Position numbers and translations under genes: made by a program
Assembly (NCBI RefSeq): GCF_900108485.1
Contig: NZ_FNXF01000003.1
Location: 142,530-206,529 of the forward strand
DNA: 64,000 nucleotides
Origin: Rheinheimera pacifica
GTDB lineage: Bacteria; Pseudomonadota; Gammaproteobacteria; Enterobacterales; Alteromonadaceae
Direction: 5' to 3'
In this document: piece after piece, positions 1 to 64,000 of the stretch
Position numbering within the stretch: the stretch's first letter is position 1
Layout: each line of letters starts with the position of its first letter
The notes under the pieces: generated by a model
Database searches by the model: none
What the model was told of the DNA's origin: nothing
The model's input: only the letters and a program-made list of their open reading frames with translations

Positions 1-27
1 ACCTTTATTGGTTTTCATCTTTGGCAT
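1..27 (-). CDS. rpmI: 50S ribosomal protein L35, first 9 codons only
   Basis: Only the start of the gene is in the window. The minus strand reads MPKMKTNKG from an ATG at 25-27, which is the classic N terminus of ribosomal protein L35. It sits just downstream of infC, as in the usual thrS-infC-rpmI-rplT operon. No strong Shine-Dalgarno is visible before the start; in E. coli this gene is translationally controlled by L20. Confidence 0.85.
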
Positions 28-71
28 AGTTAAAAACTCGCATTGTTAAGTTACAACGAATAATAAGGCGT

Positions 72-99
72 TAACCCCACACTTTGCAGTGCGGGGTTA
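72..99 (-). promoter_or_regulatory. infC-rpmI intergenic hairpin
   Basis: An imperfect inverted repeat (seven outer pairs, one mismatch, three inner pairs, loop of six) lies between the infC stop and the rpmI start. There is no T-run after it on the minus strand, so it is not a standard terminator. In enterobacteria this spacer carries a processing and L20-control region for rpmI; a similar role here is inference. Confidence 0.45.
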
Positions 100-115
100 C
101 ACTTGAAAGCACCTA

Positions 116-658
116 TTACTTCTTATTTGGGGCCAGCATCATGATCATCTGGCGACCTTCCACCCGTGAAGGGAAAGATTCGCACAAGGCAATGTCTGAT
201 AAATCTTCTTTAATCCGATTTAACATATCAATACCAATGTCAAGATGCGCCATTTCACGACCACGATAGCGCAGCGTTACTTTAGCTTTGTCACCCTCTT
301 CAATGAAGCGACGCAGGTTGCGTAGTTTTACCTGGTAATCGCCTTCATCAGTTCCAGGCCGGAATTTTATTTCCTTAATCTGGATCTGTTTTTGCTTCTT
401 CTTCTGCTCTTTCAGAGCTTTACTCTTTTCAAACAGGAACTTACCGTAGTCCATCAACTTACATACTGGCGGTTCGGCTGTCGGGCTGATCTCTACTAAA
501 TCTGCACCGCCTTCCTCGGCCAAACGAATGGCTTCAGCAATACTTACTACACCCAGCTGCTCACCTTCAATACCAATTAACCGTACCTCTGGCAGGTTAA
601 TTTCTTCATTGATCCTGTTAGGACGGTTTGCAGGTAATGTTTTCTTTCCTACTTTAAT
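116..658 (-). CDS. infC: translation initiation factor IF-3
   Basis: IF-3 binds the 30S subunit, keeps ribosomes apart and checks the start codon. Starting at the rare ATT codon at 656-658 gives 180 residues, the E. coli length, and begins IKVGKK. A strong GGAGG lies just upstream. The N-terminal domain (PNRINEEI, [14 protein letters not shown]), the lysine-rich linker and the C-terminal domain ([18 protein letters not shown]) are all present. The ATT start is the known basis of IF-3 autoregulation and is conserved here. Neighbours are thrS upstream and rpmI downstream, the standard operon. Confidence 0.96.
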
Positions 659-700
659 AGTATGTTCCTCCGAAAATTAATCTTATACGCTTAATTTGGT

Positions 701-2611
701 TCAAACCCGGGTTTTAATTTCTGTTGTCAGCTTTTCTACAAAGGCTGCAACCGACATTTTACCCAAATCTTCACCCTTGCGCGTTCTCAGTGCAATATCA
801 CCGGCTTCCATTTCTTTATCACCAACGACAACAAGGTAAGGAATGCGCTTAAGCGTGTGCTCGCGAATTTTAAAGCCTATCTTCTCATTTCTCAAGTCAC
901 TTATGACTCTAATACCGTGAGATTTGAAAGTTTTTACTAAATTCTGTACATATTCGGCCTGATTATCGGTAATGTTCATCACCACCACCTGAGTCGGTGC
1001 CAACCATGCAGGAAATAAACCGGCATATTCTTCAATTAAAATACCGATAAAACGCTCAATTGAACCCAAAATAGCACGGTGGATCATTACCGGCGTTTGC
1101 TTCTCGCCACTTTCAGCCACAAAAGTGGCACCTAAACGGCCCGGCAACGCAAAGTCTAACTGCACAGTACCACACTGCCAGGCGCGGCCTAAACAGTCAT
1201 GCAGGGTAAATTCAATTTTAGGGCCGTAAAACGCGCCCTCGCCCGGCTGTAAATCATAGGCGATATCATTGGCTTTTAACGCTTCTGTCAGGCCTTGCTC
1301 AGCACGGTCCCACATCTCGTCAGTACCGATACGCTGTGCCGGCCGTGTAGACAGTTTTACAGCGACGTTTTTAAAGCCAAAAGTACTGTAGGTGTCAAAC
1401 ACCATCTGGATACATTTGGTCACCTCGGCCTGCACCTGATCTTCGGTACAGAAGATATGCGCATCGTCCTGGGTAAAGCCGCGTACGCGCATTAAACCGT
1501 GTAAGCCACCTGAGGGCTCGTTACGGTGACAACAACCAAACTCGGCCATCCTAAGCGGTAAATCGCGGTACGACTTTAAGCCCTGATTAAAAATTTGCAC
1601 GTGGCCCGGGCAGTTCATTGGCTTAATGGCGTACTCGCGATGCTCTGACTGGGTAGTAAACATATTATCGGCGTACTTTTCCCAGTGGCCGGATTTCTCC
1701 CACAGCACGCGGTCCATCATTAGCGGGCCTTTTACTTCGTCGTAGTCGTACTCGCCTAGCTTTTCACGCACAAAGCTTTCCAGCTCACGAAAGATAGTCC
1801 AGCCATCGTTGTGCCAGAACACCATACCCGGTGCCTCTTCCTGCCAGTGAAATAAGCCCAGCGCCTTACCAATTTTACGGTGATCGCGCTTTTCGGCTTC
1901 TTCTAACTGCAGTAAATACGCCGCCAGCTGCTTTTTATCAGCCCAGGCAGTGCCGTATATCCGCTGCAGCATTTTGTTTTTCGCATCGCCGCGCCAGTAG
2001 GCACCGGCAACTTTCATAATTTTAAAGTGCTGGCAAAAGCGCATATTCGGCACATGCGGGCCACGGCACATATCAATATATTCTTCGTGGTGATACAAAC
2101 CAGGCTGGTCATCCCGGCTAACGTTTTGCTCAAGGATTTCCAGCTTGTAGCTCTCACCACGGGCTGTAAAGGTATCTACCGCTTCTTGCCAGCTTACTTT
2201 TTTCTTAATTACGTCGTATTCGGTTTTTGCCAGTTGCAGCATACGCTCTTCCAACTTAGCTAAATCGTCGCTGCTGATCGGCTGGTCTAAATCAACGTCA
2301 TAGTAAAAACCGTTATCTATTACCGGACCGATGGCCATTTTTACATTCGGCCACAGCTGCTTAATGGCATGGCCTAATAAGTGCGCGCAGGAGTGGCGGA
2401 TAATTTCCAGGCCGTCCTGATCTTTGCTGGTAATAATGCTTAAGGTTGAATCTGTCGTAATGGGATCACAGGCATCAACTAGTTGGCCATTCACCTTACC
2501 GGCGATGGTGGCTTTGGCTAAACCCGGGCCGATGTCTTTGGCAACATCCATAACTGAAACAGCATGATCAAAAGCGCGCTGGCTGCCATCTGGCAGAGTA
2601 ATAACTGGCAT
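701..2611 (-). CDS. thrS: threonine-tRNA ligase
   Basis: Charges tRNA-Thr with threonine in the cytoplasm. The 636-residue length matches bacterial ThrRS (E. coli 642). Order: N-terminal TGS domain ([14 protein letters not shown]), editing domain ([16 protein letters not shown], with the HxxxH metal site), class II catalytic core with [10 protein letters not shown] (zinc Cys), [25 protein letters not shown] and the motif 3 segment [23 protein letters not shown], then the C-terminal anticodon-binding domain. It lies 42 bases upstream of infC and probably shares its transcript. Any thrS leader control would sit in 2612-2813; I did not see a convincing tRNA-Thr mimic there. Confidence 0.97.
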
Positions 2612-2813
2612 GATAAATCCTTATACAGTGGTGGCCCATACCAAGGGTCACATGTTAAATAACGTGGCTAAAGCCGCAGTGCAGCAAAGCAGTTAATGGC
2701 CTATACAAGAAGCCATCTGCTAAACCGGGCACGGCAGCCGACAAAAAAGCAGCGCTATAGTAGCAGTTGTAAGAAAGGGCTTAAAGGTGTTAGCTGGAAC
2801 TAATCAACAAATA

Positions 2814-4055
2814 CTACCGGCTAAAATTAGCAAACTTGTCCTGTATCCGATGTTGTTGCTGGTTATAAATAACAAAATACTCATCAGCGATATCACCAGT
2901 ACTACTTTTCATTGAATATGCTTTTTCAATGTTTTTGATCATCTCGATAGCGGCAGCAGCTTCACCACGATGCTGACAAATAGCGTGCTTAATTTCGTCA
3001 GACACATTTAATTGGTTAACAAACTCTGTTGGTGCAACACCAAACAAAATATCAACACCATACAAAATCGCCGTGAGAAAGAACTGGTTTTGTTTTGCAT
3101 TGTCGGCATGCCACAACACGGCCAGTTGCTGCGCGGTGTAAGCTCTGGTCAACACCAAGCCGGCAGCTGCAGGGCAGCAGCGGTTTAATATTGAAAACAT
3201 CAGGATCCACTTTCTGGCAAGGTCAAGCCCTAGCCGCATAGTCAGCTCTTTTACTGAGCTAACTTCGCGCGTCTTACGATATAAGGGGCTATTAGCAATA
3301 CGTAGCATGCCCATTACCAGAGCTGGTTCATCGGCAAGCTGCACTGATAACTTATTGATGTCAGGCTCTGCCTGAAATAAATTATTAATAAGCTCTGCTA
3401 TTTTAAGCGCTGTAGGGGGTATTTTTTTGCCAGTTATCACCTCCGGACGCGCAAGAAAATACCCCTGAAATAAACTAAAACCCAGCGCTTTGCACTGCTC
3501 CAGTTGCTCTGGTGTTTCAACCCGCTCAGCCAGCCAGGTTAACTTGTACCCCCGCAGCCGATGTATTTGCTGTTTCACCTCAGCATAACTGTGTTGCAGA
3601 ATATCTACTTTTATAATGTCTGCAAGGGCAATAAGTGGTTCCCAATCAGCGGTAAATTCAAAATCATCCAAAGCAAACCTGAAGCCCCGCTGTTTGAAAG
3701 CAGTAACGTGAGCAATAAACTCTGCAGTGGGTGCTATACGTTCAACTAACTCGATTACAACTTTATCAGCCTCTAAAGGTAAAAAGCTGCCAGATGCCAA
3801 AAAATCGGCACAAACATTAATAAACACAGGTGCCTTGTACTGCTCAATTTGTGTCGAAACACTACTGCACAAGTTATAAATCAGCTCTGTAGTTGCCAAA
3901 TTATCACCCAGCTCAAGAGCCGTGACACCGTTGTCACTGCGGTATAGTAATTCCACTGCGACCCTGTTGTTATTGCGATCAAATATCGGCTGTGCGGCAA
4001 ATAAACTCTGTATGTCCTGTTCAGTACTGACGCCACTACTACTTTGTTGCCTCAT
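2814..4055 (-). CDS. EAL-HDOD signalling protein
   Basis: A 413-residue protein with an N-terminal EAL (c-di-GMP phosphodiesterase-type) domain followed by an HDOD domain, the YuxH/CdgJ architecture. In the EAL part I see VELLYRS in place of EALLR, ELVER, ALDDFEF (canonical DDFG, here DDFE), IIKVDIL and AERVET. The HDOD part contains LADEPALVMGMLRIANSPLY. Several catalytic positions are changed, so the EAL domain may be inactive and act as a docking module; this is inferred. The ATG at 4053-4055 is preferred because GGTGGAG precedes it; a TTG further out would add 41 residues without support. Confidence 0.88.
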   Translation of the reverse strand: MRQQSSSGVSTEQDIQSLFAAQPIFDRNNNRVAVELLYRSDNGVTALELGDNLATTELIYNLCSSVSTQIEQYKAPVFINVCADFLASGSFLPLEADKVVIELVERIAPTAEFIAHVTAFKQRGFRFALDDFEFTADWEPLIALADIIKVDILQHSYAEVKQQIHRLRGYKLTWLAERVETPEQLEQCKALGFSLFQGYFLARPEVITGKKIPPTALKIAELINNLFQAEPDINKLSVQLADEPALVMGMLRIANSPLYRKTREVSSVKELTMRLGLDLARKWILMFSILNRCCPAAAGLVLTRAYTAQQLAVLWHADNAKQNQFFLTAILYGVDILFGVAPTEFVNQLNVSDEIKHAICQHRGEAAAAIEMIKNIEKAYSMKSSTGDIADEYFVIYNQQQHRIQDKFANFSR

Positions 4056-4289
4056 GAACTTCTCCACCTTAGGGGTAATATAACAACACACTACCGTTTC
4101 ATTGCTAAGCAAAGGCTCAGACAATATTACCTGTTGCTTAAGTATAGGGGGTATAAGACTATCGTCCACTGTCAGCAATAAGCCAACTGCTTAAGGTCGA
4201 TATCTATATACTCGCAACATCAGCTATCGATCAGTGATCTTTCTGCTTTATCAGCCATACTTCACATTAAGCGCATACGGAGGCAACAC

Positions 4290-5150
4290 ATGTGGCAGGC
4301 AATTGCTGAGCATATTAACAGTGAATTAGATATCGGTTTTCAGATTGAACAGAAAAGCCAGTTAACGGGTGGCAGTATTAACCTTGCCTGGCATATCAGT
4401 GGCCAGGGGCAGCATTTTTTTGTCAAAATTAATCAGCGTGAGCAACTGGAGCAGTTTGAAACAGAAGCGCTTAGCTTACAAGCTTTGCAGCAAAGCCACA
4501 GCATTAGGGTGCCAAAGCTGATTTGCTCTGGCCAAACCATAGATAAAGCCTTTTTGGTATTAGAGTATTTACCTCTGAGCGGCGAAACCACAAATGGCTG
4601 GCGTGATCTGGCCCGGCAGCTGGCGCAACTGCATAAGCAACATGATCAGGCGATGTATGGTTTTGACTGGGACAACATGCTTGGCAGTACACCGCAGCCG
4701 AATAAATGGCAGGCAAACTGGAGCAGCTTTTTCTCTGAGCAGCGTCTCGGTTGGCTTTTGCAGTTACTGCTGGAGCAAGGCTTCGGTTTTGGCAATATCG
4801 ACCAGTTGGTAGAACAATGCCGGCAACGCCTGCATCATCATCAACCTGCGCCAAGTTTATTGCATGGCGATTTATGGCGCGGTAATGTTGGTTTTACCGG
4901 TGACACAGCAGCAGTATTTGACCCGGCCTGCTATTTCGGTGACAGAGAAACTGATCTGGCTTACAGCACGTTGTTTGGCCGTTTTCCGGACGATTTTTAT
5001 CACAGTTATCAACAGCATTATCCGCTGGATGAGGCTTACAATGATCGTAAAGATCTTTATAATCTGTATCATATACTGAACCATGCTTATTTATTTCGGG
5101 GTGCCTATCTGGTGCAGGCACAGGAGATGATTAAGCAGTTATTCCACTAA
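4290..5150 (+). CDS. fructosamine kinase family protein
   Basis: 286 residues, the family length. These enzymes phosphorylate sugar adducts on amines (ketosamines), starting deglycation; the exact bacterial substrate is uncertain. The aminoglycoside-phosphotransferase-type fold is seen in LTGGSINLAWHI (nucleotide loop), FVKIN (catalytic-domain Lys), SLLHGDLWRGNVGF (Brenner-type catalytic loop with Asp) and DPACYFGDRETDLAY (metal-binding Asp). The start has a good AGGAG-like site (CGGAGGCAACAC). It is divergent from the EAL-HDOD gene and followed by the pteridine reductase 60 bases on. Confidence 0.88.
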   Translation: MWQAIAEHINSELDIGFQIEQKSQLTGGSINLAWHISGQGQHFFVKINQREQLEQFETEALSLQALQQSHSIRVPKLICSGQTIDKAFLVLEYLPLSGETTNGWRDLARQLAQLHKQHDQAMYGFDWDNMLGSTPQPNKWQANWSSFFSEQRLGWLLQLLLEQGFGFGNIDQLVEQCRQRLHHHQPAPSLLHGDLWRGNVGFTGDTAAVFDPACYFGDRETDLAYSTLFGRFPDDFYHSYQQHYPLDEAYNDRKDLYNLYHILNHAYLFRGAYLVQAQEMIKQLFH

Positions 5151-5210
5151 ATTTATTGCAACTGGTTATTATAAAGCCAAAGCAGTACCTGACATTACGG
5201 AAAGCTATTT

Positions 5211-5972
5211 ATGCAAATTGCCCAGCAACCCGTGGCGCTGATCACCGGCAGCGCCAAACGGCTTGGCCGGAAAATGATCGAAACTCTGCACGCTAATGAT
5301 TACCGCGTCATAATACACTGCAATCGCTCACGCCCGGAGGCTGATACTCTGGCACTGCAACTGAACCTGCAACGCCCAGACAGTGCGGCCGTGATACAGG
5401 CTGACTTATTGCAAGAGGCCTGCTGGCCGCAGTTGGCAAAGCAAGCCGTAGCCTGTTTTGGCCGGCTGGATGTGCTGGTAAACAACGCATCCAGTTTTTA
5501 CCCCACCCCGGTAGAGGCAGCAAATGCCGCACAATGGCAGGATTTATTTGGCTCTAATGTTAAGGCACCGTATTTTTTAAGCCAGGCACTGGCTTCTGAG
5601 CTGGCGCGCCATAATGGTGCTATTGTTAATATGGTCGACATTCATGCAAGCAAACCTTTAGCTGGCCACAGTATTTACTGTATGGCAAAGGCTGCATTGC
5701 TAATGATGACAAAAGCACTGGCGCTTGAACTGGCGCCGGCGATCAGAGTCAACGGTATAGCGCCAGGTGCCATTTTATGGCCAGGTGAACAATCGGTTGC
5801 GCTAAAACAGCACGACAAAGAGGCCATACTGGCGCAAATTCCGTTGCAGCAGTTGGGTACAGCAACCGATATCGCCCAAACGCTGTTATTTTTGCTAAAA
5901 GCACCTTATATCACCGGGCATATCATTACGGTGGATGGTGGACGCAGTTTAAGTAATGCCCATAAAGCCTGA
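5211..5972 (+). CDS. pteridine reductase (SDR family)
   Basis: 253-residue short-chain dehydrogenase. Visible motifs are the NAD(P) glycine segment TGSAKRLGR, LVNNAS, the active-site stretch ending in YCMAKAAL (YxxxK), and PGAILWPGEQ near the substrate site. The TGSAKRLG form and the PGAI.WP segment are those of the pteridine reductase/FolM-like group, which reduces dihydro-pterins with NADPH. Probably co-transcribed with the CPXCG gene 34 bases downstream. Whether it serves folate, monapterin or another pterin cannot be told from sequence. Confidence 0.85.
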   Translation: MQIAQQPVALITGSAKRLGRKMIETLHANDYRVIIHCNRSRPEADTLALQLNLQRPDSAAVIQADLLQEACWPQLAKQAVACFGRLDVLVNNASSFYPTPVEAANAAQWQDLFGSNVKAPYFLSQALASELARHNGAIVNMVDIHASKPLAGHSIYCMAKAALLMMTKALALELAPAIRVNGIAPGAILWPGEQSVALKQHDKEAILAQIPLQQLGTATDIAQTLLFLLKAPYITGHIITVDGGRSLSNAHKA

Positions 5973-6006
5973 TACTTAACAGGCTAAACCGGCCGGAGGA
6001 AGTGCT

Positions 6007-6207
6007 ATGAGCTTGTTGCAAAAAACTATTGAATGCCCATTTTGCGGCCACCCTATGCATTTAAGTGTAGAAGTTACCGACGAAGATCAGGATTACATTG
6101 AAGATTGCAGCAACTGCTGCAACCCTATCCATGTGCGGGTACATAAAGACGAGCTGCACCACAGTGTGCAGCTGTTTATTGACGCCGATGATGAGCAGTA
6201 TTATTAA
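6007..6207 (+). CDS. CPXCG-motif cysteine-rich small protein
   Basis: 66 residues with an N-terminal CPFCG knuckle and a second CSNCC pair, giving a likely zinc site; the C-terminal tail is acidic. This matches the small CPXCG-motif cysteine-rich family, whose function is not known. A strong GGAGGAAG precedes the ATG. Its last four bases overlap the end of the convergent riboflavin synthase gene. Confidence 0.85.
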   Translation: MSLLQKTIECPFCGHPMHLSVEVTDEDQDYIEDCSNCCNPIHVRVHKDELHHSVQLFIDADDEQYY

Positions 6208-6833
6208 GTTTTTGCTGACGAAAATCGTTCGGCCATAATGCGCTCTACCGTTTGCACTATGGTTTGTGTTTGCTGATCCAGTTCAATATTCACTATATCA
6301 CCCACTTGCTTTTGCCCTAGCGTGGTAATAGCCAGTGTTTCCGGGATCAAATACAAACTAAAGCCATCGGTATAGGTTTCGCCTACGGTTAAGCTGCAAC
6401 CTTCTACCGTAATAAAGCCTTTGCTGAGAATATAACGCATATAGTCCGGCGCCAGTGTCAGGCGCACCGAGCAGTTATTGGCGCTTTTCTCCAAAGCCGT
6501 TATCGTTGCTGTAGTTTGGATATGGCCGGAAACAATATGGCCACCCAATTCACTGCCAAAGCTTAACGAGCGCTCAAAATTCACCGCTTCGCCCACGTTT
6601 AACCGGCCAAGGTTGGTTTTACTTAAGGTTTCAGCTATCACATCAAAGCAAACCCAACCGGCCTTGCTGTCAAAATCGGTTACGGTTAAACAAACGCCGT
6701 TTATGGCAATACTGGCGCCACGGCTCAGGTTTTCCAGGTGCGCAGCACCTGGTTGCAAGGTTAACTGACGAAATGCTGTGTCGTCACGAATGGCCGTTAA
6801 CTCTGCTTTAGTTTGAACTATTCCGGTAAACAT
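6204..6833 (-). CDS. ribC: riboflavin synthase, alpha subunit
   Basis: Catalyses the dismutation of two 6,7-dimethyl-8-ribityllumazines to riboflavin, the last step of riboflavin synthesis. 209 residues made of two lumazine-binding repeats: MFTGIVQ, INGVCLTV and GHIVSGHI in the first half, and FITVEGCSLTV with FSLYLIPETLAITTL in the second. It is divergent from norM (59 bases between starts), the same neighbour relation as ribC-mdtK in E. coli. No FMN riboswitch is visible in the short upstream gap. Confidence 0.95.
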   Translation of the reverse strand: MFTGIVQTKAELTAIRDDTAFRQLTLQPGAAHLENLSRGASIAINGVCLTVTDFDSKAGWVCFDVIAETLSKTNLGRLNVGEAVNFERSLSFGSELGGHIVSGHIQTTATITALEKSANNCSVRLTLAPDYMRYILSKGFITVEGCSLTVGETYTDGFSLYLIPETLAITTLGQKQVGDIVNIELDQQTQTIVQTVERIMAERFSSAKT

Positions 6834-6892
6834 AAGTCCTCATTTGTGCTACATTGCGCGCCATTACACGCTGCTGATACAACAGACCTACT

Positions 6893-8251
6893 ATGTTACC
6901 TTTTTCCCGCTTCGAAGCCAGAACCATACTAAAACTTTCCGGCCCCATAGTACTGGCACAGCTGACACAAACCTTAATGTACTTTGTCGACACTGTAATG
7001 GCCGGCCGTTATAGCGCCGTCGATATGGCCGCCATCGCAGTGGCATCCGGTTTATGGTTTCCGGTGGTGATGACCATGCAGGGTTTGCTGCTGGCCTTAA
7101 CACCAATAGTGGCGCAGTATTACGGTAGCAAACAAACCAAGCCGGTTACCCATTTCACCTTGCAGGCCATGTATTTAGCAATGGCACTGGCAGCGGCCCT
7201 GTTTATCGTGATGTTGTATGTGCACGTGCCGATTGACCTGTTAAATATGGATGAAACCCTGCGGCAAAAATCGCTGGATTATCTGTATTACGTCAGCTTT
7301 GGCTTATTCCCGGCCGCAGGCTATATGGTACTGCGTAGTATGTTTGAAGGGATCGGCAATACCAAAGCCAGCATGTGGATCAGCTTTGTCGGTATTCTGG
7401 TTAATATTCCGGCCAACTATATATTTATTTACGGCAAGCTGGGCATGCCGGCACTGGGTGGTGCGGGCTGTGGTATCGCTACGGCGCTGGTGTTTTTAGC
7501 CATGTTTGTTGCCATTTTAATCTACGGCTGGTTTAGCCGTACAACTAAACGCTACCGCACCCACCCCGCCAGTTACCGGGTTCACCTTAAAGATATTTGG
7601 CAAATTGTCTGTATCGGCACCCCTATTGCGTTTTCTATCTTTTTTGAAGTCACTCTGTTTGCCTGTATTCCGCTGGCCATAGTGCACCTGGGCCCTATTA
7701 TGGTGGCGGGTCATCAAATCGCCCAAAACTACAGTGGTATAGTGTTTATGCTGCCACTGTCGTTAGGTATGGCAACCACTATCCGTGTGGGTCATCTGGT
7801 GGGTCAGCAAAGCCTTACTGAGCTGAAAAAAGCCGTGTCTACCGCCATAATACTGGCCGTAATGATGTCTTTTGTTATCGCCAGCCTGACCTTTATCCTC
7901 AGAGGCAGCATAGCTGCATTGTATTCGCCCGAGCCTACTGTTATTGCCCTTGCCGCGTCGTTACTTATTCTGGCCTGTTTTTATCAGGTATCCGATGCTA
8001 TTCAGGTGGTGTCTGCCTGTGCGCTACGCGGTATGAAAGTAACCAAGCCGGTATTTTTTATTACCTTTATTGCCTACTGGCCAATCGGTTTTGGCTTGGG
8101 TGCCGTATTGGGGTTAACAAATTGGTTGGTACCGGCGATGGGTGCGCACGGTTTCTGGATTGGTATTATTGCCGGCTTAAGCGTGGCTGCCGTATTGTTA
8201 GCTATTATTTTAAAACGCACTTTGCTTAAGTTAGAACTGCAAGCAGGTTAG
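6893..8251 (+). CDS. norM: MATE-family multidrug efflux transporter NorM/MdtK
   Basis: 452 residues with twelve predicted membrane helices in two MatE repeats; uses a Na+ or H+ gradient to export cationic drugs such as fluoroquinolones. The N terminus reads LSGPIVLAQLTQTLMYFVDTVMAG, the usual MATE start (quoted to show TM1; family motif VDT-MAG), and PLSLGMATTIRVGHLVG is the second-half signature. This is the intact copy. Two partial copies of its 3' part lie at 8268-8732 and 13396-13725, bracketing the retron island. Confidence 0.93.
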   Translation: MLPFSRFEARTILKLSGPIVLAQLTQTLMYFVDTVMAGRYSAVDMAAIAVASGLWFPVVMTMQGLLLALTPIVAQYYGSKQTKPVTHFTLQAMYLAMALAAALFIVMLYVHVPIDLLNMDETLRQKSLDYLYYVSFGLFPAAGYMVLRSMFEGIGNTKASMWISFVGILVNIPANYIFIYGKLGMPALGGAGCGIATALVFLAMFVAILIYGWFSRTTKRYRTHPASYRVHLKDIWQIVCIGTPIAFSIFFEVTLFACIPLAIVHLGPIMVAGHQIAQNYSGIVFMLPLSLGMATTIRVGHLVGQQSLTELKKAVSTAIILAVMMSFVIASLTFILRGSIAALYSPEPTVIALAASLLILACFYQVSDAIQVVSACALRGMKVTKPVFFITFIAYWPIGFGLGAVLGLTNWLVPAMGAHGFWIGIIAGLSVAAVLLAIILKRTLLKLELQAG

Positions 8252-8267
8252 ACTATGAGGCCGTTCA

Positions 8268-8732
8268 GAAGAGTACGATGCGGACATCTTAACGGTCAGC
8301 AGCCTTAGTGAACTAAGGAAAGCCGTTAGTACAGCAATCATTCCCGGTATCGTGGTATCTGCCATAACCGCAACGCTCACATTTCTATTAATAGAGCAAA
8401 TTGCATCGCTGTATACAGGTAATCCCGAAGTCATTGCGCTGGCGTCTTCTCTGCTGTTGTTAGCGTGTATTTATCAGATTACAGACTCGGTACAGGTAAT
8501 TTGCGCGTCAATCCTGCGCGGTATGAAGATCACCAAACCAACCTTTTTTATCACCTTTATTGCCTATTGGTCGGTTGGATTTGGTTTGGGGTACGTGCTT
8601 GGACTAACGGACTACATAGTCCCTGCTATGGGTGTACATGGTTTTTGGATAGGCATCATTGTTGGTTTAACGGTTGCAGCACTTATGTTATCATATTGTG
8701 TTGAAAAGGAGTTTAACAAAGTTACATGTTAG
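8268..8732 (+). pseudogene. norM 3'-end remnant, copy 1 (diverged)
   Basis: Starting 17 bases after norM, this stretch translates to the last third of a MATE protein: residues like GHLNGQQ, then after a frame change SLSELRKAVSTAI, ILRGMKITKPTFFITFIAYW and VPAMGVHGFWIGIIVGL. Two bases appear to be missing near 8299, so the upstream part is out of frame with the 126-residue open stretch that begins at GTG 8352. The copy is clearly diverged from the resident norM, so it came from another lineage or is old. It cannot make a working transporter. Confidence 0.82.
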
Positions 8733-8760
8733 TTCCAGTTCAACTACTTAGATAAATAAA

Positions 8761-9738
8761 TCAATTTATTTTTTGGCAGTTTATAACGTGAAATTCCTCA
8801 GGTATTTCAATTCCATAATCAATAAAACTACGATGCATAAAACTCTTAGCGCTTTCTTCAATTTCCAATTTATTATCAAGTAAAACTACGTCATTCGACG
8901 GGCTAAGATAGACTCCAACAACTCGTTCAATGTTAGGGAGTTTATCCAAGCAGTAAATTTTTTCATTAAAATCTAAGTAATGAGCTAATTTATAAGCCTT
9001 AAATTCTAATTCGTTATCAGATAAGGAGTTGCTTATGACATTTAAAAAGTATCCTGACAGCAAAAATGCGCTTACAGCATATAAAAATTGTCTACCTAAA
9101 ACCTTATCTTTACGCAGATAAAGAAAAAAAACGACAAACTGAATCAAAGAAGAAGCAACCACAACCCAAAATATTGGACTTAATATTTTAAGTAGTAAAA
9201 GCCCAGTGAGAATAGATTTAGAATAAACAAAAACCGAAGCGTCCACACCAAAAATGCTATTTATAACACTTGATGACTCTGAATTGCAATAAAGTAATAA
9301 ACCTGCGAAACCTATCGAAGCGGAGAACTTAACGAAACTATATTCCCAGAGAGCCTTAACCAATGAAACCCTTTCTAAACTAATAACTAAAAATATCGTC
9401 AGTAGAGTCATTCCTAAGTAGAACAGGAAAGATTCACTTATCCAAAGATAATTATCTGCTATATTTCTAGCGGAAACAGTTAAAAAAATACCAATAATTC
9501 CGCAAGAGATACGACTAAAAAAATCGATATCTTCATTACCCTTTTTACGTTTTTCCTTGGAAAATTCATTTTCAGATAAGGCTAAATATATCTTTCTAAC
9601 ATATTCCTTCAAAGTTAAATTTTGAGAACTGAAACCATTCCTGTCATCCTCAACCCAAGATAGTTGCTTATTTATAGACTCTATATATTCAGCATTATTA
9701 AGAGGGAATTTATTTTTAGAATTTCTTTCTTTCGACAT
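8761..9738 (-). CDS. multi-pass membrane protein of unknown function
   Basis: 325 residues, not recognised. The first ~85 residues are soluble and charged; about six hydrophobic segments follow (from GIIGIFLTVSA through WVVVASSLIQFVVFFLYL to FLYAVSAFLLSGYFLNVIS); a soluble tail of about 80 residues ends the protein. The AAAGG before the ATG is a fair ribosome site. It is the last gene of the AT-rich minus-strand island behind the retron and CoiA-like gene, 75 bases from the latter, so it could be part of the same defence transcript, for example as a membrane effector. That role is inference only. Confidence 0.6.
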   Translation of the reverse strand: MSKERNSKNKFPLNNAEYIESINKQLSWVEDDRNGFSSQNLTLKEYVRKIYLALSENEFSKEKRKKGNEDIDFFSRISCGIIGIFLTVSARNIADNYLWISESFLFYLGMTLLTIFLVISLERVSLVKALWEYSFVKFSASIGFAGLLLYCNSESSSVINSIFGVDASVFVYSKSILTGLLLLKILSPIFWVVVASSLIQFVVFFLYLRKDKVLGRQFLYAVSAFLLSGYFLNVISNSLSDNELEFKAYKLAHYLDFNEKIYCLDKLPNIERVVGVYLSPSNDVVLLDNKLEIEESAKSFMHRSFIDYGIEIPEEFHVINCQKIN

Positions 9739-9813
9739 TGGTAAGCCTTTAGTGAAAATAGGAAAAATAAAACCGACGGCTAAGTTGGCTTTTTAAACTC
9801 GTTAGAACTAAAT

Positions 9814-11161
9814 TTAGTTTTTATTATTCCGTTGGGCTGTAACCGCTTCCTTTTTATAAAAGTCTAACACCCCCAATTGCTGTTTAATTCTGTTCTCCAA
9901 GTCATCTGATTTTTTTTGCAATTCGGATAGTTTCTGGCTCTCGACATTGAAACGTTGCTTAATAAGCTCTTCATTTTGCTGCAGCTTTACCTGCAAGCTG
10001 TATTCCATTAGATCTTTCTTGCTGTGTAATTCAGCAACTTCTTGTGCGTTTTCAAGGGATAATCCGAATCTAGCCAGTTTAGACTCAATAGAATTAACAT
10101 AGTCAAGCATCTCTGCGGCTTTTTGCTGCCTCGCCTCCAGGAGATGTTCACGCTCTTGAATTTCAGCCAATAGCTTTTCCCTCTCCTCAGAAGCCATGGA
10201 TAGTTTGATTTGTAACTCCTTCTCTTTTCCCTCAATCTCATATAAATAGGCCAAAAGCTCAGCCTTGTCATTCGAGAAAGCCTCTAACTTTTCAGCAATA
10301 TTATTTAGCTGAAGGTTTTTTTCTGCAACTTGCTCCTTAATTTGTCGCAATTGAGATGCAGCAGGGCCTACGAGTGACAAGGATTTAATATCTGACCTCT
10401 GTTTACCAAGCTTATAATCCAGTTTTGCTGTCTTATCGACCATTGAGTTGTAATAATTAGCAGCTGTTTTGAGTCTTGATTCAGCATCAGACGCATCTTT
10501 GTTGAGTTTATTAACCTCTGCGCGCAACTCATTCACCATTTGAGTGCCAATTTTTGATAATGGATTTAACGAAACCCATTTGTTATCACCGTCAGGCTCT
10601 TCAAATAATTTCCGTCTAATCAGCGGTTCCAAATCTGTTTGATTTTTCAGCTTCGAAAGGTTGATTTCTATACAAGACAATTTATTTTTTATATAAAAAG
10701 CTTTTTTTGAGGCATCACAAAAATGTGTAACAGCTATCTCTATAAAATACTCATAGCCATCAGAAGTCACAATAAGATCTGGTATTCGACCAAGGTGCAT
10801 ATTTTCAAGGCGTACATTATCTAAATTAAGAGTAATGTATTTTTGTGGTATTCTTCGCTCAAAAGTTGCAGGCATAAGAACCTTCATCTCTTGGGCTATT
10901 AACTCTTTTGCTCGAATGTGAATTTCTGTTTCCAGCGCGTATTTACAGTCACGCTCATCACCGGGCCTATGTGAAAAATGGTTATCTTTATCAACACAAA
11001 ACCTCGCTACCAGTGGTTTTCCGCAGCAAAAACACGTACAACGACAAGCAAGGCCACGTTGTGCTTCGGTAAGGTCACCTATTTTTACAGTTTCGCCTTT
11101 AACACCACATGCTCTTGAGATTAAAACAGCCAGAGCAGAATCCCCCTATCTGAACAGTCAT
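9814..11161 (-). pseudogene. CoiA-like nuclease with long coiled coil, split by frameshift
   Basis: An intact 357-residue frame begins at ATG 10887, but the coding signal continues upstream to about 11140 in the same frame with no usable start. That upstream part holds a CoiA-type zinc and HFxH segment: CRCTCFCCGKP, then HFSHRPGDERDC. An ATG at 11159-11161 lies in another frame and joins it exactly if one G is removed from the G5 run (11142-11146), giving about 448 residues. The next part, IPDLIV...FIEIAVTHF, fits a PD-(D/E)XK nuclease core. The remainder (about residues 190-430) is coiled coil. It lies 70 bases downstream of the retron RT. The frameshift may be real, a phase-variable tract or a sequencing error. 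Confidence 0.68.
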
Positions 11162-11230
11162 TGAAAAAATTTCAAATCAAAAAAGTTAATTAACCAATGC
11201 CAGCACTGCCGAATATAAGCCAATATTCAA

Positions 11231-13081
11231 CTACTTAACTGAGTCGTAATGATTAATTACACTAACCACTCGATCAAGAAGTTCTTTAAACCCATCGAAA
11301 TTCACAATATTTTTTTGAGCAGAAACAATGTGAGTGGCGAAAGCTTCTTTACTTAAATCTTTACTATTATCCCTTTTAGTTGCTGTGTTAAAGCTTTTTC
11401 CTTTATAAAGTCTAAGCCGGTCTACGTCTTTAAATAAAAGCTCGATATCTGAGCTGGAAGAACCAGCTGAAAGAGGTGTTAGAATAATGTACAAATTGTG
11501 GAATAGGTGTACAAAATCTGAATTTCTTACATCAACATTAGAATGAGCAGGGTTAGTTGGATAGATACTTCCAATTTTTTTAGTGGCTATAAGGTTAACC
11601 AAATCTTTTGGCCCAGAATCGTTATCGACAATAATAATCACTGGATGCTCTGGTCTTGGCGCTTTGTATTTTTTATAGTTTTCGGCATAGCCAGATGCAA
11701 AATCTTTAAAATAATCGCCACCACCAGCAAGTTCCAATAAAAAATTCGTCCGCTCGGTATAATTAAAAAATCTTAATAACAACTCATACGCAGAGGTATT
11801 AGATTTCGCCTTAGCAAGTTTTGGGTAATGTGCAGCAAGCTTCCAGATCGCAGATTTCAGATAGGTATTGTCCGTTTTGCCTTCAGTTAAGATTAAAGGT
11901 TTATCGAAGGCATAAAAGTAACGGTAAAAAAGAAATTTGCTAAAAACCTTCTCCCTACTGTTTAACAAATGACTTCTTTGCTTTGCCTTCTTTTGTTGTA
12001 CTAATGCATCACGCTTGAGATGATAATTCGGGTCTAGAGCAGGTTTTTGCCTCAGTCTATTGTAGTGATCAAGTTGATCTATAAAGTTAAGCCTTCCCTC
12101 AAGAACATTGATGTTGCCGACAGTCTGCTCTTCACCAGCTACTTCAACGAACTTTCCGGTTTTAAATAAGCTGTTACATTGTGCTCTGACAGTTCGCCAG
12201 TATTCTCGTTTGACATTTGGCTTTTGGTTTACGATCAGTCCAGTAACGTCTTGTCGAGAATCTGCATACTGAATTCTGGTCTTACTTTCTTTTATCGAGA
12301 AGCCAGCCCTTCTGATCTCAGAGCGAAGCTTTTTACCTGCTATATACCCACCGCCCTCTTGCCGCATAACACTTTCAGGGAATGTGTCTTCTCTAGTTGA
12401 AAAGGTAATGTCGTCTGCGTAACGTGTATACGTACACGAATGCTTTTTTGCCAGCGCAGCTAATCGAATGTCTAGCGAATGTGCTATTAAATTCGTAATT
12501 ACGGGGGAGCAAGGGCTTCCTTGAGGCAGTTCTTTGTTACAACACGCTATATGGGCTATTACCGTTGCAATATTAGAATCGAGTTTGAAATTCTCGTTTT
12601 TTATAAAAAAACCGCGTATTCGTCCAAAATTAAAGCTTCCAAAAAAATCTTCGAGGTCAATATTCAAGACATTCTTTTTACCAATATGCATTATTGCATT
12701 TGTAATGATCGACCTATTTCGCTCAAAACCATGAGATAGCGAAGGTTGTTTATTTTTTGCGCTTCCGATCTTAATTTTAAGAACTTTTGAATGCTTGAGC
12801 TTTTGCTTAGCTATTTCGGAGTCGGGAAATTTACTTTTATAAATTTCATCTAGGCAGTCAAGCAACAAATCAGAAAGAGCAGATTGAATTGATTTTAGTT
12901 TATCGGTGGGAGCGCTTATCAGTCTTTCACCGCCGTTCTTTTTTTTGATCTTGAACTGAATGTACTGATTTTGAGGTTTAACTATATAGAGAGCATACGT
13001 CAGAACTGACGCTTTTATACCCAGAAGAGCAGCAAGCTCTGGCTTTGTTGTTATTTTTCTTAATGCCTCAATTTTCTGCAT
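11231..13081 (-). CDS. retron reverse transcriptase fused to a Toprim domain
   Basis: 616 residues. The N-terminal half is a retron-type reverse transcriptase: NAIMH (NAxxH motif, 128-132), LPQGSPCSP (185-193), the catalytic YADD (221-224) and DVTGL (VTG motif, 279-281). The C-terminal part (about 390-600) is a Toprim nuclease-like domain with LILTEGKTD (Glu400) and IIIVDNDSG (Asp486, Asp488). RT-Toprim fusions are the type I-C retrons such as retron-Eco2 (Ec67), which make a DNA-RNA hybrid (msDNA) and block phage. The start has GGGACGAG upstream. A matching ncRNA lies directly in front. The Toprim domain is the likely toxic effector, held in check by the msDNA; that is from the family, not shown here. 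Confidence 0.93.
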   Translation of the reverse strand: MQKIEALRKITTKPELAALLGIKASVLTYALYIVKPQNQYIQFKIKKKNGGERLISAPTDKLKSIQSALSDLLLDCLDEIYKSKFPDSEIAKQKLKHSKVLKIKIGSAKNKQPSLSHGFERNRSIITNAIMHIGKKNVLNIDLEDFFGSFNFGRIRGFFIKNENFKLDSNIATVIAHIACCNKELPQGSPCSPVITNLIAHSLDIRLAALAKKHSCTYTRYADDITFSTREDTFPESVMRQEGGGYIAGKKLRSEIRRAGFSIKESKTRIQYADSRQDVTGLIVNQKPNVKREYWRTVRAQCNSLFKTGKFVEVAGEEQTVGNINVLEGRLNFIDQLDHYNRLRQKPALDPNYHLKRDALVQQKKAKQRSHLLNSREKVFSKFLFYRYFYAFDKPLILTEGKTDNTYLKSAIWKLAAHYPKLAKAKSNTSAYELLLRFFNYTERTNFLLELAGGGDYFKDFASGYAENYKKYKAPRPEHPVIIIVDNDSGPKDLVNLIATKKIGSIYPTNPAHSNVDVRNSDFVHLFHNLYIILTPLSAGSSSSDIELLFKDVDRLRLYKGKSFNTATKRDNSKDLSKEAFATHIVSAQKNIVNFDGFKELLDRVVSVINHYDSVK

Positions 13082-13102
13082 TACTCGTCCCTGTTTAAAA
13101 GT

Positions 13103-13230
13103 GGTTTATGGGCACTCCTTCGCGTTGACAAGAGATTGTCAGACATGGTGTACATATCATTGTAGAGGCAATCCTTTCGGACATTTTTTTCACTGATTGC
13201 GAAACGCAATCCAAAATCTGCCCATAAACC
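13103..13230 (-). ncRNA. retron msr-msd ncRNA
   Basis: About 128 bases upstream of the RT start, bounded by a perfect 12-base inverted repeat, GGTTTATGGGCA (13219-13230 on the minus strand) and TGCCCATAAACC (13103-13114): the a1/a2 stem of retrons. Inside, reading the minus strand, are a 7-pair hairpin GATTGCG-TTT-CGCAATC, a short TCC-GAAA-GGA hairpin and, in the msd part, a TGACAA-TCTC-TTGTCA hairpin. From memory, segments such as GGCAGATTT, CGCAA(C/T)CAGTG and GCGAAGGAGTGCC resemble Ec67. The branching guanosine is probably the G at the end of GGGCAG; this is not proven. Confidence 0.87.
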
Positions 13231-13237
13231 GGAAACA

Positions 13238-13266
13238 AAGCTAGCATACTGTTAATTTAACGGCAA
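13238..13266 (-). promoter_or_regulatory. candidate retron promoter
   Basis: On the minus strand, TTGCCG (13261-13266) and TAGCTT (13238-13243) are separated by 17 bases. The predicted start falls about seven bases further, at the first base of the a1 repeat, as expected for a retron ncRNA. The -10 match is weak, so the call rests mainly on spacing and position. Confidence 0.5.
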
Positions 13267-13395
13267 CCCTTTGTAGAAACTAACTAAAATCTTATACAAT
13301 GCCCAGAAAATGATAGTATCGTAAGCAAAATCATGACAACCGTGATGCCGAACACACTGGGCAACATGCTACTTATATTTCACGGATCGTGGCAC

Positions 13396-13725
13396 CCATT
13401 ACCATTGTCATTGGGTATGGCAACCACTATCCGTGTTGGCCACCTGGTGGGCCAGCAAAGCATTATGGAGCTGAAAAAAGCGGTGTCTGCTTGCGCGCTG
13501 CGCGGTATGAAAGTGACCAAACCGGTATTTTTTATTACCTTTATTGCTTACTGGCCAATCGGTTTTGGCCTGGGTGCCGTACTGGGATTAACCAACTGGC
13601 TGGTACCGGCAATGGGTGCTCACGGCTTCTGGATTGGTATTATTGTCGGTTTAAGCGTCGCAGCAGTGCTGCTGGCTATTATCTTAAAACGCACTTTACT
13701 AAAATTAGAGCAAAAAGCAGATTAG
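13396..13725 (+). pseudogene. norM 3'-end remnant, copy 2 (internal deletion)
   Basis: A stretch of MATE C-terminal sequence very like the resident norM: PLSLGMATTIRVGHLVGQQ, then an in-frame deletion, then ACALRGMKVTKPVFFITF and VPAMGAHGFWIGII to a normal stop. The deletion joins two places that both read GTGTCTRC in norM, suggesting loss by short-repeat recombination. It lacks the first two thirds of the gene and cannot transport. It directly precedes the DUF3080 gene, so it is probably the original norM 3' end pushed away by the island. Confidence 0.85.
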
Positions 13726-13745
13726 AGTATAAGGTGGTTTAATTT

Positions 13746-14756
13746 ATGACGCGATGGCTGTTGCCAGTGCTGGTGTGTAGCCTTGTAGCCTGTACAGATT
13801 ACAATGGTGATAAAGCGCTGCAAAACTACCAACAGCGCCTGGAGCGGGTGCTGGATATATCGCAGAAAAATACCGCCCTACCCGATGCTGCTGCCATGGC
13901 AGCACAACGCGATTTAAAACAACCGCTGCCGGATATACGGTTGGACCTTACCGACGCCTATGCTACACGTCGCTGCAGCCTTGACACCTTAATTGGTGAG
14001 CGTAACAGCAGCTTAGGTAAAGTGTACAACGCCAGCAAGCAGCTAAGTTATGAACTGCGTTTTCTCAGCCAATTACAACGCTGCCTTGAGCAAAGCTGGG
14101 ACAACACCACACTGCTAAATCAGTTGCAGCACGTGTATCAGCAAAAACAACACAGCATTGATATTGCCTTTAACAATATGCTGCTAACCGACGATACACT
14201 GCGCAAAGAACTGCTGGGGATACGCAAAGCCCTGCCGCTAAAAGCAGCGCCCGGCTTTAGCGAAACCTGGCAAGCATTAACCGAACTTAATCAGCTGCAG
14301 CAGTTTATAGCGGAGCAAAACTGGCAGGCTGCCAGCCAGATTGATATTGAACAACAACTACAGCTGCTGTACCGCTATAACTTTATCGCCCGGCTGCAAT
14401 ACAGCTTACGTACTGCCAGCCATCAGTTGGCACAACTTAACCGGCTTAGCGAAGCTAAAGCACCGTCAGCGCTGTGCCCTCAGCAGCGTGACAGTGAGCA
14501 GCTGCATATTTTAGCCAATGTGTTTAGTAAGTATTTTGTTGCTGAAGTACAGCTGTACACCAGCGAGCTAAGCCGCTATCAGCAGCAGTTGTGGCCTTTA
14601 TTGCAACAGCTGTATCAACACACTGATCTTCACACCCCGCTCACCTTGCGCTTTGAGCAAACTTATCTGGATATGCGCACCGAACTAAGCCACCATGTAA
14701 AATGGTGGCAAACGCTGAACAGCCAATGCCCGCTTAAACTTACCGCACAGCAGTAA
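13746..14756 (+). CDS. DUF3080 lipoprotein
   Basis: 336 residues. The N terminus MTRWLLPVLVCSLVACTDYN has a lipobox (LVAC), so the mature protein is a lipoprotein starting at Cys16; the Asp at +2 could favour inner-membrane retention. The rest is helical and rich in Gln and Leu, matching the DUF3080 family of marine gammaproteobacteria, of unknown function. Its start lies 20 bases after the norM remnant stop, suggesting it was once in an operon with norM. Confidence 0.8.
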   Translation: MTRWLLPVLVCSLVACTDYNGDKALQNYQQRLERVLDISQKNTALPDAAAMAAQRDLKQPLPDIRLDLTDAYATRRCSLDTLIGERNSSLGKVYNASKQLSYELRFLSQLQRCLEQSWDNTTLLNQLQHVYQQKQHSIDIAFNNMLLTDDTLRKELLGIRKALPLKAAPGFSETWQALTELNQLQQFIAEQNWQAASQIDIEQQLQLLYRYNFIARLQYSLRTASHQLAQLNRLSEAKAPSALCPQQRDSEQLHILANVFSKYFVAEVQLYTSELSRYQQQLWPLLQQLYQHTDLHTPLTLRFEQTYLDMRTELSHHVKWWQTLNSQCPLKLTAQQ

Positions 14757-14886
14757 GCTGCCGATACGGTGAAAAATACACCAAACACACAGTGTTAGCA
14801 GAAAAACACTTGCCATTGCCCCGGCGGCGCAATAACATAGCCGCCGTTGTCTGCCAAGCTAAGCTTTGGCCTGCAACTTAAAGTGT

Positions 14887-14963
14887 GCGTCCTTAGCTCA
14901 GCTGGTTAGAGCACCACCTTGACATGGTGGGGGTCGGTGGTTCGAGTCCACTAGGACGCACCA
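14887..14963 (+). tRNA. tRNA-Val (anticodon GAC)
   Basis: 77 bases including an encoded CCA. The acceptor stem GCGTCCT pairs with AGGACGC; the D arm is GCTCAGCTGGTTAGAGC; the anticodon stem CCACC/GGTGG encloses loop TTGACAT, giving anticodon GAC; the T arm holds GGTTCGAGTCC. It reads GUC and GUU valine codons. Confidence 0.96.
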
Positions 14964-14973
14964 ATAAATTCAA

Positions 14974-15008
14974 ACAAAAAACGCCCCTCTTTGAGGGGCG
15001 TTTTTTGT
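14974..15008 (+). terminator. Rho-independent terminator after tRNA-Val
   Basis: A near-perfect stem with core ACGCCCCT/AGGGGCGT, flanked by an A-run and a T-run on either side, so it can stop transcription in both directions: tRNA-Val from the left and the LysR gene from the right. Confidence 0.9.
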
Positions 15009-15066
15009 TTTTAAGCTGCCTGTTTTTCTATTTGTGGCGTTTTTAACGCCGGCTACGCGATAACAT

Positions 15067-15984
15067 TTACAATGCCCGCTCTTCAGAGAGTGCCATAGGC
15101 TCAAACTTATGGCTTGAGTCGAAGCTTTTAAAATGATGGACAATACTCTCAACACCTGGCTTCAAACTAAAGTCTTGCCTCACGTTGAGGTAAAAATCGA
15201 TTTCACGGATGTTTGGTTGATCGAAAAAGACAATTTTGCGCAATTTACCTTCAGCAATTAAGTGTTGCACGTCAGGATAGGGTAACCAGGCATAGCCAAT
15301 TCCCTCACAGACTAACTCAATGGCTGAGCTCAATTTATCAACTTTCCAGCAACTGTTATTGATGGATGAATCTACCGAACTGCTTGCAGCATTCCGATCA
15401 ACCGTGATCTCAATGTGCTTATTCAATGTATTCGCCGAGACGACATTAGTGCTATCGAAAGCTGAGTTTTTCGTGCCAACAACCGCCACATAACGTACGC
15501 TGACCACACTTTTTACCGCGAATCCAGACGCCGCCGAATTAAGTACTGATAAAACAACATCTGAATGATATTCGTCGTCAAAAGATGCTGTTGATACTTG
15601 AGTGATCTCAAGCTGCTTCAACGAGAGTTCGTTGCTTGTTGATTGCAGCACACTTCTTAGAATGCCAATCGGGAATAATTCATCAACAGCAATTTTAATG
15701 TTTGCATCTTGCAGACTTGTTAAACCAGCAACGTAGGTTTCAAGGTTACAAGCATCGGATAATAGCTTTTCTACAAGACAGAGTATTTTCTTGCCATGCG
15801 ACGTCAATCGCGTTTTTCGGCCTTCTACCTTCAGTAAACTTACATTCAGCATCTCCTCTAGTTTATTTACTGAGTGATGAACTGAAGATGTACTCTTGAA
15901 AATTTTTTCACTAGCCTGAGCAAAGCCGCCATACTTTACGACCGCCTGGAACATATGCCATTGTTTAAGCGTTACTTTGTTCAT
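15067..15984 (-). CDS. LysR-family transcriptional regulator
   Basis: 305 residues. The N-terminal winged HTH is plain: LKQWHMFQAVVKYGGFAQASEKIFKSTSSVHHSVNKLEE (about residues 6-45, abridged motif AQASEKIFKSTSSVH). The C-terminal two thirds is a periplasmic-binding-like effector domain (IKIAVDELFP...). The likely target is the region upstream, 15985-16428, or the solute-binding-like gene at 16429, since LysR proteins usually act on divergent neighbours; the ligand is unknown. Confidence 0.87.
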   Translation of the reverse strand: MNKVTLKQWHMFQAVVKYGGFAQASEKIFKSTSSVHHSVNKLEEMLNVSLLKVEGRKTRLTSHGKKILCLVEKLLSDACNLETYVAGLTSLQDANIKIAVDELFPIGILRSVLQSTSNELSLKQLEITQVSTASFDDEYHSDVVLSVLNSAASGFAVKSVVSVRYVAVVGTKNSAFDSTNVVSANTLNKHIEITVDRNAASSSVDSSINNSCWKVDKLSSAIELVCEGIGYAWLPYPDVQHLIAEGKLRKIVFFDQPNIREIDFYLNVRQDFSLKPGVESIVHHFKSFDSSHKFEPMALSEERAL

Positions 15985-16155
15985 AGCTTTACTCCTTAAC
16001 CAGCTGATAAAGCTTTAAGTGCTGTCGGCTTAATAGTTATCTCTGTGCATATTATCTTAACCACTACCCTGGAAAATGAGACCTATACATAAGCATAGTT
16101 TCGGGGCTGTGGCGCTTGGTTTACTATTTTTATCCTCTAACAAGGCAGAAATTAA

Positions 16156-16317
16156 TGCGCAAACTCACCACTGCTGTGGCGCGATATAGAAGCTTGGTTG
16201 ATGGCCGCCGTACTGACAGTACTGACAGTACTGACGTTTGCCGCCTTACTCTGCAGCTTTATTCCACTGCGTCGGGTACTGCAGACTGATCCGGTGAAAG
16301 CCTTACGCAACGAGTAA
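16156..16317 (+). pseudogene. remnant of a FtsX/MacB-type ABC transporter permease
   Basis: The plus strand reads about 50 residues ending PLRRVLQTDPVKALRNE and a stop, the characteristic C terminus of FtsX-like ABC permeases (usually DP.EALR.E). An in-frame stop lies just upstream and there is no start, so only the tail remains. It includes three tandem copies of a 9-base unit (GTACTGACA) encoding VLT repeats. Confidence 0.7.
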
Positions 16318-16428
16318 TATATAACCTTTTCATTGTTGAACAACCACAAATGGCATTTGGCATCTACCCTGTAACCAAACAAGCATTGTGAAGTAGTAGT
16401 TATATATGCAGTATTACTAAGGTATTTA

Positions 16429-17130
16429 ATGGAAAATATGTCCAATAACTCAAAAATGCTGGCCAGCACTCTGGCATTGATGCTTTTTTGCTTCTCTTTT
16501 TCTGCCCATCCTGTAAACACAGTTTACCCGGTTATAGACCTCCCTCCTTTCGGTTGTCAGCCCACAGACAATGTTAAATGCATTAACACAGAGTATACCC
16601 AGGTCGTCGTTGACGTCATAGATGAAGGAACCGGCACTGTTCAAGCTTTCCCCTATCCTAGGGCGTTAAACATGTTTGAGAATGGCAAATCCCCGATTCT
16701 CGTTGCATTAGCGAATAAGCGACTGATGGAACACGCACATACCATTGAGCTGTATTGTGCTGAGTTTTACTTAGTAAGTATGGAAACAGAAGCGCCTCTG
16801 GGGCGCAAAACAATCTCTTACCTCAGAGGGGCTGATGCCCAAAAAGAGATTGCAAGTACTGTCAATGCTACAGCATTTGAAGTAAATGATTATCGTCAGA
16901 TTGATGTGATGCTCAGAGCAAACAGATTAGATTACATTATCATCCCGCGTTATAAATATGAAGCCGAGGCTGGGGGTGTTTTCAGGAATGCGAAAGTTCT
17001 GTCAAAGCATAAGCTGCCGATTGTGCTTTATGTCAGCAAGAATGCGTCGCAGCATCTCGACAGGATCAAGGAAGCGCTATCACAAACCTCATTATCTGGC
17101 GTTGAGCGATATCGCTACCTTTTTCCTTAA
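16429..17130 (+). CDS. secreted solute-binding-like protein (SBP family 3)
   Basis: 233 residues with a signal peptide (MLASTLALMLFCFSFSAHP). The body resembles the short periplasmic amino-acid-binding-like proteins with a LYVSKNA..LDRIKEAL end often seen near sensor genes; AFPYPRALNMFENGK matches the family's N-terminal lobe. No transporter genes are adjacent, so it may be an orphan sensor rather than an uptake protein. AAGG lies six bases before the chosen ATG. Convergent with YoaK, four bases apart. Confidence 0.65.
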   Translation: MENMSNNSKMLASTLALMLFCFSFSAHPVNTVYPVIDLPPFGCQPTDNVKCINTEYTQVVVDVIDEGTGTVQAFPYPRALNMFENGKSPILVALANKRLMEHAHTIELYCAEFYLVSMETEAPLGRKTISYLRGADAQKEIASTVNATAFEVNDYRQIDVMLRANRLDYIIIPRYKYEAEAGGVFRNAKVLSKHKLPIVLYVSKNASQHLDRIKEALSQTSLSGVERYRYLFP

Positions 17131-17134
17131 TGCA

Positions 17135-17836
17135 TCAAACTTGCGGCGCCTCAAGGTTGCAATAATGTTCTTTGCGTAATAGCCATACCAGGATGCCAAT
17201 AGGCACCAATAACGCCCAGAAACTCAAGGCTACGTAGCAAAAGCCAGCGACTATAGCACCGGTAGCAAACGCTGCTATAGTCCATAAAGATTTAGACATT
17301 CTTACTTTAGTGGCCGTATCACCTTTTCCTAAAATCAGCTCCATCGCATCCAGCACTATTTGCGTAACATTACCTGTCATCATCGATGTTGGTGCCAGAT
17401 GAGGTAACAACAAACGGGTGTAAGCACTGTGCGCGCCCATTGCAGCAGCCCCAAACATGCCACAGATAATAGCTGCTGTAGTTTGCTCCTTACCGATAGG
17501 AGAGGCATACAAGCCTGTTACCATGAATGCAACCAGCAAAACGAGCTGCAGCAAAACAGTCAGCTGGATTTGCAAATTTTGCTGATGTCTACTGTCGAGC
17601 CAAATAGTGATAATACGAATGGCCGCTATGCCCACAATAAAAGCCGGAAAAGCTAAAAACTTAATCAGCACACCGGAGCTGGATTCACTGACTAAACTCG
17701 CCCCTATCAGTATAAAGTTACCGGTAACAAGGGCTGTCATCAAACCAAACAAAGCGACAAAACCTAAGGTATTAACATAGCCGGCCAGAAAACCCAGGCT
17801 GATGGCCTGAAAGCGATGCTGAGATTCGATATTCAT
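17135..17836 (-). CDS. YoaK/DUF1275 family membrane protein
   Basis: 233 residues with six hydrophobic segments. LGFLAGYVNTLGFVALFG and TALVTGNFILIG near the N terminus, and MMTGNVTQIVLD in the middle, are DUF1275 signatures. The family's function is unknown; transport has been suggested. It lies 80 bases downstream of the amidohydrolase and may be in the same transcript. Confidence 0.85.
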   Translation of the reverse strand: MNIESQHRFQAISLGFLAGYVNTLGFVALFGLMTALVTGNFILIGASLVSESSSGVLIKFLAFPAFIVGIAAIRIITIWLDSRHQQNLQIQLTVLLQLVLLVAFMVTGLYASPIGKEQTTAAIICGMFGAAAMGAHSAYTRLLLPHLAPTSMMTGNVTQIVLDAMELILGKGDTATKVRMSKSLWTIAAFATGAIVAGFCYVALSFWALLVPIGILVWLLRKEHYCNLEAPQV

Positions 17837-17916
17837 AATATTGAGCCTTTTTTATCAATCTGTGCCAGGCTGTTGTATAAAGCTGGGGGAGTTAGTTTCA
17901 TTTGTTCCTCCTGTCC

Positions 17917-19773
17917 TTAGAACGCAAAACAGCTGCAACCTAACACACCCCAAAACGAGTTATGATCCGACACCGGCATAGTTGAGCGGCGGGCCACATC
18001 ATGTGAATGGCCATGCACACCACAGGAACCTGCACACTGATGCGGCACGTTGTTCATCTGCGGATGCACTCTGGCATGCCCGGGATACATAGCCACCGGC
18101 GACCATTCAGGGATCACCGGAATAGGCGCAGGACCGTGACCAGAGAAATCGCCAGCGGCGTAGACTACTTTGCCATCGACTACCGTCATCACGGACTCTA
18201 TGCCTTTAATCTCTTCTTCCGGCACGGTAAAAAAGTCAGATTCTAAAACCACTAAATCAGCCAGTTGCCCTGCTTTAATTCTGCCTTTTTTATCCGTTTC
18301 ACCAGAAAACCACGCACTGCCAGCGGTCCATAGTTCTAATGCGGTATCGCGGGGCAAACAGTCTTTATCCAGCTGCAACGGCATGCCGCCTACTGTTTTA
18401 CCAGACACTAACCAATACAGCGCTGTCCATGGGTTGTAGCTGGCCACCCGGGTAGCATCGGTACCACCACCAACAGGCACCCCCATTTCTAACATTTTTG
18501 CCACCGGAGGAGTGTTCTGTGCCGCCTGCTGACCATAACGCTGGACAAAATATTCACCCTGGAACGCCATACGGTGCTGAATAGCAATACCACCGCCTAA
18601 AGCACGCACCCGCTCAATGTTTTTCTCTGTAATGGTTTCGGCATGATCAAATAACCAACGCAAGCCATTAAATGGCGTGTCTTTGTTCACTTTCTCAAAT
18701 ACATCTAACATACGGCTGATAGATTCGTTATAAGTGGCATGTAAACGGAAAGGCCAGCGGTTCTCTACCAAATGACGGACAACGGGCTCTAGCTGTTGCT
18801 CCATGTCATCAGCCAGGTCAGGTCTGGGTTCGACAAAATCTTCAAAGTCCGCGGCAGAAAACACCAACATTTCACCTGCACCGTTATGACGGTAAAAGTC
18901 GTCCCCCTGCCCTGGAGTTACCGTTTTAGTCCACCTTTGGAAGTCTTCCAGCTCTTTGCCTTTGTTTTGCGTAAACAGGTTATAGGCTATGCGGACAGTC
19001 AGTTGGTCATCTTTTGCCAGTCGATCTACCACTTGATAATCATCTGGATAATTCTGAAAGCCACCACCAGCATCAATTACGCTGGTAACACCCAAACGAT
19101 TAAGTTCACGCATAAACTGCCTGGTCGAATTAATTTGATGTGACAGTGGTAGCGTTGGCCCTTTTGCTAATGTTGCATAGAGGATCATCGCATTGGGGCG
19201 CGCAATTAACATCCCTGTTGGATTGCCTCTGGCATCCCGTTGAATCTCGCCGCCAGGCGGGTTTGGGGTATCTTTGGTGTAACCGACAGCTTTTAACGCG
19301 GCGCGGTTTAATAATGCCCGGTCATAGAGGTGCAACAAAAAAACCGGCGTCTCTGGTGCAGCTTTGTTAATTTCATCTAACGTTGGCATACGTTTTTCAG
19401 CAAACTGAAACTCATTCCAGCCACCCACTACCCTTACCCATTGAGGATGAGGTGTACGATCCGCTTGATTACGAAGCATGCTAAGTGCATCTGCGACTGA
19501 AGGCACGCCTTCCCAACGTAACTCAAGATTATAGTTTAGACCGCCTCGGATCAGGTGTATGTGCGAGTCATTTAACCCCGGAATTACGGTATGATTTTTC
19601 AGGTCAATTACCCGGCTTTGTTCATTTTGATGGCGTAGCAAGTCAGCTGTTGCGCCCACTTCCACAAATTTACCTTTGCGAATAAGTACTGCGGTAGCTT
19701 TTGGTTGCTCTTTATCCATAGTATGGAAGTGGCCATTGATCAAAATAAGATCCTGGTTTAAAGACGTGTCCAT
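17917..19773 (-). CDS. metal-dependent amidohydrolase (YtcJ-like), Cys/His-rich tail
   Basis: 618 residues of the amidohydrolase_3 family, which hydrolyses amide or related bonds on unknown small molecules. Seen: GLNDSHIHLIRGG (metal HxH, 71 and 73), RLHATYN, FDHAETI and the GGGTDATRVASYNPW metal Asp. The core usually ends near the VYAAGDFSGHG segment; here about 45 more residues follow, with HQCAGSCGVHGHSHD and GVLGCSCFAF, giving a possible extra metal site. Next to the YcaC-like hydrolase on the other strand, with which it shares the 19774-20137 control region. Confidence 0.85.
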   Translation of the reverse strand: MDTSLNQDLILINGHFHTMDKEQPKATAVLIRKGKFVEVGATADLLRHQNEQSRVIDLKNHTVIPGLNDSHIHLIRGGLNYNLELRWEGVPSVADALSMLRNQADRTPHPQWVRVVGGWNEFQFAEKRMPTLDEINKAAPETPVFLLHLYDRALLNRAALKAVGYTKDTPNPPGGEIQRDARGNPTGMLIARPNAMILYATLAKGPTLPLSHQINSTRQFMRELNRLGVTSVIDAGGGFQNYPDDYQVVDRLAKDDQLTVRIAYNLFTQNKGKELEDFQRWTKTVTPGQGDDFYRHNGAGEMLVFSAADFEDFVEPRPDLADDMEQQLEPVVRHLVENRWPFRLHATYNESISRMLDVFEKVNKDTPFNGLRWLFDHAETITEKNIERVRALGGGIAIQHRMAFQGEYFVQRYGQQAAQNTPPVAKMLEMGVPVGGGTDATRVASYNPWTALYWLVSGKTVGGMPLQLDKDCLPRDTALELWTAGSAWFSGETDKKGRIKAGQLADLVVLESDFFTVPEEEIKGIESVMTVVDGKVVYAAGDFSGHGPAPIPVIPEWSPVAMYPGHARVHPQMNNVPHQCAGSCGVHGHSHDVARRSTMPVSDHNSFWGVLGCSCFAF

Positions 19774-20137
19774 TAGTGAGACTCCGGTATTGTTAGTATC
19801 GTGCCCACTTGCAGTGTAAGTGGCAGTTCATGGGCGATTAAGATTTTCTGACGTTAGAAGTTTGGTAAAGAATCACTAATTTGCATAGCTATACATACGG
19901 ATAATGGTTAACGGCACAAAGCACTTCTACTATGTGAGCAGCTCTGACGATTTATTCAGACTAACGATGTATCAGCCTTATAGCGATTACGCATGTAAAC
20001 GCGTTAGGCCTTTACAACATTTTACTGTGCAATCACGTCTTCGTTCCGAAGTTGTGTTTGCAGCAATAGGCTTATCAATCAGGTTCATTACCGGTATCTA
20101 ACCGTATCGAAATCGACCTAATATAAGGAATTTAATC
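19774..20137. promoter_or_regulatory. divergent control region, amidohydrolase / YcaC-like hydrolase
   Basis: 364 bases with no convincing gene. It holds a small inverted repeat (CCACTT-N7-AAGTGG near 19805) and CTATACATACGGATAA at 19886, which recurs in slightly different form at 16084 and 27036. A 65-residue open stretch inside has no recognisable content. Confidence 0.4.
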
Positions 20138-20827
20138 GTGGCAAATCCTAAACTTGAAGTACTGACCCCACAAAACTGTCAGCTAATTTTTATCGATCAC
20201 CAGCCGCAAATGGCTTTCGGCGTGCAGTCTATAGACCGACAAGTCCTGAAAAATAACACGGTAGGTTTGGCTAAAGCAGCAAAAGTTTTCAATATCCCAA
20301 CTACTATCACCACAGTAGAAACACAAGGTTTCTCTGGCTACACCTATCCTGAGTTATTGGATGTATTTCCGGGTAAACCAATTTTAGAGCGAACCTCGAT
20401 GAACTCTTGGGACGATCAAAAAGTGCGTGATGCTTTAGCCAAAAATGGTAAAAAGAAAGTTGTTGTCGCAGGTTTATGGACTGAGGTTTGTAATACTACT
20501 TTTGCATTGTGTGCCATGCTTGAAGGTGACTATGAAATTTATATGGTTGCAGACGCGTCTGGCGGCACAAGCAAAGATGCTCATGATTACGCAATGCAGC
20601 GCATGGTTCAGGCCGGTGTTGTTCCTGTGACCTGGCAGCAAGTGTTATTAGAATGGCAACGTGATTGGGCCCATAAAGATAGCTATGATGCTGTTATGAC
20701 CCTCGTTAAAGAGCATTCTGGCGCTTACGGTATGGGAGTGGATTACGCCTACACTATGGTGCATAAAGCGCCACAACGCGCAGTCGGAACTCACGAAACG
20801 CTTTCTCCTGTAGCTGCCACTAAATAA
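20138..20827 (+). CDS. YcaC-like cysteine hydrolase (isochorismatase fold)
   Basis: 229 residues; GTG start with AAGGAA eight bases upstream. The isochorismatase-like triad is visible: Asp in IFIDHQPQM, Lys in KKVVVAGLWTE and Cys in TEVCNTTFA. The first ~190 residues match YcaC-type hydrolases, whose substrate is unknown; an extra C-terminal segment (HSGAYGMGVDYAYTMVHKAP onwards) is added, as in some larger homologues. Probably works on a small amide together with the divergent amidohydrolase; this is inference from neighbourhood. Confidence 0.87.
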   Translation: MANPKLEVLTPQNCQLIFIDHQPQMAFGVQSIDRQVLKNNTVGLAKAAKVFNIPTTITTVETQGFSGYTYPELLDVFPGKPILERTSMNSWDDQKVRDALAKNGKKKVVVAGLWTEVCNTTFALCAMLEGDYEIYMVADASGGTSKDAHDYAMQRMVQAGVVPVTWQQVLLEWQRDWAHKDSYDAVMTLVKEHSGAYGMGVDYAYTMVHKAPQRAVGTHETLSPVAATK

Positions 20828-20841
20828 TTTTACTGTTTGCC

Positions 20842-20883
20842 TGATAATCCCGCCTTTGGTGCACTGCAAAGGCGGGATTATCA
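20842..20883 (+). terminator. strong hairpin after YcaC-like gene
   Basis: Perfect 17-base inverted repeat (TGATAATCCCGCCTTTG and its complement, loop of eight) 14 bases after the stop. It lacks a T-run, so it may act as a weak terminator or an mRNA end protector. Confidence 0.65.
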
Positions 20884-20975
20884 ACTAATGAGGCACAGTG
20901 TCCTATTTGGGGTTTTGTGTTCGATAGAACTGCATAACGCGGGTTTCTCAGGCACTCATTTCAATGGAGTCTTGT

Positions 20976-21260
20976 ATGAAATTATATCTACTGTCGCTCG
21001 GCGTCGGTTTGCTGGTTGGTATTATTTATTCCTTGTTGCAAGTGCGTTCGCCCGCTCCGCCAGTTATCGCCTTGCTGGGCCTGCTAGGCATGCTGATTGG
21101 TGAACAAGTTGTGCCAGTATTTAAAAAATTGATCGTAGGCCAGCCTTTGACTATGCTATGGTTAAAAACAGAATGTGTCCCTAAAATAACCGGAACGCCA
21201 AGTACATTAACCACGAATAACGAAACAGAAAAAGACACCAGTCCCAAAGACAATGTCTGA
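20976..21260 (+). CDS. XapX-domain small membrane protein
   Basis: 94 residues. KLYLLSLGVGLLVGIIYSLL and PPVIALLGLLGMLIGEQVVP form two membrane segments matching the XapX (DUF1427) domain, of unknown function. I start at the ATG 20976 because GGAG lies six bases upstream; an ATG 12 bases earlier contains that site. The hydrophilic tail of about 35 residues is low-complexity. Confidence 0.8.
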   Translation: MKLYLLSLGVGLLVGIIYSLLQVRSPAPPVIALLGLLGMLIGEQVVPVFKKLIVGQPLTMLWLKTECVPKITGTPSTLTTNNETEKDTSPKDNV

Positions 21261-21364
21261 TACCTGATTAATTCGGCCGACGCTGAATAACAACAATCAA
21301 CTCAAGGCTTCGGACTCACAAGGATCCATGCTCGTTCAGGAGTATAGGAAGTAATAGGAGTCAT

Positions 21365-21757
21365 ATGCAGAAACTTGATGGTACAAGAGCTCAGATTGCA
21401 ATTGTTGATGATGATTTTTCAGTCCGGGCTGCGTTAGGGAACTTATTACGTTCAGTTAATTATAAGACGCTGTTGTTTGAATCAGCCGAAGCCGTATTGC
21501 AAAGCAACGCTCTGCGTGAGATCAGTTTTATGGTGCTTGACGTGAAGCTAAAGGGTATTAGTGGTATTGAGTTGTTTGAACGGTTACGTGCTGCTGAAGT
21601 GAATATTCCTACTGCGTTTATCTCAGGTAATGCGGGTCTGAATACTCAACTGCGTATCGCCCGTGCCGGAGCCGTTCTATTTCTATCAAAACCTGTGGAT
21701 GTAGAACTGTTGCTCAGAACCATAGACGATACACTGAACGCCATAGCTTTACCTTAG
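21365..21757 (+). CDS. stand-alone response-regulator receiver (FixJ-like)
   Basis: 130 residues, receiver domain only. Acidic pocket D15-D17 (IVDDD), phospho-acceptor Asp59 (VLDVKLKG), Ser88 in the Thr/Ser position (AFISG) and Lys109 (LSKP). No output domain, so it may act on the kinase at 23996 or compete with the FixJ-type regulator at 25719. A GGAG-containing leader precedes it. Convergent with the AraC gene, 14 bases apart. Confidence 0.85.
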   Translation: MQKLDGTRAQIAIVDDDFSVRAALGNLLRSVNYKTLLFESAEAVLQSNALREISFMVLDVKLKGISGIELFERLRAAEVNIPTAFISGNAGLNTQLRIARAGAVLFLSKPVDVELLLRTIDDTLNAIALP

Positions 21758-21771
21758 CAGCGCACGGGGTG

Positions 21772-22671
21772 CTAGAGGCAAGACAGTCTCCGAACCGCCC
21801 GACGATAATCAGACAGGCTCATGTGCTGATATTTAAAGAACACCCTGGCAAGTACCTGGCTGGACGAGTAGCCAACTTTAAAGGCGATTTCCGTAATCGG
21901 AAGGTTCGTTAAAGCAAGAAGCTCGCAGGCTTTTTCCATCCGTAATTGCGTGAAGTAGACACGGGGGGGTACACCAACGCTTTGCTTGAACATCCGTGCG
22001 AAATGATAAGGTGACAACTGCGCCTCCGCGGCTAGCTCGTCCAGGCTGATGTCTTCTGACAACCGCGCGCGCATCAATTCCTGACAACGCAGGGTTGTCC
22101 TCGGAGCAAGGCCGCCCCTTGTCGGCGCAAACGGGGCTCCACCCAGGCGACAAAGCTCAGCAAAAATCTCGCAGCCAGCAGCACGCGCCAGCAGGCGCGA
22201 CGGCGCGCCTTCCTCTTTACAAATAGCCCACAGGTTCCCGACCACCCTTCGGATGGCCGGTGAATCAAACACACGTCCGTAGATACAGAAACTCTCTAAC
22301 GAGAACCGGCCATCGGCTGCTTCGTCGAGCACGCTTTGCCATTGCATCACAGGAAACGCCAGGCTGCGAAGCTGATGGTTAGCGTCGTTCATAACAGTAG
22401 CGGCGAAGTTTGGCGCAGCAAGAGCAAGGTCGCCTTTCTTGCTCCTCACATCAAAGCGCCCCCCTCCAAGGTCGCCCCTGACACGACTACCGCCAAGTAA
22501 GTCCTCAAATAAGACAATATCTGTTACGGCAGGGCGAGACATATCCCCAGCCGGTCGCGCCACTTCAAGCAAATCAAGGATCCCGCCAGGGGATTTGCTC
22601 GTCCGCACATAGGATGCCTGTTCGCCCATGCGGTGCCATTGGGTGAATGACAAATCGGTAGGTTCGTTCAT
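21772..22671 (-). CDS. AraC-family transcriptional regulator, copy A
   Basis: 299 residues from the ATG at 22669-22671 (MNEPTDLSFTQW), chosen because its paralogue starts with the matching MIEPDKLSFTQW. The C-terminal two-helix AraC domain reads DISLDELAAEAQLSPYHFAR, VGVPPRVYFTQLRMEKA and ITEIAFKVGYSSSQVLARVF. No good ribosome site is seen before this ATG; a GTG start 16 codons out overlaps copy B. G+C looks higher than in neighbours, hinting at transfer. Confidence 0.85.
   Translation of the reverse strand: MNEPTDLSFTQWHRMGEQASYVRTSKSPGGILDLLEVARPAGDMSRPAVTDIVLFEDLLGGSRVRGDLGGGRFDVRSKKGDLALAAPNFAATVMNDANHQLRSLAFPVMQWQSVLDEAADGRFSLESFCIYGRVFDSPAIRRVVGNLWAICKEEGAPSRLLARAAGCEIFAELCRLGGAPFAPTRGGLAPRTTLRCQELMRARLSEDISLDELAAEAQLSPYHFARMFKQSVGVPPRVYFTQLRMEKACELLALTNLPITEIAFKVGYSSSQVLARVFFKYQHMSLSDYRRAVRRLSCL
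21790..22115. repeat. near-identical DNA block shared by the two AraC genes (partner 22718-23043)
   Basis: The block at 21790-22115 repeats at 22718-23043, exactly 928 bases away and in the same direction, and covers the DNA-binding domain. Its central part (about 21926-22115) differs from the partner at only a couple of positions, while the rest of the genes is much more diverged. Confidence 0.85.
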
Positions 22672-22693
22672 AAGAGCAGGACAAAAAACAACA

Positions 22694-23599
22694 TTAGGTG
22701 CTAAAGCAAAACGGTGCACGGAACGCCCGACGATAGTCGGACGGGCTCATGTGCTGATATTTAAAGAACACCCTGGCAAGTACTTGGCTGGATGAGTAGC
22801 CAATTTTAAAGGCTATCTCCGTGATGGGAAGGTCCGTTAGTGCAAGAAGCTCGCAGGCTTTCTCCATCCGTAATTGCGTGAAGTAGACACGGGGGGGTAC
22901 ACCAACGCTTTGCTTGAACATCCGTGCGAAATGATAAGGTGACAGCTGCGCCTCCGCGGCTAGCTCGTCCAGGCTGATGTCTTCTGACAACCGCGCGCGC
23001 ATCAATTCCTGACAACGCAGTGTTGTCCTCGGAGCAAGGCCGCCATTTGCAGAATCGAATGGTACCCCACTTAACAGACACAGCTCGGCCAATATTTCGC
23101 AACCTGCGGCCCGAGCTAACAGACGTGACGGCGCCCCCTCTTCTTCAGACAACACCCACAGTCTCCGTAGCGTTGATTGGATAACCGGCGAGTTAAATGA
23201 GCCTCTGTAGAGTCGTAAATTTTCCCACGATACCCCACCGCCGGCCGCTTCGTCGAGCAAGCTTTGCCAGTGCGCCACGGGGAACGATAAGCTGTGTAGC
23301 TTATGATTGGTGCTGGCGATGACCGTATTGGCAAAGTTCGGTGCTGCCAGGTAGAGAGACCCCTTCTCGCTCCTGACATCAAAAGCTCCGCCACCTGCGT
23401 CGCCCCGGACACAGCCGCCACCTATCTGGTCCTGATACAAAACAAGCTCTGGTACCGCCGGACGAGACATATCCCCGGCTGGCCGTGCAATCTCGATCAG
23501 ATCGAGGATGCCCCCCGGAGCCTTCCTCGCTCGCAGATAGGAAGCTTTTTGGCCCTCGCAGTACCATTGGGTGAAAGAAAGTTTGTCAGGTTCGATCAT
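22694..23599 (-). CDS. AraC-family transcriptional regulator, copy B
   Basis: 301 residues from the ATG at 23597-23599, with AGGAAG eight bases before it. Same layout as copy A: a variable N-terminal effector domain (GGILDLIEIARPAGDMSRPAV shared) and an AraC DNA-binding domain almost identical to copy A. Tandem duplication on the same strand, 22 bases apart. The two N-terminal domains have diverged far more than the DNA-binding domains, so both may bind the same sites but answer different signals. Confidence 0.86.
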   Translation of the reverse strand: MIEPDKLSFTQWYCEGQKASYLRARKAPGGILDLIEIARPAGDMSRPAVPELVLYQDQIGGGCVRGDAGGGAFDVRSEKGSLYLAAPNFANTVIASTNHKLHSLSFPVAHWQSLLDEAAGGGVSWENLRLYRGSFNSPVIQSTLRRLWVLSEEEGAPSRLLARAAGCEILAELCLLSGVPFDSANGGLAPRTTLRCQELMRARLSEDISLDELAAEAQLSPYHFARMFKQSVGVPPRVYFTQLRMEKACELLALTDLPITEIAFKIGYSSSQVLARVFFKYQHMSPSDYRRAFRAPFCFST

Positions 23600-23995
23600 T
23601 GCGGTGCTTCCTGCAAACGCCATCACACGCTCAAATAAGGTGTTTCGGCGAGCCATGCGCAAATTAAGCGCTAATTGAGAAATCAATATTTTTAGTATAG
23701 CCAATATGCCTTCAAGAACGCACTGCCCTTTCAGGCAGATTGGCGACTATTCCGCAAGATCTGCAACGTGACAGCAATTACTGCGACGCACCATTTTTCA
23801 CCTCCCGCTATAGTATTAAAGTCAGCGATAGCTGTTGCTCTCGCTTTATTATCTCGACTTCTCTGTGCGAGCCTTTTAAACCCGAGCAATAACCAAGATG
23901 GAGGGAAGAAAACTTGAATAATCCCAATAGGACGCTCACAATCGTAACTAGCAGCTCCCGCAGTATTGGCGCAGCAGCCTATACATTGGTGCTTA
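23600..23995. other. gap between AraC copy B and the sensor kinase
   Basis: About 400 bases without a gene I can support. Near its right end, other frames read fragments such as AAAYTLVLNEG followed by a stop, which could be decayed sequence from a longer N terminus of the kinase gene. It must also hold the promoters of both flanking genes; I see no clear -35/-10 pair. Confidence 0.4.
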
Positions 23996-25690
23996 ATGAA
24001 GGCTAAAAAACTGCAAATTTCTGATGATGCCAGTAACCAGCATTTATCTGTTCTGCTCAACGCATCCAAAGCCATCTCTGAAGCTGCAGATTATGCAACG
24101 TTATTACAAGCGCTGTTAACCATTATTATTAAACATGCCGGCGCACAGCGGGTATTCCTGATTAAATCACAAGGCGATAGCCTGATACTGGAAGCCAGGG
24201 CACAAACTAACACGAACGGTGTCATGGTTGAGCATGTGCATTGTGAAGCCAATTGGGATGACCTACCCAAGTCATTTATTAGTAGCGCTATCCAGACAAA
24301 AAAACTGTTGTATGCCAACGTTGGCCAGCAAAGCACACCTTATGATCTTGACCCTTACTTTCAGCGTTTTTCCGTCTCAACTGCTATTTGCCTGCCAATA
24401 ATCAAACAAAATCAGTTAATTGCAGTTTTCTACATTGAACTATGGGAACATGACAAGCTGTTCAGTGATGAGTACCTCAATGTACTGACGCTTCTGACAG
24501 CTCATGCGGCAACAACGATAGAAGCTGCCCGTTTACAAAATGCTATTGATGAAGTGAACCAGCAGCGGCTAAAGCTGGAGCGCGCATTGCGACTGGCCGA
24601 TACATCGTTAGCTTTGGGTGAGCAAATCAGCAGAACGGGTAGCTGGCGCTGGGAGCTACATAACAACACTTTAGTGTGCTCTGAAGAGTTTTGTAACATC
24701 TTGGATTTAGACCCCCAGCGTCGCACTATTTCATTTGCTGATTTTGCCGCCTGTATTCACCCTGAGGATAAAAAGTCTGTATTAGACCGGATCCGTTACG
24801 CAGTACAAAAGGAAACAGCCATCAATGTGGAATACCGTGTTCTTAAAGCCGATGGCAGTGTTTTATACCTGACAGGACAAGGGTGTCCTGTATTTGACTC
24901 CGACAAACTCGTTGATTACGTTGGCACAGTAAATGATGTGACGGCAAGGCGCGCTGCGGAGAATGCGTTACGTGTCGCACAGGACGATTTAGCCAGAGTG
25001 TGCAGGATCACTACCATAGGACAATTAACATCGTCTATTGCTCATGAAATTAATCAGCCTTTAATGTCTATTGTTGCCAATGCCGGCGCGGGCTTGCGCT
25101 GGCTGCACCGCGCCGAGCCCGACTTGCAACAAGTCAGTGCCAGTTTGCAGTCTATAGCAACCGAAGGGCAAAGAGCAGGACAAATTGTACAGAGCCTGCG
25201 AACCTTGACTAAAAATACCAAAGCACTGCTAAGTAAGCTGGATATACATGATGTGCTGAAGTGTATTGTGGCCATTGCCCGCCGCGAAATTGAACGGCGC
25301 AACGTATCATTAGAACTGCATCTGGATGCAAAGTTGTCACAAATTCGTGGTGATATGGTGCAATTACAACAGGTTATGTTAAACCTGGTGATGAATGCCA
25401 TAGAAGCGATGAGCGAAATCAGTAACAGGCCAAGGGTATTAACTATCTCTACTTTTACAAAAGAAGATCAGGTTATTTTTATCCAGGTTGAAGACACCGG
25501 GCCAGGAATTAGCGATGAGATAAAAGATCATTTGTTTGATGCCTTCTATACTACTAAAAAAGATGGTATGGGCATGGGGCTGGCTATTTGCCATTCTATT
25601 GTCGAGATGCATGGCGGCGAACTATCTGCAGTGCTACGTCAGCCTGTAGGTAGCATATTTTCATTCGCTATACCTTTAGTCAAAGACTAA
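23996..25690 (+). CDS. GAF-PAS sensor histidine kinase
   Basis: 564 residues. Order: GAF domain (about 15-185; LLNASKAISEAADYATLLQAL, AGAQRVFLI), PAS (about 215-325; WELHNNTLVCSEEFCNIL, ending VGTVNDVTARR), HisKA with phospho-His in SIAHEINQPL, and HATPase with VMNAIEAM, DTGPGISDEI and GMGMGLAI. No membrane segments, so it is cytosolic. The GAF start is the one found inside very large Ser/Thr kinase-ATPase-GAF-PAS kinases, so this may be the detached 3' part of such a gene. Start uncertain: ATG 23996 or TTG 23966; neither has a good ribosome site. Pairs with the FixJ-type regulator 28 bases downstream. Confidence 0.87.
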   Translation: MKAKKLQISDDASNQHLSVLLNASKAISEAADYATLLQALLTIIIKHAGAQRVFLIKSQGDSLILEARAQTNTNGVMVEHVHCEANWDDLPKSFISSAIQTKKLLYANVGQQSTPYDLDPYFQRFSVSTAICLPIIKQNQLIAVFYIELWEHDKLFSDEYLNVLTLLTAHAATTIEAARLQNAIDEVNQQRLKLERALRLADTSLALGEQISRTGSWRWELHNNTLVCSEEFCNILDLDPQRRTISFADFAACIHPEDKKSVLDRIRYAVQKETAINVEYRVLKADGSVLYLTGQGCPVFDSDKLVDYVGTVNDVTARRAAENALRVAQDDLARVCRITTIGQLTSSIAHEINQPLMSIVANAGAGLRWLHRAEPDLQQVSASLQSIATEGQRAGQIVQSLRTLTKNTKALLSKLDIHDVLKCIVAIARREIERRNVSLELHLDAKLSQIRGDMVQLQQVMLNLVMNAIEAMSEISNRPRVLTISTFTKEDQVIFIQVEDTGPGISDEIKDHLFDAFYTTKKDGMGMGLAICHSIVEMHGGELSAVLRQPVGSIFSFAIPLVKD

Positions 25691-25700
25691 AGGTATAGCG
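25666..25700. promoter_or_regulatory. perfect hairpin across the kinase stop codon
   Basis: A perfect 16-base inverted repeat with a 3-base loop, left arm CGCTATACCTTTAGTC, covers the last codons and the TAA of the kinase gene and ends 18 bases before the next ATG. There is no T-run. It could limit read-through to, or translation of, the response regulator. Confidence 0.7.
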
Positions 25701-25718
25701 CTTACCCGGAGAAAACAA

Positions 25719-26339
25719 ATGAGCGGCTTAGTGATCGTTGTCGAAGATGAGGAGCCAATACGTGTTGCCTTGGTCAGGCTGCTGCAGTCAGCCTGTTATA
25801 CTGTACGTGCTTTTGCATCAGGTAAAGATTTTTTTAATAGCCCGATGCCCGACACGCCAGCGTGCTTGTTGCTGGATATGCAAATGCCAGATACGACAGG
25901 TATGGATATTATTAAAAAGCTGGCCAGTATTGAAGTAAGAATGCCGGTGATTTTTATCACCGGTTTTGGCTCTATCCCGATGAGTGTGCAGGCGATGAAG
26001 TCAGGCGCAAGGGAGTTTCTCACCAAACCTGTTTGTCCTGAAACGTTGTTGTCTGCGGTGGCTGACGCGTTAGAATCCGATCAAGCTAATCTGCAACAGC
26101 GTATTACGCAATGCGAGCTAACCGCCCGATACAACTTGCTGACTCCACGTGAGCAACAGGTGCTAGAGTTTATTATTGGCGGTTTGTTGATCAAACAAAT
26201 TGCGGCAGAACTGGAAGTGAGTGAAATTACCATAAAAGTGCATAAAAGGCAGATAATGGAAAAAATGCAAACCAAATCAATTACCGATCTGGTTCGGATT
26301 ACTGAACGTTTGCATATAACTCAGGCCAGAAGTCGCTGA
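25719..26339 (+). CDS. FixJ/NarL-type response regulator
   Basis: 206 residues. Receiver domain with Asp10, phospho-acceptor Asp53 (LLDMQMPDTTG), Thr81 and Lys103 (LTKP), then a LuxR-type HTH (LTPREQQVLEFIIGG... and IAAELEVSEITIKVHKRQIMEKM). CCGGAG lies upstream of the ATG. Most likely the partner of the kinase in front of it. It is a FixJ-type protein rather than NarL, so it should not be taken as the missing partner of NarX. Confidence 0.92.
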   Translation: MSGLVIVVEDEEPIRVALVRLLQSACYTVRAFASGKDFFNSPMPDTPACLLLDMQMPDTTGMDIIKKLASIEVRMPVIFITGFGSIPMSVQAMKSGAREFLTKPVCPETLLSAVADALESDQANLQQRITQCELTARYNLLTPREQQVLEFIIGGLLIKQIAAELEVSEITIKVHKRQIMEKMQTKSITDLVRITERLHITQARSR

Positions 26340-26352
26340 GGTTTCGGAGTAT

Positions 26353-26940
26353 TTAGCCGTTAGTATCATGTCTCAGACTGCGCTCTATGCGCTGGTCTGG
26401 GATCAACCAGAGTATGGCAATGCCGATGTAAAGCGCTAAAGCCAACCACTGAGAAACAAATGAGAACAGTATACCTGACAAATAACACAGCATAGATAAG
26501 CGACCTTTCCAATCCTTTCCTACCGCGTATTTCAACCTCGATTGCTCGCCCTGCGATACAATAATTCTGTATTCCAGTATCCAATAAGCTAAAGAAGCCA
26601 TTAGCAAGACAAAGCCATACAACGCTACCGGCTGAGCTGAGAAGCGGCTTTCCCCCATCCATGCGGTAGTGAATGGGATTAAAGACAACCAGAATAACAG
26701 GTGCAGATTGGCCCAAAGAATAGAGCCCGTCACTTTGTCACAGACGTACAACATGTGATGATGGTTGTTCCAGTAAATACCCAGGTAGATAAAACTCATC
26801 ACATAACTGAATATCACCGGCGCCATAGGCCACAATGCCTCAATGCTGTGTCCGGCCGGGCTGCGCATTTCCAACACCATAATAGTGATAACAATAGCAA
26901 GCACGCCGTCAAACAGGGCTTCCAGTCTGTTTTTACCCAT
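26353..26940 (-). CDS. TMEM175-family (DUF1211) ion channel-like protein
   Basis: 195 residues with about five to six membrane segments. The N-terminal LEALFDGVLAIVITIMVLEM is the F(S/D)DG.xAI..T...LE signature of bacterial TMEM175-like potassium channels. One such domain per gene is normal in bacteria, where the protein forms a tetramer. I start at ATG 26938-26940, which has GGTGG five bases upstream; a GTG three codons out is possible. Convergent with the response regulator, 13 bases apart. Confidence 0.82.
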   Translation of the reverse strand: MGKNRLEALFDGVLAIVITIMVLEMRSPAGHSIEALWPMAPVIFSYVMSFIYLGIYWNNHHHMLYVCDKVTGSILWANLHLLFWLSLIPFTTAWMGESRFSAQPVALYGFVLLMASLAYWILEYRIIVSQGEQSRLKYAVGKDWKGRLSMLCYLSGILFSFVSQWLALALYIGIAILWLIPDQRIERSLRHDTNG

Positions 26941-27032
26941 AAACCCCACCTATATCTGCCATGATAAATCTCGAATTTATGCATGAAAAACCTAATTGCT
27001 ACGGCTATCACTTTACTTCAACAGAGCATCGA

Positions 27033-27179
27033 ATGGACCTATACATAGGCATAATATTTCCAGATTTGATTGATGTTATTCTGCTTATACTCAGTATGGT
27101 TATCGATGCATTCTTTTTGGCGATTGCTCTGCTCGCAGAAATTACACTGCGTTCCCTTCCATGGGGGATCTACCTTTAG
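27033..27179 (+). CDS. possible small membrane protein
   Basis: 48 residues from ATG 27033: MDLYIGIIFPDLIDVILLIL and onwards is almost entirely hydrophobic. No ribosome site and no family recognised. The 295-base gap it lies in otherwise holds the promoters of the TMEM175-like and peptidase genes, so it may be chance. Confidence 0.25.
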   Translation: MDLYIGIIFPDLIDVILLILSMVIDAFFLAIALLAEITLRSLPWGIYL

Positions 27180-27235
27180 GAACAGCAATTTAGTACAGAC
27201 GACTTTATAAAAATTAGTTCATAAGGCTTATCAAG

Positions 27236-28384
27236 ATGAAAACAATTTATTTAATATTCTTTCTTCTGTCCACTCTTGGTGTCCATGCTTATGCGCAACA
27301 AAAACCCTATATGGATTATGTGCTCAGCTGGAACGGAGACAACTCAACACTGAAGGTCGAACTGACATATTCTGCATCCCAAAAGGACAGTACTGTATTT
27401 GTATTCGGAGACCCTAGTTTTGGCGGACAGAATGATATATTTAACGTCATCAAAAATATTCGTGTTACTCAGCCCGAAGTAGTCAAGATTGACCATGCGA
27501 CCAGACAGATCACCGTACATCACAACGGGGCTAAAAAACACCAGATCCGCTATGAAATAGACGGCTCGTTTAACAAGAATCAGCCAACGGTAATATCTCA
27601 AACGGAACTGTTCAGGCCAGTTATCACTAAAGGATTATTAACGTTGGTAAATAAGCAATTTACTTTGGAAATAACCGATGAAAGTAACCCATTGGTATCC
27701 TTCATATGGCGTGATCATCCCGAAAACTTCAACTATTTCAATTCCATTGTTCCATCTCAAAGGGATCCATTGGAAAAGCTTTCAGCCGATTACAACCAAG
27801 TTTCCGAAATGGTGTACTTTGTTATGGGGGACAATATAGATGTTAGGGAATACAATGTTATGGGGATTCCCTATTACAGTGTGACTACGAAAGAAGATAG
27901 GTATGGCAATGACTTGCAGGGCAGTCTCAGCCCTTTTTTCGAAAGCTATTTCCCGAGCATCCACAGGTTTTGGAACGATACCGATTTTCCATTCTATTTT
28001 TTAGCCGTATCGGCACTGCAAAATAATCAAAAAGAAATAGGAGCAGGTGGCTTTGGGATCAGAAACGGCTTTGTAATGAAGCTGGGAAGAGCATTTGATA
28101 CTTGGGAAAAGTATGTAACAGCACACGAAACCGCCCATACTTGGGTAGGGTTAAAAATGATGTTGGGTAAGGCGAGTTTTGATCATCAATGGTTTGGTGA
28201 AGGGTTTAACGACTACACCACCCTCATTAATTTGGCAAACAGCAAAATTTACGGCCAAGAGCAGTTTCTGCATTACCTGAACGAAGATACCCTAAAAAAG
28301 CATTACGAGAGTGAGGTTAAAGGGGCACATAATGATTCCATTGCCGCAAATTATTGGACGGATGTAGCGCGCCGCAAACAATAA
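27236..28384 (+). CDS. M1-like (gluzincin) metallopeptidase, probably cut off at the C terminus
   Basis: 382 residues with a signal peptide (MKTIYLIFFLLSTLGVHAYA). The N-terminal part is beta-rich. Zinc site: HETAH at 297-301 and Glu322 in WFGEGFNDY, the gluzincin pattern HExxH...E. The reading frame ends WTDVARRKQ about 60 residues after the zinc site, whereas M1-type enzymes carry a long helical domain there. The end coincides with the start of prophage sequence, so insertion probably removed the rest. Base composition is lower in G+C than in the core genes. Confidence 0.72.
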   Translation: MKTIYLIFFLLSTLGVHAYAQQKPYMDYVLSWNGDNSTLKVELTYSASQKDSTVFVFGDPSFGGQNDIFNVIKNIRVTQPEVVKIDHATRQITVHHNGAKKHQIRYEIDGSFNKNQPTVISQTELFRPVITKGLLTLVNKQFTLEITDESNPLVSFIWRDHPENFNYFNSIVPSQRDPLEKLSADYNQVSEMVYFVMGDNIDVREYNVMGIPYYSVTTKEDRYGNDLQGSLSPFFESYFPSIHRFWNDTDFPFYFLAVSALQNNQKEIGAGGFGIRNGFVMKLGRAFDTWEKYVTAHETAHTWVGLKMMLGKASFDHQWFGEGFNDYTTLINLANSKIYGQEQFLHYLNEDTLKKHYESEVKGAHNDSIAANYWTDVARRKQ

Positions 28385-28386
28385 GC

Positions 28387-28442
28387 AGCAAAGCCTAGTA
28401 TTTTGAGCATTTGCACTACTGCTCAGAATGCTAGGCTTTGCT
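28387..28442. repeat. prophage right-end hairpin with transposase-site-like 17-mer
   Basis: A long inverted repeat: 12 perfect outer pairs (AGCAAAGCCTAG) and inner TGAGCA/TGCTCA. It has no T-run on either side, so it is a poor terminator. Its arm GCCTAGTATTTTGAGCA (28393-28409) matches 15 of 17 bases of GCCTAGTAAATTGAGCA at the other prophage end (60518-60534, minus strand), both read inward. It may hold MuA-type binding sites. Confidence 0.6.
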
Positions 28443-28460
28443 CTAGTATTATTGTAAAGA

Positions 28461-30515
28461 CTATGCGCCGCTAATTGTGCTTTTCGTTTGATATGTACCG
28501 GCAACCCGCTTTTGAAACTCTAAGTTTCCTCCTGTCAATCTGAAACGCCACGTACCATTAACTTCAGAATCACCCAAATAGAAATATTGGTTGCCGCCAT
28601 CTGTCATTGATTCTATTTGAACGCCATCATCTTGCGCAGTAAGTTTTTTGTTATATCCTCCTGCTCTTATGGTAGTTTTTCCGCCGGATTCGTTTGAACC
28701 TAGCGATAGTACTTTCTCTGTTGAACCCCATGCTATTAACGCGCTACCTGCCGAGTTTCCCCCTGGTGTATGAAATGCCAAACCAGACACCTTCCCTGCA
28801 GGTGTCAAGAATGCCAAAAACGCATTTAAATCTGATTCCAGCACGGTCATTATGTCGGCTGGAATAGCCACGTTGTAACCACTTATCCCCTGCTTAATGT
28901 GCGCCGGTACTGTTGGGCTTAAACGAGCTGAGCCAGTAAATTTATCATTGCCAATTAGCAATTTGTCTGATTTAGACCATTGCTCTGCAACTGTATTACC
29001 CGCCAATACGTTGCCACTGAAATTACAAGATGCCCGGCGATTTAACCAGTACGGGCCTAAATTTTCAGGGTTATCATTCGCGCCGCAATCGTCAAAAACG
29101 TTGCCTGTTATATTAACCCCATCAACGTCAGGTGTTACGCCTGCTATTATGAACGGGAACCGTTTAACTATGTTCCCGCTGGCTATTAGCAGTCTGTCTG
29201 CCATTGCCCCCACTGAGCTGCTAAACGCACCTAAAAACCCCTCTGATCCGTCTTCACAGTTGTTGTCTGAAACAATCAAGTTTCCTGCGCCCCAGCTGAA
29301 TGTGATTAAACCTTCGGCGTGGCCCACCTTGGCATTTGTGGCTAAGTTTGTGCGCTTACATGTATTGCGCGTAAAGAAGCCAAAGCCGCTTTGCGCAATT
29401 GCATCGTCATGCACCGAAAGGTGATAACAAGATCCGCCGATATCCTCAAACACGTTATGCACTACGTCGAATCCATGCCCCACTATTGTTTCTGACACCA
29501 TATTGTAGAAATGGCAGTCTTGTATCAGCCCGCCGTTACCCTGCAAGTACAGTTCAGGGATAAAACGCCATGAAGCATTAAACTGGTTAAATTTATTGCC
29601 ATCAAATTTGCCGTTGGTAATGAACACACGGCGGTTTACTGCAGCAAGCAATGGCTCTGAGCTAAACGCCTGGTATGCTTTTGCTATGCGGGTACCTACC
29701 GGCAAAGTGGTTATTGCTACACCTGGCCCAGCGCTATCAGCTTTAAACGAAAACGGGCCGGCAATAGTGACATTGTTGCCATTTATATCTGTTATTAAGC
29801 GCGGGTCCTGGCTGGTGTGTAAATCTGTGTCGTCTGTAAATGCCGTTACTGCATCACCAACGCGCCAGTTGGCCGGCACCGCTGCTAAAGTAAACGTGGT
29901 GCCTCCTGCAACTGTAAGCGCGGTTGTCAGCGTTGAAGACGTATCTACACCGTTTACCCGGCGCATAGTCGCGCCGTTTAAATCAATGTGGCAGTCGTGG
30001 ATATTGGTTAACCAACAGGTGTGAGCAAACCGGTAACTGCGCCGCGGCTGAAATATCAGCTTTGTGCCGGTGAACGGCAGGTTGCGGATGTAATCTAACG
30101 CCCGATTTATCACATCTGAGTCATAAAGATCGTCTGGCTTTCGAAATTCTTCAACAAACACACCATGCCAGTCCATGCTTTGCTCAGCACTAACTGGGTT
30201 TGATTCCATTCCGCTTCTAATTTCTCTGGTAATGGCGCCCAATTTATGGGCAGTGGGTGATTCAATATGACTTTCGATCTTTTCGTCAAAAAAACCTAAA
30301 GCACGAGCCCAGTGATCATCCTTTGTCGCATCGAATTCAATACCAGCACTTGCCAACATATTCAGAAATTCAGCAATTGCATGGTTAAACCAATCCGCTC
30401 CAGGATAACTCGGGGCATTGTTCTCGCCTGATTCAGTGAACCAGCCTGGCGTACCGCTTAATGGCTTTGCGGCGGGACGAGCTGTTGCTTGCGAACCATT
30501 GCGTAACGGATGCAT
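28461..30515 (-). CDS. tailspike / tail fibre with beta-helix domain
   Basis: 684 residues. The N-terminal ~120 residues (PGWFTESGENNAPSYPGADWFNHAIAEFLN region) resemble a virion attachment head. From about residue 130 the protein is beta-rich with many NxF/GN turns (FISPxRSYRF, ITGNVFDDCG, VSDNNCEDGSEG), typical of right-handed parallel beta-helix tailspikes that bind or cut surface polysaccharide. The C-terminal 100 residues (KVLSLGSNESGGKTTIRAGG) look like a trimerisation tail. It replaces Mu's S/U fibres; no assembly chaperone and no DNA invertase lie downstream. Confidence 0.8.
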   Translation of the reverse strand: MHPLRNGSQATARPAAKPLSGTPGWFTESGENNAPSYPGADWFNHAIAEFLNMLASAGIEFDATKDDHWARALGFFDEKIESHIESPTAHKLGAITREIRSGMESNPVSAEQSMDWHGVFVEEFRKPDDLYDSDVINRALDYIRNLPFTGTKLIFQPRRSYRFAHTCWLTNIHDCHIDLNGATMRRVNGVDTSSTLTTALTVAGGTTFTLAAVPANWRVGDAVTAFTDDTDLHTSQDPRLITDINGNNVTIAGPFSFKADSAGPGVAITTLPVGTRIAKAYQAFSSEPLLAAVNRRVFITNGKFDGNKFNQFNASWRFIPELYLQGNGGLIQDCHFYNMVSETIVGHGFDVVHNVFEDIGGSCYHLSVHDDAIAQSGFGFFTRNTCKRTNLATNAKVGHAEGLITFSWGAGNLIVSDNNCEDGSEGFLGAFSSSVGAMADRLLIASGNIVKRFPFIIAGVTPDVDGVNITGNVFDDCGANDNPENLGPYWLNRRASCNFSGNVLAGNTVAEQWSKSDKLLIGNDKFTGSARLSPTVPAHIKQGISGYNVAIPADIMTVLESDLNAFLAFLTPAGKVSGLAFHTPGGNSAGSALIAWGSTEKVLSLGSNESGGKTTIRAGGYNKKLTAQDDGVQIESMTDGGNQYFYLGDSEVNGTWRFRLTGGNLEFQKRVAGTYQTKSTISGA

Positions 30516-30577
30516 ATAAACTCCTAATCGAAACTATTTTGAACGCCGTTTAAAACGGCTTTGTTATTAAGAAATGC

Positions 30578-31162
30578 CTAAACGGCGTAGTAAAACTCGT
30601 AATACAAACCACCCAACTTGTAACGCTGAAGAGTACACTCCAGAACTCTGGCATCAGACGTTAGCAATGGGGTTAACACATTGTCTAAACATGTCATGTA
30701 AGCCCCTGGAATGCCGTAAACTGTTACCCTTAATATGTACCGGTACTTCTGCTCCCAAAGCGGATAAGTACATGAGCGCAAACAGTGGTGCGGGAATGTT
30801 TCAACCACTTCCACGGTAAAGCCCAAATCAGTAGCAAACTTCTGGATATTCCACGCCTGCAGACCACCTTTGCGATGATACTTTTCAACCACTGCATAAC
30901 GTCGATACTCAATGCTGGACACGGTTTCTGGAGTGCACTCTGGTAAACCTAAATACTCTTCCCATTCATCCAGCAACTGCAGGGTAGATTCAGGACGCAT
31001 TTCAAACAGTAGGCTGTCAGCACTGGCCTCAGCGTTTTCTAATCTTTGCGCATAGCCTTGGGCATATTTATAAAGGTCTAACGATGTTGCTCGTTGCCAC
31101 AAGAGCCCACGTGGCATTTGAGCCAATATAGCGTTAGTCCACTGCGCTACGGAATGAGCCAC
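30578..31162 (-). CDS. Mu gp48-like baseplate/tail protein (DUF2313, YmfQ)
   Basis: 194 residues. MPRGLLWQR near the N terminus and LLDEWEEYLGLPECTP are DUF2313 signatures; PG(I/A)YMTCLDNVL at the end is also usual. Acts in the baseplate, joining wedge to fibre. Overlaps the end of gp47 by 16 bases, as in Mu-like tail operons. Confidence 0.88.
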   Translation of the reverse strand: MAHSVAQWTNAILAQMPRGLLWQRATSLDLYKYAQGYAQRLENAEASADSLLFEMRPESTLQLLDEWEEYLGLPECTPETVSSIEYRRYAVVEKYHRKGGLQAWNIQKFATDLGFTVEVVETFPHHCLRSCTYPLWEQKYRYILRVTVYGIPGAYMTCLDNVLTPLLTSDARVLECTLQRYKLGGLYYEFYYAV

Positions 31163-32214
31163 GTAATGACTCCTAATGCATGTAACTCTGTGTCTGCTGC
31201 TGCTACATCAGCGCTCAAATTAAGCAAATAGTCACTAACGCCCAGAGTTGAGCCAATAGCTGTGCGTACGGCACTTAATAGCAAGGTAGAGCCTGGGCCA
31301 AGCGTATTGAAATAGCCTTTAATACTGGATTGCACGCTTTGCCGTAGCTCAGGACTGTCGGGAAATAAGGTGATGCTTAAGGCAGTGGTTTTTAGCGTCA
31401 GCGGAATATAAACAGCCTCAATACCGCCTGGCCGTCCCACATCTGCGCCAGTGGCTGGATCCTTGTGGCGATAGATATAGTCAGCCATCGCTACCTGGTC
31501 CACGTAAGTAGGTAAAATATCTGGGCGTGAATCAAACACAAACGCATAACCAACAGTAGCTGGCCCTTGATAATTATCGACTGCCCAGGCACGAGCAACG
31601 CCCGGCACTTCGCGACACCAGCCAACATAGTCATGCACAGCGCCGCCCATTGGCGGGTTGCGTTTGCGAAACAATAAGCGCTCAAGCACTTGCGCCACAG
31701 GTTCTAAGTCAGCACCGCCAGCAATGCCGCCGCTTTGGCCATTGGGTTGAATACCTGGCACAGTAGAAACTAAGGTTAAGCTTTCACCAGCTAACAGGTT
31801 ACCCGCTGCGCCCGGAACTTCAGCCTCAACCTGTACGACTACATTACCGCCAGACGGCGCATTAGAGAGCGTCACACGATATAGGCGGCCATCAGCATGC
31901 GTCATTACCGTGTCCACCGGAATTGCTGAACTACCAGTAAAAGTAACCGGACCTATGGCTGAACTGGCCAGCTTCTGGATCACGCCTTCATAGCGGGCGG
32001 TATCAATAATGGTTTGGTCTTCAGATTCAGACGATGGGATAACCTGGCGTACAATCCAGCTTTGATAATCATACAAGTCGCGCAGGCTGCCACTTACCGC
32101 CGCGTTCAGGGCCTGCTCAATACCAAACTTTGGTAAAATAGTATCCAGCGAGGCTTCAATGTCGATTAACCCGCCTTCAACCAGCGCTCTTAGCGTGGGT
32201 ACATTAAACGGCAC
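31147..32214 (-). CDS. Mu gp47-like baseplate assembly protein J
   Basis: 355 residues; MPFNVPTLRALVEGG start, TGSSAIPVDTV and PVAQVLERLLFRKRNPPMGGAVHDYVGWCREVPGVARAW (motif GGAVHDYVGW) are the baseplate J family pattern. Builds the baseplate wedge. Overlaps gp46 by a few bases. Confidence 0.92.
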   Translation of the reverse strand: MPFNVPTLRALVEGGLIDIEASLDTILPKFGIEQALNAAVSGSLRDLYDYQSWIVRQVIPSSESEDQTIIDTARYEGVIQKLASSAIGPVTFTGSSAIPVDTVMTHADGRLYRVTLSNAPSGGNVVVQVEAEVPGAAGNLLAGESLTLVSTVPGIQPNGQSGGIAGGADLEPVAQVLERLLFRKRNPPMGGAVHDYVGWCREVPGVARAWAVDNYQGPATVGYAFVFDSRPDILPTYVDQVAMADYIYRHKDPATGADVGRPGGIEAVYIPLTLKTTALSITLFPDSPELRQSVQSSIKGYFNTLGPGSTLLLSAVRTAIGSTLGVSDYLLNLSADVAAADTELHALGVITWLIP

Positions 32215-32650
32215 TTTGCGTCTCCCATCGTCTTGATACAGTAAAAGAAATCACTTCATCATCAGGTTTAGTGATCACAACATTCAGCGCCAGAGTTTGA
32301 AACTTTGGGATAGAGCCTGTTACTTGCACGCTTTTAGCAACAACACCTTCACCGTTATCACGCAGCATCCAGGCCAGTGCATCTTCTGCATACTTAACAG
32401 CTTTATTGCGTAAATCCGTGGTCATTTTTTCGCGGTAGAGCAACCACAATTTAGAGCCCCATGGCTCTGAATAAAACGAGTCACCAGGCCAACCTCGTAA
32501 GTCAGTAGAGCCATCTGGCACGGTGTCAGATTCATCAGCGCGGGCATCGGTAAACAACGAGATCAAAGCGAGGGTGGATATCTCGCCGATATCAGCACCC
32601 TCGATAATCAAACCTGCATTGTTCATCATGTCAAACACGATGGCGCTCAT
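32204..32650 (-). CDS. Mu gp46-like baseplate protein
   Basis: 148 residues from the ATG at 32648-32650 (MSAIVFDMMN). The segments LFTDARADESDTVPDG, RGWPGDSF and GSKLWLLYREK are typical of the phage GP46 family, a baseplate wedge component of the W/gp25 kind. A TTG further upstream would overlap gp45 by 47 bases and is less likely. Confidence 0.88.
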   Translation of the reverse strand: MSAIVFDMMNNAGLIIEGADIGEISTLALISLFTDARADESDTVPDGSTDLRGWPGDSFYSEPWGSKLWLLYREKMTTDLRNKAVKYAEDALAWMLRDNGEGVVAKSVQVTGSIPKFQTLALNVVITKPDDEVISFTVSRRWETQSAV

Positions 32651-32657
32651 ATCGAAC

Positions 32658-33305
32658 CTACTCTGGTGTTGTAGTCGGCCTGTCTTCTGCGTCTTTGTGA
32701 ACATGCCCTAAGTATGAAATGCCGTTAGCACTTAAATCAGAACCCGTTACAACATCGGCTGAGGTAATGGTTCCGGCGGCTTCAATACTGAGGTCTGTTG
32801 ATATGTCACCAGTGACGTGCAGAGGGCCTTGGATTAATGTCTCTGGCGAGATAATAGTGAATGAGTTGCTGACATCGAAAATAACGTCAGTTGCTGCAAT
32901 GCTGAAAGTATTAGTGATTTCAAAAATGACGTCTGTCGCAGTAAGGATGATCTTACCGTCTTTTGTTAAGCGGATTTTATGACCTTCAAGATGGTATAGA
33001 AAAACATCACCAATTTCACCCTGGGGCCTGCATTTTTTATCTTCTACTGCTATGGCCACCAAACCAGACAATGAGCCGCCCAGGGCCGCAACAATGGCTT
33101 CAGACCCTTCTGGCGGGAACGAACTAATGCCATAGTTCTGAAAGCGCTCAATGTTGTCTGCTGACTCATCAGCATGCATCTTCACCTGCAGGTTCTGGCG
33201 CTGCAGGTCTTCAACAATGCCGCTGACAACTGCCCGGGTTAACATGCCTGTAATGCGGCGCTTAATGGGTGCCAGCAGGCGGTCAATGTAGCGCTCACTT
33301 ACCAT
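32658..33305 (-). CDS. Mu gp45-like baseplate spike protein V
   Basis: 215 residues. ERYIDRLLAPIKRRI, VKMHADESADNIERFQNYGISSFPPEGSEAIVAALGG (motif NYGISSFPPEG) and a late GISYLGHVHKDA (metal-binding HxH tip) are the gp45 pattern. Forms the membrane-piercing spike at the tail tip. The repeated DVIFEI/DVIFDV beta strands between 120 and 160 form the triple-stranded helix. Confidence 0.92.
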   Translation of the reverse strand: MVSERYIDRLLAPIKRRITGMLTRAVVSGIVEDLQRQNLQVKMHADESADNIERFQNYGISSFPPEGSEAIVAALGGSLSGLVAIAVEDKKCRPQGEIGDVFLYHLEGHKIRLTKDGKIILTATDVIFEITNTFSIAATDVIFDVSNSFTIISPETLIQGPLHVTGDISTDLSIEAAGTITSADVVTGSDLSANGISYLGHVHKDAEDRPTTTPE

Positions 33306-34375
33306 TGGCCACCACCTAGTTTAGTGTCTTTTACTATTTGCGCCGGTATGTCCATTGCGTCAGGGCGCACCACACTAATTACCGCTAAACGTCCGGCATC
33401 ATCCTCGGTGAACATAATAGATAAAATCAGCATTTCTTCATCCAGCTCAAGGATTTCGTCAATCACCGGGACAATGGTATTGATATTCCAAAGCTTGCCC
33501 GTCTGCGGTATGCGCCAGCCTGTCACCGTATATTCAGCAGTGTTGGATTTACCTATGCTGCGCTGGCGTTCCCACTGGCCGCGCCTGGCGGCACCCTCTG
33601 CGGTAGTGATCTCTTCGTTGACAATAATCATCGGACGATAACGGCTAATCTCACTGTCTTTCACATCGGCTTTAATGCCTCCAACAGCAGATATTGGTGC
33701 AGTGTCCCAGTTGCCGTGGGCAGCACCTGCAGCTTTAACTGTGAAATTGCTAAAGCGTTGGCGCCAACTGAAGCGGCCACGCGCTGCTTTGATGTTCTCG
33801 CCCAATATCAACGAAGCACCGGCCTTTTCTTTGCTGGCTCGGGTGATCACCAAATTGCCAAAGGTATCGCTGGTTAACAGCACGCCACGCTGTTTAGCCA
33901 GGCGAGATAATAGTTCGTGCGGGGTTTCACCTTGTTCGATTTGGATGCGCTGGAATGGCTCGCCCACGTCAGCATTTACGATCACCTTAATACCAAAGGG
34001 CTTACACACCACATCAGCAATCTGCGTCAGTGTCTGATTGTTGAACTGGCCACTGGGGTAGTCGATAGAGCAATCCACCAGGTCGGCTGTTTTGTCGCGG
34101 CCACTGACGCTAATCGTCACTGTCGTTTCGTCGTAACTTGGCACCCAATCATCCACATAACCAGTGATAACACGTTCACCGCCAATATCTACAGTGCACG
34201 CCTGGCCTTGCCGGATAGGCTCCACAAACTTCTTATACTGCTGCTCACTGCCTTGCCACTTCCATGTCAGCTCAAGGTCAAAGCTACCCGACATCGCATC
34301 AAGTGATCGGGTTACTCCAACCTTGGTCCAGCCCTGGTAAATTTGACCGCCAGCTTTTAATACAATTTCTTCCAT
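33299..34375 (-). CDS. Mu gp44-like baseplate hub protein P
   Basis: 358 residues. YQGWTKVGVTRSLDAMSGSF, TGYVDDWVPSYDE and SGRDKTADLVDCSID are hub-protein segments; IEQGETPHELLSRLAKQRGVLL is the LysM-like part. Sits at the centre of the baseplate under the spike. Overlaps gp45 by seven bases and shares a base with gpN. Confidence 0.92.
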   Translation of the reverse strand: MEEIVLKAGGQIYQGWTKVGVTRSLDAMSGSFDLELTWKWQGSEQQYKKFVEPIRQGQACTVDIGGERVITGYVDDWVPSYDETTVTISVSGRDKTADLVDCSIDYPSGQFNNQTLTQIADVVCKPFGIKVIVNADVGEPFQRIQIEQGETPHELLSRLAKQRGVLLTSDTFGNLVITRASKEKAGASLILGENIKAARGRFSWRQRFSNFTVKAAGAAHGNWDTAPISAVGGIKADVKDSEISRYRPMIIVNEEITTAEGAARRGQWERQRSIGKSNTAEYTVTGWRIPQTGKLWNINTIVPVIDEILELDEEMLILSIMFTEDDAGRLAVISVVRPDAMDIPAQIVKDTKLGGGQW

Positions 34376-35691
34376 TAGCCGATCACCTCAACCGTATCTG
34401 TTGGTAAAACAAAGGCCGGGTTCTTAAAGCCGTTGCGCAGCACTATGCTGTCGCGCCGCTCTGTATTACCCGTTTGCTGCCATGCCACCAAAGCAACCGG
34501 CACACTCTCTTTGGGCTTATAAATACTTACCTGGGGTAACAGTTCTGCCCGCGCCCGAGTGTCAGCCAATACGGCTTGCCTTAAGGCCCGCATCTGTCTC
34601 CATACTGCAGACCGGTTCGACTCAACTGCAGCTGCTGCATAAAGTGCTAACTGATCCGCAATACCGTAGCCCAGGCTTTTCAATTGCTGCCCCGTTAATA
34701 TCGCGTTGCGCTCTGCGCCTGACAGGCTCTCAACCAGCTGGGGTTCATCATCCAGTTTTTTTACAATCTCGGCTTCGCCTAACGCAGAGCAGCTGGCCAC
34801 AATGGCGCTATTTAACGTCAGGGTTTTAAATGCTTGCGCATTCGCCTGGATAGCGGCGTTTTTTGACGGGTTGGCCAGCTTAGGCACCGAACCTGCCATA
34901 CCACCAGCGCTTGATATGTTGCGCGACAAACCACCTGTTGCCCCCAGCTCGGCACGCATACCACTCCAGCGGTTTTGCACGTTCTGATAAACATCCAGTG
35001 CACGTATGGGGTCTTTAACCACGCCTTTAATGTCTTCCAGCAGCCCCATGGCTTCACGGGCCAATTCACCAGGGTAGGCCAATAGCTTGCCAACTGAATC
35101 TTTAGTGCGCATGAGCCGGTCAGTCCACTGGCGCAGGTCATCAGGTAACGAGGGTAAGCCGCGTGTTAGCTCGTCCAAATCATCTAAGAAGGCGTCTACC
35201 ATATCGCCCATGCCATCCAGGGTGCTGATATCAAACTCATCAGCAAAGGCTGTATTGACTGCATCTTTTGTCTTTTCGGCTTCGCTTTTAACTTGGGTGG
35301 CGGTGTCTGATTTGGAGTTAGGAAACAGGTTTTCACCCACTTCATACACTTCAAAATTAATTGTCGCCGTGCCATCAACGCGGTTAATTAACTTATGGCT
35401 GACCTTGCCAACCTGTACTTTGCGAATACCAAACCACGGATGAATTAATTCACCTGGGCCGGGTTTGTTTAGCGCTTCAAGAATGGCCTTTAACTGAGCA
35501 AGGTAATCTTCACCCACCACACGGCCACTAATGCGCTCCTGGGTAAGCACCTTGCCGTTGTCTTCGGTGTAGCCTACTTCCTTTTTGGGGTAAGCATGGG
35601 GGATGGCCCGGCGGCCACTTTCGCCATCGGCCTCTTCAAGTAAAAATTCAACGCCCCTGAACGAGGCGGTTAAACGGTCTTCAAATGCCAT
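34375..35691 (-). CDS. Mu gpN-like DNA circularisation / tail protein (gp43)
   Basis: 438 residues from ATG 35689-35691, preceded by AAAGGGC. The N-terminal domain (FEDRLTASFRGVEFLLEEADGESGRRAIPHAYP) is the DNA-circularisation N-terminal family; the rest is helical and less conserved. In Mu, gpN binds DNA ends after injection and is part of the tail. Located between tape measure and hub as expected. Confidence 0.9.
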   Translation of the reverse strand: MAFEDRLTASFRGVEFLLEEADGESGRRAIPHAYPKKEVGYTEDNGKVLTQERISGRVVGEDYLAQLKAILEALNKPGPGELIHPWFGIRKVQVGKVSHKLINRVDGTATINFEVYEVGENLFPNSKSDTATQVKSEAEKTKDAVNTAFADEFDISTLDGMGDMVDAFLDDLDELTRGLPSLPDDLRQWTDRLMRTKDSVGKLLAYPGELAREAMGLLEDIKGVVKDPIRALDVYQNVQNRWSGMRAELGATGGLSRNISSAGGMAGSVPKLANPSKNAAIQANAQAFKTLTLNSAIVASCSALGEAEIVKKLDDEPQLVESLSGAERNAILTGQQLKSLGYGIADQLALYAAAAVESNRSAVWRQMRALRQAVLADTRARAELLPQVSIYKPKESVPVALVAWQQTGNTERRDSIVLRNGFKNPAFVLPTDTVEVIG

Positions 35692-35714
35692 TTGCAAGCC
35701 CTTTAATAGTCACG

Positions 35715-37541
35715 TTAATTAGCACCTGTGTCAGGGTCGATAAGGATGCCAGGCGGAGTTTTGGTCGCGGTGAGTTTTGGTCTGCTGTCTGACAAATCCA
35801 GCTTCAGGTTAAGCATTCCGGTCAGGCCATTTAACATGGGCGATACATCGGTGCTTATGTTTTCAGATCGGTGCTCCCTGACAGACACATCTTTAATTTT
35901 TTCATCACCAAACACACTGGGTAACACGTCAGATAACGTGGTGGCTTTAGCCCACTTACGAAAACTCCGAAACTCGTCAACGACATCTAACAAGCCGGGG
36001 GCTTCAAAGTTGGCCATTGAGGGATCTCTTTCGGATTTACGACTAACATTGAATGGTAAATAATCGTCAGGGTTTTCATAAATCACGCTTGCTGCATAAC
36101 CTACGGTTCCCAAAGCTACCGCTGTGGATCCTACTTTACCCCATTTGCTTTTGTTGGGTTTCTTATTACCATCCATGGCATCAGTAATGTCGATACCAGC
36201 TGCGCCACCCATACCGCCAGCGCCCATGTTAACGACATAAACAGGCATCACGCCCATATCAGCAAAGCCGCCCTGGCCACCTCCGCCTTGCTTACCTTTA
36301 CCGCCAAACGCATTCTTCCCCCACGAATAAACATCGACAGCCTTTTTGGCTGCCACTAAACCACCTACTACCCACAGAGCGGCTTCGCCCCATTTCAGCC
36401 AGTTATCTATGGTTTCATCATCCACGCTGTTGATAGCATCAGCGATATCTCTGATAGGTTGCGACAACCGGCTTTCGGCAAATTTATTAAATGAGGTATA
36501 TAAAGACTGCACGGCATTATTAAATTCCGCTGCATTCTTCGCTGCAGCTTTTTGGGTTTCACCGTATTCACCTGTCGATTTATTCATCTGAAGTAACAGG
36601 TCTTTGTTCTCTTGCGAATATAAAGCCGCCAGACCCTGCAATGATGACTGGTCGAACACATCACCTAATTTCATCGGATCATTTTTAGCTTTATCTAAAA
36701 TCTCTAATAGCAACTCAACCGGCTCGCGCATCTCTTTAGTGCCGGCTTTAAATACTGCGATGCCTTGCTTGTCCAAAAACTCCACTTTTGTTTTGTCATT
36801 AAATGCAGCAAACACCCCCTGAATAGAGGTCAGCGATTCATTAGCATTGCCCTTGGCTTTGGCAAACAGCTGCACTAACGACGACATTTGGGTGATGGCC
36901 GCAGGGCCTTTGCCCTGGTAGGTAGCAAACAGCTGTTCTGAAATAGACGCTAAATCTTTGACGTTTACACTGCCTATAGCAAACTGGCTGTATAAATCAT
37001 CAATGGTGTTCATTACCTCCTTCGCGTCTCTGATACCTTTTTCACGGAACTGAGCAAACAAAGCCCCGCTGGATTTAGCATCGGCCCCAAACGCCTGCAT
37101 GAATAAACCCATGTTCTCCAGGTTGTCATTCACAAACTCAAAGTCTCCGGTCTTACCCATCAGCTCATCTATTGCAGCAGTGAATTGAGTGGTATCAACG
37201 CGGATGTCTGGTTGGTTGGCCAGCTCAAGAATATTGCCTTTTAGCATGGCAACCTGTTCGTCAGTCAGCTTTGCATTCGTGCCCAGGCGGGTCATTTGTT
37301 CAGAGAAGTTGCCGATATTGCGCACAGTGGCACCTGTGGCAAAAGCCGCAGCAACCCCCACGTAACGATTGCCTAAGGTGTCAATACCGCGCCCGGCTGC
37401 TGCTGCGGAGCGTCTAACCATGGTCATTGCCGTTTCGTTTTTCTTGGCAAAGTCACTCATAGAGGCGCCATACTGGCGGGCTTTAGCGGCAAGGTTGCCA
37501 GCAAGGTTTAAGATAATGTCGGTTTTAAGTTGCTGGGCCAT
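35715..37541 (-). CDS. tail tape measure protein
   Basis: 608 residues of the TP901-type family; sets tail length and travels through the tube. MTRLGTNAKLTDEQV, a helical centre with FNNAVQSLYTSFNKFAESRL and a Gly-rich stretch with KGKQGGGGQGGFADMG before a hydrophobic segment (TAVALGTVGYAASVIY). Its start overlaps the end of the gp41-42 frameshift product, usual for tail operons. Confidence 0.9.
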   Translation of the reverse strand: MAQQLKTDIILNLAGNLAAKARQYGASMSDFAKKNETAMTMVRRSAAAAGRGIDTLGNRYVGVAAAFATGATVRNIGNFSEQMTRLGTNAKLTDEQVAMLKGNILELANQPDIRVDTTQFTAAIDELMGKTGDFEFVNDNLENMGLFMQAFGADAKSSGALFAQFREKGIRDAKEVMNTIDDLYSQFAIGSVNVKDLASISEQLFATYQGKGPAAITQMSSLVQLFAKAKGNANESLTSIQGVFAAFNDKTKVEFLDKQGIAVFKAGTKEMREPVELLLEILDKAKNDPMKLGDVFDQSSLQGLAALYSQENKDLLLQMNKSTGEYGETQKAAAKNAAEFNNAVQSLYTSFNKFAESRLSQPIRDIADAINSVDDETIDNWLKWGEAALWVVGGLVAAKKAVDVYSWGKNAFGGKGKQGGGGQGGFADMGVMPVYVVNMGAGGMGGAAGIDITDAMDGNKKPNKSKWGKVGSTAVALGTVGYAASVIYENPDDYLPFNVSRKSERDPSMANFEAPGLLDVVDEFRSFRKWAKATTLSDVLPSVFGDEKIKDVSVREHRSENISTDVSPMLNGLTGMLNLKLDLSDSRPKLTATKTPPGILIDPDTGAN

Positions 37542-37677
37542 GGATTAACTCTCTTAACTTTCTGTAGGTGCGGACAAGGCGGCGCAGTGGCATGGCACTG
37601 GATGCGCTGAACGGAATGCGGGACCCGATAGCTAACTGCAGGTCCTCGCAAATTACCGCCAGCGCCTTAAGGTCGCC
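37525..37677 (-). CDS. frameshift extension of the tail assembly chaperone (gp42-like)
   Basis: A 50-residue open frame, starting GDLKALAVICEDL and ending ELIHGPAT, with no start codon of its own. It joins the gp41 frame only by stepping back two bases (or forward one) at GGGGGCG (37674-37680); a -1 step hits a stop after seven codons. Mu itself is reported, as I recall, to use a -2 shift at this type of sequence. Product: a long form of about 158 residues that should bind the tape measure. Confidence 0.8.
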   Translation of the reverse strand, partial: GDLKALAVICEDLQLAIGSRIPFSASSAMPLRRLVRTYRKLRELIHGPAT

Positions 37678-38011
37678 CCCGGTTCTCCAGCTCCTTCGCT
37701 ATCAATTGGTCAAGTTCGGACGCCTTTTCTTGCAATAACTTAAAATCTTCCTGGTGCAACTTACGCAGCTCTTTAACGCTAACCGGCCCTTGCACGGCAC
37801 CAATGTATTCCACCTGGCGTACCAGCAACTCCAGCCCGTACAGCACATCACTGGTATAAGCCACTGCTTTACCGTCCTGCACTATTACTTTTTCAGCAGC
37901 AATTTGGGCGTCTATGTAGTCACCGGATGTAAGCTCCTTAAGGCCCACCTCAAGGTGGGTTTTCTCACCCACCTTAAGGCCATGCGTTAATTCAAAAGTC
38001 ATGACGGCCAT
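37667..38011 (-). CDS. tail assembly chaperone, short form (Mu gp41-like)
   Basis: 114 residues; FELTHGLKVGEKTHLEVGLKELTSGDYIDA is the phage tail assembly family. It helps load the tape measure for tube growth. The gene ends in CGGGGGCGACCTTAA: the G5C run is a slippery site and a longer frame continues after it. Overlaps the tail tube gene by one base. Confidence 0.9.
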   Translation of the reverse strand: MAVMTFELTHGLKVGEKTHLEVGLKELTSGDYIDAQIAAEKVIVQDGKAVAYTSDVLYGLELLVRQVEYIGAVQGPVSVKELRKLHQEDFKLLQEKASELDQLIAKELENRGRP

Positions 38012-38364
38012 TAGATACGCTCTACCTTATTGCCCTGGAATGTGCCGGTAACATCGCCGGAGTCTGAAATAGTAAACGGGGCCTGTGGCGCGCAATCCGT
38101 CATCATATAATCGACACCGTTGTCACCTTCCCAGGTGAGTGTGGCATTTGTGATGCTATTGATTTCCAGCACGTCCACGTCTTCATCAGCAGCAATTACC
38201 ACGGCAATAGTGGGCACTGTGTACTCATTCGACTGGCCCCAAACACGACCCGGCCCAACGTGCGGGGTGCGGGTGTAACCGCCGGGGTTTAAGGTTGATC
38301 CTTTTTTCGTTTTCAGCTGTTTGCTGTTGGCACGAATAACCACTTCACCAAGGATTTGTCCCAT
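38011..38364 (-). CDS. tail tube protein (Mu gpM-like)
   Basis: 117 residues; GGYTRTPHVGPGRVWGQSNEYTVPTIA and the beta-rich end GTFQGNKVERI fit the Mu gpM tail tube family. Forms the inner tube through which DNA passes. Follows the sheath gene by 16 bases, the fixed order in contractile tails. Confidence 0.9.
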   Translation of the reverse strand: MGQILGEVVIRANSKQLKTKKGSTLNPGGYTRTPHVGPGRVWGQSNEYTVPTIAVVIAADEDVDVLEINSITNATLTWEGDNGVDYMMTDCAPQAPFTISDSGDVTGTFQGNKVERI

Positions 38365-38380
38365 GGGCTTATACTCCTAA

Positions 38381-39862
38381 TTAAAGTTTGAACTGCATCA
38401 GCGCGGCAAAGATGCGGAACTGATTAACAATGTTGGGGTTGAACACGCAGTTAAGCCGGTTCTGATCACTGGAATCCCGGTACACGTTCAGCGTGGTTTT
38501 AAAGCCGTCAAAGTCTTCCATCAGGCCCTTAGGTACCCAATCATTGTTGGCCAGCTCTAACATGGCGTTGCGCATAACTTTAGGCGTAACAACTGGCTGG
38601 CCCGGATCAAGCCGGTTTAACACATCATCATTGGCCAGCTTGTGGCGTGGGAAACGGTTCGTCACCATAGTGCGCAGTGAATACCGCAAATAGCCCAGAG
38701 TTGCAGGCGTGGTGATATCCAGATAGCTTGGATCCGGGTCACCAAAGGCATTCTCCCGGTACATAGATACTTCACGTTCAATGGCCACTTCGCCGCCTGG
38801 CGTAACCATATAGGTAGCAATGCCATCGCCCAGCAGCAGGTTGCGCTCTGTCATATCCCACTGCAGTTCTTTAGCCGGCGGCAGCAGGCCGGTCATTACC
38901 AGAGTTTGTAATGGGCGAGCCGGATCAATACCAAGCGAGTACGATGCCTGGCCGGCATAGGCGGCAGCAAACTCAAAAGGCGAGTGAGGCGCTTTGTTGG
39001 TACCCATGCATGTAAACAGGTAATCGTTACGTGCTACACCAAATGCACCCGTCTCAGCAAAGGTGCCCCGGAACGCTGTGTAAGCAATGCCTTCAATCAT
39101 CTTGAGCGGACCCCAGCGAGTCACAAGCTCATCCCGCAGCGTGTTCAGGCTTTGGGTGTCGTTATAAGGCATCACAATATGGTTGTACCATTCGTTAGGT
39201 ACTGCTGCGATTACCGCATCCATATCCGGTGTGCCAGCGCCGCCTGCCATATCGACCAGGGTCAGGGTGACACCAGTTGGCAACACTTCGCCATCGTAGT
39301 AGTTGTAACGTACATCAATATCGTTACCTGTAGAGCCTTTCCACTTGCAGGTTAACTCAACCGTTTCAGTGGTGGCCGCTTTAAGTGCTGCTGTCACCGG
39401 CAGGTTTTTGTTGGCATTAATTTTGGCAATCACCGCTGTGGCAATAGTGGCCGTTGTATCTGCATCATTAACGCCCACCTGCACCGACTCACCGGCAATC
39501 AGCAATGCAATTACACCGGCTTTCGCACTGGCTGCAGCCACTGTAATTTCACCTTTTGCCGCCGTACCTGCGTCAAGGTCCGCAACGCCCAGCGCATACA
39601 CATCGGTGTAGTCGTTTGATTGGCGGAAGGCCTTCAGCATGCGCGACATCATAGAGCCATAGCCATACAGCGCGTCCATTTGGCTGTCGCTGTTGGTAAT
39701 ACGGTTCAGCGTTAACGCTGTTGCGCTACCTGTGGACAACTGCTGGCCGATCACCAAAACCTTTTGCGCTAAAGCAGGCGTACCCGATAGCGCGTTAGAG
39801 TTGTCAATCTCGATATAAACGAGAGGGACTTTAATATCGTTAGGAATGCTACCGAGTGCCAT
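38381..39862 (-). CDS. tail sheath protein (Mu gpL-like)
   Basis: 493 residues, the Mu L length. PLVYIEIDNSNALSG at the N terminus, EWYNHIVMPYNDTQSLNTLRDEL in the middle and YLDITTPATLGYLRYSLRTMVTNRFPRHKLA near the end are sheath signatures. Contracts to drive the tube through the envelope. The ATG follows a GGAG by six bases. Confidence 0.94.
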   Translation of the reverse strand: MALGSIPNDIKVPLVYIEIDNSNALSGTPALAQKVLVIGQQLSTGSATALTLNRITNSDSQMDALYGYGSMMSRMLKAFRQSNDYTDVYALGVADLDAGTAAKGEITVAAASAKAGVIALLIAGESVQVGVNDADTTATIATAVIAKINANKNLPVTAALKAATTETVELTCKWKGSTGNDIDVRYNYYDGEVLPTGVTLTLVDMAGGAGTPDMDAVIAAVPNEWYNHIVMPYNDTQSLNTLRDELVTRWGPLKMIEGIAYTAFRGTFAETGAFGVARNDYLFTCMGTNKAPHSPFEFAAAYAGQASYSLGIDPARPLQTLVMTGLLPPAKELQWDMTERNLLLGDGIATYMVTPGGEVAIEREVSMYRENAFGDPDPSYLDITTPATLGYLRYSLRTMVTNRFPRHKLANDDVLNRLDPGQPVVTPKVMRNAMLELANNDWVPKGLMEDFDGFKTTLNVYRDSSDQNRLNCVFNPNIVNQFRIFAALMQFKL

Positions 39863-39864
39863 AT

Positions 39865-40050
39865 TTATGCTCCTTTATCGGCTTTAGCCGGCGCTTTAGC
39901 CGTTGCTTTAAATTCAATTACATCGCCTTCATTCAGGCGGCGCACCCAAAAGGATGAACGCTCTACTTTTTCGCCAGCCTCTGCCAGGTATTCACCACTT
40001 GGCTTACGCACTGGCACCACTGCTTTTTTGGGTTTGATGTGGATCAACAT
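39865..40050 (-). CDS. Mu gp38-like small tail protein (DUF2635)
   Basis: 61 residues starting MLIHIKPKK and with YLAEAGEKVERSSFWVRRLNEGDVIE, the DUF2635 family core. Two bases separate it from the sheath gene. Function unknown; it is always found in this position. Confidence 0.88.
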   Translation of the reverse strand: MLIHIKPKKAVVPVRKPSGEYLAEAGEKVERSSFWVRRLNEGDVIEFKATAKAPAKADKGA

Positions 40051-40097
40051 AGTTATTTCCTGTTTTCATCCCGTTACTGAGACTGTTATTTACCTGG

Positions 40098-40688
40098 TTA
40101 CTGCGGCATATCTACAACACCTTCCAGCTCTGGCGCACCTTCGGCCAACTGAGCTTTAAGGCCAAAGCGCAAAAAGTCATCCAGCGTTGCAGGGTCCAGC
40201 TCAACGTCCAGGTACCACTGCTGTGTCCAACTCACTGACCACACAGCAAGGCCCAGTTCGTCAACCTTATCGCTGTACAGGTTGTCACCGCGCACTGCAT
40301 CGGCCCGGCTATAGGCACTTGGCAAAGCGTTACGGCGCAATAAAAAACCGGCTAACTTGCCTGCGATCACTTCGGCGCGAGAGTCTTTCTGATAGCCAAA
40401 CTGGTCGGTTGTAAACACATAGGCCACAAAGTTCACGGTGCCGACAATGCGATTGCCAATGCTTTCGTACTTAGGCACACGCAGAGCAGCAATCCGAATG
40501 CCGCCATCACGGTTTGCTATCCAGCGCTTCACGTCTGCCGGGGTGTCAAACTTGCCAATGTGGCGCTCAACAGTTTGCACCCGGTCAATCTGCTGCTCAC
40601 TGCCTTCAAGCTCTGGCTTGAGGTAGGCGACAATTTGTTCACAGGCCCACACCGTTGATCCGGTTACAACAAAATCTGGTCTTATCAT
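40098..40688 (-). CDS. Mu gp37-like tail terminator family (DUF1834)
   Basis: 196 residues from the ATG that overlaps the gpG stop as ATGA. The segments RIAALRVPKYESIGNRIVGTVNFVAYVFTTDQ and WSVSWTQQWYLDVELDPATLDDF fit DUF1834 (Mu gp37), thought to join or cap the tail. The first six residues of a longer frame inside gpG are unlikely to be used. Confidence 0.87.
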   Translation of the reverse strand: MIRPDFVVTGSTVWACEQIVAYLKPELEGSEQQIDRVQTVERHIGKFDTPADVKRWIANRDGGIRIAALRVPKYESIGNRIVGTVNFVAYVFTTDQFGYQKDSRAEVIAGKLAGFLLRRNALPSAYSRADAVRGDNLYSDKVDELGLAVWSVSWTQQWYLDVELDPATLDDFLRFGLKAQLAEGAPELEGVVDMPQ

Positions 40689-41227
40689 TGGATCAGCCCG
40701 CCCCAAAAGTTACCCAGCACTGCATAAATCTCTTGCTGGTTGTCTGTGCTTAAACCTAAGAACTCACGCGCTGGCATATTCATCAGCCGGCTAAATGCAC
40801 CCACCGACTGATACACCGGAAACGCCAATGCCTTACCAAAGGCTTGTTTAATTAAGCGCGTGTGTGCATCTACCTGTACCACACCGCTAAAGCCGTCCTG
40901 AATCGTTGGCGCGTAGGCCAGCGGGGAACCAACACGTACTTGGTTTCTTTGCACCACGTACTGAATCGAATCGAGCAGGTCCCCATCACCCTGCAGCAAA
41001 GACTGATTACCGTGCCGGGTCTTTGCATAGGCACTGCTCCATTCCGCCCAGGGGCTGCCGTCGGGTGATGTTTTTTCATCGGCAATGCGCCGCCGCGTCT
41101 GGCTTTCAACAATGCCGCCAAGCGCGTCTAACAATTCTTCTTTGTGCTTAGGGTCGCCCAGCGTTTCCAGCAGCTGGTTATAGCGCTGTAGTTCCTGTAC
41201 TCCGCTAACCTGCACACTAATTGACAT
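40685..41227 (-). CDS. virion morphogenesis protein gpG-like
   Basis: 180 residues; SRRIADEKTSPDGSPWAEWSSAYAKTR is the phage virion morphogenesis family core, and QPAREFLG-like PAREFLGLS follows. In Mu this gene lies before the protease; here it has been moved between gp36 and gp37, as in several Mu-like prophages. Needed for head-tail joining. Confidence 0.88.
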   Translation of the reverse strand: MSISVQVSGVQELQRYNQLLETLGDPKHKEELLDALGGIVESQTRRRIADEKTSPDGSPWAEWSSAYAKTRHGNQSLLQGDGDLLDSIQYVVQRNQVRVGSPLAYAPTIQDGFSGVVQVDAHTRLIKQAFGKALAFPVYQSVGAFSRLMNMPAREFLGLSTDNQQEIYAVLGNFWGGLIQ

Positions 41228-41658
41228 TACAGAACGCCCCGCAAGCTGTTGCGGGTAAACAACCGCTCGTTGTCCTGGACTAATTCAACTTTGCCCAGGC
41301 TGCTTTCAGCAGGCTTATCGGCCACAGGCAAACCTAAGTCACGCTTGCCCGTGCCGATTTCTCTTAACGTAGTGAGCGCCATTTTGTAGCGCTCTTCCAG
41401 CAAGTTGGTGGCCTGCTGATCACGGTCTGCTAACCAGTAAAAGGCGATGGTGACAGCCAGCTTATTCAGCATGCCCGGCACAGTTGGCAGGGGCAGCACG
41501 TAGCGGGTCATAAACGAATTTATTTCGTCGTCTGCCTGCTCTAGTGCGTTATTGATATAGGTATCGTTTAACTCGCCGGTTTCTCTGTCGATAGCGACGT
41601 TCCAGAGCATGGAGTTATCACGGTCTATCAAGTCCTGCTTTGTTGCATAAATAGCCAT
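41227..41658 (-). CDS. Mu gp36-like protein (DUF1320)
   Basis: 143 residues from MAIYATKQDLIDR, which is the usual DUF1320 start; a longer upstream frame overlaps gp35 and lacks similarity. EQADDEINSFMTRYVLPLPTVPGMLNKLAVTIAFYWLADR (motif EINSFMTRYVLPLP) is the conserved core. Head-tail connector role is inferred from position. Confidence 0.88.
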   Translation of the reverse strand: MAIYATKQDLIDRDNSMLWNVAIDRETGELNDTYINNALEQADDEINSFMTRYVLPLPTVPGMLNKLAVTIAFYWLADRDQQATNLLEERYKMALTTLREIGTGKRDLGLPVADKPAESSLGKVELVQDNERLFTRNSLRGVL

Positions 41659-41671
41659 CACCGCCGCCTTA

Positions 41672-42259
41672 CTATTCGCTGCTGTCCGGGTTGATAACGC
41701 CAGCCGGATCAATCAGGTCTTCAAGGTCAATATCTTCTATGACCAGGTTAGGTTCGCGGTGCACGCGCTTTGCCTTTTCAGCAGTGAGATACACCACAAG
41801 CTCTGCCTCATGATCCGGCGCAGAAACTGCCGCAGCCGCATCCGGCTCTTGCTCAACCACAAGCACCAATGTTTCTTTGAGACGATGGAACTGCACGCCG
41901 GAGCGCCAAAAGCCAGCGGCTGCCTTAGAACGGGCCGTAAAAGCACCCACAATGGCAATAGCGTCATGGCCAGCGCCATCAACACCATCTTTACTTTCCG
42001 ATTTATCCACATCATTTTTACCTTCCTTAATAGTGGGAACTGAACCAGCCGTGCCACCCTGAGCTAAGGCATCTAAATCAGCCTTCGCTTTTAGTGTTGC
42101 CGCGTCCTGTTCGGCCTTTGCTTTCAGTGCTGCCGCGTCCTGTTCGGCTTGCGCTGTTTGGACGGCAGGATCCTTTGCCACTGTTTTTGCTGCTGCAGCA
42201 CTTGCTGGGAGCTTTGCCCTTGAGCCAGTGCGGCGGGTTTTGTTTTGGCTTTCACTCAC
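41672..42259 (-). CDS. Mu gp35 / HI1506-like protein with N-terminal tandem repeats
   Basis: 195 residues. The N-terminal half is Ala/Lys-rich and holds tandem copies of AEQDAAxLKAK (about residues 38-64). The C-terminal half includes AAGFWRSGVQFHRLKETLV, matching the G(F)xRxG core of gp35/HI1506 proteins. Sits between major head and gp36 as expected. Function unknown. Confidence 0.72.
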   Translation of the reverse strand: MSESQNKTRRTGSRAKLPASAAAAKTVAKDPAVQTAQAEQDAAALKAKAEQDAATLKAKADLDALAQGGTAGSVPTIKEGKNDVDKSESKDGVDGAGHDAIAIVGAFTARSKAAAGFWRSGVQFHRLKETLVLVVEQEPDAAAAVSAPDHEAELVVYLTAEKAKRVHREPNLVIEDIDLEDLIDPAGVINPDSSE

Positions 42260-42327
42260 GTTGAACTCCTTTTAAAAATGGCGATGCCGTAACATCGCCA
42301 TTCCTGATACCAATGAATGGCAGTGGC

Positions 42328-43227
42328 TTACGCAGTAATCAGAGAAGAAACGACAATTTCAACATCGTTGTAATAGATGTTGGTATTGCCACCATCAACG
42401 AGCATCATTGAAATCAACGCCTTCGCGGCAGCTTCATTTTCAGGTCCCACAATTAACTTAGTGGGGCGAACACCGATTGGCGTACCGTCTACCTTTTTCA
42501 TCTTCTGCAATTGTTTCTTGGCGGCTTCATAGTTGGCTTTCGTCAATGCGGCCTTAGAGCCAATGGCAAGTTGAGGAAACGAGAAGCCCACGTTGCAACG
42601 ACCATCTACACCAGCGGCATACTTGTTGTTAAACCAGGTGTATTCTTCGTTAGGGTTCATGTTTTTAAACACGAATGGCCGGCGGTTCTGGAACACAACC
42701 GGCTTCAGCACCTTGGTGTCATCAATCAGGAACCACGGCTCGCCTGTGTCAGTAGAAGGATCACCCACCACGTTGGAGAATGTAGTGGCCGGGGTGGTTT
42801 CTAACGGATGGTCGGTGTCAAAGTAGTTCTGGCCGTCAAAACACAGCGTGCTAAAGCCCGCAGCCAGGATTGGATAACACAGGGTGTCAGGGAAGTAAGC
42901 CACCTGGTCGCCATAGTTCTGTGCCACCACGCTGTAGTGACCAATCTGGTCATCATCAACGTTGTCACGTGACACCGAGATAGAGCTTTCAAAGGTTTTG
43001 TTTTCGATGGAATAGCCATGCTTGCCCATATCGGCCAGCTGGCGGGCGCCAGTCCATTCCACAATGCCGGGCAAGTCTTTTAACCAGCCGTAAAAGTTGG
43101 CTGCACCTGTGCTTGGCACTTCGGTGGCAATCATTGACCATTGTGGTTTCGCAGCAGTTAAGCCACGGGTATAAGCCGCTGACATAGTGGCCTGTAGTGC
43201 TTCAAGCACCTGCGCTTCAGTCGCCAT
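42328..43227 (-). CDS. major head protein (Mu gpT-like)
   Basis: 299 residues. LQATMSAAYTRGLTAAKPQWSMIATEVPSTGAANFYGWL (motif TGAANFYGWL), SIENKTFESSISVSRD and PTKLIVGPENEAAAKAL are gpT signatures. Builds the capsid. Overlaps the protease/scaffold stop by one base, so translation is probably coupled. Confidence 0.95.
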   Translation of the reverse strand: MATEAQVLEALQATMSAAYTRGLTAAKPQWSMIATEVPSTGAANFYGWLKDLPGIVEWTGARQLADMGKHGYSIENKTFESSISVSRDNVDDDQIGHYSVVAQNYGDQVAYFPDTLCYPILAAGFSTLCFDGQNYFDTDHPLETTPATTFSNVVGDPSTDTGEPWFLIDDTKVLKPVVFQNRRPFVFKNMNPNEEYTWFNNKYAAGVDGRCNVGFSFPQLAIGSKAALTKANYEAAKKQLQKMKKVDGTPIGVRPTKLIVGPENEAAAKALISMMLVDGGNTNIYYNDVEIVVSSLITA

Positions 43228-44204
43228 TATTTAGCTCCCAGGTTAAGTTGTTGTTTAGCCGCAATGTACTCTTCCTGAGTCACGTGCATTTTGCGGCACA
43301 TAGCAATTTCATGCTCTTCAAGCACGGGCTTGCCGTTGGTATCGACAGGCTGTTTCGTCTGGCTATTGGTGGCAATAGCAGGCGCGGTACCGACGAACTT
43401 TTTAAACTGCTCGATACCACCTTCAGCACGGCACATGCTGACAAACATATCTTTGTTAGCCGGCGCAACCTTGCCTTCGGTAATGGCGGTTTGCACCAGT
43501 GCATCAATTTCTTTATCAGCAATGGCTTTAAGCTCAGCCTCTGCTGTGCTCGCACGATTAAGCGCCACGGTGTGGGTTTCAATCGGTACGAACTTGTTTA
43601 AGTCAGGCTGGTTAGCGCGGTTAAGGGCAATATCTTTGTCTTGCTTAAGCGCGTTAATTGCCACAACGGCCTGTTCTTCTGTTGCTTCTGCGGCAATGCC
43701 GAGTGCCGCAACAATGAGCGGGTGCAGCTTCATTGGGTTGTCCTCTGTTTTACGGTTAAGGGCGGGTACATTTAAATTTGGATCATTGGTTAAAGCGGCA
43801 CTGACTAATGCCAGCACCTGACCCGTTGGGTCATAAGAAAACGAGGGTGAGTAAAAGGCATACTTCTTCTTTTCAAGAACTTCAGCGCCTTCAACATTCC
43901 ATTCCACAAAAGCCCAGATTTCACCCTCGCGGTTTTCAACTTTGGTAATCCAACCATAGGCCGGAGCCGGTTCGCCCTGGGGCGCTTTGATATGCGTTGA
44001 ATGCTCCATGTCGAATGGGCGCTTTTTAACAAAGCGGGCCACGACAGCTTCAGGGTTGTTGTTCATCCATGAACGGCCATCAAGCCCCTGAAATGGGCCG
44101 GCTGGCACCATCGGCAGCCAAATGCCTGTAGCATCGGCTTCCATCGGCATCATGTTGAAGCAAAGCGCAGTTATGGTTTTGACTGACTGCTGTTTTATTG
44201 TCAC
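43227..44204 (-). CDS. phage protease with in-frame scaffold (Mu gpI/gpZ-like)
   Basis: 325 residues, GTG start with CCGGAG upstream. The first ~150 residues are the protease I domain (GPFQGLDGRSWMNNNPEAVV; FDMEHSTHI has the likely catalytic His; KYAFYSPSFSYDP). From an internal ATG (MKLHPLIVAALGI, about residue 158) the C-terminal half is the helical scaffold, expected to be made separately as in Mu gpZ. Directly before the major head gene. Confidence 0.9.
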   Translation of the reverse strand: MTIKQQSVKTITALCFNMMPMEADATGIWLPMVPAGPFQGLDGRSWMNNNPEAVVARFVKKRPFDMEHSTHIKAPQGEPAPAYGWITKVENREGEIWAFVEWNVEGAEVLEKKKYAFYSPSFSYDPTGQVLALVSAALTNDPNLNVPALNRKTEDNPMKLHPLIVAALGIAAEATEEQAVVAINALKQDKDIALNRANQPDLNKFVPIETHTVALNRASTAEAELKAIADKEIDALVQTAITEGKVAPANKDMFVSMCRAEGGIEQFKKFVGTAPAIATNSQTKQPVDTNGKPVLEEHEIAMCRKMHVTQEEYIAAKQQLNLGAK

Positions 44205-44300
44205 TTAGGAACTCCGGTAAAGGGTTACATAGCAACCTCCTGTAGTCGGGTTGGTATGTGGAATATCGTAAAAATCAGTTCACGGAGTTCAGCATGCATA

Positions 44301-44334
44301 AAAAAAGCAACTGACGATAAATAACGTCAATTGC
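44301..44334 (-). terminator. Rho-independent terminator in the central gap (1)
   Basis: On the minus strand GCAATTGACG and CGTCAGTTGC pair around an eight-base loop, followed by seven T. Faces leftward transcription coming from the gp25-gp30 side, upstream of the protease gene. Confidence 0.8.
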
Positions 44335-44428
44335 TCAATATGCGGGTTGGCGATAAGTGCTTATGAGGAAGGTGGTGCGGTTTGGCAACGGCGGCAAAAG
44401 CGCCGGTTCAGGCAGTAGAGACTACCTT

Positions 44429-44468
44429 AAAAAATCAGCCTGGCAAGCCCGTGGCGGCAAACCAGGCT
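44429..44468 (-). terminator. Rho-independent terminator in the central gap (2)
   Basis: On the minus strand AGCCTGG and CCAGGCT enclose an 18-base loop with its own pairing (GCCGCCACGGGC), followed by ATTTTTT. It lies 92 bases after the gp30 stop. Confidence 0.7.
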
Positions 44469-44560
44469 AAAGTATCATAACAAACCTTGTTTAAACCCTG
44501 TTTAAATCCTGCTGTATTCGTTTAAACATTTTTGCCGGTAACTTTATGACAGGTAGATCC

Positions 44561-45340
44561 TTATAACCCGTCAGAGAGCGTTTGGCGCATTCGGGCTTCT
44601 TTTGCCGCCAGATCCCCGGCCAGCATATTTTCACGCCCTTTGCCCGGGTTATAGTTCCAACCAGGCTCAATGCCTTGCGGTAGCACTTCCACTTCACCAG
44701 TGCGCCGGTTTATCCACTGCCGGTCTTTACTTGCGGGTGCAGAGGTTGACACCTTGCCGGATGCAATCAACTTGTCGGCCTCGTATTGCGATACCTGCCG
44801 GATCCAGCACTTGCAGCCCCAGCCGTTTGGTGTCATGTGCACATCCCACCATGGATCATCGGCGGGTAATAAGGTGTTCTTCCACTTCGCATGGTCCACC
44901 CTATGCTGCTCACTTGGCCCCAGCTGATACAGCAAGTAGGGCATTGTGCGCTTGGTTCTCTGGATACGCTCCCACTGGCCTGCACTTCTGGCGGTGCGCA
45001 TATTGGTTTTATAAATGGTTTTTATACGGCCTTCACTGCCCAGTTGCACCAGCTTTGTTTCTTCGGTTAATGGGTCCTGCATTGTCTGCACACCCCACCA
45101 ACCAGACTTTACCAGCAAGGGCTTAAGGGTATTGCGAAACTGCTCAAACGTTTGGCCACTTGCAATGGCATCCTGCACGATTTGCTTAACGTCTACTAAC
45201 AAATCAGCGTTAAGCATCTTTGCCACAGTAAACGCATTGGCCTGTTCTTCTTTCCACACATCGCGGTAATCGAAGCCCGGCTTAATGCCTTTGCGCCTGA
45301 ACCAGTCCAGCGCTTCTTTTGGGACCAGAGTTTCAGCCAT
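44561..45340 (-). CDS. phage minor head / morphogenesis protein (Mu gp30-like)
   Basis: 259 residues, shorter than Mu gp30. AGQWERIQRTKRTMPYLLYQLGPSEQHRVDHAKWKNTLLPADDPWWDVHMTPNGWGCKCWIRQVS (motif HMTPNGWGCKCWIRQVS) is the MuF head morphogenesis signature. Enters the procapsid near the portal. Overlaps gp29 by eight bases. It lacks the toxin-type C-terminal fusions sometimes found on such proteins. Confidence 0.9.
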   Translation of the reverse strand: MAETLVPKEALDWFRRKGIKPGFDYRDVWKEEQANAFTVAKMLNADLLVDVKQIVQDAIASGQTFEQFRNTLKPLLVKSGWWGVQTMQDPLTEETKLVQLGSEGRIKTIYKTNMRTARSAGQWERIQRTKRTMPYLLYQLGPSEQHRVDHAKWKNTLLPADDPWWDVHMTPNGWGCKCWIRQVSQYEADKLIASGKVSTSAPASKDRQWINRRTGEVEVLPQGIEPGWNYNPGKGRENMLAGDLAAKEARMRQTLSDGL

Positions 45341-46889
45341 CCTGGTTGTCTCCTAAACCCCGCAACTGAAACATATACTGTGCCATCTGCGCGATAAACT
45401 GCTCAGCTCCGAGCTGCTCTTGCAAGGCCGGTAAACCTGCAGCGAACTCTTCATAACTGGCAGACTTATTTGCCAGCTCAGTAATCGGGTTCATAAATTC
45501 TTCAGCCACTTGCTCCCATTCGCTCATAGCCTCGTTGATTAGTGCGTCAATTTCGGCGTCTGCATCTGCGGTACTCATCACACGGTTAATGGCTATACGG
45601 CGGTTCGTCGCAATAGGATACCCTTGCATAGCAACCGACTGCAGAGGCTGCAACGTTTCTTCACCGTCTTCAACCAGGCTTAAACCGAACTTGTCTGCCA
45701 TTTCTGAGGCTGATACTTTCAGTCCCCGGTCAATCAATGGCGTGATGCTCTCTACCAGCATCTTTAAGTCTTCCGGCTCTGGCACCTTAATCCGCACTTT
45801 CGGATAACGTTGCTGAACACCCCAGTTTAAAATGATATACGGCTTGATTAAATATTCATTGACTGACGATTCAAGCTGCCGCGCATCCCACTTTGCAATG
45901 TCAATACGCACTTCGTTGTGCACCGTCGCCTGCGATTGTGAGCTACCATTATCTGCAGTCATGGTTTGGCCAAGCACCGCTTTTGACACTTGCTCATCAC
46001 ACCAGCGCGCCATGTTCTCAAACAGCGTATTACCGCCATTGCCCTTGGCTGTTTCAATCAGTTCAATCTTCATCGACTCAGGGATTACTGCCCCCGCATC
46101 TGAGGCAATACGGCTAATGGCATTAATCAAGGTGCTGATATCATCAGTGCTGGCGTTGGCCCCGTACTTACCAATGCGCACCGGAATGCCAAATACCTCG
46201 GCAAAGGCCCACCAGTCGCGGATGGTAAATGACTTAAGCATGTACATCACAGCCACAAGCCGCGCTAAACCATTGCGCCACACGCTGCCCGACTTAGAGC
46301 GCGGTGTATGTAAGATAAACTTGTAGGGTTCCAGTGGGGCACCGGTTGGCGCATCTTCACTAATCAGCAGAATTTGCTGCAGGGTCTCTTGATCCTGACG
46401 CAGGTAGCGCGGGTCTACCCATTTGTAATCCTGCGGTTTCCATGGGGTGGATTTGGTGTCCCACAGAATTTGCACCAATGCTAAACCCTTACCCAGGCCA
46501 TCCAGTAAATCAAAGAACAGCTCGGGTATTTGGTCATCATTCATGATCTCCCGTGCACGCTCTGCCATCAGCAGGTCATTGGCGTCATCACTGGCCGCTT
46601 CAACGGTTGGCGCAATGGCAGCCACCGCCAGCTTGCGGGTGCGCAGCTGGGCGGAGTAATGCAAGTCGCGCTCTTCAATTTCTTCTGCCAGCGTCATATA
46701 GGCTTCAGGATCGTTGCCGTCGATTACACTGCGCAGAATACCTGCCAGCCTTTGTGGTGTTAGTGTTGACGCCACACTGGCCGGGCGCGGATTACGCACC
46801 CCGGTGGTGTAGGCCCTGGCAATATCTTCTGCCATTACGCCGGGCTCTATTTTAAATGGCTTGCCATTGGCATCTAAGATTGCACTCAT
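45333..46889 (-). CDS. portal protein (Mu gp29-like, DUF935)
   Basis: 518 residues. HYSAQLRTRKLAVAAI, GKGLALVQILWDTK, FTIRDWWAFAEVFGIPVRIGKYG and QTMTADNGSSQSQATVHNEVR are DUF935 portal motifs. Forms the ring through which DNA enters the head. Overlaps the terminase by four bases (ATGA). Confidence 0.94.
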   Translation of the reverse strand: MSAILDANGKPFKIEPGVMAEDIARAYTTGVRNPRPASVASTLTPQRLAGILRSVIDGNDPEAYMTLAEEIEERDLHYSAQLRTRKLAVAAIAPTVEAASDDANDLLMAERAREIMNDDQIPELFFDLLDGLGKGLALVQILWDTKSTPWKPQDYKWVDPRYLRQDQETLQQILLISEDAPTGAPLEPYKFILHTPRSKSGSVWRNGLARLVAVMYMLKSFTIRDWWAFAEVFGIPVRIGKYGANASTDDISTLINAISRIASDAGAVIPESMKIELIETAKGNGGNTLFENMARWCDEQVSKAVLGQTMTADNGSSQSQATVHNEVRIDIAKWDARQLESSVNEYLIKPYIILNWGVQQRYPKVRIKVPEPEDLKMLVESITPLIDRGLKVSASEMADKFGLSLVEDGEETLQPLQSVAMQGYPIATNRRIAINRVMSTADADAEIDALINEAMSEWEQVAEEFMNPITELANKSASYEEFAAGLPALQEQLGAEQFIAQMAQYMFQLRGLGDNQDG

Positions 46890-48496
46890 AGTCTTATCCC
46901 TCTGCCGCGCAAGTCATGCTGCGGCATATCATCAAATCGGTTGTTGTCGGCGGCGGTACCAAGGAAGCGGCGGTGAGATTCATCCCCATGCGCCTTAATG
47001 GTGTGCAGTTCGTAGCGGGTTATATCTGCCTTAGATGCCAGCACGGCGAGGAATATAGCCACAGCGCTGTCGCCGTGTCTTTTGTTACCATCGCTGCCAA
47101 CTGTGCGGCTGTCATCAATACCAGGCACGCCTCTGAATATTTGGATCTGGCCTAAGTCGGTGATCACGTCTTCATGCTTGGGTAACAGCAGTTCGTTGTC
47201 TTCAAACATGGCTTTAAAGCGCGGCATGTTCTCGCGGTAGAACGCCACAGACAGCATGACCTCAACCACTTCGGCACCGTACTTGTAACGGGCTTGCTCA
47301 GCTAAGTACTGGCCGTTGCCGCGTGCGTCCAGGTAAATACCATCACGCCGTGGCAGCCGGTCACAGATGAAGTAAAGCGCCTGTTCTTGCTGTTTAAACG
47401 GTACGTTCTTCAGCTCAACTAAAAACGGTACGGTGCGCTTTGTATCGTTTTCAACAGTGATGGGGGCGAATACCGTTAAGTCACCGCTACGCGCAAAGTC
47501 TTCGCCCAGGGCGTGCCGTAAATCCGGTGGCAGCTTGTTCAGCTCTGGCACTACATGCTGCTCCAGCCACTCTTGCATCTCGCCAATGCGGGCATGCTCA
47601 CTGGCTTCGTTAAATGCTGTGGTGCCGGTGAATCTCAGGATAGGTGCGTTAAGTATTGCGGCACGTTCACGCAGGCCACGGCTGATATAAGCACCGCCGC
47701 CGTTCTTCGGTACGCAGTAGTATTCTTCAAGCGCATCTTCTTCGGTGGCTGTATCGCGCAAAAGATTGCTTAACCATTCATCCTGAGCGGCCTGACTCCA
47801 TTCTTTCTTTGTGACCTGGCAGATACGCTTGAACAGACCTTCTTCGATAGCCAATTCGATATCAATGCGGTGAACACTAAAACGCTTTTTACCAGCACGA
47901 CTGTCAGTGATCAGAGTATTAAAAAGGTTATCAATACCATTGTGTGTGGAGATGATGCGGACACGGCTGCCCCACATGGTTAATGCCATAGCCGCTTTAA
48001 GCAGGGCTGCTAAGTCTTTTTGAATAGAGCCTTCATCAATAACAACGTTACCCTGCATACCACGTAAGTTGGCAGGGTTAGAGCTAAGTGCTTTGACCTT
48101 GAACCCTGATGCAAAATTAATTACATAGACCAGGATATCCTTATCTTCATCAGCTAAGACTTCTTCATCAACTTCACCCGCTGCCAGGTTATATGCTTTT
48201 GCCCACATAGCACAGGCATCGATAAACTCTCTGGCCATGTCTTTTGTAGTGCCTACATAGAATGTATCGCAGCCACCAGCACTGGCCGACATAGATCCAT
48301 TTAAGGCAGCGTCTGCAGCTTCGGCCCACGTAAGCCCTGTGCGGCGACTTTTCTCAGCAATCTTTAGTTGGGACTGATCTGCTATCCAACGTTTTTGATA
48401 AGGTAACAGAACTTCGTCTTTATCAAACTGCCCGTCAACAATTGCCGAGGCAGACTGATTACGAAGTTCATTTTCTGCCTGAGCAACGGAAGTCAT
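46886..48496 (-). CDS. terminase large subunit (Mu gp28-like)
   Basis: 536 residues. RTGLTWAEAADAAL near the N terminus stands where the ATP loop lies; VVIDEGSIQKDLAALL is Walker B-like; the nuclease domain includes EDFARSGDLTVFAPI and IYLDARGNGQYLAEQA. Pumps DNA into the head and cuts it. Overlaps gp27 by four bases. Confidence 0.93.
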   Translation of the reverse strand: MTSVAQAENELRNQSASAIVDGQFDKDEVLLPYQKRWIADQSQLKIAEKSRRTGLTWAEAADAALNGSMSASAGGCDTFYVGTTKDMAREFIDACAMWAKAYNLAAGEVDEEVLADEDKDILVYVINFASGFKVKALSSNPANLRGMQGNVVIDEGSIQKDLAALLKAAMALTMWGSRVRIISTHNGIDNLFNTLITDSRAGKKRFSVHRIDIELAIEEGLFKRICQVTKKEWSQAAQDEWLSNLLRDTATEEDALEEYYCVPKNGGGAYISRGLRERAAILNAPILRFTGTTAFNEASEHARIGEMQEWLEQHVVPELNKLPPDLRHALGEDFARSGDLTVFAPITVENDTKRTVPFLVELKNVPFKQQEQALYFICDRLPRRDGIYLDARGNGQYLAEQARYKYGAEVVEVMLSVAFYRENMPRFKAMFEDNELLLPKHEDVITDLGQIQIFRGVPGIDDSRTVGSDGNKRHGDSAVAIFLAVLASKADITRYELHTIKAHGDESHRRFLGTAADNNRFDDMPQHDLRGRGIRL

Positions 48497-49077
48497 TTCG
48501 CAATACCTAAGATCTGACGCTTAATATCAGCGGCAGTTTCTGCGGTTAAACCGGCAGTCTTAACAATTTTTTCAGTCTTATCCGCCACCTCAATCGCAAA
48601 GGCACTACGGATTTCTTTCTCTACTTTAAGGCTCGACATAGACGCCGCTTCAATGCGTTGCACCACCAAGGCCAGCTGCCCCAGCGCTTTAGGTGATATA
48701 GGTTCAGCGCCATCTTCGGCGGCTTCGTCCATCAGCTTCATGCTGGTTTCAAACGCCATGGTGCGCACGAACTCCTGCAGCAACTTGCCCACGTCTGAGG
48801 TTGGAGCCTGGCCTAGCTTGCTGATCCATACCTCTGCCACTTCGCGTGACTGCCGGATGCGCTCACCCACACCTTCAAACTTTTGGGCATAGCGGTTTAA
48901 TCCGGTGCGGCTTAGCTTGGCGTCTTCGGGCAAGCCAGCCTCTTCAATCATTTGATTGATAGCTTCACGGATATCGGTTTGATGCATATCGCCACTGCGG
49001 ATAAACGCATGCAGCTGATCGCGGATAACCTGCGGCAGCAGGTTAACTTTGGACTTACGACTACCTGATAATTGCAT
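48493..49077 (-). CDS. terminase small subunit candidate (Mu gp27-like, DUF3486)
   Basis: 194 residues. NLLPQVIRDQLHAFIRSGDMHQTDIREAINQMIEEAGLP (motif SGDMHQTDIREAIN) and LSRTGLNRYAQKFE are DUF3486 segments, with an HTH. Probably recognises DNA for packaging together with gp28. Confidence 0.9.
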   Translation of the reverse strand: MQLSGSRKSKVNLLPQVIRDQLHAFIRSGDMHQTDIREAINQMIEEAGLPEDAKLSRTGLNRYAQKFEGVGERIRQSREVAEVWISKLGQAPTSDVGKLLQEFVRTMAFETSMKLMDEAAEDGAEPISPKALGQLALVVQRIEAASMSSLKVEKEIRSAFAIEVADKTEKIVKTAGLTAETAADIKRQILGIAK

Positions 49078-49086
49078 AACGCCCCC

Positions 49087-49377
49087 TTAAGCCCGTGGGC
49101 GTTTAACACCCGGCACAGTGGCTTGGCCAGTGGCTACATCGTCACCACGGCCAGTCAGGCGGGCTATTTGGTAGTCAGACAACGTGCGCAACGTAATTAG
49201 ATCCTGCTCTGCCAGCCAGGCTAAATGGGTGCGCACCTGGTCGCGGCTAACGTTGTGGCCATACGCTTCCAGGCATGAATCCAGAATGGACTCGTTAGCC
49301 TCAAAGCCCTGCATCTCACGCAAAGAGCGCAGGATCACAAGGCGCTGGTCTTCCGTTAATAATGTTTTAAATGACAT
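49087..49377 (-). CDS. Mu gp26-like winged-helix protein (VpaChn25_0724 family)
   Basis: 96 residues. LTEDQRLVILRSLREMQGFEANESILDSCLEAYGHNVSRDQVRTHLAWLAEQDL (motif DQVRTHLAWLAEQDLI) fits a winged HTH of the ArsR-like VpaChn25_0724 phage family. The role is unknown; its constant place beside gp27 suggests DNA packaging. Confidence 0.85.
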   Translation of the reverse strand: MSFKTLLTEDQRLVILRSLREMQGFEANESILDSCLEAYGHNVSRDQVRTHLAWLAEQDLITLRTLSDYQIARLTGRGDDVATGQATVPGVKRPRA

Positions 49378-49385
49378 ATAAACCC

Positions 49386-49685
49386 CTATTTATCATCCTT
49401 CAAACGCTGTTCTAATAGCAGTTGTGCCAGGTGTTGAACGGGCCGGATTTTCTCTTCCAGCGTTTCTACACTTCCTTTGGTGCGCTCCAGCGCAACCAGC
49501 AACTCAGTGATTTGCGTCTGGGTTGGCAAGCTGTCTACATGGGCTTGCAGCTGGTCAACTTTCTTTTCAACTTTTGCCAGGTCTTCACGCCTGGCGTAGG
49601 TCTTGGATAGCAGCGCTAATATCACCATGCCTGCAGTACTCATTGCCGCCCACAGCATGGGCCAGTAAGCTTTAAGCCACTCCAT
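49386..49685 (-). CDS. Mu gp25-like membrane protein (DUF2730)
   Basis: 99 residues: one membrane segment (YWPMLWAAMSTAGMVILALL) then a coiled coil (REDLAKVEKKVDQLQAHVDSL). Matches DUF2730. The shape recalls an i-spanin and it lies within the lysis set, so a spanin-type role is possible but not shown. Confidence 0.82.
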   Translation of the reverse strand: MEWLKAYWPMLWAAMSTAGMVILALLSKTYARREDLAKVEKKVDQLQAHVDSLPTQTQITELLVALERTKGSVETLEEKIRPVQHLAQLLLEQRLKDDK

Positions 49686-49903
49686 TAGCGCGCCTCCTTA
49701 ATTGCCTGGCAGCCAATACAACGCACGGCGTGAGGTACTGCAGCTAAACGTGGTAACGGGATTTCTTCACTACATTCAACGCAACAGCGGGCACCTTGCT
49801 TGTCTGTCAGCGGTTGCTCTGTAACTTGATCCAACTGTCGTGCAAGGGCATTGTCTCTAAACGCCTGCTCTACATCTGAGGCGCGATCAAACAGGTCTGT
49901 CAT
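49685..49903 (-). CDS. TraR/DksA-type C4 zinc-finger protein
   Basis: 72 residues with CCVECSEEIPLPRLAAVPHAVRCIGCQ (CxxC-17-CxxC), the TraR/DksA zinc finger. Such phage proteins can bind RNA polymerase and mimic DksA-ppGpp. Overlaps both neighbours slightly. Confidence 0.88.
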   Translation of the reverse strand: MTDLFDRASDVEQAFRDNALARQLDQVTEQPLTDKQGARCCVECSEEIPLPRLAAVPHAVRCIGCQAIKEAR

Positions 49904-50499
49904 TGACGCCCCTTAACAAGGCCAGCCAATGCACCTGTAACTTTGGCGCCACTGCCTTTGGGGTGAGGGGCAAAGCCGTCCAGGGTACGCAAACCCATGT
50001 AAGCCCAGGCCGGGGTAGAAAGAAAAATTGCAACGTAAACATCAACACCAGTGCCGAAGCCAAACGCTTTTAAGCCTTCCATCAAAAAGCAGTACACAAA
50101 CGTTGCCCACATTGACTTACGCGCCATGTTAGGCCGGGTAGTTCTGATGTACGGGTCTTCGGCTTTATCGCCTGCCCGAATGGTCTCTTGCGTTTCGTGG
50201 TGCTCAGCCTGTTTATCGCCAAGCTGTAGCTCCTGGCGGCGGGTTATTTCCTTTTCCATTTCGACTTTAATACGCTCCAGCTCAACGATGCCTTCTGGCG
50301 GTAGCTTTTGCATTTCGCGGGTAAGCGCCATTTCCTTTTGCGCACTGCTCATGCCCAAGGCGCTATCCACTTGCTCGACCATACCGGCCACTTTTTCGGC
50401 AGTTTCACTACCACCGAACATGGCCGATATGCCACGGATGGCCGCCGGGCCAACCTCCATAGCAAGCTTTGCGGCCCCTAAAATTATTGAAAGAGACAT
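49900..50499 (-). CDS. holin-like protein (3TM GTA-type family)
   Basis: 199 residues. A long helical charged part (QKEMALTREMQKLPPEGIVELERIKVEMEKEI region) is followed by membrane segments (SMWATFVYCFLMEGLKAFGF; VAIFLSTPAWAYMGLRTL). NMARKSMWAT is typical of the 3TM holin family. Works with the muramidase two genes upstream. Confidence 0.8.
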   Translation of the reverse strand: MSLSIILGAAKLAMEVGPAAIRGISAMFGGSETAEKVAGMVEQVDSALGMSSAQKEMALTREMQKLPPEGIVELERIKVEMEKEITRRQELQLGDKQAEHHETQETIRAGDKAEDPYIRTTRPNMARKSMWATFVYCFLMEGLKAFGFGTGVDVYVAIFLSTPAWAYMGLRTLDGFAPHPKGSGAKVTGALAGLVKGRQ

Positions 50500-50753
50500 T
50501 GTTTTAAACTCCTGAATTTAGATAGATTGTCGGTGCCGCCGGGCACCGCAGTTTGATTAACATAGATATGCAAGCGGATATCGCCCTCAGTGACGTTATT
50601 CCAGCCAGCAGCAAAATAAGCCTGCATGGTGGCGCAGTGGCTAAACAGCGGAGGGTGAGCAGGAACGGGCTGGCCCGTGTTGTGAGAATGCAATTCAGCA
50701 CTAAGGCGCTTTGCGCGCCCCTGGGCTTTCGAGTAGTCCCAGTTCCTGCCCAT
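50484..50753 (-). CDS. small phage protein of unknown function
   Basis: 89 residues from MGRNWDYSKAQGRAKRLSAEL, chosen because its ATG overlaps the muramidase stop as TAATG. Not recognised. The N terminus is basic and the C-terminal part (DIRLHIYVNQ) is beta-like. Overlaps the holin start by 16 bases. Confidence 0.7.
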   Translation of the reverse strand: MGRNWDYSKAQGRAKRLSAELHSHNTGQPVPAHPPLFSHCATMQAYFAAGWNNVTEGDIRLHIYVNQTAVPGGTDNLSKFRSLKQCLFQ

Positions 50754-51346
50754 TAGTAAATCTCCCACGCGGCATTGGTCAGGCTAACTAAGCGGTTATG
50801 CCAGCCCTCAATGAAGCGGCCTTGCGTTGTGTTCTTCAGCAGAATACGGGCATAAAAACGTGCACGGCGCAGGCCATAGCGTGCACACAGATATTCAACA
50901 TCAGTACCGTGGATAGCAGCGCGGGATAAAGGGCCAATCTTGCCATCGGCTTTAGTACCGGCAATTTCCTGCAGCATTAAAAGTGCATTGGTTACGCCAT
51001 GCTGTACAGCGGCGTCGAAGGTGTACAGCGCAACAGGCCCGGCCCATTGCTGGCAGTAGGCAGGTTTCCAATAGTAGGTGTGGTAAACAGAGACTATTTT
51101 ATCCAGCGATAAAGACGAGATATCCAACGCAGGAAAAGCGCGCTTGCTAATGCCGCCTTTGGTTTCGCCACCGACGTCTTTGGGGTCGTTAACATAACCT
51201 AAGTTTGGATAAGGTATGCCAGCTGCATTAAGTGCGCCTTCTTCAATAAGCACAAAGCGCACAGCATGGCAGAACTCAGGCGTATATCCTGCCGTAGCAA
51301 ATGGGTAACTGGCCGGTGGTAAAGCAGCGTGAGAGCCGGAAAGCAT
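50753..51346 (-). CDS. endolysin, GH108 N-acetylmuramidase
   Basis: 197 residues. The GH108 catalytic Glu lies in VLIEEGALNAAG; NDPKDVGGETKGGISKRAFP is the family signature; the C-terminal peptidoglycan-binding domain has TKADGKIGPLSRAAI. Cuts the glycan strand at lysis. No classical signal peptide. The start is close after a terminator-like hairpin and has no clear ribosome site, so it may be a few codons off. Confidence 0.92.
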   Translation of the reverse strand: MLSGSHAALPPASYPFATAGYTPEFCHAVRFVLIEEGALNAAGIPYPNLGYVNDPKDVGGETKGGISKRAFPALDISSLSLDKIVSVYHTYYWKPAYCQQWAGPVALYTFDAAVQHGVTNALLMLQEIAGTKADGKIGPLSRAAIHGTDVEYLCARYGLRRARFYARILLKNTTQGRFIEGWHNRLVSLTNAAWEIY

Positions 51347-51390
51347 AAAAGCACAACCTGATTAAGTATATTAATCGAATTGTGCTTTTT
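51347..51390 (-). terminator. hairpin between cargo gene and lysis genes
   Basis: AAAAGCACAA and TTGTGCTTTT pair around an inner palindrome (GATTAAGTATATTAATC). T-runs flank it on both strands. It separates the Mor-cargo unit from the late lysis genes; the inner palindrome could also be an activator site for the late promoter. Confidence 0.65.
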
Positions 51391-51423
51391 ATTTAGGGGC
51401 TGGATTAATTAACGCGGGTTGTT

Positions 51424-51870
51424 CTATTTGACGCGAGCGAGTTCTTTTAATTCTTTAACACCTTTGCCTGAGAAACACATTTTCACTGAATCGCCAGCTT
51501 CTTCAATGGTTAAACAAACATTACCGTCTTTAATCAGAGCATTAATAATTTCGACATTTACAGCATCATCCGAGTAAACGACAGCCTTATTTTTACCAAG
51601 GCACTGCAACTTAAAATCATGATGTCCACCGACAACTATCAAGCTTGCAAATGGTTCAGTGTAAGACTCAGCCACATAACATTTCTCATAGGGTAGAAAT
51701 AAGCCGAACCTCAAACTACCATCCTTGTAGGTTTTTATCATAGCGCTTAATTTACCGCTCACGATATCCAATGAGGTATACACATTAGGCTGATCAGTTT
51801 GAGCCCAATCACTTTCGCCTGCCATTATCGGTGATGAAATCAGGGCTGCAATCAACATTAACTTCTTCAT
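51424..51870 (-). CDS. secreted phage cargo protein (moron) of unknown function
   Basis: 148 residues with a signal peptide (MKKLMLIAALISSPIMAGES). The mature part is beta-rich and holds four cysteines (in EKCYV, LQCLG, NVCLT and KMCFS), likely two disulfides in the periplasm. AAGGAAAGG precedes the ATG. It lies between Mor and the lysis genes, with its own terminator, the usual setting for a lysogenic-conversion gene. Not recognised. Confidence 0.72.
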   Translation of the reverse strand: MKKLMLIAALISSPIMAGESDWAQTDQPNVYTSLDIVSGKLSAMIKTYKDGSLRFGLFLPYEKCYVAESYTEPFASLIVVGGHHDFKLQCLGKNKAVVYSDDAVNVEIINALIKDGNVCLTIEEAGDSVKMCFSGKGVKELKELARVK

Positions 51871-51880
51871 AAACCTTTCC

Positions 51881-52294
51881 TTAAAACAAATCCGGTTGTC
51901 TGTTTTTCACTTCTCGCTTGCGCATCTTAGCAACAACCCGATAGATATGCTGCATGCTTTTGTCGTACTTGCGTGACAGCTCCTCAACGTTGTCGCCCTT
52001 AAACTCCTGCCAGATGGACAGGTTCATAATCTCCGCTTCTAACTGGCGGCCCCGTGGCAGATACAGCTGCACGCCGCCGAACTCGCGGCAAATGCGATTC
52101 AGCAACGCGATAGCAATTTTAGTGTCGGCACCATGCGTTTCAAGTTCGTTTTTAAACATGGCGTAAATCTGCCGCATTGCTTCTGGCCAGCGCTGCGACT
52201 CTTCATCTTCGGCTATGCGCTCAACGTCATCTAAGCTGACATTGTCATAACCAAAGAAATCGCCGGTATCGTCTGCTGCATTATGCTCACTCAT
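51881..52294 (-). CDS. mor: Mor-type middle-gene transcription activator
   Basis: 137 residues. The acidic N terminus is followed by AIALLNRICREFGGVQLYLPRGRQL, the Mor dimer domain, and an HTH (EEFKGD-like EFKGDNVEELSRKYDKSMQHIYRVVAKMR, abridged). Turns on middle/late transcription. No separate C protein is seen, so Mor may control all later genes. Confidence 0.92.
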   Translation of the reverse strand: MSEHNAADDTGDFFGYDNVSLDDVERIAEDEESQRWPEAMRQIYAMFKNELETHGADTKIAIALLNRICREFGGVQLYLPRGRQLEAEIMNLSIWQEFKGDNVEELSRKYDKSMQHIYRVVAKMRKREVKNRQPDLF

Positions 52295-52775
52295 GGTTCA
52301 CCTCAATAATGCGGCCACCCAGTTTTAGCATGTGCGCTTCAAACAGGCGGCGGTCTTCCTCGGGGTTAGTTACGGTTTGCGCTTTGTACTCAATGGTACT
52401 GCCTGCCGGTGTTTCAGCGGCTATCTGCCCAAGGCGGGTGGTAAGCACTTTGCGCAGGTAGTTGTGGTTGGTTAGCTGTTTGCCGTTACCGTTTATGCGG
52501 TTTTGCTGCAGGCTGGCCACGGTTTGCTCCAGCGCTTCGGCCAAAGCATTGTGGTTGCTGGTTAGTGCCAGAGCTTCCTGCACCAGGCTAAGTGCCTTGC
52601 TGTTGCTTAGGTCTTGTTTGGTTGGCCGGAACAGCGCCAGATACGCCACCATATTGCCACCCAGCTTGTAATTCATACGCGCAAACTGGCCCAGCAACTG
52701 GCGGCCAGCATCGTCGGCCACCAGTTGATCCAGGTGGATATTTGAATGGCAAACAGGGCAGCGGCTTAATTTCAT
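52287..52775 (-). CDS. phage early protein with N-terminal zinc knuckle
   Basis: 162 residues, not recognised. MKLSRCPVCHSNIHLDQLV gives a CxxC...H zinc-type start; the rest is helical and basic. Overlaps gp16 (ATGA) and Mor, so translation is coupled. Confidence 0.72.
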   Translation of the reverse strand: MKLSRCPVCHSNIHLDQLVADDAGRQLLGQFARMNYKLGGNMVAYLALFRPTKQDLSNSKALSLVQEALALTSNHNALAEALEQTVASLQQNRINGNGKQLTNHNYLRKVLTTRLGQIAAETPAGSTIEYKAQTVTNPEEDRRLFEAHMLKLGGRIIEVNHE

Positions 52776-53356
52776 AGCATGGCCCCGTTAATGCGCTCCC
52801 AGCGTTGCAGCAACTCTTTGTAGCTGTCTTTCGGATCAGGCTGGTAGCCGCGCTTTTTAAGGTTTTCAAACAAGCAGCGGCGCGCCCAGCGCTTTAAGCT
52901 GTTAAGGGTTCTGGCCGCATCCTCACCGCGTAACCACTGCACCTCGGCAATGCCGGTGCCATCGTTAGCCGCCGCTGTCATGCGTTGCACCCAGGCGTTT
53001 AGGGCCGCTTCACTGCCGTCTTCAATAAAGCCGGCGCGGTGCATAAAAATCCACAGGGCGCGTATAGCACTGCGCTCGCCCTTCGGGCCATCTGCCGTGC
53101 GTGGGCTTAAACGCTTATTAGCTGTTGGTTTAAAACCCAAGTCTTTAAACGCTTCAAGCACTGTAAAAAGCTCTGGCACTGTTAGCTGGCTGCAGCTGGT
53201 CTTGCCCTTTGCGTAGTGCGCAAGGTTTGCGCGGTAGCTGTCTTCATCCATACCCAGCTGGGTGCGTGCGATGTGGATCATGCTAATCAGGGTTCGCCGC
53301 TGTTCAGCAGCAGCTGTAACGCCGGAACGCCGGGCCTTTTCTGTGATATAGGTCAT
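52772..53356 (-). CDS. Mu gp16-like regulatory protein (DUF1018)
   Basis: 194 residues. RTLISMIHIARTQLGMDEDSYRANLAHYAKGKTSCSQLTVPELFTVLEAFKDLGF (motif ARTQLGMDEDSYRA) is the DUF1018 core; the C terminus has LNSLKRWARRCLFENLKKRG. Function not known; it precedes Mor in many Mu-like phages. Confidence 0.9.
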   Translation of the reverse strand: MTYITEKARRSGVTAAAEQRRTLISMIHIARTQLGMDEDSYRANLAHYAKGKTSCSQLTVPELFTVLEAFKDLGFKPTANKRLSPRTADGPKGERSAIRALWIFMHRAGFIEDGSEAALNAWVQRMTAAANDGTGIAEVQWLRGEDAARTLNSLKRWARRCLFENLKKRGYQPDPKDSYKELLQRWERINGAML

Positions 53357-53550
53357 TCGGCACCTGCCTTGGCTTGCTGGCGTAGTTGGTTTTCACTGAC
53401 AGCCTTATCGTAATCTACCAAAACAAATAGCCCGGTATCCTCGCCACACATGCAAGCTAACTCGTCAAAAGCTTTCTTGTTTTCGCCTTTAAGCATTAGG
53501 CCCATAATGATGCTGTACTTCTGTTTTCTTTCATCTTTTTTAAGTGGCAT
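53353..53550 (-). CDS. small phage protein of unknown function
   Basis: 65 residues from the ATG in a TGATG overlap with the gene before. Helical, with CMCGED in the middle. Not recognised. The end overlaps gp16. Confidence 0.65.
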   Translation of the reverse strand: MPLKKDERKQKYSIIMGLMLKGENKKAFDELACMCGEDTGLFVLVDYDKAVSENQLRQQAKAGAE

Positions 53551-53879
53551 CACGCACCTGCCTTAGCTTGCTCAAGCAGCATCTTGGGGAACTGTTCAAT
53601 GCAATAACCGTAAGTGGCGTAATTAACGCCCTCGTTTGGGAAGGTGTCGTCTAAGAACTTTTCAAACTCCTTAATGGTCCTAATTTTGATTGCGACGATT
53701 TCATCTTGTCGCTCAATATCAGTACCTGTCTGCAGTCTAACGTCCGCAAATACACGCTGTACCCGTGCCATTAATTCAGCCTGCATCTGCTCTGGCGTTT
53801 CCGGTTCTCCCGGATGGCCTAAGCTGGCAATAAAGTCGCCAATCTCACTGATAATTAAACGTTCTGCTGTCTCTAACAT
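53550..53879 (-). CDS. phage early protein of unknown function
   Basis: 109 residues starting MLETAERLIISEIGDF, chosen because CCGGAG lies five bases before this ATG; the longer frame has no support. Mostly helical. Not recognised. Confidence 0.65.
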   Translation of the reverse strand: MLETAERLIISEIGDFIASLGHPGEPETPEQMQAELMARVQRVFADVRLQTGTDIERQDEIVAIKIRTIKEFEKFLDDTFPNEGVNYATYGYCIEQFPKMLLEQAKAGA

Positions 53880-53890
53880 AATTACTCCGG

Positions 53891-54049
53891 TTATTCCCAA
53901 GGCTGCAGGCCAAGCTGCAGGCGCTTTGTATTCCAAGATTCTACTAATGCCTTAGCATCCTCTGTGTCTGCAGCCGTAGGCTTGCTGTGGCCACGCGCTG
54001 TTGCTAATTGCTCAGCCGTTGCCATTTCAAACTCAGTTGGTTTTTGCAT
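53891..54049 (-). CDS. very small phage protein of unknown function
   Basis: 52 residues, MQKPTEFEMATAEQLATARG to QLGLQPWE. Fits exactly between its neighbours, reads the same way, and has coding-like composition. Not recognised. Confidence 0.55.
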   Translation of the reverse strand: MQKPTEFEMATAEQLATARGHSKPTAADTEDAKALVESWNTKRLQLGLQPWE

Positions 54050-54118
54050 AGTGGCTGCTCATCAGTACCAGTGAACCACCACTGGCAGACGCCCCAAACT
54101 GCAGGGCGTTTCGCTTAA

Positions 54119-54595
54119 TCAACTGGGTTCTGTCTCTGGCGTTTTCAGAAACAAAGCTTGGGTCAGCTCTAAGCCTTCAAGTTTTTTAAACTGGCGGCAC
54201 AGCACTGAGGCTTTTGAGAAGTAAGGTAGAAATATTTCCGTCTTTGCATGCAGGTTCGGAAAGTATTTTTTTGCGTCACGCTTACCAAAGTTCTTTTCAA
54301 TTTCAGCAATTTTTTTAGGTGTATATACACTGAGTGTTTTTTTGCTCCACACCTGCGGTAAAAACTCTGGCATGTCGTCTGGTTTTTTATCAGTACGGCA
54401 AGCCCAGCTGCCTTTGATAACGCCATCTATATAAACAACCAGCACTGTTGTTGACTCGCTTTTACGCTCACGGCTAACACCAATTTCGTGCCCTTGATAG
54501 CTGAATCTGATACTCACCCAGCCACCCGCCATTTCCTTTTCAATAGCAGCCCATTGCTCTTTAGTGATTAAGCTCACTGGCTTCTGTTGGCTCAT
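54119..54595 (-). CDS. phage early protein of unknown function
   Basis: 158 residues, not recognised. The first half is beta-like (WVSIRFSYQGHEIGVSRER, TVLVVYIDGVIKGSW), the second basic and helical (KKIAEIEKNFGKRDAKKYF). Three bases after the gene before it; clearly part of the early operon. Confidence 0.65.
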   Translation of the reverse strand: MSQQKPVSLITKEQWAAIEKEMAGGWVSIRFSYQGHEIGVSRERKSESTTVLVVYIDGVIKGSWACRTDKKPDDMPEFLPQVWSKKTLSVYTPKKIAEIEKNFGKRDAKKYFPNLHAKTEIFLPYFSKASVLCRQFKKLEGLELTQALFLKTPETEPS

Positions 54596-54598
54596 GGC

Positions 54599-55093
54599 TT
54601 AATCCTCGTCTATGGTGAATTGCGGATGCTGGGTTATCAGAAGCTGAACCTGCGTTTTTGGCCGGTCTTCCATAAAGCTGCCCAGCCAAATAGCAAAATG
54701 CTGATCGCCGTACTCGTCCATTTCTGCCAGAGCATTGCGTACCATTTGCGCCAATGATGGAGACTCGCTGGCTAACCGGATTAAGCGCTCGTTGTCGTAT
54801 TGCGCATCCAGTAGCGCGATGCTGCTGACATCTGGCTCCACAACTTTTTGCGCTACAACCTCACCGGCTTCACACAGCTGTAAAACGTTCTCGTATTGTT
54901 TGCTCCGAACCGGCTGATTACCCCCAACTGTGAATGGCTTCTGGCCACCAAGCACCCACAGCAAGGCGTCAGCAACGCCTTGCTCGTAGGTTTTGGTTGG
55001 TTCGTTAGTGCCGTACTTTTCTTCCAGGCTGGTAGCTACCGCGATTTCAACGCGGATTTGCTCTTCGGTTGGCATTGCAGTGATGGCGCTCAT
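54599..55093 (-). CDS. phage early protein of unknown function
   Basis: 164 residues. The first ~60 contain EQGVADALLWVLGGQKPF, a pattern common in small phage proteins; the rest is acidic and helical. Starts with an ATGA overlap on the DUF3164 gene. Not recognised. Confidence 0.65.
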   Translation of the reverse strand: MSAITAMPTEEQIRVEIAVATSLEEKYGTNEPTKTYEQGVADALLWVLGGQKPFTVGGNQPVRSKQYENVLQLCEAGEVVAQKVVEPDVSSIALLDAQYDNERLIRLASESPSLAQMVRNALAEMDEYGDQHFAIWLGSFMEDRPKTQVQLLITQHPQFTIDED

Positions 55094-55767
55094 AACGACA
55101 CCGCCGCTAAATCCAGTGGAACTTGACGGTACATATCCGTTTCACCGATGCGCTCATACACCCGCACATAGGCTTTGCTGCTAACCACTTGCAGTGATTC
55201 GCTAATGGCATCCATAGCCTGGATCCAGCGTGGGTCTTTAATGTCCAGTTTGCGCAGTGACAAGATGCGGGACACGCTCAGGTTGCCGTCGTTGTCGGTT
55301 TTGAAGGCGTGGTCAATGATGGCTTTCGCTTCTGGCCGTGCGCCTTCTGTCCATTCAGTGACGCACTGATAAATCAGCTCTTTGGCTGCCAGAATACGTT
55401 CATCAAATTTCACTGAATCCTGAATGGCACGGATGATTTTGTACTTACCGTCGTAGCTATACAGCGTGACGTTGCCTTTCTTGCCGCCAATATCCACCTG
55501 GTACTGCTCAAGCGATAAAGCAACAAAGGCTTCAATATCACCAAAGGCGCGCTTTTTAAATTCAGCCAGGCATGCACTTACGGCCAGAGAGCTATTGAAT
55601 AATTCTTTAACCAACTTATCCCGCTCTTTGTCGATGGGGCGAACCAACGATTCGTGGGTAAGCTTGCCTTTGGCATCTTTCCAATAGCCTTCCGGCGTTG
55701 GGATTACCGGCTTGGCTGGTGCTGCTGCCACTGCGGCTTGTTGTGCTGATGTAGTTGAATTGCTCAT
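55090..55767 (-). CDS. DUF3164 family phage early protein
   Basis: 225 residues from MSNSTTSAQQ, with GTGAGG eight bases upstream. After an Ala-rich leader it has YWKDAKGKLTHESLVRPIDKERDKLVKEL, YDGKYKIIRAIQD and FKTDNDGNLSVSRILSLRKLDI, the DUF3164 pattern. Its function is not established. Confidence 0.87.
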   Translation of the reverse strand: MSNSTTSAQQAAVAAAPAKPVIPTPEGYWKDAKGKLTHESLVRPIDKERDKLVKELFNSSLAVSACLAEFKKRAFGDIEAFVALSLEQYQVDIGGKKGNVTLYSYDGKYKIIRAIQDSVKFDERILAAKELIYQCVTEWTEGARPEAKAIIDHAFKTDNDGNLSVSRILSLRKLDIKDPRWIQAMDAISESLQVVSSKAYVRVYERIGETDMYRQVPLDLAAVSL

Positions 55768-55774
55768 ATCTGCC

Positions 55775-56050
55775 TCACGCTCTAAATTCAGGTTTAATGC
55801 CTGGCTCAAACAGGCACAGGGTTGCTTTAATGCTGCTATTGCGAACGCCAAAAATGGCGGCGCAACAGGAGCAAATGGCGGTTAATTCGTCTGCCTGGGC
55901 AGCGGTGGTTAATTGCGTAGCATTGCAGCTAGGGCAAAACAGGGCATACAGCGGAGCGCCTTTACTAGCTGCATTAGTCAGATATTGCTGCTGTCTGGCA
56001 CGCAGCCTTGCCAACTCAGCCTCTGTGGCTTTTCTTTCGTGCTGGTTCAT
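55775..56050 (-). CDS. small zinc-ribbon phage protein
   Basis: 91 residues starting MNQHERKATEAEL with an ATGA overlap on the gene before. Helical start, then CPSCNAT and CSCCA, a CxxC...CxxC zinc ribbon. Not recognised beyond this. Confidence 0.7.
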   Translation of the reverse strand: MNQHERKATEAELARLRARQQQYLTNAASKGAPLYALFCPSCNATQLTTAAQADELTAICSCCAAIFGVRNSSIKATLCLFEPGIKPEFRA

Positions 56051-56289
56051 GCCTGAGCCTCCTGGTGCCAATGCACTACACAGCTTCGCACTTGGGCATA
56101 AAACGCCTGGCGCTGCTGGCCGTTCACGTTTTCAGTAAATGCTGCTGCGATTTTCTGCAGCTGCGGTGATGGCTGTTGTATTTCGATAACGGCCCGTGTT
56201 TTGCGTGAAGTAACGCGCAGCACTTGGCAGCCTTGCTGGCGCAGCATTAGTTGCACGTTTTGTTTGTCGACGATGTTTTCTGCTTTCAT
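56047..56289 (-). CDS. small phage early protein of unknown function
   Basis: 80 residues from MKAENIVDKQNVQLML, with GAGG nine bases upstream; a TTG five codons further out would overlap MuB. Basic beta-alpha protein (VLRVTSRKTRAVIEIQQPSPQLQKI). Not recognised. Confidence 0.65.
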   Translation of the reverse strand: MKAENIVDKQNVQLMLRQQGCQVLRVTSRKTRAVIEIQQPSPQLQKIAAAFTENVNGQQRQAFYAQVRSCVVHWHQEAQA

Positions 56290-56300
56290 TGCTGCTTGCC

Positions 56301-57248
56301 TCAATCGTTGGTTTCTAGTTCAGCAAGTGCAGTGCGTAGCAATTGCTCTGTGATCAACGCGCCTTTGGCAAACATGGCCGCCAGCTTTATTGTTTTGGTG
56401 AGTAGGCGCAGGCCACCGGGGCGCTCGCTAATTTGGATCATCACGTTCATTTCACTGCCGCCGCCCACGTTCCAGGCTTCGGCAATGGCGCGCACGTCTG
56501 TTACTTTGGTTTTGTGAATGCCGCGCTTTTTGGCGATGCGGCTAAACAGCCGGGCAAAGTCTTCATTGCGGCGGCCACCGGTTAGCTGGGTGTACACTTT
56601 GTTGTTGCCCACCAGCGCCATGCCTATGCCGGTTTCTTCCTGCAGGATGCGCAGCTCTTCCAGCGTGGGGTAATCCAGGTGATCGGCTTCATCCACAATT
56701 ACCAAGCCTTCGCTGCCTTTAAGGCGCTGGCGTATTACCCGGGCCAGTGGCCCTTTGGTGCGGGGCGCTTGCTCCATGCCAAGCTCCATAGCAATTTCGT
56801 ACAGGCACTCAGTAAGGCTGCTGCGGCTTGGGCTGGCGGTTACTTTCCACACGTTGTTGTTGGTGCGCTGGTATTCGTCCAGTGTTTTGCTTTTGCCTAC
56901 GCCGGATGCACCGTAAATAACCACGATAGATTCAGTGATTTGGGCATACGTTAGGTCGTCCATAATCAGCTTGGCTGTTGGTGTCATTACAAAGCCAGGG
57001 TCTGTGCTGGGGTTGGCGTCGCGTTGTTCACGCAGACGCAACCAGCTTTCTAACTTTTCAATAATTTTTGACGGGTCGGCTTTGTATAAACCGTTCAATA
57101 CCTGGCTGAGTGTGGAGGGCGATACACTGATTTCTTGTGCAACTTGCCCTGACGTAACGCGCTTAGCGCTAATCAATGTGGTCACACGCATAATCACTTC
57201 AGTTTGCTGGCTTTCTGCCTTCGCTAGGCTGTGTACATTGGTCATCAT
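56301..57248 (-). CDS. MuB-like transposition ATPase
   Basis: 315 residues, the MuB length. N-terminal HTH (about 33-55; QVAQEISVSPSTLSQVLNG), Walker A GASGVGKSK (113-121) and Walker B LVIVDEADH (182-190). Coats target DNA in ATP form, attracts MuA and gives target immunity. Directly follows the transposase gene. Confidence 0.94.
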   Translation of the reverse strand: MMTNVHSLAKAESQQTEVIMRVTTLISAKRVTSGQVAQEISVSPSTLSQVLNGLYKADPSKIIEKLESWLRLREQRDANPSTDPGFVMTPTAKLIMDDLTYAQITESIVVIYGASGVGKSKTLDEYQRTNNNVWKVTASPSRSSLTECLYEIAMELGMEQAPRTKGPLARVIRQRLKGSEGLVIVDEADHLDYPTLEELRILQEETGIGMALVGNNKVYTQLTGGRRNEDFARLFSRIAKKRGIHKTKVTDVRAIAEAWNVGGGSEMNVMIQISERPGGLRLLTKTIKLAAMFAKGALITEQLLRTALAELETND

Positions 57249-57279
57249 TAGTCCTTGTTATTGCTGTTTCAAATAGGGT

Positions 57280-59295
57280 TTAAATACGGTTTTTCTGTTT
57301 TAGCTCGCGCAGGTAAGCCACGCTTTCGCTGAAGTTGGCGGCGCACTCTGCTTTGTGTTCGTTCTCGGGGTTGGCCAGTTGGTCATGGTCGTAGGCAATG
57401 GCTGTTGCGGTGTTGCCCCGTACAGCCGGGCGCATCATCATTACCACTTTGCTTTCAGGGATAACTTCTTCTTCAACAGGGCGCATCATGGCGGCCAGCT
57501 CAAGCGAGTCGATACTGACTTTGGCTTGTGCAGCCAGCTTGTTTGCCTTGGTAAACTGAGTGCGTTTACGCTTGGTTTCACGCGCTGCCTGGGTGTCACC
57601 AAAGCCCACTTTTTCTAGGCATTCAGCAGTGCAAATATGCACACCGTTCAGGGCGTAAATCTCTACCGCGTCATGCAGCTTTAGCGGGTCAAAACGCGCC
57701 ACCAGTTTCTGCCCGACATAGTTCATCATGGTGTCGTTGAAGTAGCGGTTTTTGCGGCCCTTTAAACTGCCGCCTGCATCAAGCACTATGGTGCCGTGCT
57801 TCGACACAGTTACGGCTTCGGCTTGCAGCATCATTAACTGCAGTTGTGCGGTGGTGGCTTTGCGTATTTCAGCGGTTTCGTAACTGGCATTAAATGCTTG
57901 GTCAAAGCTCATAAAGCCTTTGCAAATTTCGGTATCGCGGTTGGCTTTGGCATTGAACATTTCAACACCCTTGGCAATGGCCTGTAAAAACTCTTCTGCA
58001 GCTATGGCTTTGCTGCCGTAGTTGTCTGGCTTTGCCATTGGGTTAGGGCCTGTGTAAGCGCCACGGCATATAGGGTGTTTGTCGATGTATTCTTCAAGGC
58101 CACCCACGCCAAAGGTACGCTCTATCGGTTTGGCCTGGCCGTGGCCCTTGCCAAAGATCACGCTGGACCAATGCAGGTTAATGCCCATCATCGGGATGAT
58201 GCCTAACGGATCATCTTCTTTAACTTTGAAGCGGTACCGGTTTGGTACACCGCCGGTCATCCACTTGTTGGCGGCGGCGCGGGTGTTATCTATGGTGATT
58301 TCTTTAGGCACACCATACTTTGCAAATACATCCATCAGCGACAAGCGGATACTGTCGGTGTTCTCGCTGATATCACAGCGCCAACCCACGATTTTGCGGC
58401 TACGAATGTCCTGCCAGAACCATGTTTTAGGGCGCAGAATTTCGCCGTTAAACCACTTCACAAACACGTTGTGTTGGTAGCCATCGCCGTTCAACCACTC
58501 CATGGCATGGATGCCTTCGACTGTGCGTTCTTGTGGCGGGTAAAGCTGGTGCAAGGCGTGCTCACCTTCACGCAGTAGCACCAATTGCTGTGCCGGTACT
58601 TCGTGGGCCATGCGCCGTGCCAGGCTTTTTAAACTGGGTATCTCCCAGCCTTTACCTTTGGCGGCATCCAGTAAACGCTCGTAGCTTACTGTCATGGCTG
58701 GTTGTTCCAGGCTGAGGTAGTCGGCTTTAAACAGCTCCCACGCTTGCGGCGTAATAAACGCAAACTGGTTTTTCTTTTTGGATTGTGACGCTTCAAAATG
58801 TTTAGGCAGCAGCGCTGGTGCCCAGTCGGCTTCGTCGTAACCTTTGACCATGGCGCAATGACGGCGCAGCGTGCTAAGCGCTACATTGTATTGCGCACAT
58901 ACAGAGTCATAGGCATCCATCAAACTGACGCCATTACGCTTTAATGCAAACACGGCTTTTACGGCCAGCAAGGCTTGTTGTGCTTTCTCTTTAGCGGCGT
59001 GGTTGTTCTTGTTCCAGCGCGCCCAAAGCGCTTCGCTGCAATAGGTTTCACGCGCTTTCTTTTGTGGGATAGTTACCAGCTGTTCGCCAACTTTTATCTG
59101 GCCTTTAATTTTGTAGAGCGCGGTTTGTGTTGCAGAGGGTAATAAGCTGATGTGGTATTCAGTCCCTTTCGTCCCTTGTCTTTTGCGTGCCAGTTCCGGA
59201 TTTTCACTGGCCAGTTTTTTTAATTGCTCGCGCACATTTCTGTCAGATCCCGGCAAGCCAACAACGCCTGCTAATTCACTCGCTAATAGCCACAT
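57280..59295 (-). CDS. MuA-like DDE transposase
   Basis: 671 residues (MuA 663). N-terminal Mu-type winged domain (WLLASELAGVVGLPGSDRNVREQL), then DNA-binding helices, and the RNase H-fold core with Asp271 (EWLNGDGY), Asp336 (EITIDNTRA) and Glu392 (KPIERTFG), very close to MuA 269, 336 and 392. C-terminal basic part contacts MuB. A perfect AAGGAGG precedes the ATG. Cuts the prophage ends and joins them to target DNA. Confidence 0.97.
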   Translation of the reverse strand: MWLLASELAGVVGLPGSDRNVREQLKKLASENPELARKRQGTKGTEYHISLLPSATQTALYKIKGQIKVGEQLVTIPQKKARETYCSEALWARWNKNNHAAKEKAQQALLAVKAVFALKRNGVSLMDAYDSVCAQYNVALSTLRRHCAMVKGYDEADWAPALLPKHFEASQSKKKNQFAFITPQAWELFKADYLSLEQPAMTVSYERLLDAAKGKGWEIPSLKSLARRMAHEVPAQQLVLLREGEHALHQLYPPQERTVEGIHAMEWLNGDGYQHNVFVKWFNGEILRPKTWFWQDIRSRKIVGWRCDISENTDSIRLSLMDVFAKYGVPKEITIDNTRAAANKWMTGGVPNRYRFKVKEDDPLGIIPMMGINLHWSSVIFGKGHGQAKPIERTFGVGGLEEYIDKHPICRGAYTGPNPMAKPDNYGSKAIAAEEFLQAIAKGVEMFNAKANRDTEICKGFMSFDQAFNASYETAEIRKATTAQLQLMMLQAEAVTVSKHGTIVLDAGGSLKGRKNRYFNDTMMNYVGQKLVARFDPLKLHDAVEIYALNGVHICTAECLEKVGFGDTQAARETKRKRTQFTKANKLAAQAKVSIDSLELAAMMRPVEEEVIPESKVVMMMRPAVRGNTATAIAYDHDQLANPENEHKAECAANFSESVAYLRELKQKNRI

Positions 59296-59307
59296 ACGAA
59301 TTCCTCC

Positions 59308-59565
59308 TTAACTCGCTGCGCGCAATGCTTTGTAACGGCTGGGCCAAACCTCTTCGGGTTTCATATCTATAGCCGTTGCAATAATTTCTTCACCTTTAGG
59401 CCACGGCGAACGCAGTGCATTAGCCAGTGTGTTTTCGCTTAACCCTGCGTCCCTTGATAGCTGACGAACGGACAAACCGCGTTTTTTTAACGCAGCAATG
59501 ATGTCGGCCCGATGCCAATCTCTTCCATATTGTTCGCTTTTTTGAGAGACTGATTCATTACTCAA
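59308..59565 (-). CDS. ner: Ner-like early regulator
   Basis: 85 residues from a TTG with AAGGG upstream. DWHRADIIAALKKRGLSVRQLSRDAGLSENTLANALRSPWPKGEEIIA (motif LSRDAGLSENTLANALRSP) is the Ner HTH. Turns down early transcription and the repressor. The start codon lies inside one of two 10-base repeats (59565-59574 and 59591-59600), so it is probably autoregulated. Confidence 0.92.
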   Translation of the reverse strand: MSNESVSQKSEQYGRDWHRADIIAALKKRGLSVRQLSRDAGLSENTLANALRSPWPKGEEIIATAIDMKPEEVWPSRYKALRAAS

Positions 59566-59695
59566 CTTAGTAACCCTTATAAGTTGCTTTACTTAGTAAC
59601 TACATAATTGATCAAATGGATGAATCGGTCAATAGCAACGGATGATTTATTTGCCATGGCATCCGTTACTATTTTTCAAAGCCTTGGATTTAAAA
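59565..59695. promoter_or_regulatory. early/repressor switch region
   Basis: Between the Ner start and the repressor ATG: two direct ACTTAGTAAC repeats 26 bases apart, and an inverted repeat AACGGATG (59637-59644) / CATCCGTT (59660-59667). GCATCCG-type words recur inside the repressor gene at 59762, 59804 and, as ACATCCG, 59837. These are candidate Ner and repressor sites. Confidence 0.55.
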
Positions 59696-60469
59696 ATGAC
59701 TAATGACAGTGAAAACAAAGAGTTAAAAGAATCGGACGCAGGTTTGGCAGAAACGGATCAAGCATCCGTTGGTGGCGGCATGAAACGGTCGATGTGGTTT
59801 ATTGCATCCGAATTGGCAGGGCATGGAAGTTTCCCCACATCCGATAGATGGACCAGAGACCATTTAAAGGATTTGGCAGCTGGCAAAGAGCACCTATGCA
59901 GGAAGCGCAGAGGCACAAAGGCAATGGAATACCACATAAGCTTGCTGCCGGCTGACACACAGCGAAGCTTGCTGGGTGACAATGCAGACCAGATTAACGA
60001 AGCGCCTCAGCCTTATTCATCCATACCTATTGTTTCTGATTTTCTGGAGGAGTTTGCTTTAATACCTGGCTACAGAATTCAAGTATCAGCGGGGCATGGC
60101 TCGTTAAATCCAGACCAGCTGAACCCGGTAAGGCATTTGGCATTTAGGCGCAAGTGGTTGAAGTACAGGGGCTTCAATGAACATGAGTTAGCGATAGTGT
60201 GGGCCAAAGGCGATAGCATGGAGCCAACCATTCACAGCAATGACACCCTTGTCGTTCACCTGGGCCGCAACACTCCGGCAGACGGCCACATCTACATTTT
60301 CAGAAACGGTGACGAGTTATTTGTGAAGCGCTACCAAAGCGTGCTGGGCACCTGGCGCTTAATAAGCGACAATAGTTTTTACAGCGCTTACGATATACCA
60401 AAGCACGAGCAGTACAACTTTCAAGTCGTCGGGCAAGTGGTCCATATAGCGAAAGACTTGGGCGATTAA
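59696..60469 (+). CDS. prophage repressor: Mu-type DNA-binding domain fused to S24 peptidase
   Basis: 257 residues from ATG 59696; an ATG at 59642 is possible but falls in the operator region. Residues 33-95 (MWFIASELAGHGSFPTSDRW ... EYHISLLPADTQ) match the N terminus of the MuA protein made next door. Residues 120-257 are a LexA-type self-cleaving domain with Ser174 (KGDSMEPT) and Lys211 (FVKRY). Such a protein should hold the prophage silent and be cut in the SOS response, unlike the classical Mu c repressor. Only plus-strand phage gene. Confidence 0.92.
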   Translation: MTNDSENKELKESDAGLAETDQASVGGGMKRSMWFIASELAGHGSFPTSDRWTRDHLKDLAAGKEHLCRKRRGTKAMEYHISLLPADTQRSLLGDNADQINEAPQPYSSIPIVSDFLEEFALIPGYRIQVSAGHGSLNPDQLNPVRHLAFRRKWLKYRGFNEHELAIVWAKGDSMEPTIHSNDTLVVHLGRNTPADGHIYIFRNGDELFVKRYQSVLGTWRLISDNSFYSAYDIPKHEQYNFQVVGQVVHIAKDLGD

Positions 60470-60475
60470 TTTAAA

Positions 60476-60494
60476 GTTTAAACGGGGTTTAAAG
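60476..60494. repeat. paired GTTTAAA boxes near the prophage left end
   Basis: GTTTAAAC (60476) and GTTTAAAG (60487), 11 bases apart. The same pair at the same spacing occurs in the central gap (44489 and 44500, with a third at 44520), and a single box lies between the MuA and MuB genes (57278). Confidence 0.6.
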
Positions 60495-60517
60495 GGTATT
60501 CCAACGCGGTAAGTCAG

Positions 60518-60573
60518 TGCTCAATTTACTAGGCCAAATCAGCACTTTTTAAATTCATTGCTCAAACCTGCTG
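60518..60573 (-). repeat. prophage left-end candidate transposase sites
   Basis: The minus strand reads GCCTAGTAAATTGAGCA at 60518-60534 and a related GCAGGTTTGAGCA at about 60559-60571, 41 bases apart. The first matches the right-end sequence at 28393-28409 in 15 of 17 bases, inverted, as transposon end sites should be. Confidence 0.55.
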
Positions 60574-60590
60574 ATTTTAAAAAACGCTTT

Positions 60591-60630
60591 AAATAAAAAA
60601 GGGACCCAAGTTTTAAAACCCTTGAGTCCC
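60591..60630 (-). terminator. Rho-independent terminator between narX and prophage
   Basis: On the minus strand GGGACTCAAG and CTTGGGTCCC pair (one mismatch, ten-base loop), followed by TTTTTTATTT. It would stop transcription coming from narX before the repressor. Confidence 0.8.
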
Positions 60631-60660
60631 TTGCAATTCCTAGCTTTGGCCAACTTTACG

Positions 60661-60700
60661 ATCCCACTTAATCCACTTGGATCCAATCTGATCCCTAACA
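60661..60700. repeat. four ATCC boxes at exact 10-base spacing
   Basis: ATCC occurs at 60661, 60671, 60681 and 60691, so all lie on one face of the DNA helix. The units are loosely similar decamers. Lies between narX and the terminator; owner (host or phage end) unclear. Confidence 0.6.
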
Positions 60701-60724
60701 TTACTCAGTGTTCATTTAACTAGA

Positions 60725-60739
60725 CCCTATACAATAGGG
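60725..60739. terminator. short hairpin after narX
   Basis: Perfect CCCTAT-ACA-ATAGGG inverted repeat 19 bases after the narX stop. There is no T-run, so it is a weak terminator or mRNA 3'-end structure. Confidence 0.4.
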
Positions 60740-60757
60740 GCACGCAGTAACGCACTG

Positions 60758-62542
60758 TTACGCGGTTTGCTGCTGTAACAGGTATTCCGGTGTAAAACTA
60801 AAATACACACCGGTGCCGCCGCTGCTGCGCGGTTTAATTACGATTTGCCCACCCAGGTGTTTACTGCGCTCCTGCATAATAGCCAACCCATAATGGTTTA
60901 GCTTTTCTGCCGACGCCGGTATACCAATACCATTATCTTCTACTGCCAGACGGATCCCGTCGCTGCTGTGATGCAGGCTGATCAACAGCTCAGTGCCCTG
61001 ACTATGGTGCACAGCATTCTGGCTGGCTTCACGGATAATTTGCAGCAGATGGATCTCTTCATGCGGTGCCAGCGGTACATTCGCTAACTGATAATCCAGC
61101 CGGATCTGTAAATCAGACTGTTCGGTCAACTGCTTTACTGTGGTTTGCAGTGCACTAAACAGGCCGGCACCATCTACTTTTAGCCGGAAGGTGGTCAAAA
61201 GCTCGCGCAGTTGCCGGTAGGCAGCATCCAGCCCTTGCTTTAACTCAGAGGATACATCGGCAATAATGGCCTTATCGTCTTTTTGCGTAGCTTTATTTAA
61301 GCGGGTAACCTGAATTTTCAGATACGACAATGCCTGGGCCAGCGAGTCATGCAGTTCACGCGCTATCACAGTGCGCTCTTGCATCAATGCCAGCCGACGC
61401 AGTTGCTCCTCTTCTGATTTGGAACTCAATGCCAGTGCCAGCTGATCGGCCACCGACGTTAACAGCTGCTGTTGCCAGCGCGCCAGTGGCTGGCCCGGCG
61501 CTACCCGTGCTACCAATACACCGTACTTTTTCTGCTCACGCTGCAACAGGTAGTTGTACTGCTCAGTATTACAGCCGGTTGTCTGAGGCTGGCTTAAACA
61601 GTCGCCACAGCTCACGGCAATACAGGGGGCGCTGTCTTCGTCACCCGGCAGCAGCTGCATATAGGGTTTATCGCCTTCTTCGGTAAACAGGCAAAGCTCC
61701 AGATCATCTACTTTAACCACCGCTTTTAGCTCAGTAACAATGTGATTAAAGTCGGCATATTCCGGCACACGCTCACTGATGCGCTGAGCGGTGTTATATA
61801 AAAAGCGCAACGTGGTATTGGTATGTTTAAGCGCCTCGGTTTGCTGCTCTACCCGCTGCTCCAGATTGCCATACATGTAGGCAATAGAATCGTTCATTTT
61901 GTTAAAGCTGTGCGCCAGCGTACCCAGCTCGTCGTTGTTTTCAATGCTCAGGCGGTGGGTAAAATCGCCCATCGCCACGCGTTTGGCCCCCTGAGTCAGC
62001 GCTTCCAGCGGCTGCTGCACCATAACCTTCAGCCAATATATAACAATGGCCGACAACAATACCGTTGCCAGCAACGCCACCAGTTGCAGGGTGCGAAAAC
62101 TACGTACCTTTTGCTCTGCATCCTGCTGAATGTACAGTACCAGTTGCTCCAGCAGCACAATTTGCTCAGAGAGCGCCTGCGCAGTTTGCTGCGGACTGAG
62201 TAGAGACTGTGTCAGTTGCGGCTCCAGTTGCAGCCAATGCTGTCTGGCCGCTTCAAACTGCGACACTATAGTGTCGTTATGCATAAAGCGCTTAAATACC
62301 GGATGCTGCCAGCTTTGATTAAACTGCGCCTGAGCAGCCTGCAGCTGCTGCTGGTCTTGCTGCAGGGTCAGCCATGCCATCCGATAGCTTTGCATCCGCA
62401 GCGAACCTGCCACGTTTACCGCATGCGCATCATTATCGGTTTTATCCGACAACCAGTACGACGCCAGCATGGTACCGATAGCCAGCGTGACGATGCAGGC
62501 CAGGGCGATGTTAATCCGGGTAACGATTGAAAACTGTCGCAT
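60758..62542 (-). CDS. narX: nitrate/nitrite sensor histidine kinase NarX
   Basis: 594 residues from ATG 62540-62542, with GGAGTGATT before it. Two membrane helices (INIALACIVTLAIGTMLASY; LVALLATVLLSAIVIYWL) flank a periplasmic sensor with the P-box NVAGSLRMQSYRM that binds nitrate/nitrite. Then HAMP, a coiled coil, a GAF-like part with Cys-rich CIAVSCGDCL, HisKA_3 with phospho-His in ARELHDSLAQALSYL, and HATPase with EDNGIGIP. The partner narL normally follows; here the prophage follows. Confidence 0.93.
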   Translation of the reverse strand: MRQFSIVTRINIALACIVTLAIGTMLASYWLSDKTDNDAHAVNVAGSLRMQSYRMAWLTLQQDQQQLQAAQAQFNQSWQHPVFKRFMHNDTIVSQFEAARQHWLQLEPQLTQSLLSPQQTAQALSEQIVLLEQLVLYIQQDAEQKVRSFRTLQLVALLATVLLSAIVIYWLKVMVQQPLEALTQGAKRVAMGDFTHRLSIENNDELGTLAHSFNKMNDSIAYMYGNLEQRVEQQTEALKHTNTTLRFLYNTAQRISERVPEYADFNHIVTELKAVVKVDDLELCLFTEEGDKPYMQLLPGDEDSAPCIAVSCGDCLSQPQTTGCNTEQYNYLLQREQKKYGVLVARVAPGQPLARWQQQLLTSVADQLALALSSKSEEEQLRRLALMQERTVIARELHDSLAQALSYLKIQVTRLNKATQKDDKAIIADVSSELKQGLDAAYRQLRELLTTFRLKVDGAGLFSALQTTVKQLTEQSDLQIRLDYQLANVPLAPHEEIHLLQIIREASQNAVHHSQGTELLISLHHSSDGIRLAVEDNGIGIPASAEKLNHYGLAIMQERSKHLGGQIVIKPRSSGGTGVYFSFTPEYLLQQQTA

Positions 62543-62717
62543 AATCACTCCGCTTACTTTACTACCTAAGCATATCTGCATATTTGCCGCTGCGCCGCTT
62601 TGACGCCAAAACTATTGGCACAATCGAGCTACCCCCTTTTCCTTGCTACCTACGCCGCAGCTGCCTGCCTCTTACAGGAGTGGGTAGAAGTTGGCGTATT
62701 GTCGGCGATAACGGCGT

Positions 62718-62742
62718 TACCCACACTACCACCTTGTGGGTA
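62718..62742. promoter_or_regulatory. candidate NarL site (inverted heptamers)
   Basis: TACCCACA (62718-62725) and TGTGGGTA (62735-62742) form an inverted repeat with nine bases between. Each resembles the NarL heptamer TACYYMT. About 100 bases before the expected narG start point. Confidence 0.55.
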
Positions 62743-62780
62743 TTTGGGTTTTTTATCAGCAATTTAGTGCTCTGGCTGGC

Positions 62781-62821
62781 TTGATCCAAATCAAGCATCA
62801 TCACAGCGTTGTTTCTATAGT
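62781..62821 (+). promoter_or_regulatory. narG promoter with FNR box
   Basis: A perfect FNR/ANR box TTGATCCAAATCAA (62781-62794) and a -10 hexamer TATAGT (62816-62821). The predicted start near 62829 places the box centre at -41.5, the class II position for activation without oxygen. Confidence 0.85.
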
Positions 62822-62877
62822 GTGCATACCAGAAAAGCAAGATGTCTGTTCATGCAGGACAAGACCAGGAGTAAACC

Positions 62878-64000
62878 ATGAGTCACCTACTCGACAAACT
62901 GCGGTTTTTTACAACCCGCAAAACCCCGTTCGCCGATGGCCACGGTGTCACCACCAACGAAGACAGAAGCTGGGAACAGGGTTACCGCCAGCGCTGGCAG
63001 CACGATAAAATTGTGCGCTCTACCCACGGCGTAAATTGCACCGGCTCATGCAGCTGGAAAATTTATGTTAAAGACGGTCTGGTGACCTGGGAAACCCAGC
63101 AAACAGACTATCCGCGCACCCGGCCGGATTTACCAAACCATGAACCACGCGGCTGCCCGCGCGGCGCCAGTTACTCCTGGTACATTTACAGCGCTAACCG
63201 CTTAAAATACCCTAAGGTACGCCAGCAGTTAATGAAACTGTGGCGCGAAGCCAAAGCAGTGCATAAAGACCCGGTTAAAGCCTGGGAATCTATTGTTACC
63301 GATCCGGTAAAAGCAAAAAGCTACAAAGAGCGCCGCGGTTTGGGCGGTTTTGTCCGCGCTAGTTGGGATGAAGTAAACGAGCTGATTGCCGCCTCTAACG
63401 TGTACACCACTAAAACCTATGGCCCGGACCGGGTTACCGGCTTCTCGCCTATTCCGGCGATGTCGATGGTGTCTTACGCCGCCGGCGCGCGTTATTTATC
63501 ACTGATTGGCGGTAACTGCTTAAGCTTCTACGACTGGTACTGCGACTTACCACCGGCTTCACCGCAGGTGTGGGGTGAGCAAACCGACGTGCCTGAATCG
63601 GCCGACTGGTATAACTCAAATTACATTATTGTTTGGGGCTCTAACGTGCCGCAAACCCGTACTCCCGACGCACACTTTTTAACCGAAGTACGCTACAAAG
63701 GCACCAAAACCTGCGTTATTACCTCGGATTACTCAGAAGCGTCTAAATTTGGTGACACCTGGTTAGCTCCGCGCCAGGGTACTGATGCCGCTTTGGCGAT
63801 GGCCTTTGGCCATGTCATTTTAAAAGAATTCCATGTCGATAATCCAAGTGCGTATTTTACCGACTATGTAAAACGCACCACCGATATGCCGATGCTGGTA
63901 ATGCTGGAGCAAGGTGACAAACATCTGACACAGGGCCGGTTTTTACGCGCCGCCGATTTAGTGAACAACCTGGGTGAAGACAATAACCCGGACTGGAAAA
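62878..64000 (+). CDS. narG: nitrate reductase alpha subunit NarG (N-terminal part)
   Basis: The first 374 codons are in the window. MSHLLDKLRFFTTRK is the short Tat-like leader remnant of NarG; HGVNCTGSCSWKIYVKDG gives the His and Cys residues of the FS0 cluster; CPRGASYSWYIYSANRLKYP and IGGNCLSFYDWYCDLPPASPQVWGEQTD (Asp molybdenum ligand region) follow. Membrane-bound respiratory nitrate reductase reducing nitrate with quinol electrons. AGGAG precedes the ATG. Confidence 0.97.
   Translation, partial: MSHLLDKLRFFTTRKTPFADGHGVTTNEDRSWEQGYRQRWQHDKIVRSTHGVNCTGSCSWKIYVKDGLVTWETQQTDYPRTRPDLPNHEPRGCPRGASYSWYIYSANRLKYPKVRQQLMKLWREAKAVHKDPVKAWESIVTDPVKAKSYKERRGLGGFVRASWDEVNELIAASNVYTTKTYGPDRVTGFSPIPAMSMVSYAAGARYLSLIGGNCLSFYDWYCDLPPASPQVWGEQTDVPESADWYNSNYIIVWGSNVPQTRTPDAHFLTEVRYKGTKTCVITSDYSEASKFGDTWLAPRQGTDAALAMAFGHVILKEFHVDNPSAYFTDYVKRTTDMPMLVMLEQGDKHLTQGRFLRAADLVNNLGEDNNPDWK

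Follow-up and report, generated by a model that had tools for sequence, protein, structure and literature searches.

We consider it likely that the CoiA-like gene in this stretch of Rheinheimera pacifica DNA is intact. Its translation would most likely start at a CTG codon (positions 11133–11131, minus strand) placed by the Shine–Dalgarno (SD) sequence AGGGGG. The product would be a 439-residue PD-(D/E)XK-like protein that acts against phages on its own or as an accessory, apart from the retron beside it. The genome has a size of 4.46 Mb, and the window, that is, the whole stretch of 64,000 nucleotides analyzed, lies on its contig C29.

The minus-strand frame that ends at 9814 stays open as far upstream as 11145, over 443 codons not counting the stop. 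No ATG, GTG, or TTG occurs in it before the ATG at 10887, so the earlier note on this DNA was right that the frame extends upstream of its first ATG. It was also right about CoiA-like Cys and HFxH motifs, as the frame encodes GLACRCTCFCCGKPLVAR...HFSH...C. The earlier note further proposed that the gene is split at a run of five Gs, and that dropping one G would join the frame to an ATG upstream. The out-of-frame ATG (11161) and the G5 run (11146–11142) are both present. The split itself is not supported; the starts of aligned homologues coincide with the CTG. The gene as we propose it spans 9814–11133 on the minus strand (439 amino acids and a stop codon), and its N-terminus aligns with the TTG and ATG starts of homologues.

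The leucine encoded by the CTG occupies the same alignment column as Met1 of two homologues with TTG starts (L025 and L026; 41–42 % identity), and the alignment is gapless from there to Gly27. L026 is the relative in Rheinheimera baltica DSM 14885, an environmental gammaproteobacterium. In both homologues the TTG is preceded by GGAG, and there is no ATG, GTG, or TTG further upstream in frame. Relatives with more than 42 % identity to the window protein were not found in the genomes, contigs, and plasmids searched. We took 16 homologues for a comparison of starts; L038 does not carry the motif pattern and was left out, which leaves 15 analyzable sequences, with near copies (L028, L029, and L031) among them. 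Starts were read from the sequence, and the best-fitting one was chosen where there were several candidates. Read in this manner, 13 of the 15 offer a standard start codon (ATG, GTG, or TTG) that is preceded by an SD sequence (energies of −4.6 to −11.9 kcal mol−1) and stands between −23 and −30 relative to Gly27, a conserved residue. The window CTG is at −26. The two exceptions, L034 and L023, suggest longer N-termini.

The proposed SD sequence (AGGGGG, 11142–11147, minus strand) contains the G5 run and lies 8 bases before the CTG. The energy of its duplex with the anti-SD sequence is −9.3 kcal mol−1, as compared to −2.4 kcal mol−1 for ATG 10887 and +0.4 kcal mol−1 for ATG 11161. An SD sequence as strong as this precedes 0.36 % of 8000 random positions, 10 of 2836 CTG codons in the window, and the first ATG in 2 of the 37 open reading frames of at least 200 amino acids. 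The G5 run thus reads as a ribosome-binding site. Since it lies upstream of the CTG, its length has no effect on the CTG frame. The homologue starts coincide with the CTG and the SD sequence formed by the run is strong; therefore, the gene is most likely intact. CUG starts are rare in bacteria, and we infer from the sequence that CUG would be used for initiation in the cell. Aside from its start codon, the gene is ordinary.

Decay of the start codon is unlikely, though it is the alternative that survives best. An ancestral TTG or ATG would have mutated to CTG, leaving a gene that is weakly expressed or silent and is being lost. The two nearest homologues do have TTG at this same codon, one base change away from CTG, and initiation is described as normally discriminating against CUG (PMC11497404). 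However, 439 codons remain open from the CTG and the invariant residues are kept. The SD sequence also exceeds that of the two TTG relatives (−9.3 versus −5.6 kcal mol−1), as if it were compensating for the codon.

A true frameshift at the G5 run, whether a read error, phase variation, or recent loss, with ATG 11161 as the proper start, is improbable. It draws on the presence of that ATG in another frame and on the run being a homopolymer. However, ATG 11161 is not preceded by an SD sequence, as its positive energy indicates, and the joined protein would gain nine residues at its N-terminus and start at −35 relative to Gly27, outside the range of −23 to −30 that 13 of 15 homologues fit. The run is also short, is placed before the CTG, and belongs to a class that is not enriched: GGGGG matches 42 times in the window against a shuffle mean of 80.6, and there are 36 G-runs of five or more, the longest being 7. 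Phase variation was rejected on these grounds, namely a short run that is not enriched and lies upstream of the start. All three events had been offered in the earlier note, and none is supported here; the run fits an SD sequence for the CTG at which homologues begin.

The gene likely to start at this CTG sits in a slot that carries variable cargo (8252–13745). The slot lies between duplicated 3′ ends of a MATE gene and before a DUF3080 gene, and it holds three genes. The intact MATE gene (6893–8251) is followed by a diverged duplicate of its 3′ end at the left edge of the slot (8295–8714, plus strand; 61 % identity to residues 305–444 of the intact protein). At the right edge is a close duplicate (13402–13739, plus strand), with 86–87 % DNA identity to 7754–7840 and 8008–8265 and 95 % protein identity over residues 372–451. 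Besides the CoiA-like gene and the retron gene, the slot encodes a protein of 325 amino acids (8761–9738, minus strand) that has three hydrophobic segments by hydropathy and belongs to no known family, as judged from family scans without a match above cut-off; a search of 393 other genomes of the order gave a single relative (32 %). A promoter scan gave results at chance level (14 versus 15.2), and there are 10 terminator-like sites versus 4.1.

The MATE 3′-end duplicates are present in 3 of 31 genomes of the genus, including this one. In one of the other two (G002, locus L115), three proteins make up the cargo: one with a HEPN match below threshold, one whose match to an ORC/CDC6-like ATPase is also below threshold, and an Eco57I-type methylase. 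In the other (G014, L116), it consists of two small genes without any match. Seven of the remaining 28 genomes were fetched, and in these the DUF3080 gene comes right after the MATE gene, with no cargo. The DNA of the three filled loci is 85–88 % identical over the upstream genes, the intact MATE gene, and the diverged fragment. The alignment stops where the cargo begins (near 8680 in the window), which suggests that a single old insertion was followed by exchanges of cargo. Core-gene defence hotspots (PMC10250203) are comparable in that their cargo, too, is variable and partly defence-like and lies between conserved genes, which here are MATE and DUF3080. Unlike the hotspots described there, this slot is flanked by duplicated MATE 3′ ends, and no integrase was matched in Pfam among the eight cargo proteins of the three genomes.

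The cargo gene upstream of the CoiA-like gene encodes an intact RT–Toprim fusion of 616 amino acids (11231–13081, minus strand), of the Ec67/Eco2 type (I-C) of retron. It matches the PADLOC model RT-Toprim_I-C (E = 4e−224) and NCBIfam NF038237 (763 bits; cut-off of 450). We propose that its non-coding RNA (msr–msd) is encoded at 13103–13230 on the minus strand. This segment has an inverted repeat at its ends and a hairpin, and in 9 of the 10 sequences aligned it is conserved in front of the RT gene. An Rfam search over 8200–13800, this segment included, returned nothing above cut-off. With this proposed RNA of its own, the retron looks complete. A second, retron-like reverse transcriptase is encoded elsewhere in the same genome (L002, G000:C42:41378–42241).

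The earlier note had placed the CoiA-like gene next to this retron and suggested checking whether homologues sit beside RT–Toprim retrons as well. The gene is on the same strand as the RT gene and begins 97 bases downstream of the RT stop codon, as might be expected of a third component of the system, an effector or an accessory. However, an RT was found in none of 23 CoiA-like neighborhoods, either by tblastn with the window RT (E≤1e−3) or with an RT profile (E≤10); 19 of these neighborhoods extend at least 6 kb on both sides, and several Aeromonas loci are near copies. The profile was built from 44 RT sequences and recovered four of four positive controls, which came from the training loci and are not independent; a very different class of RT could escape it. 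Conversely, a CoiA-like gene was found in none of 12 RT–Toprim neighborhoods (11 full-length matches and one partial; four cut by contig ends). Retron-Eco2 is described as a non-coding RNA plus one RT–Toprim protein, with RNase activity (PMC12405507); on that description the retron needs no CoiA-like partner. The absence of co-occurrence in either set of neighborhoods led us to reject a third retron component, which we regard as very improbable. The system of the Ec67/Eco2 type thus occupies 11231–13230, with the CoiA-like gene outside it.

The CoiA-like protein begins with a Cys/His cluster that resembles CoiA_N and is likely a zinc site (C30, C32, C34, C37, H55, and C63; 10945–11046, minus strand). 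All six residues are invariant in the 15 sequences of alignment A3, which includes the window. Outside A3, L023 does not have C32, and L022 and L161 do not have C30. The cluster is fused to the remaining protein in the relatives that were aligned, so neither of the two results that the earlier note had named as refuting its reading was obtained. Its conservation and the weak SD sequence of ATG 10887 led us to reject that codon, the earliest standard start in the frame, as the start of a 357-residue protein without the Cys/His head, an extremely improbable reading that the starts of homologues do not match either. The window protein scores 13.9 bits against CoiA_N, below the cut-off of 26.3. 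This cut-off is reached in four of eight relatives scanned (L006, L032, L033, and L037). No nuclease model was matched in a Pfam scan of the window protein.

After the head, residues 64–190 (10564–10944, minus strand) are predicted to form a PD-(D/E)XK-like core with E68, D119, E132-I-A134, and K143. The head was modeled alone because the AlphaFold2 model of the whole protein has a pTM of 0.46 and the top of its list of structural matches was filled by helical matches. The model of residues 1–200 has a pLDDT of 87.9 and a pTM of 0.83. It contains helix 66–82, strands 99–103, 120–124, and 127–134, helix 141–149, and strand 153–158, with extra strands at 84–88 and 106–109. The α-β-β-β-α-β order of the PD-(D/E)XK core is thus present in the predicted model. 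A VIA-align search gave rows over residues 64–200 that, by title, are mostly PD-(D/E)XK enzymes, with Z scores of 4.4–6.2; the tool notes that scores below 8 can reflect a common arrangement, and the best row here has 6.2. The rows include 3hrl (Z 6.2, rmsd 3.6, 88 aligned), 4ic1 (Z 6.1, rmsd 3.1, 85 aligned), I-Bth0305I (3r3p; Z 5.9, rmsd 4.0, 85 aligned), and TT1808 (1wdj; Z 5.3, rmsd 3.8, 90 aligned), and we take several of the rows to be PD-(D/E)XK enzymes. A mitoribosome chain (fourth, Z 5.9) and tRNA-splicing endonucleases are also listed. Foldseek gave best E values of 0.04 for the head model and 0.028 for the whole-protein model. Taken one by one, these structural matches are weak.

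E68, D119, E132, and K143 are invariant in the 15 sequences of A3. Position 134, where the superfamily usually has lysine, is alanine in the window and in all of A3; L024 has lysine. K143, which is located in the helix that comes next after the strand with E132, is invariant in alignments A1–A3. The motif EI[AK]VTH was part of the pattern used to search contigs, so the constancy of positions 132–137 is partly due to selection; K143 is in no pattern. CoiA itself is placed in the PD-(D/E)XK superfamily with an EXQ site, and the TT1808 family is described as having a migrated lysine (PMC1189080). By analogy, K143 may replace the usual (D/E)XK lysine. The core might also be inactive, given Ala134 at the position of the usual lysine.

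The C-terminal part is predicted to be a long helical region, probably a coiled coil (residues 194–438; 9820–10554, minus strand), as judged from the whole-protein model and weak matches to SMC and Rad50. The pLDDT falls below 50 at residues 251–273. A sequence search of the PDB was uninformative (best E value of 0.006), and apart from a few matches that begin before the helical part, the matches lie within it. The earlier note was right in combining, within one protein, a CoiA-like head with Cys and His residues, what is probably a PD-(D/E)XK-like core, and a coiled coil of great length. In such a protein, the Cys/His module would bind nucleic acid, the core would cleave it via E68, D119, and E132, with K143 probably serving instead of the usual lysine, and the coiled coil would join subunits and hold the target. 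Metal binding, cleavage, and a role in defence are what we infer for this protein.

Relatives match in 15 of 98 genomes of related organisms at E≤0.001, this one included. A plasmid search returned 37 records, 2 of which cover at least 80 % of the query. Scanning genome contigs with A1 gave 16 loci, and alignment A2 gave 36 matches at E≤1e−10 (own genome included) in 394 genomes of the order, many of which cover the head only. The same record was fetched twice for some loci (e.g., L004/L025, L005/L026, and L006/L027). One homologue (L039) is interrupted after 93 codons. Viral contigs gave one distant relative of the CoiA-like alignment (L154) and no relative of the RT query, and phage records gave no match at E≤1e−5. 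We also observed CoiA-like heads on longer proteins in Sorangium (L034) and Afipia (L038), of 644 and 632 codons as read, with an apparently different C-terminal part; the head may therefore be a module that is shuffled between proteins. The genome of the window has another, distant CoiA-like gene as well (L018, G000:C41:8528–9040; 36 % identity in the matched part).

We scanned ten proteins encoded next to relatives, chosen by eye and without a random control, and six of them clearly match defence models. These are type I methylase and restriction subunits (L027), BrxC and BrxA (L037), HerA (L033), and an LmuA/RT-associated MBL-type protein (L032; RTasMBL, 184.5 bits). Two further proteins of L032 matched weakly (PbeA; UG9_large, 34.4 bits), and two others (L028 and L025) matched no defence model. 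The L032 region (L032:10121–15198), beside the relative from Colwellia, is an observation in its own right: it combines the MBL-type protein (LmuA, RTasMBL) with a protein of 1354 residues that weakly matches UG9_large. RTasMBL and UG9_large are models associated with DRT. An RT was absent from this neighborhood by profile search, and Pfam identified no RT among five L032 proteins.

What the window protein shares with the CoiA family (pfam06054/COG4469; CoiA_N, PF25164) is an N-terminal module with Cys and His residues ahead of a core that is predicted to be PD-(D/E)XK-like. Some of its relatives in plasmid records are titled 'competence protein CoiA family protein'. Unlike CoiA, for which an EXQ site is reported (PMC1189080), the window protein has E132-I-A134. 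It also differs in its long coiled coil, in a CoiA_N score below cut-off, and in the defence genes near several relatives. A CoiA domain is among the features of validated Escherichia coli defence systems from a pangenome screen (PMC9519451); that system protects against phage and, by this description, shares a CoiA-related domain with the protein discussed here. In the literature matches listed (subscription journals were outside the scope), neither this gene nor the slot is described. The earlier note regarded the product as a plausible defence protein. Neighborhoods and domain analogy lead us to agree, and the gene probably encodes a nucleic-acid-cutting defence protein of known type. In this slot for defence-type cargo, the protein would counter phages either alone or as an accessory, outside the retron.

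More speculatively, the protein could belong to a scattered family of single-gene defence nucleases, with a Cys/His head, a core whose lysine has moved to the K143 helix, and an SMC-like coiled coil. Here, CUG together with a very strong SD sequence would keep translation deliberately low, and annotation would lose the head. We offer this idea tentatively. What looked like a pseudogene or a phase-variable gene is thus probably an intact gene, and a false lead that tied CoiA-like nucleases to RT–Toprim retrons is removed. Ordinary annotation would miss a non-canonical CUG start, and the functional head of a defence-type nuclease can be hidden in this way. Other truncated annotations could be rescued if SD-preceded CTG starts were searched for systematically at conserved N-termini.
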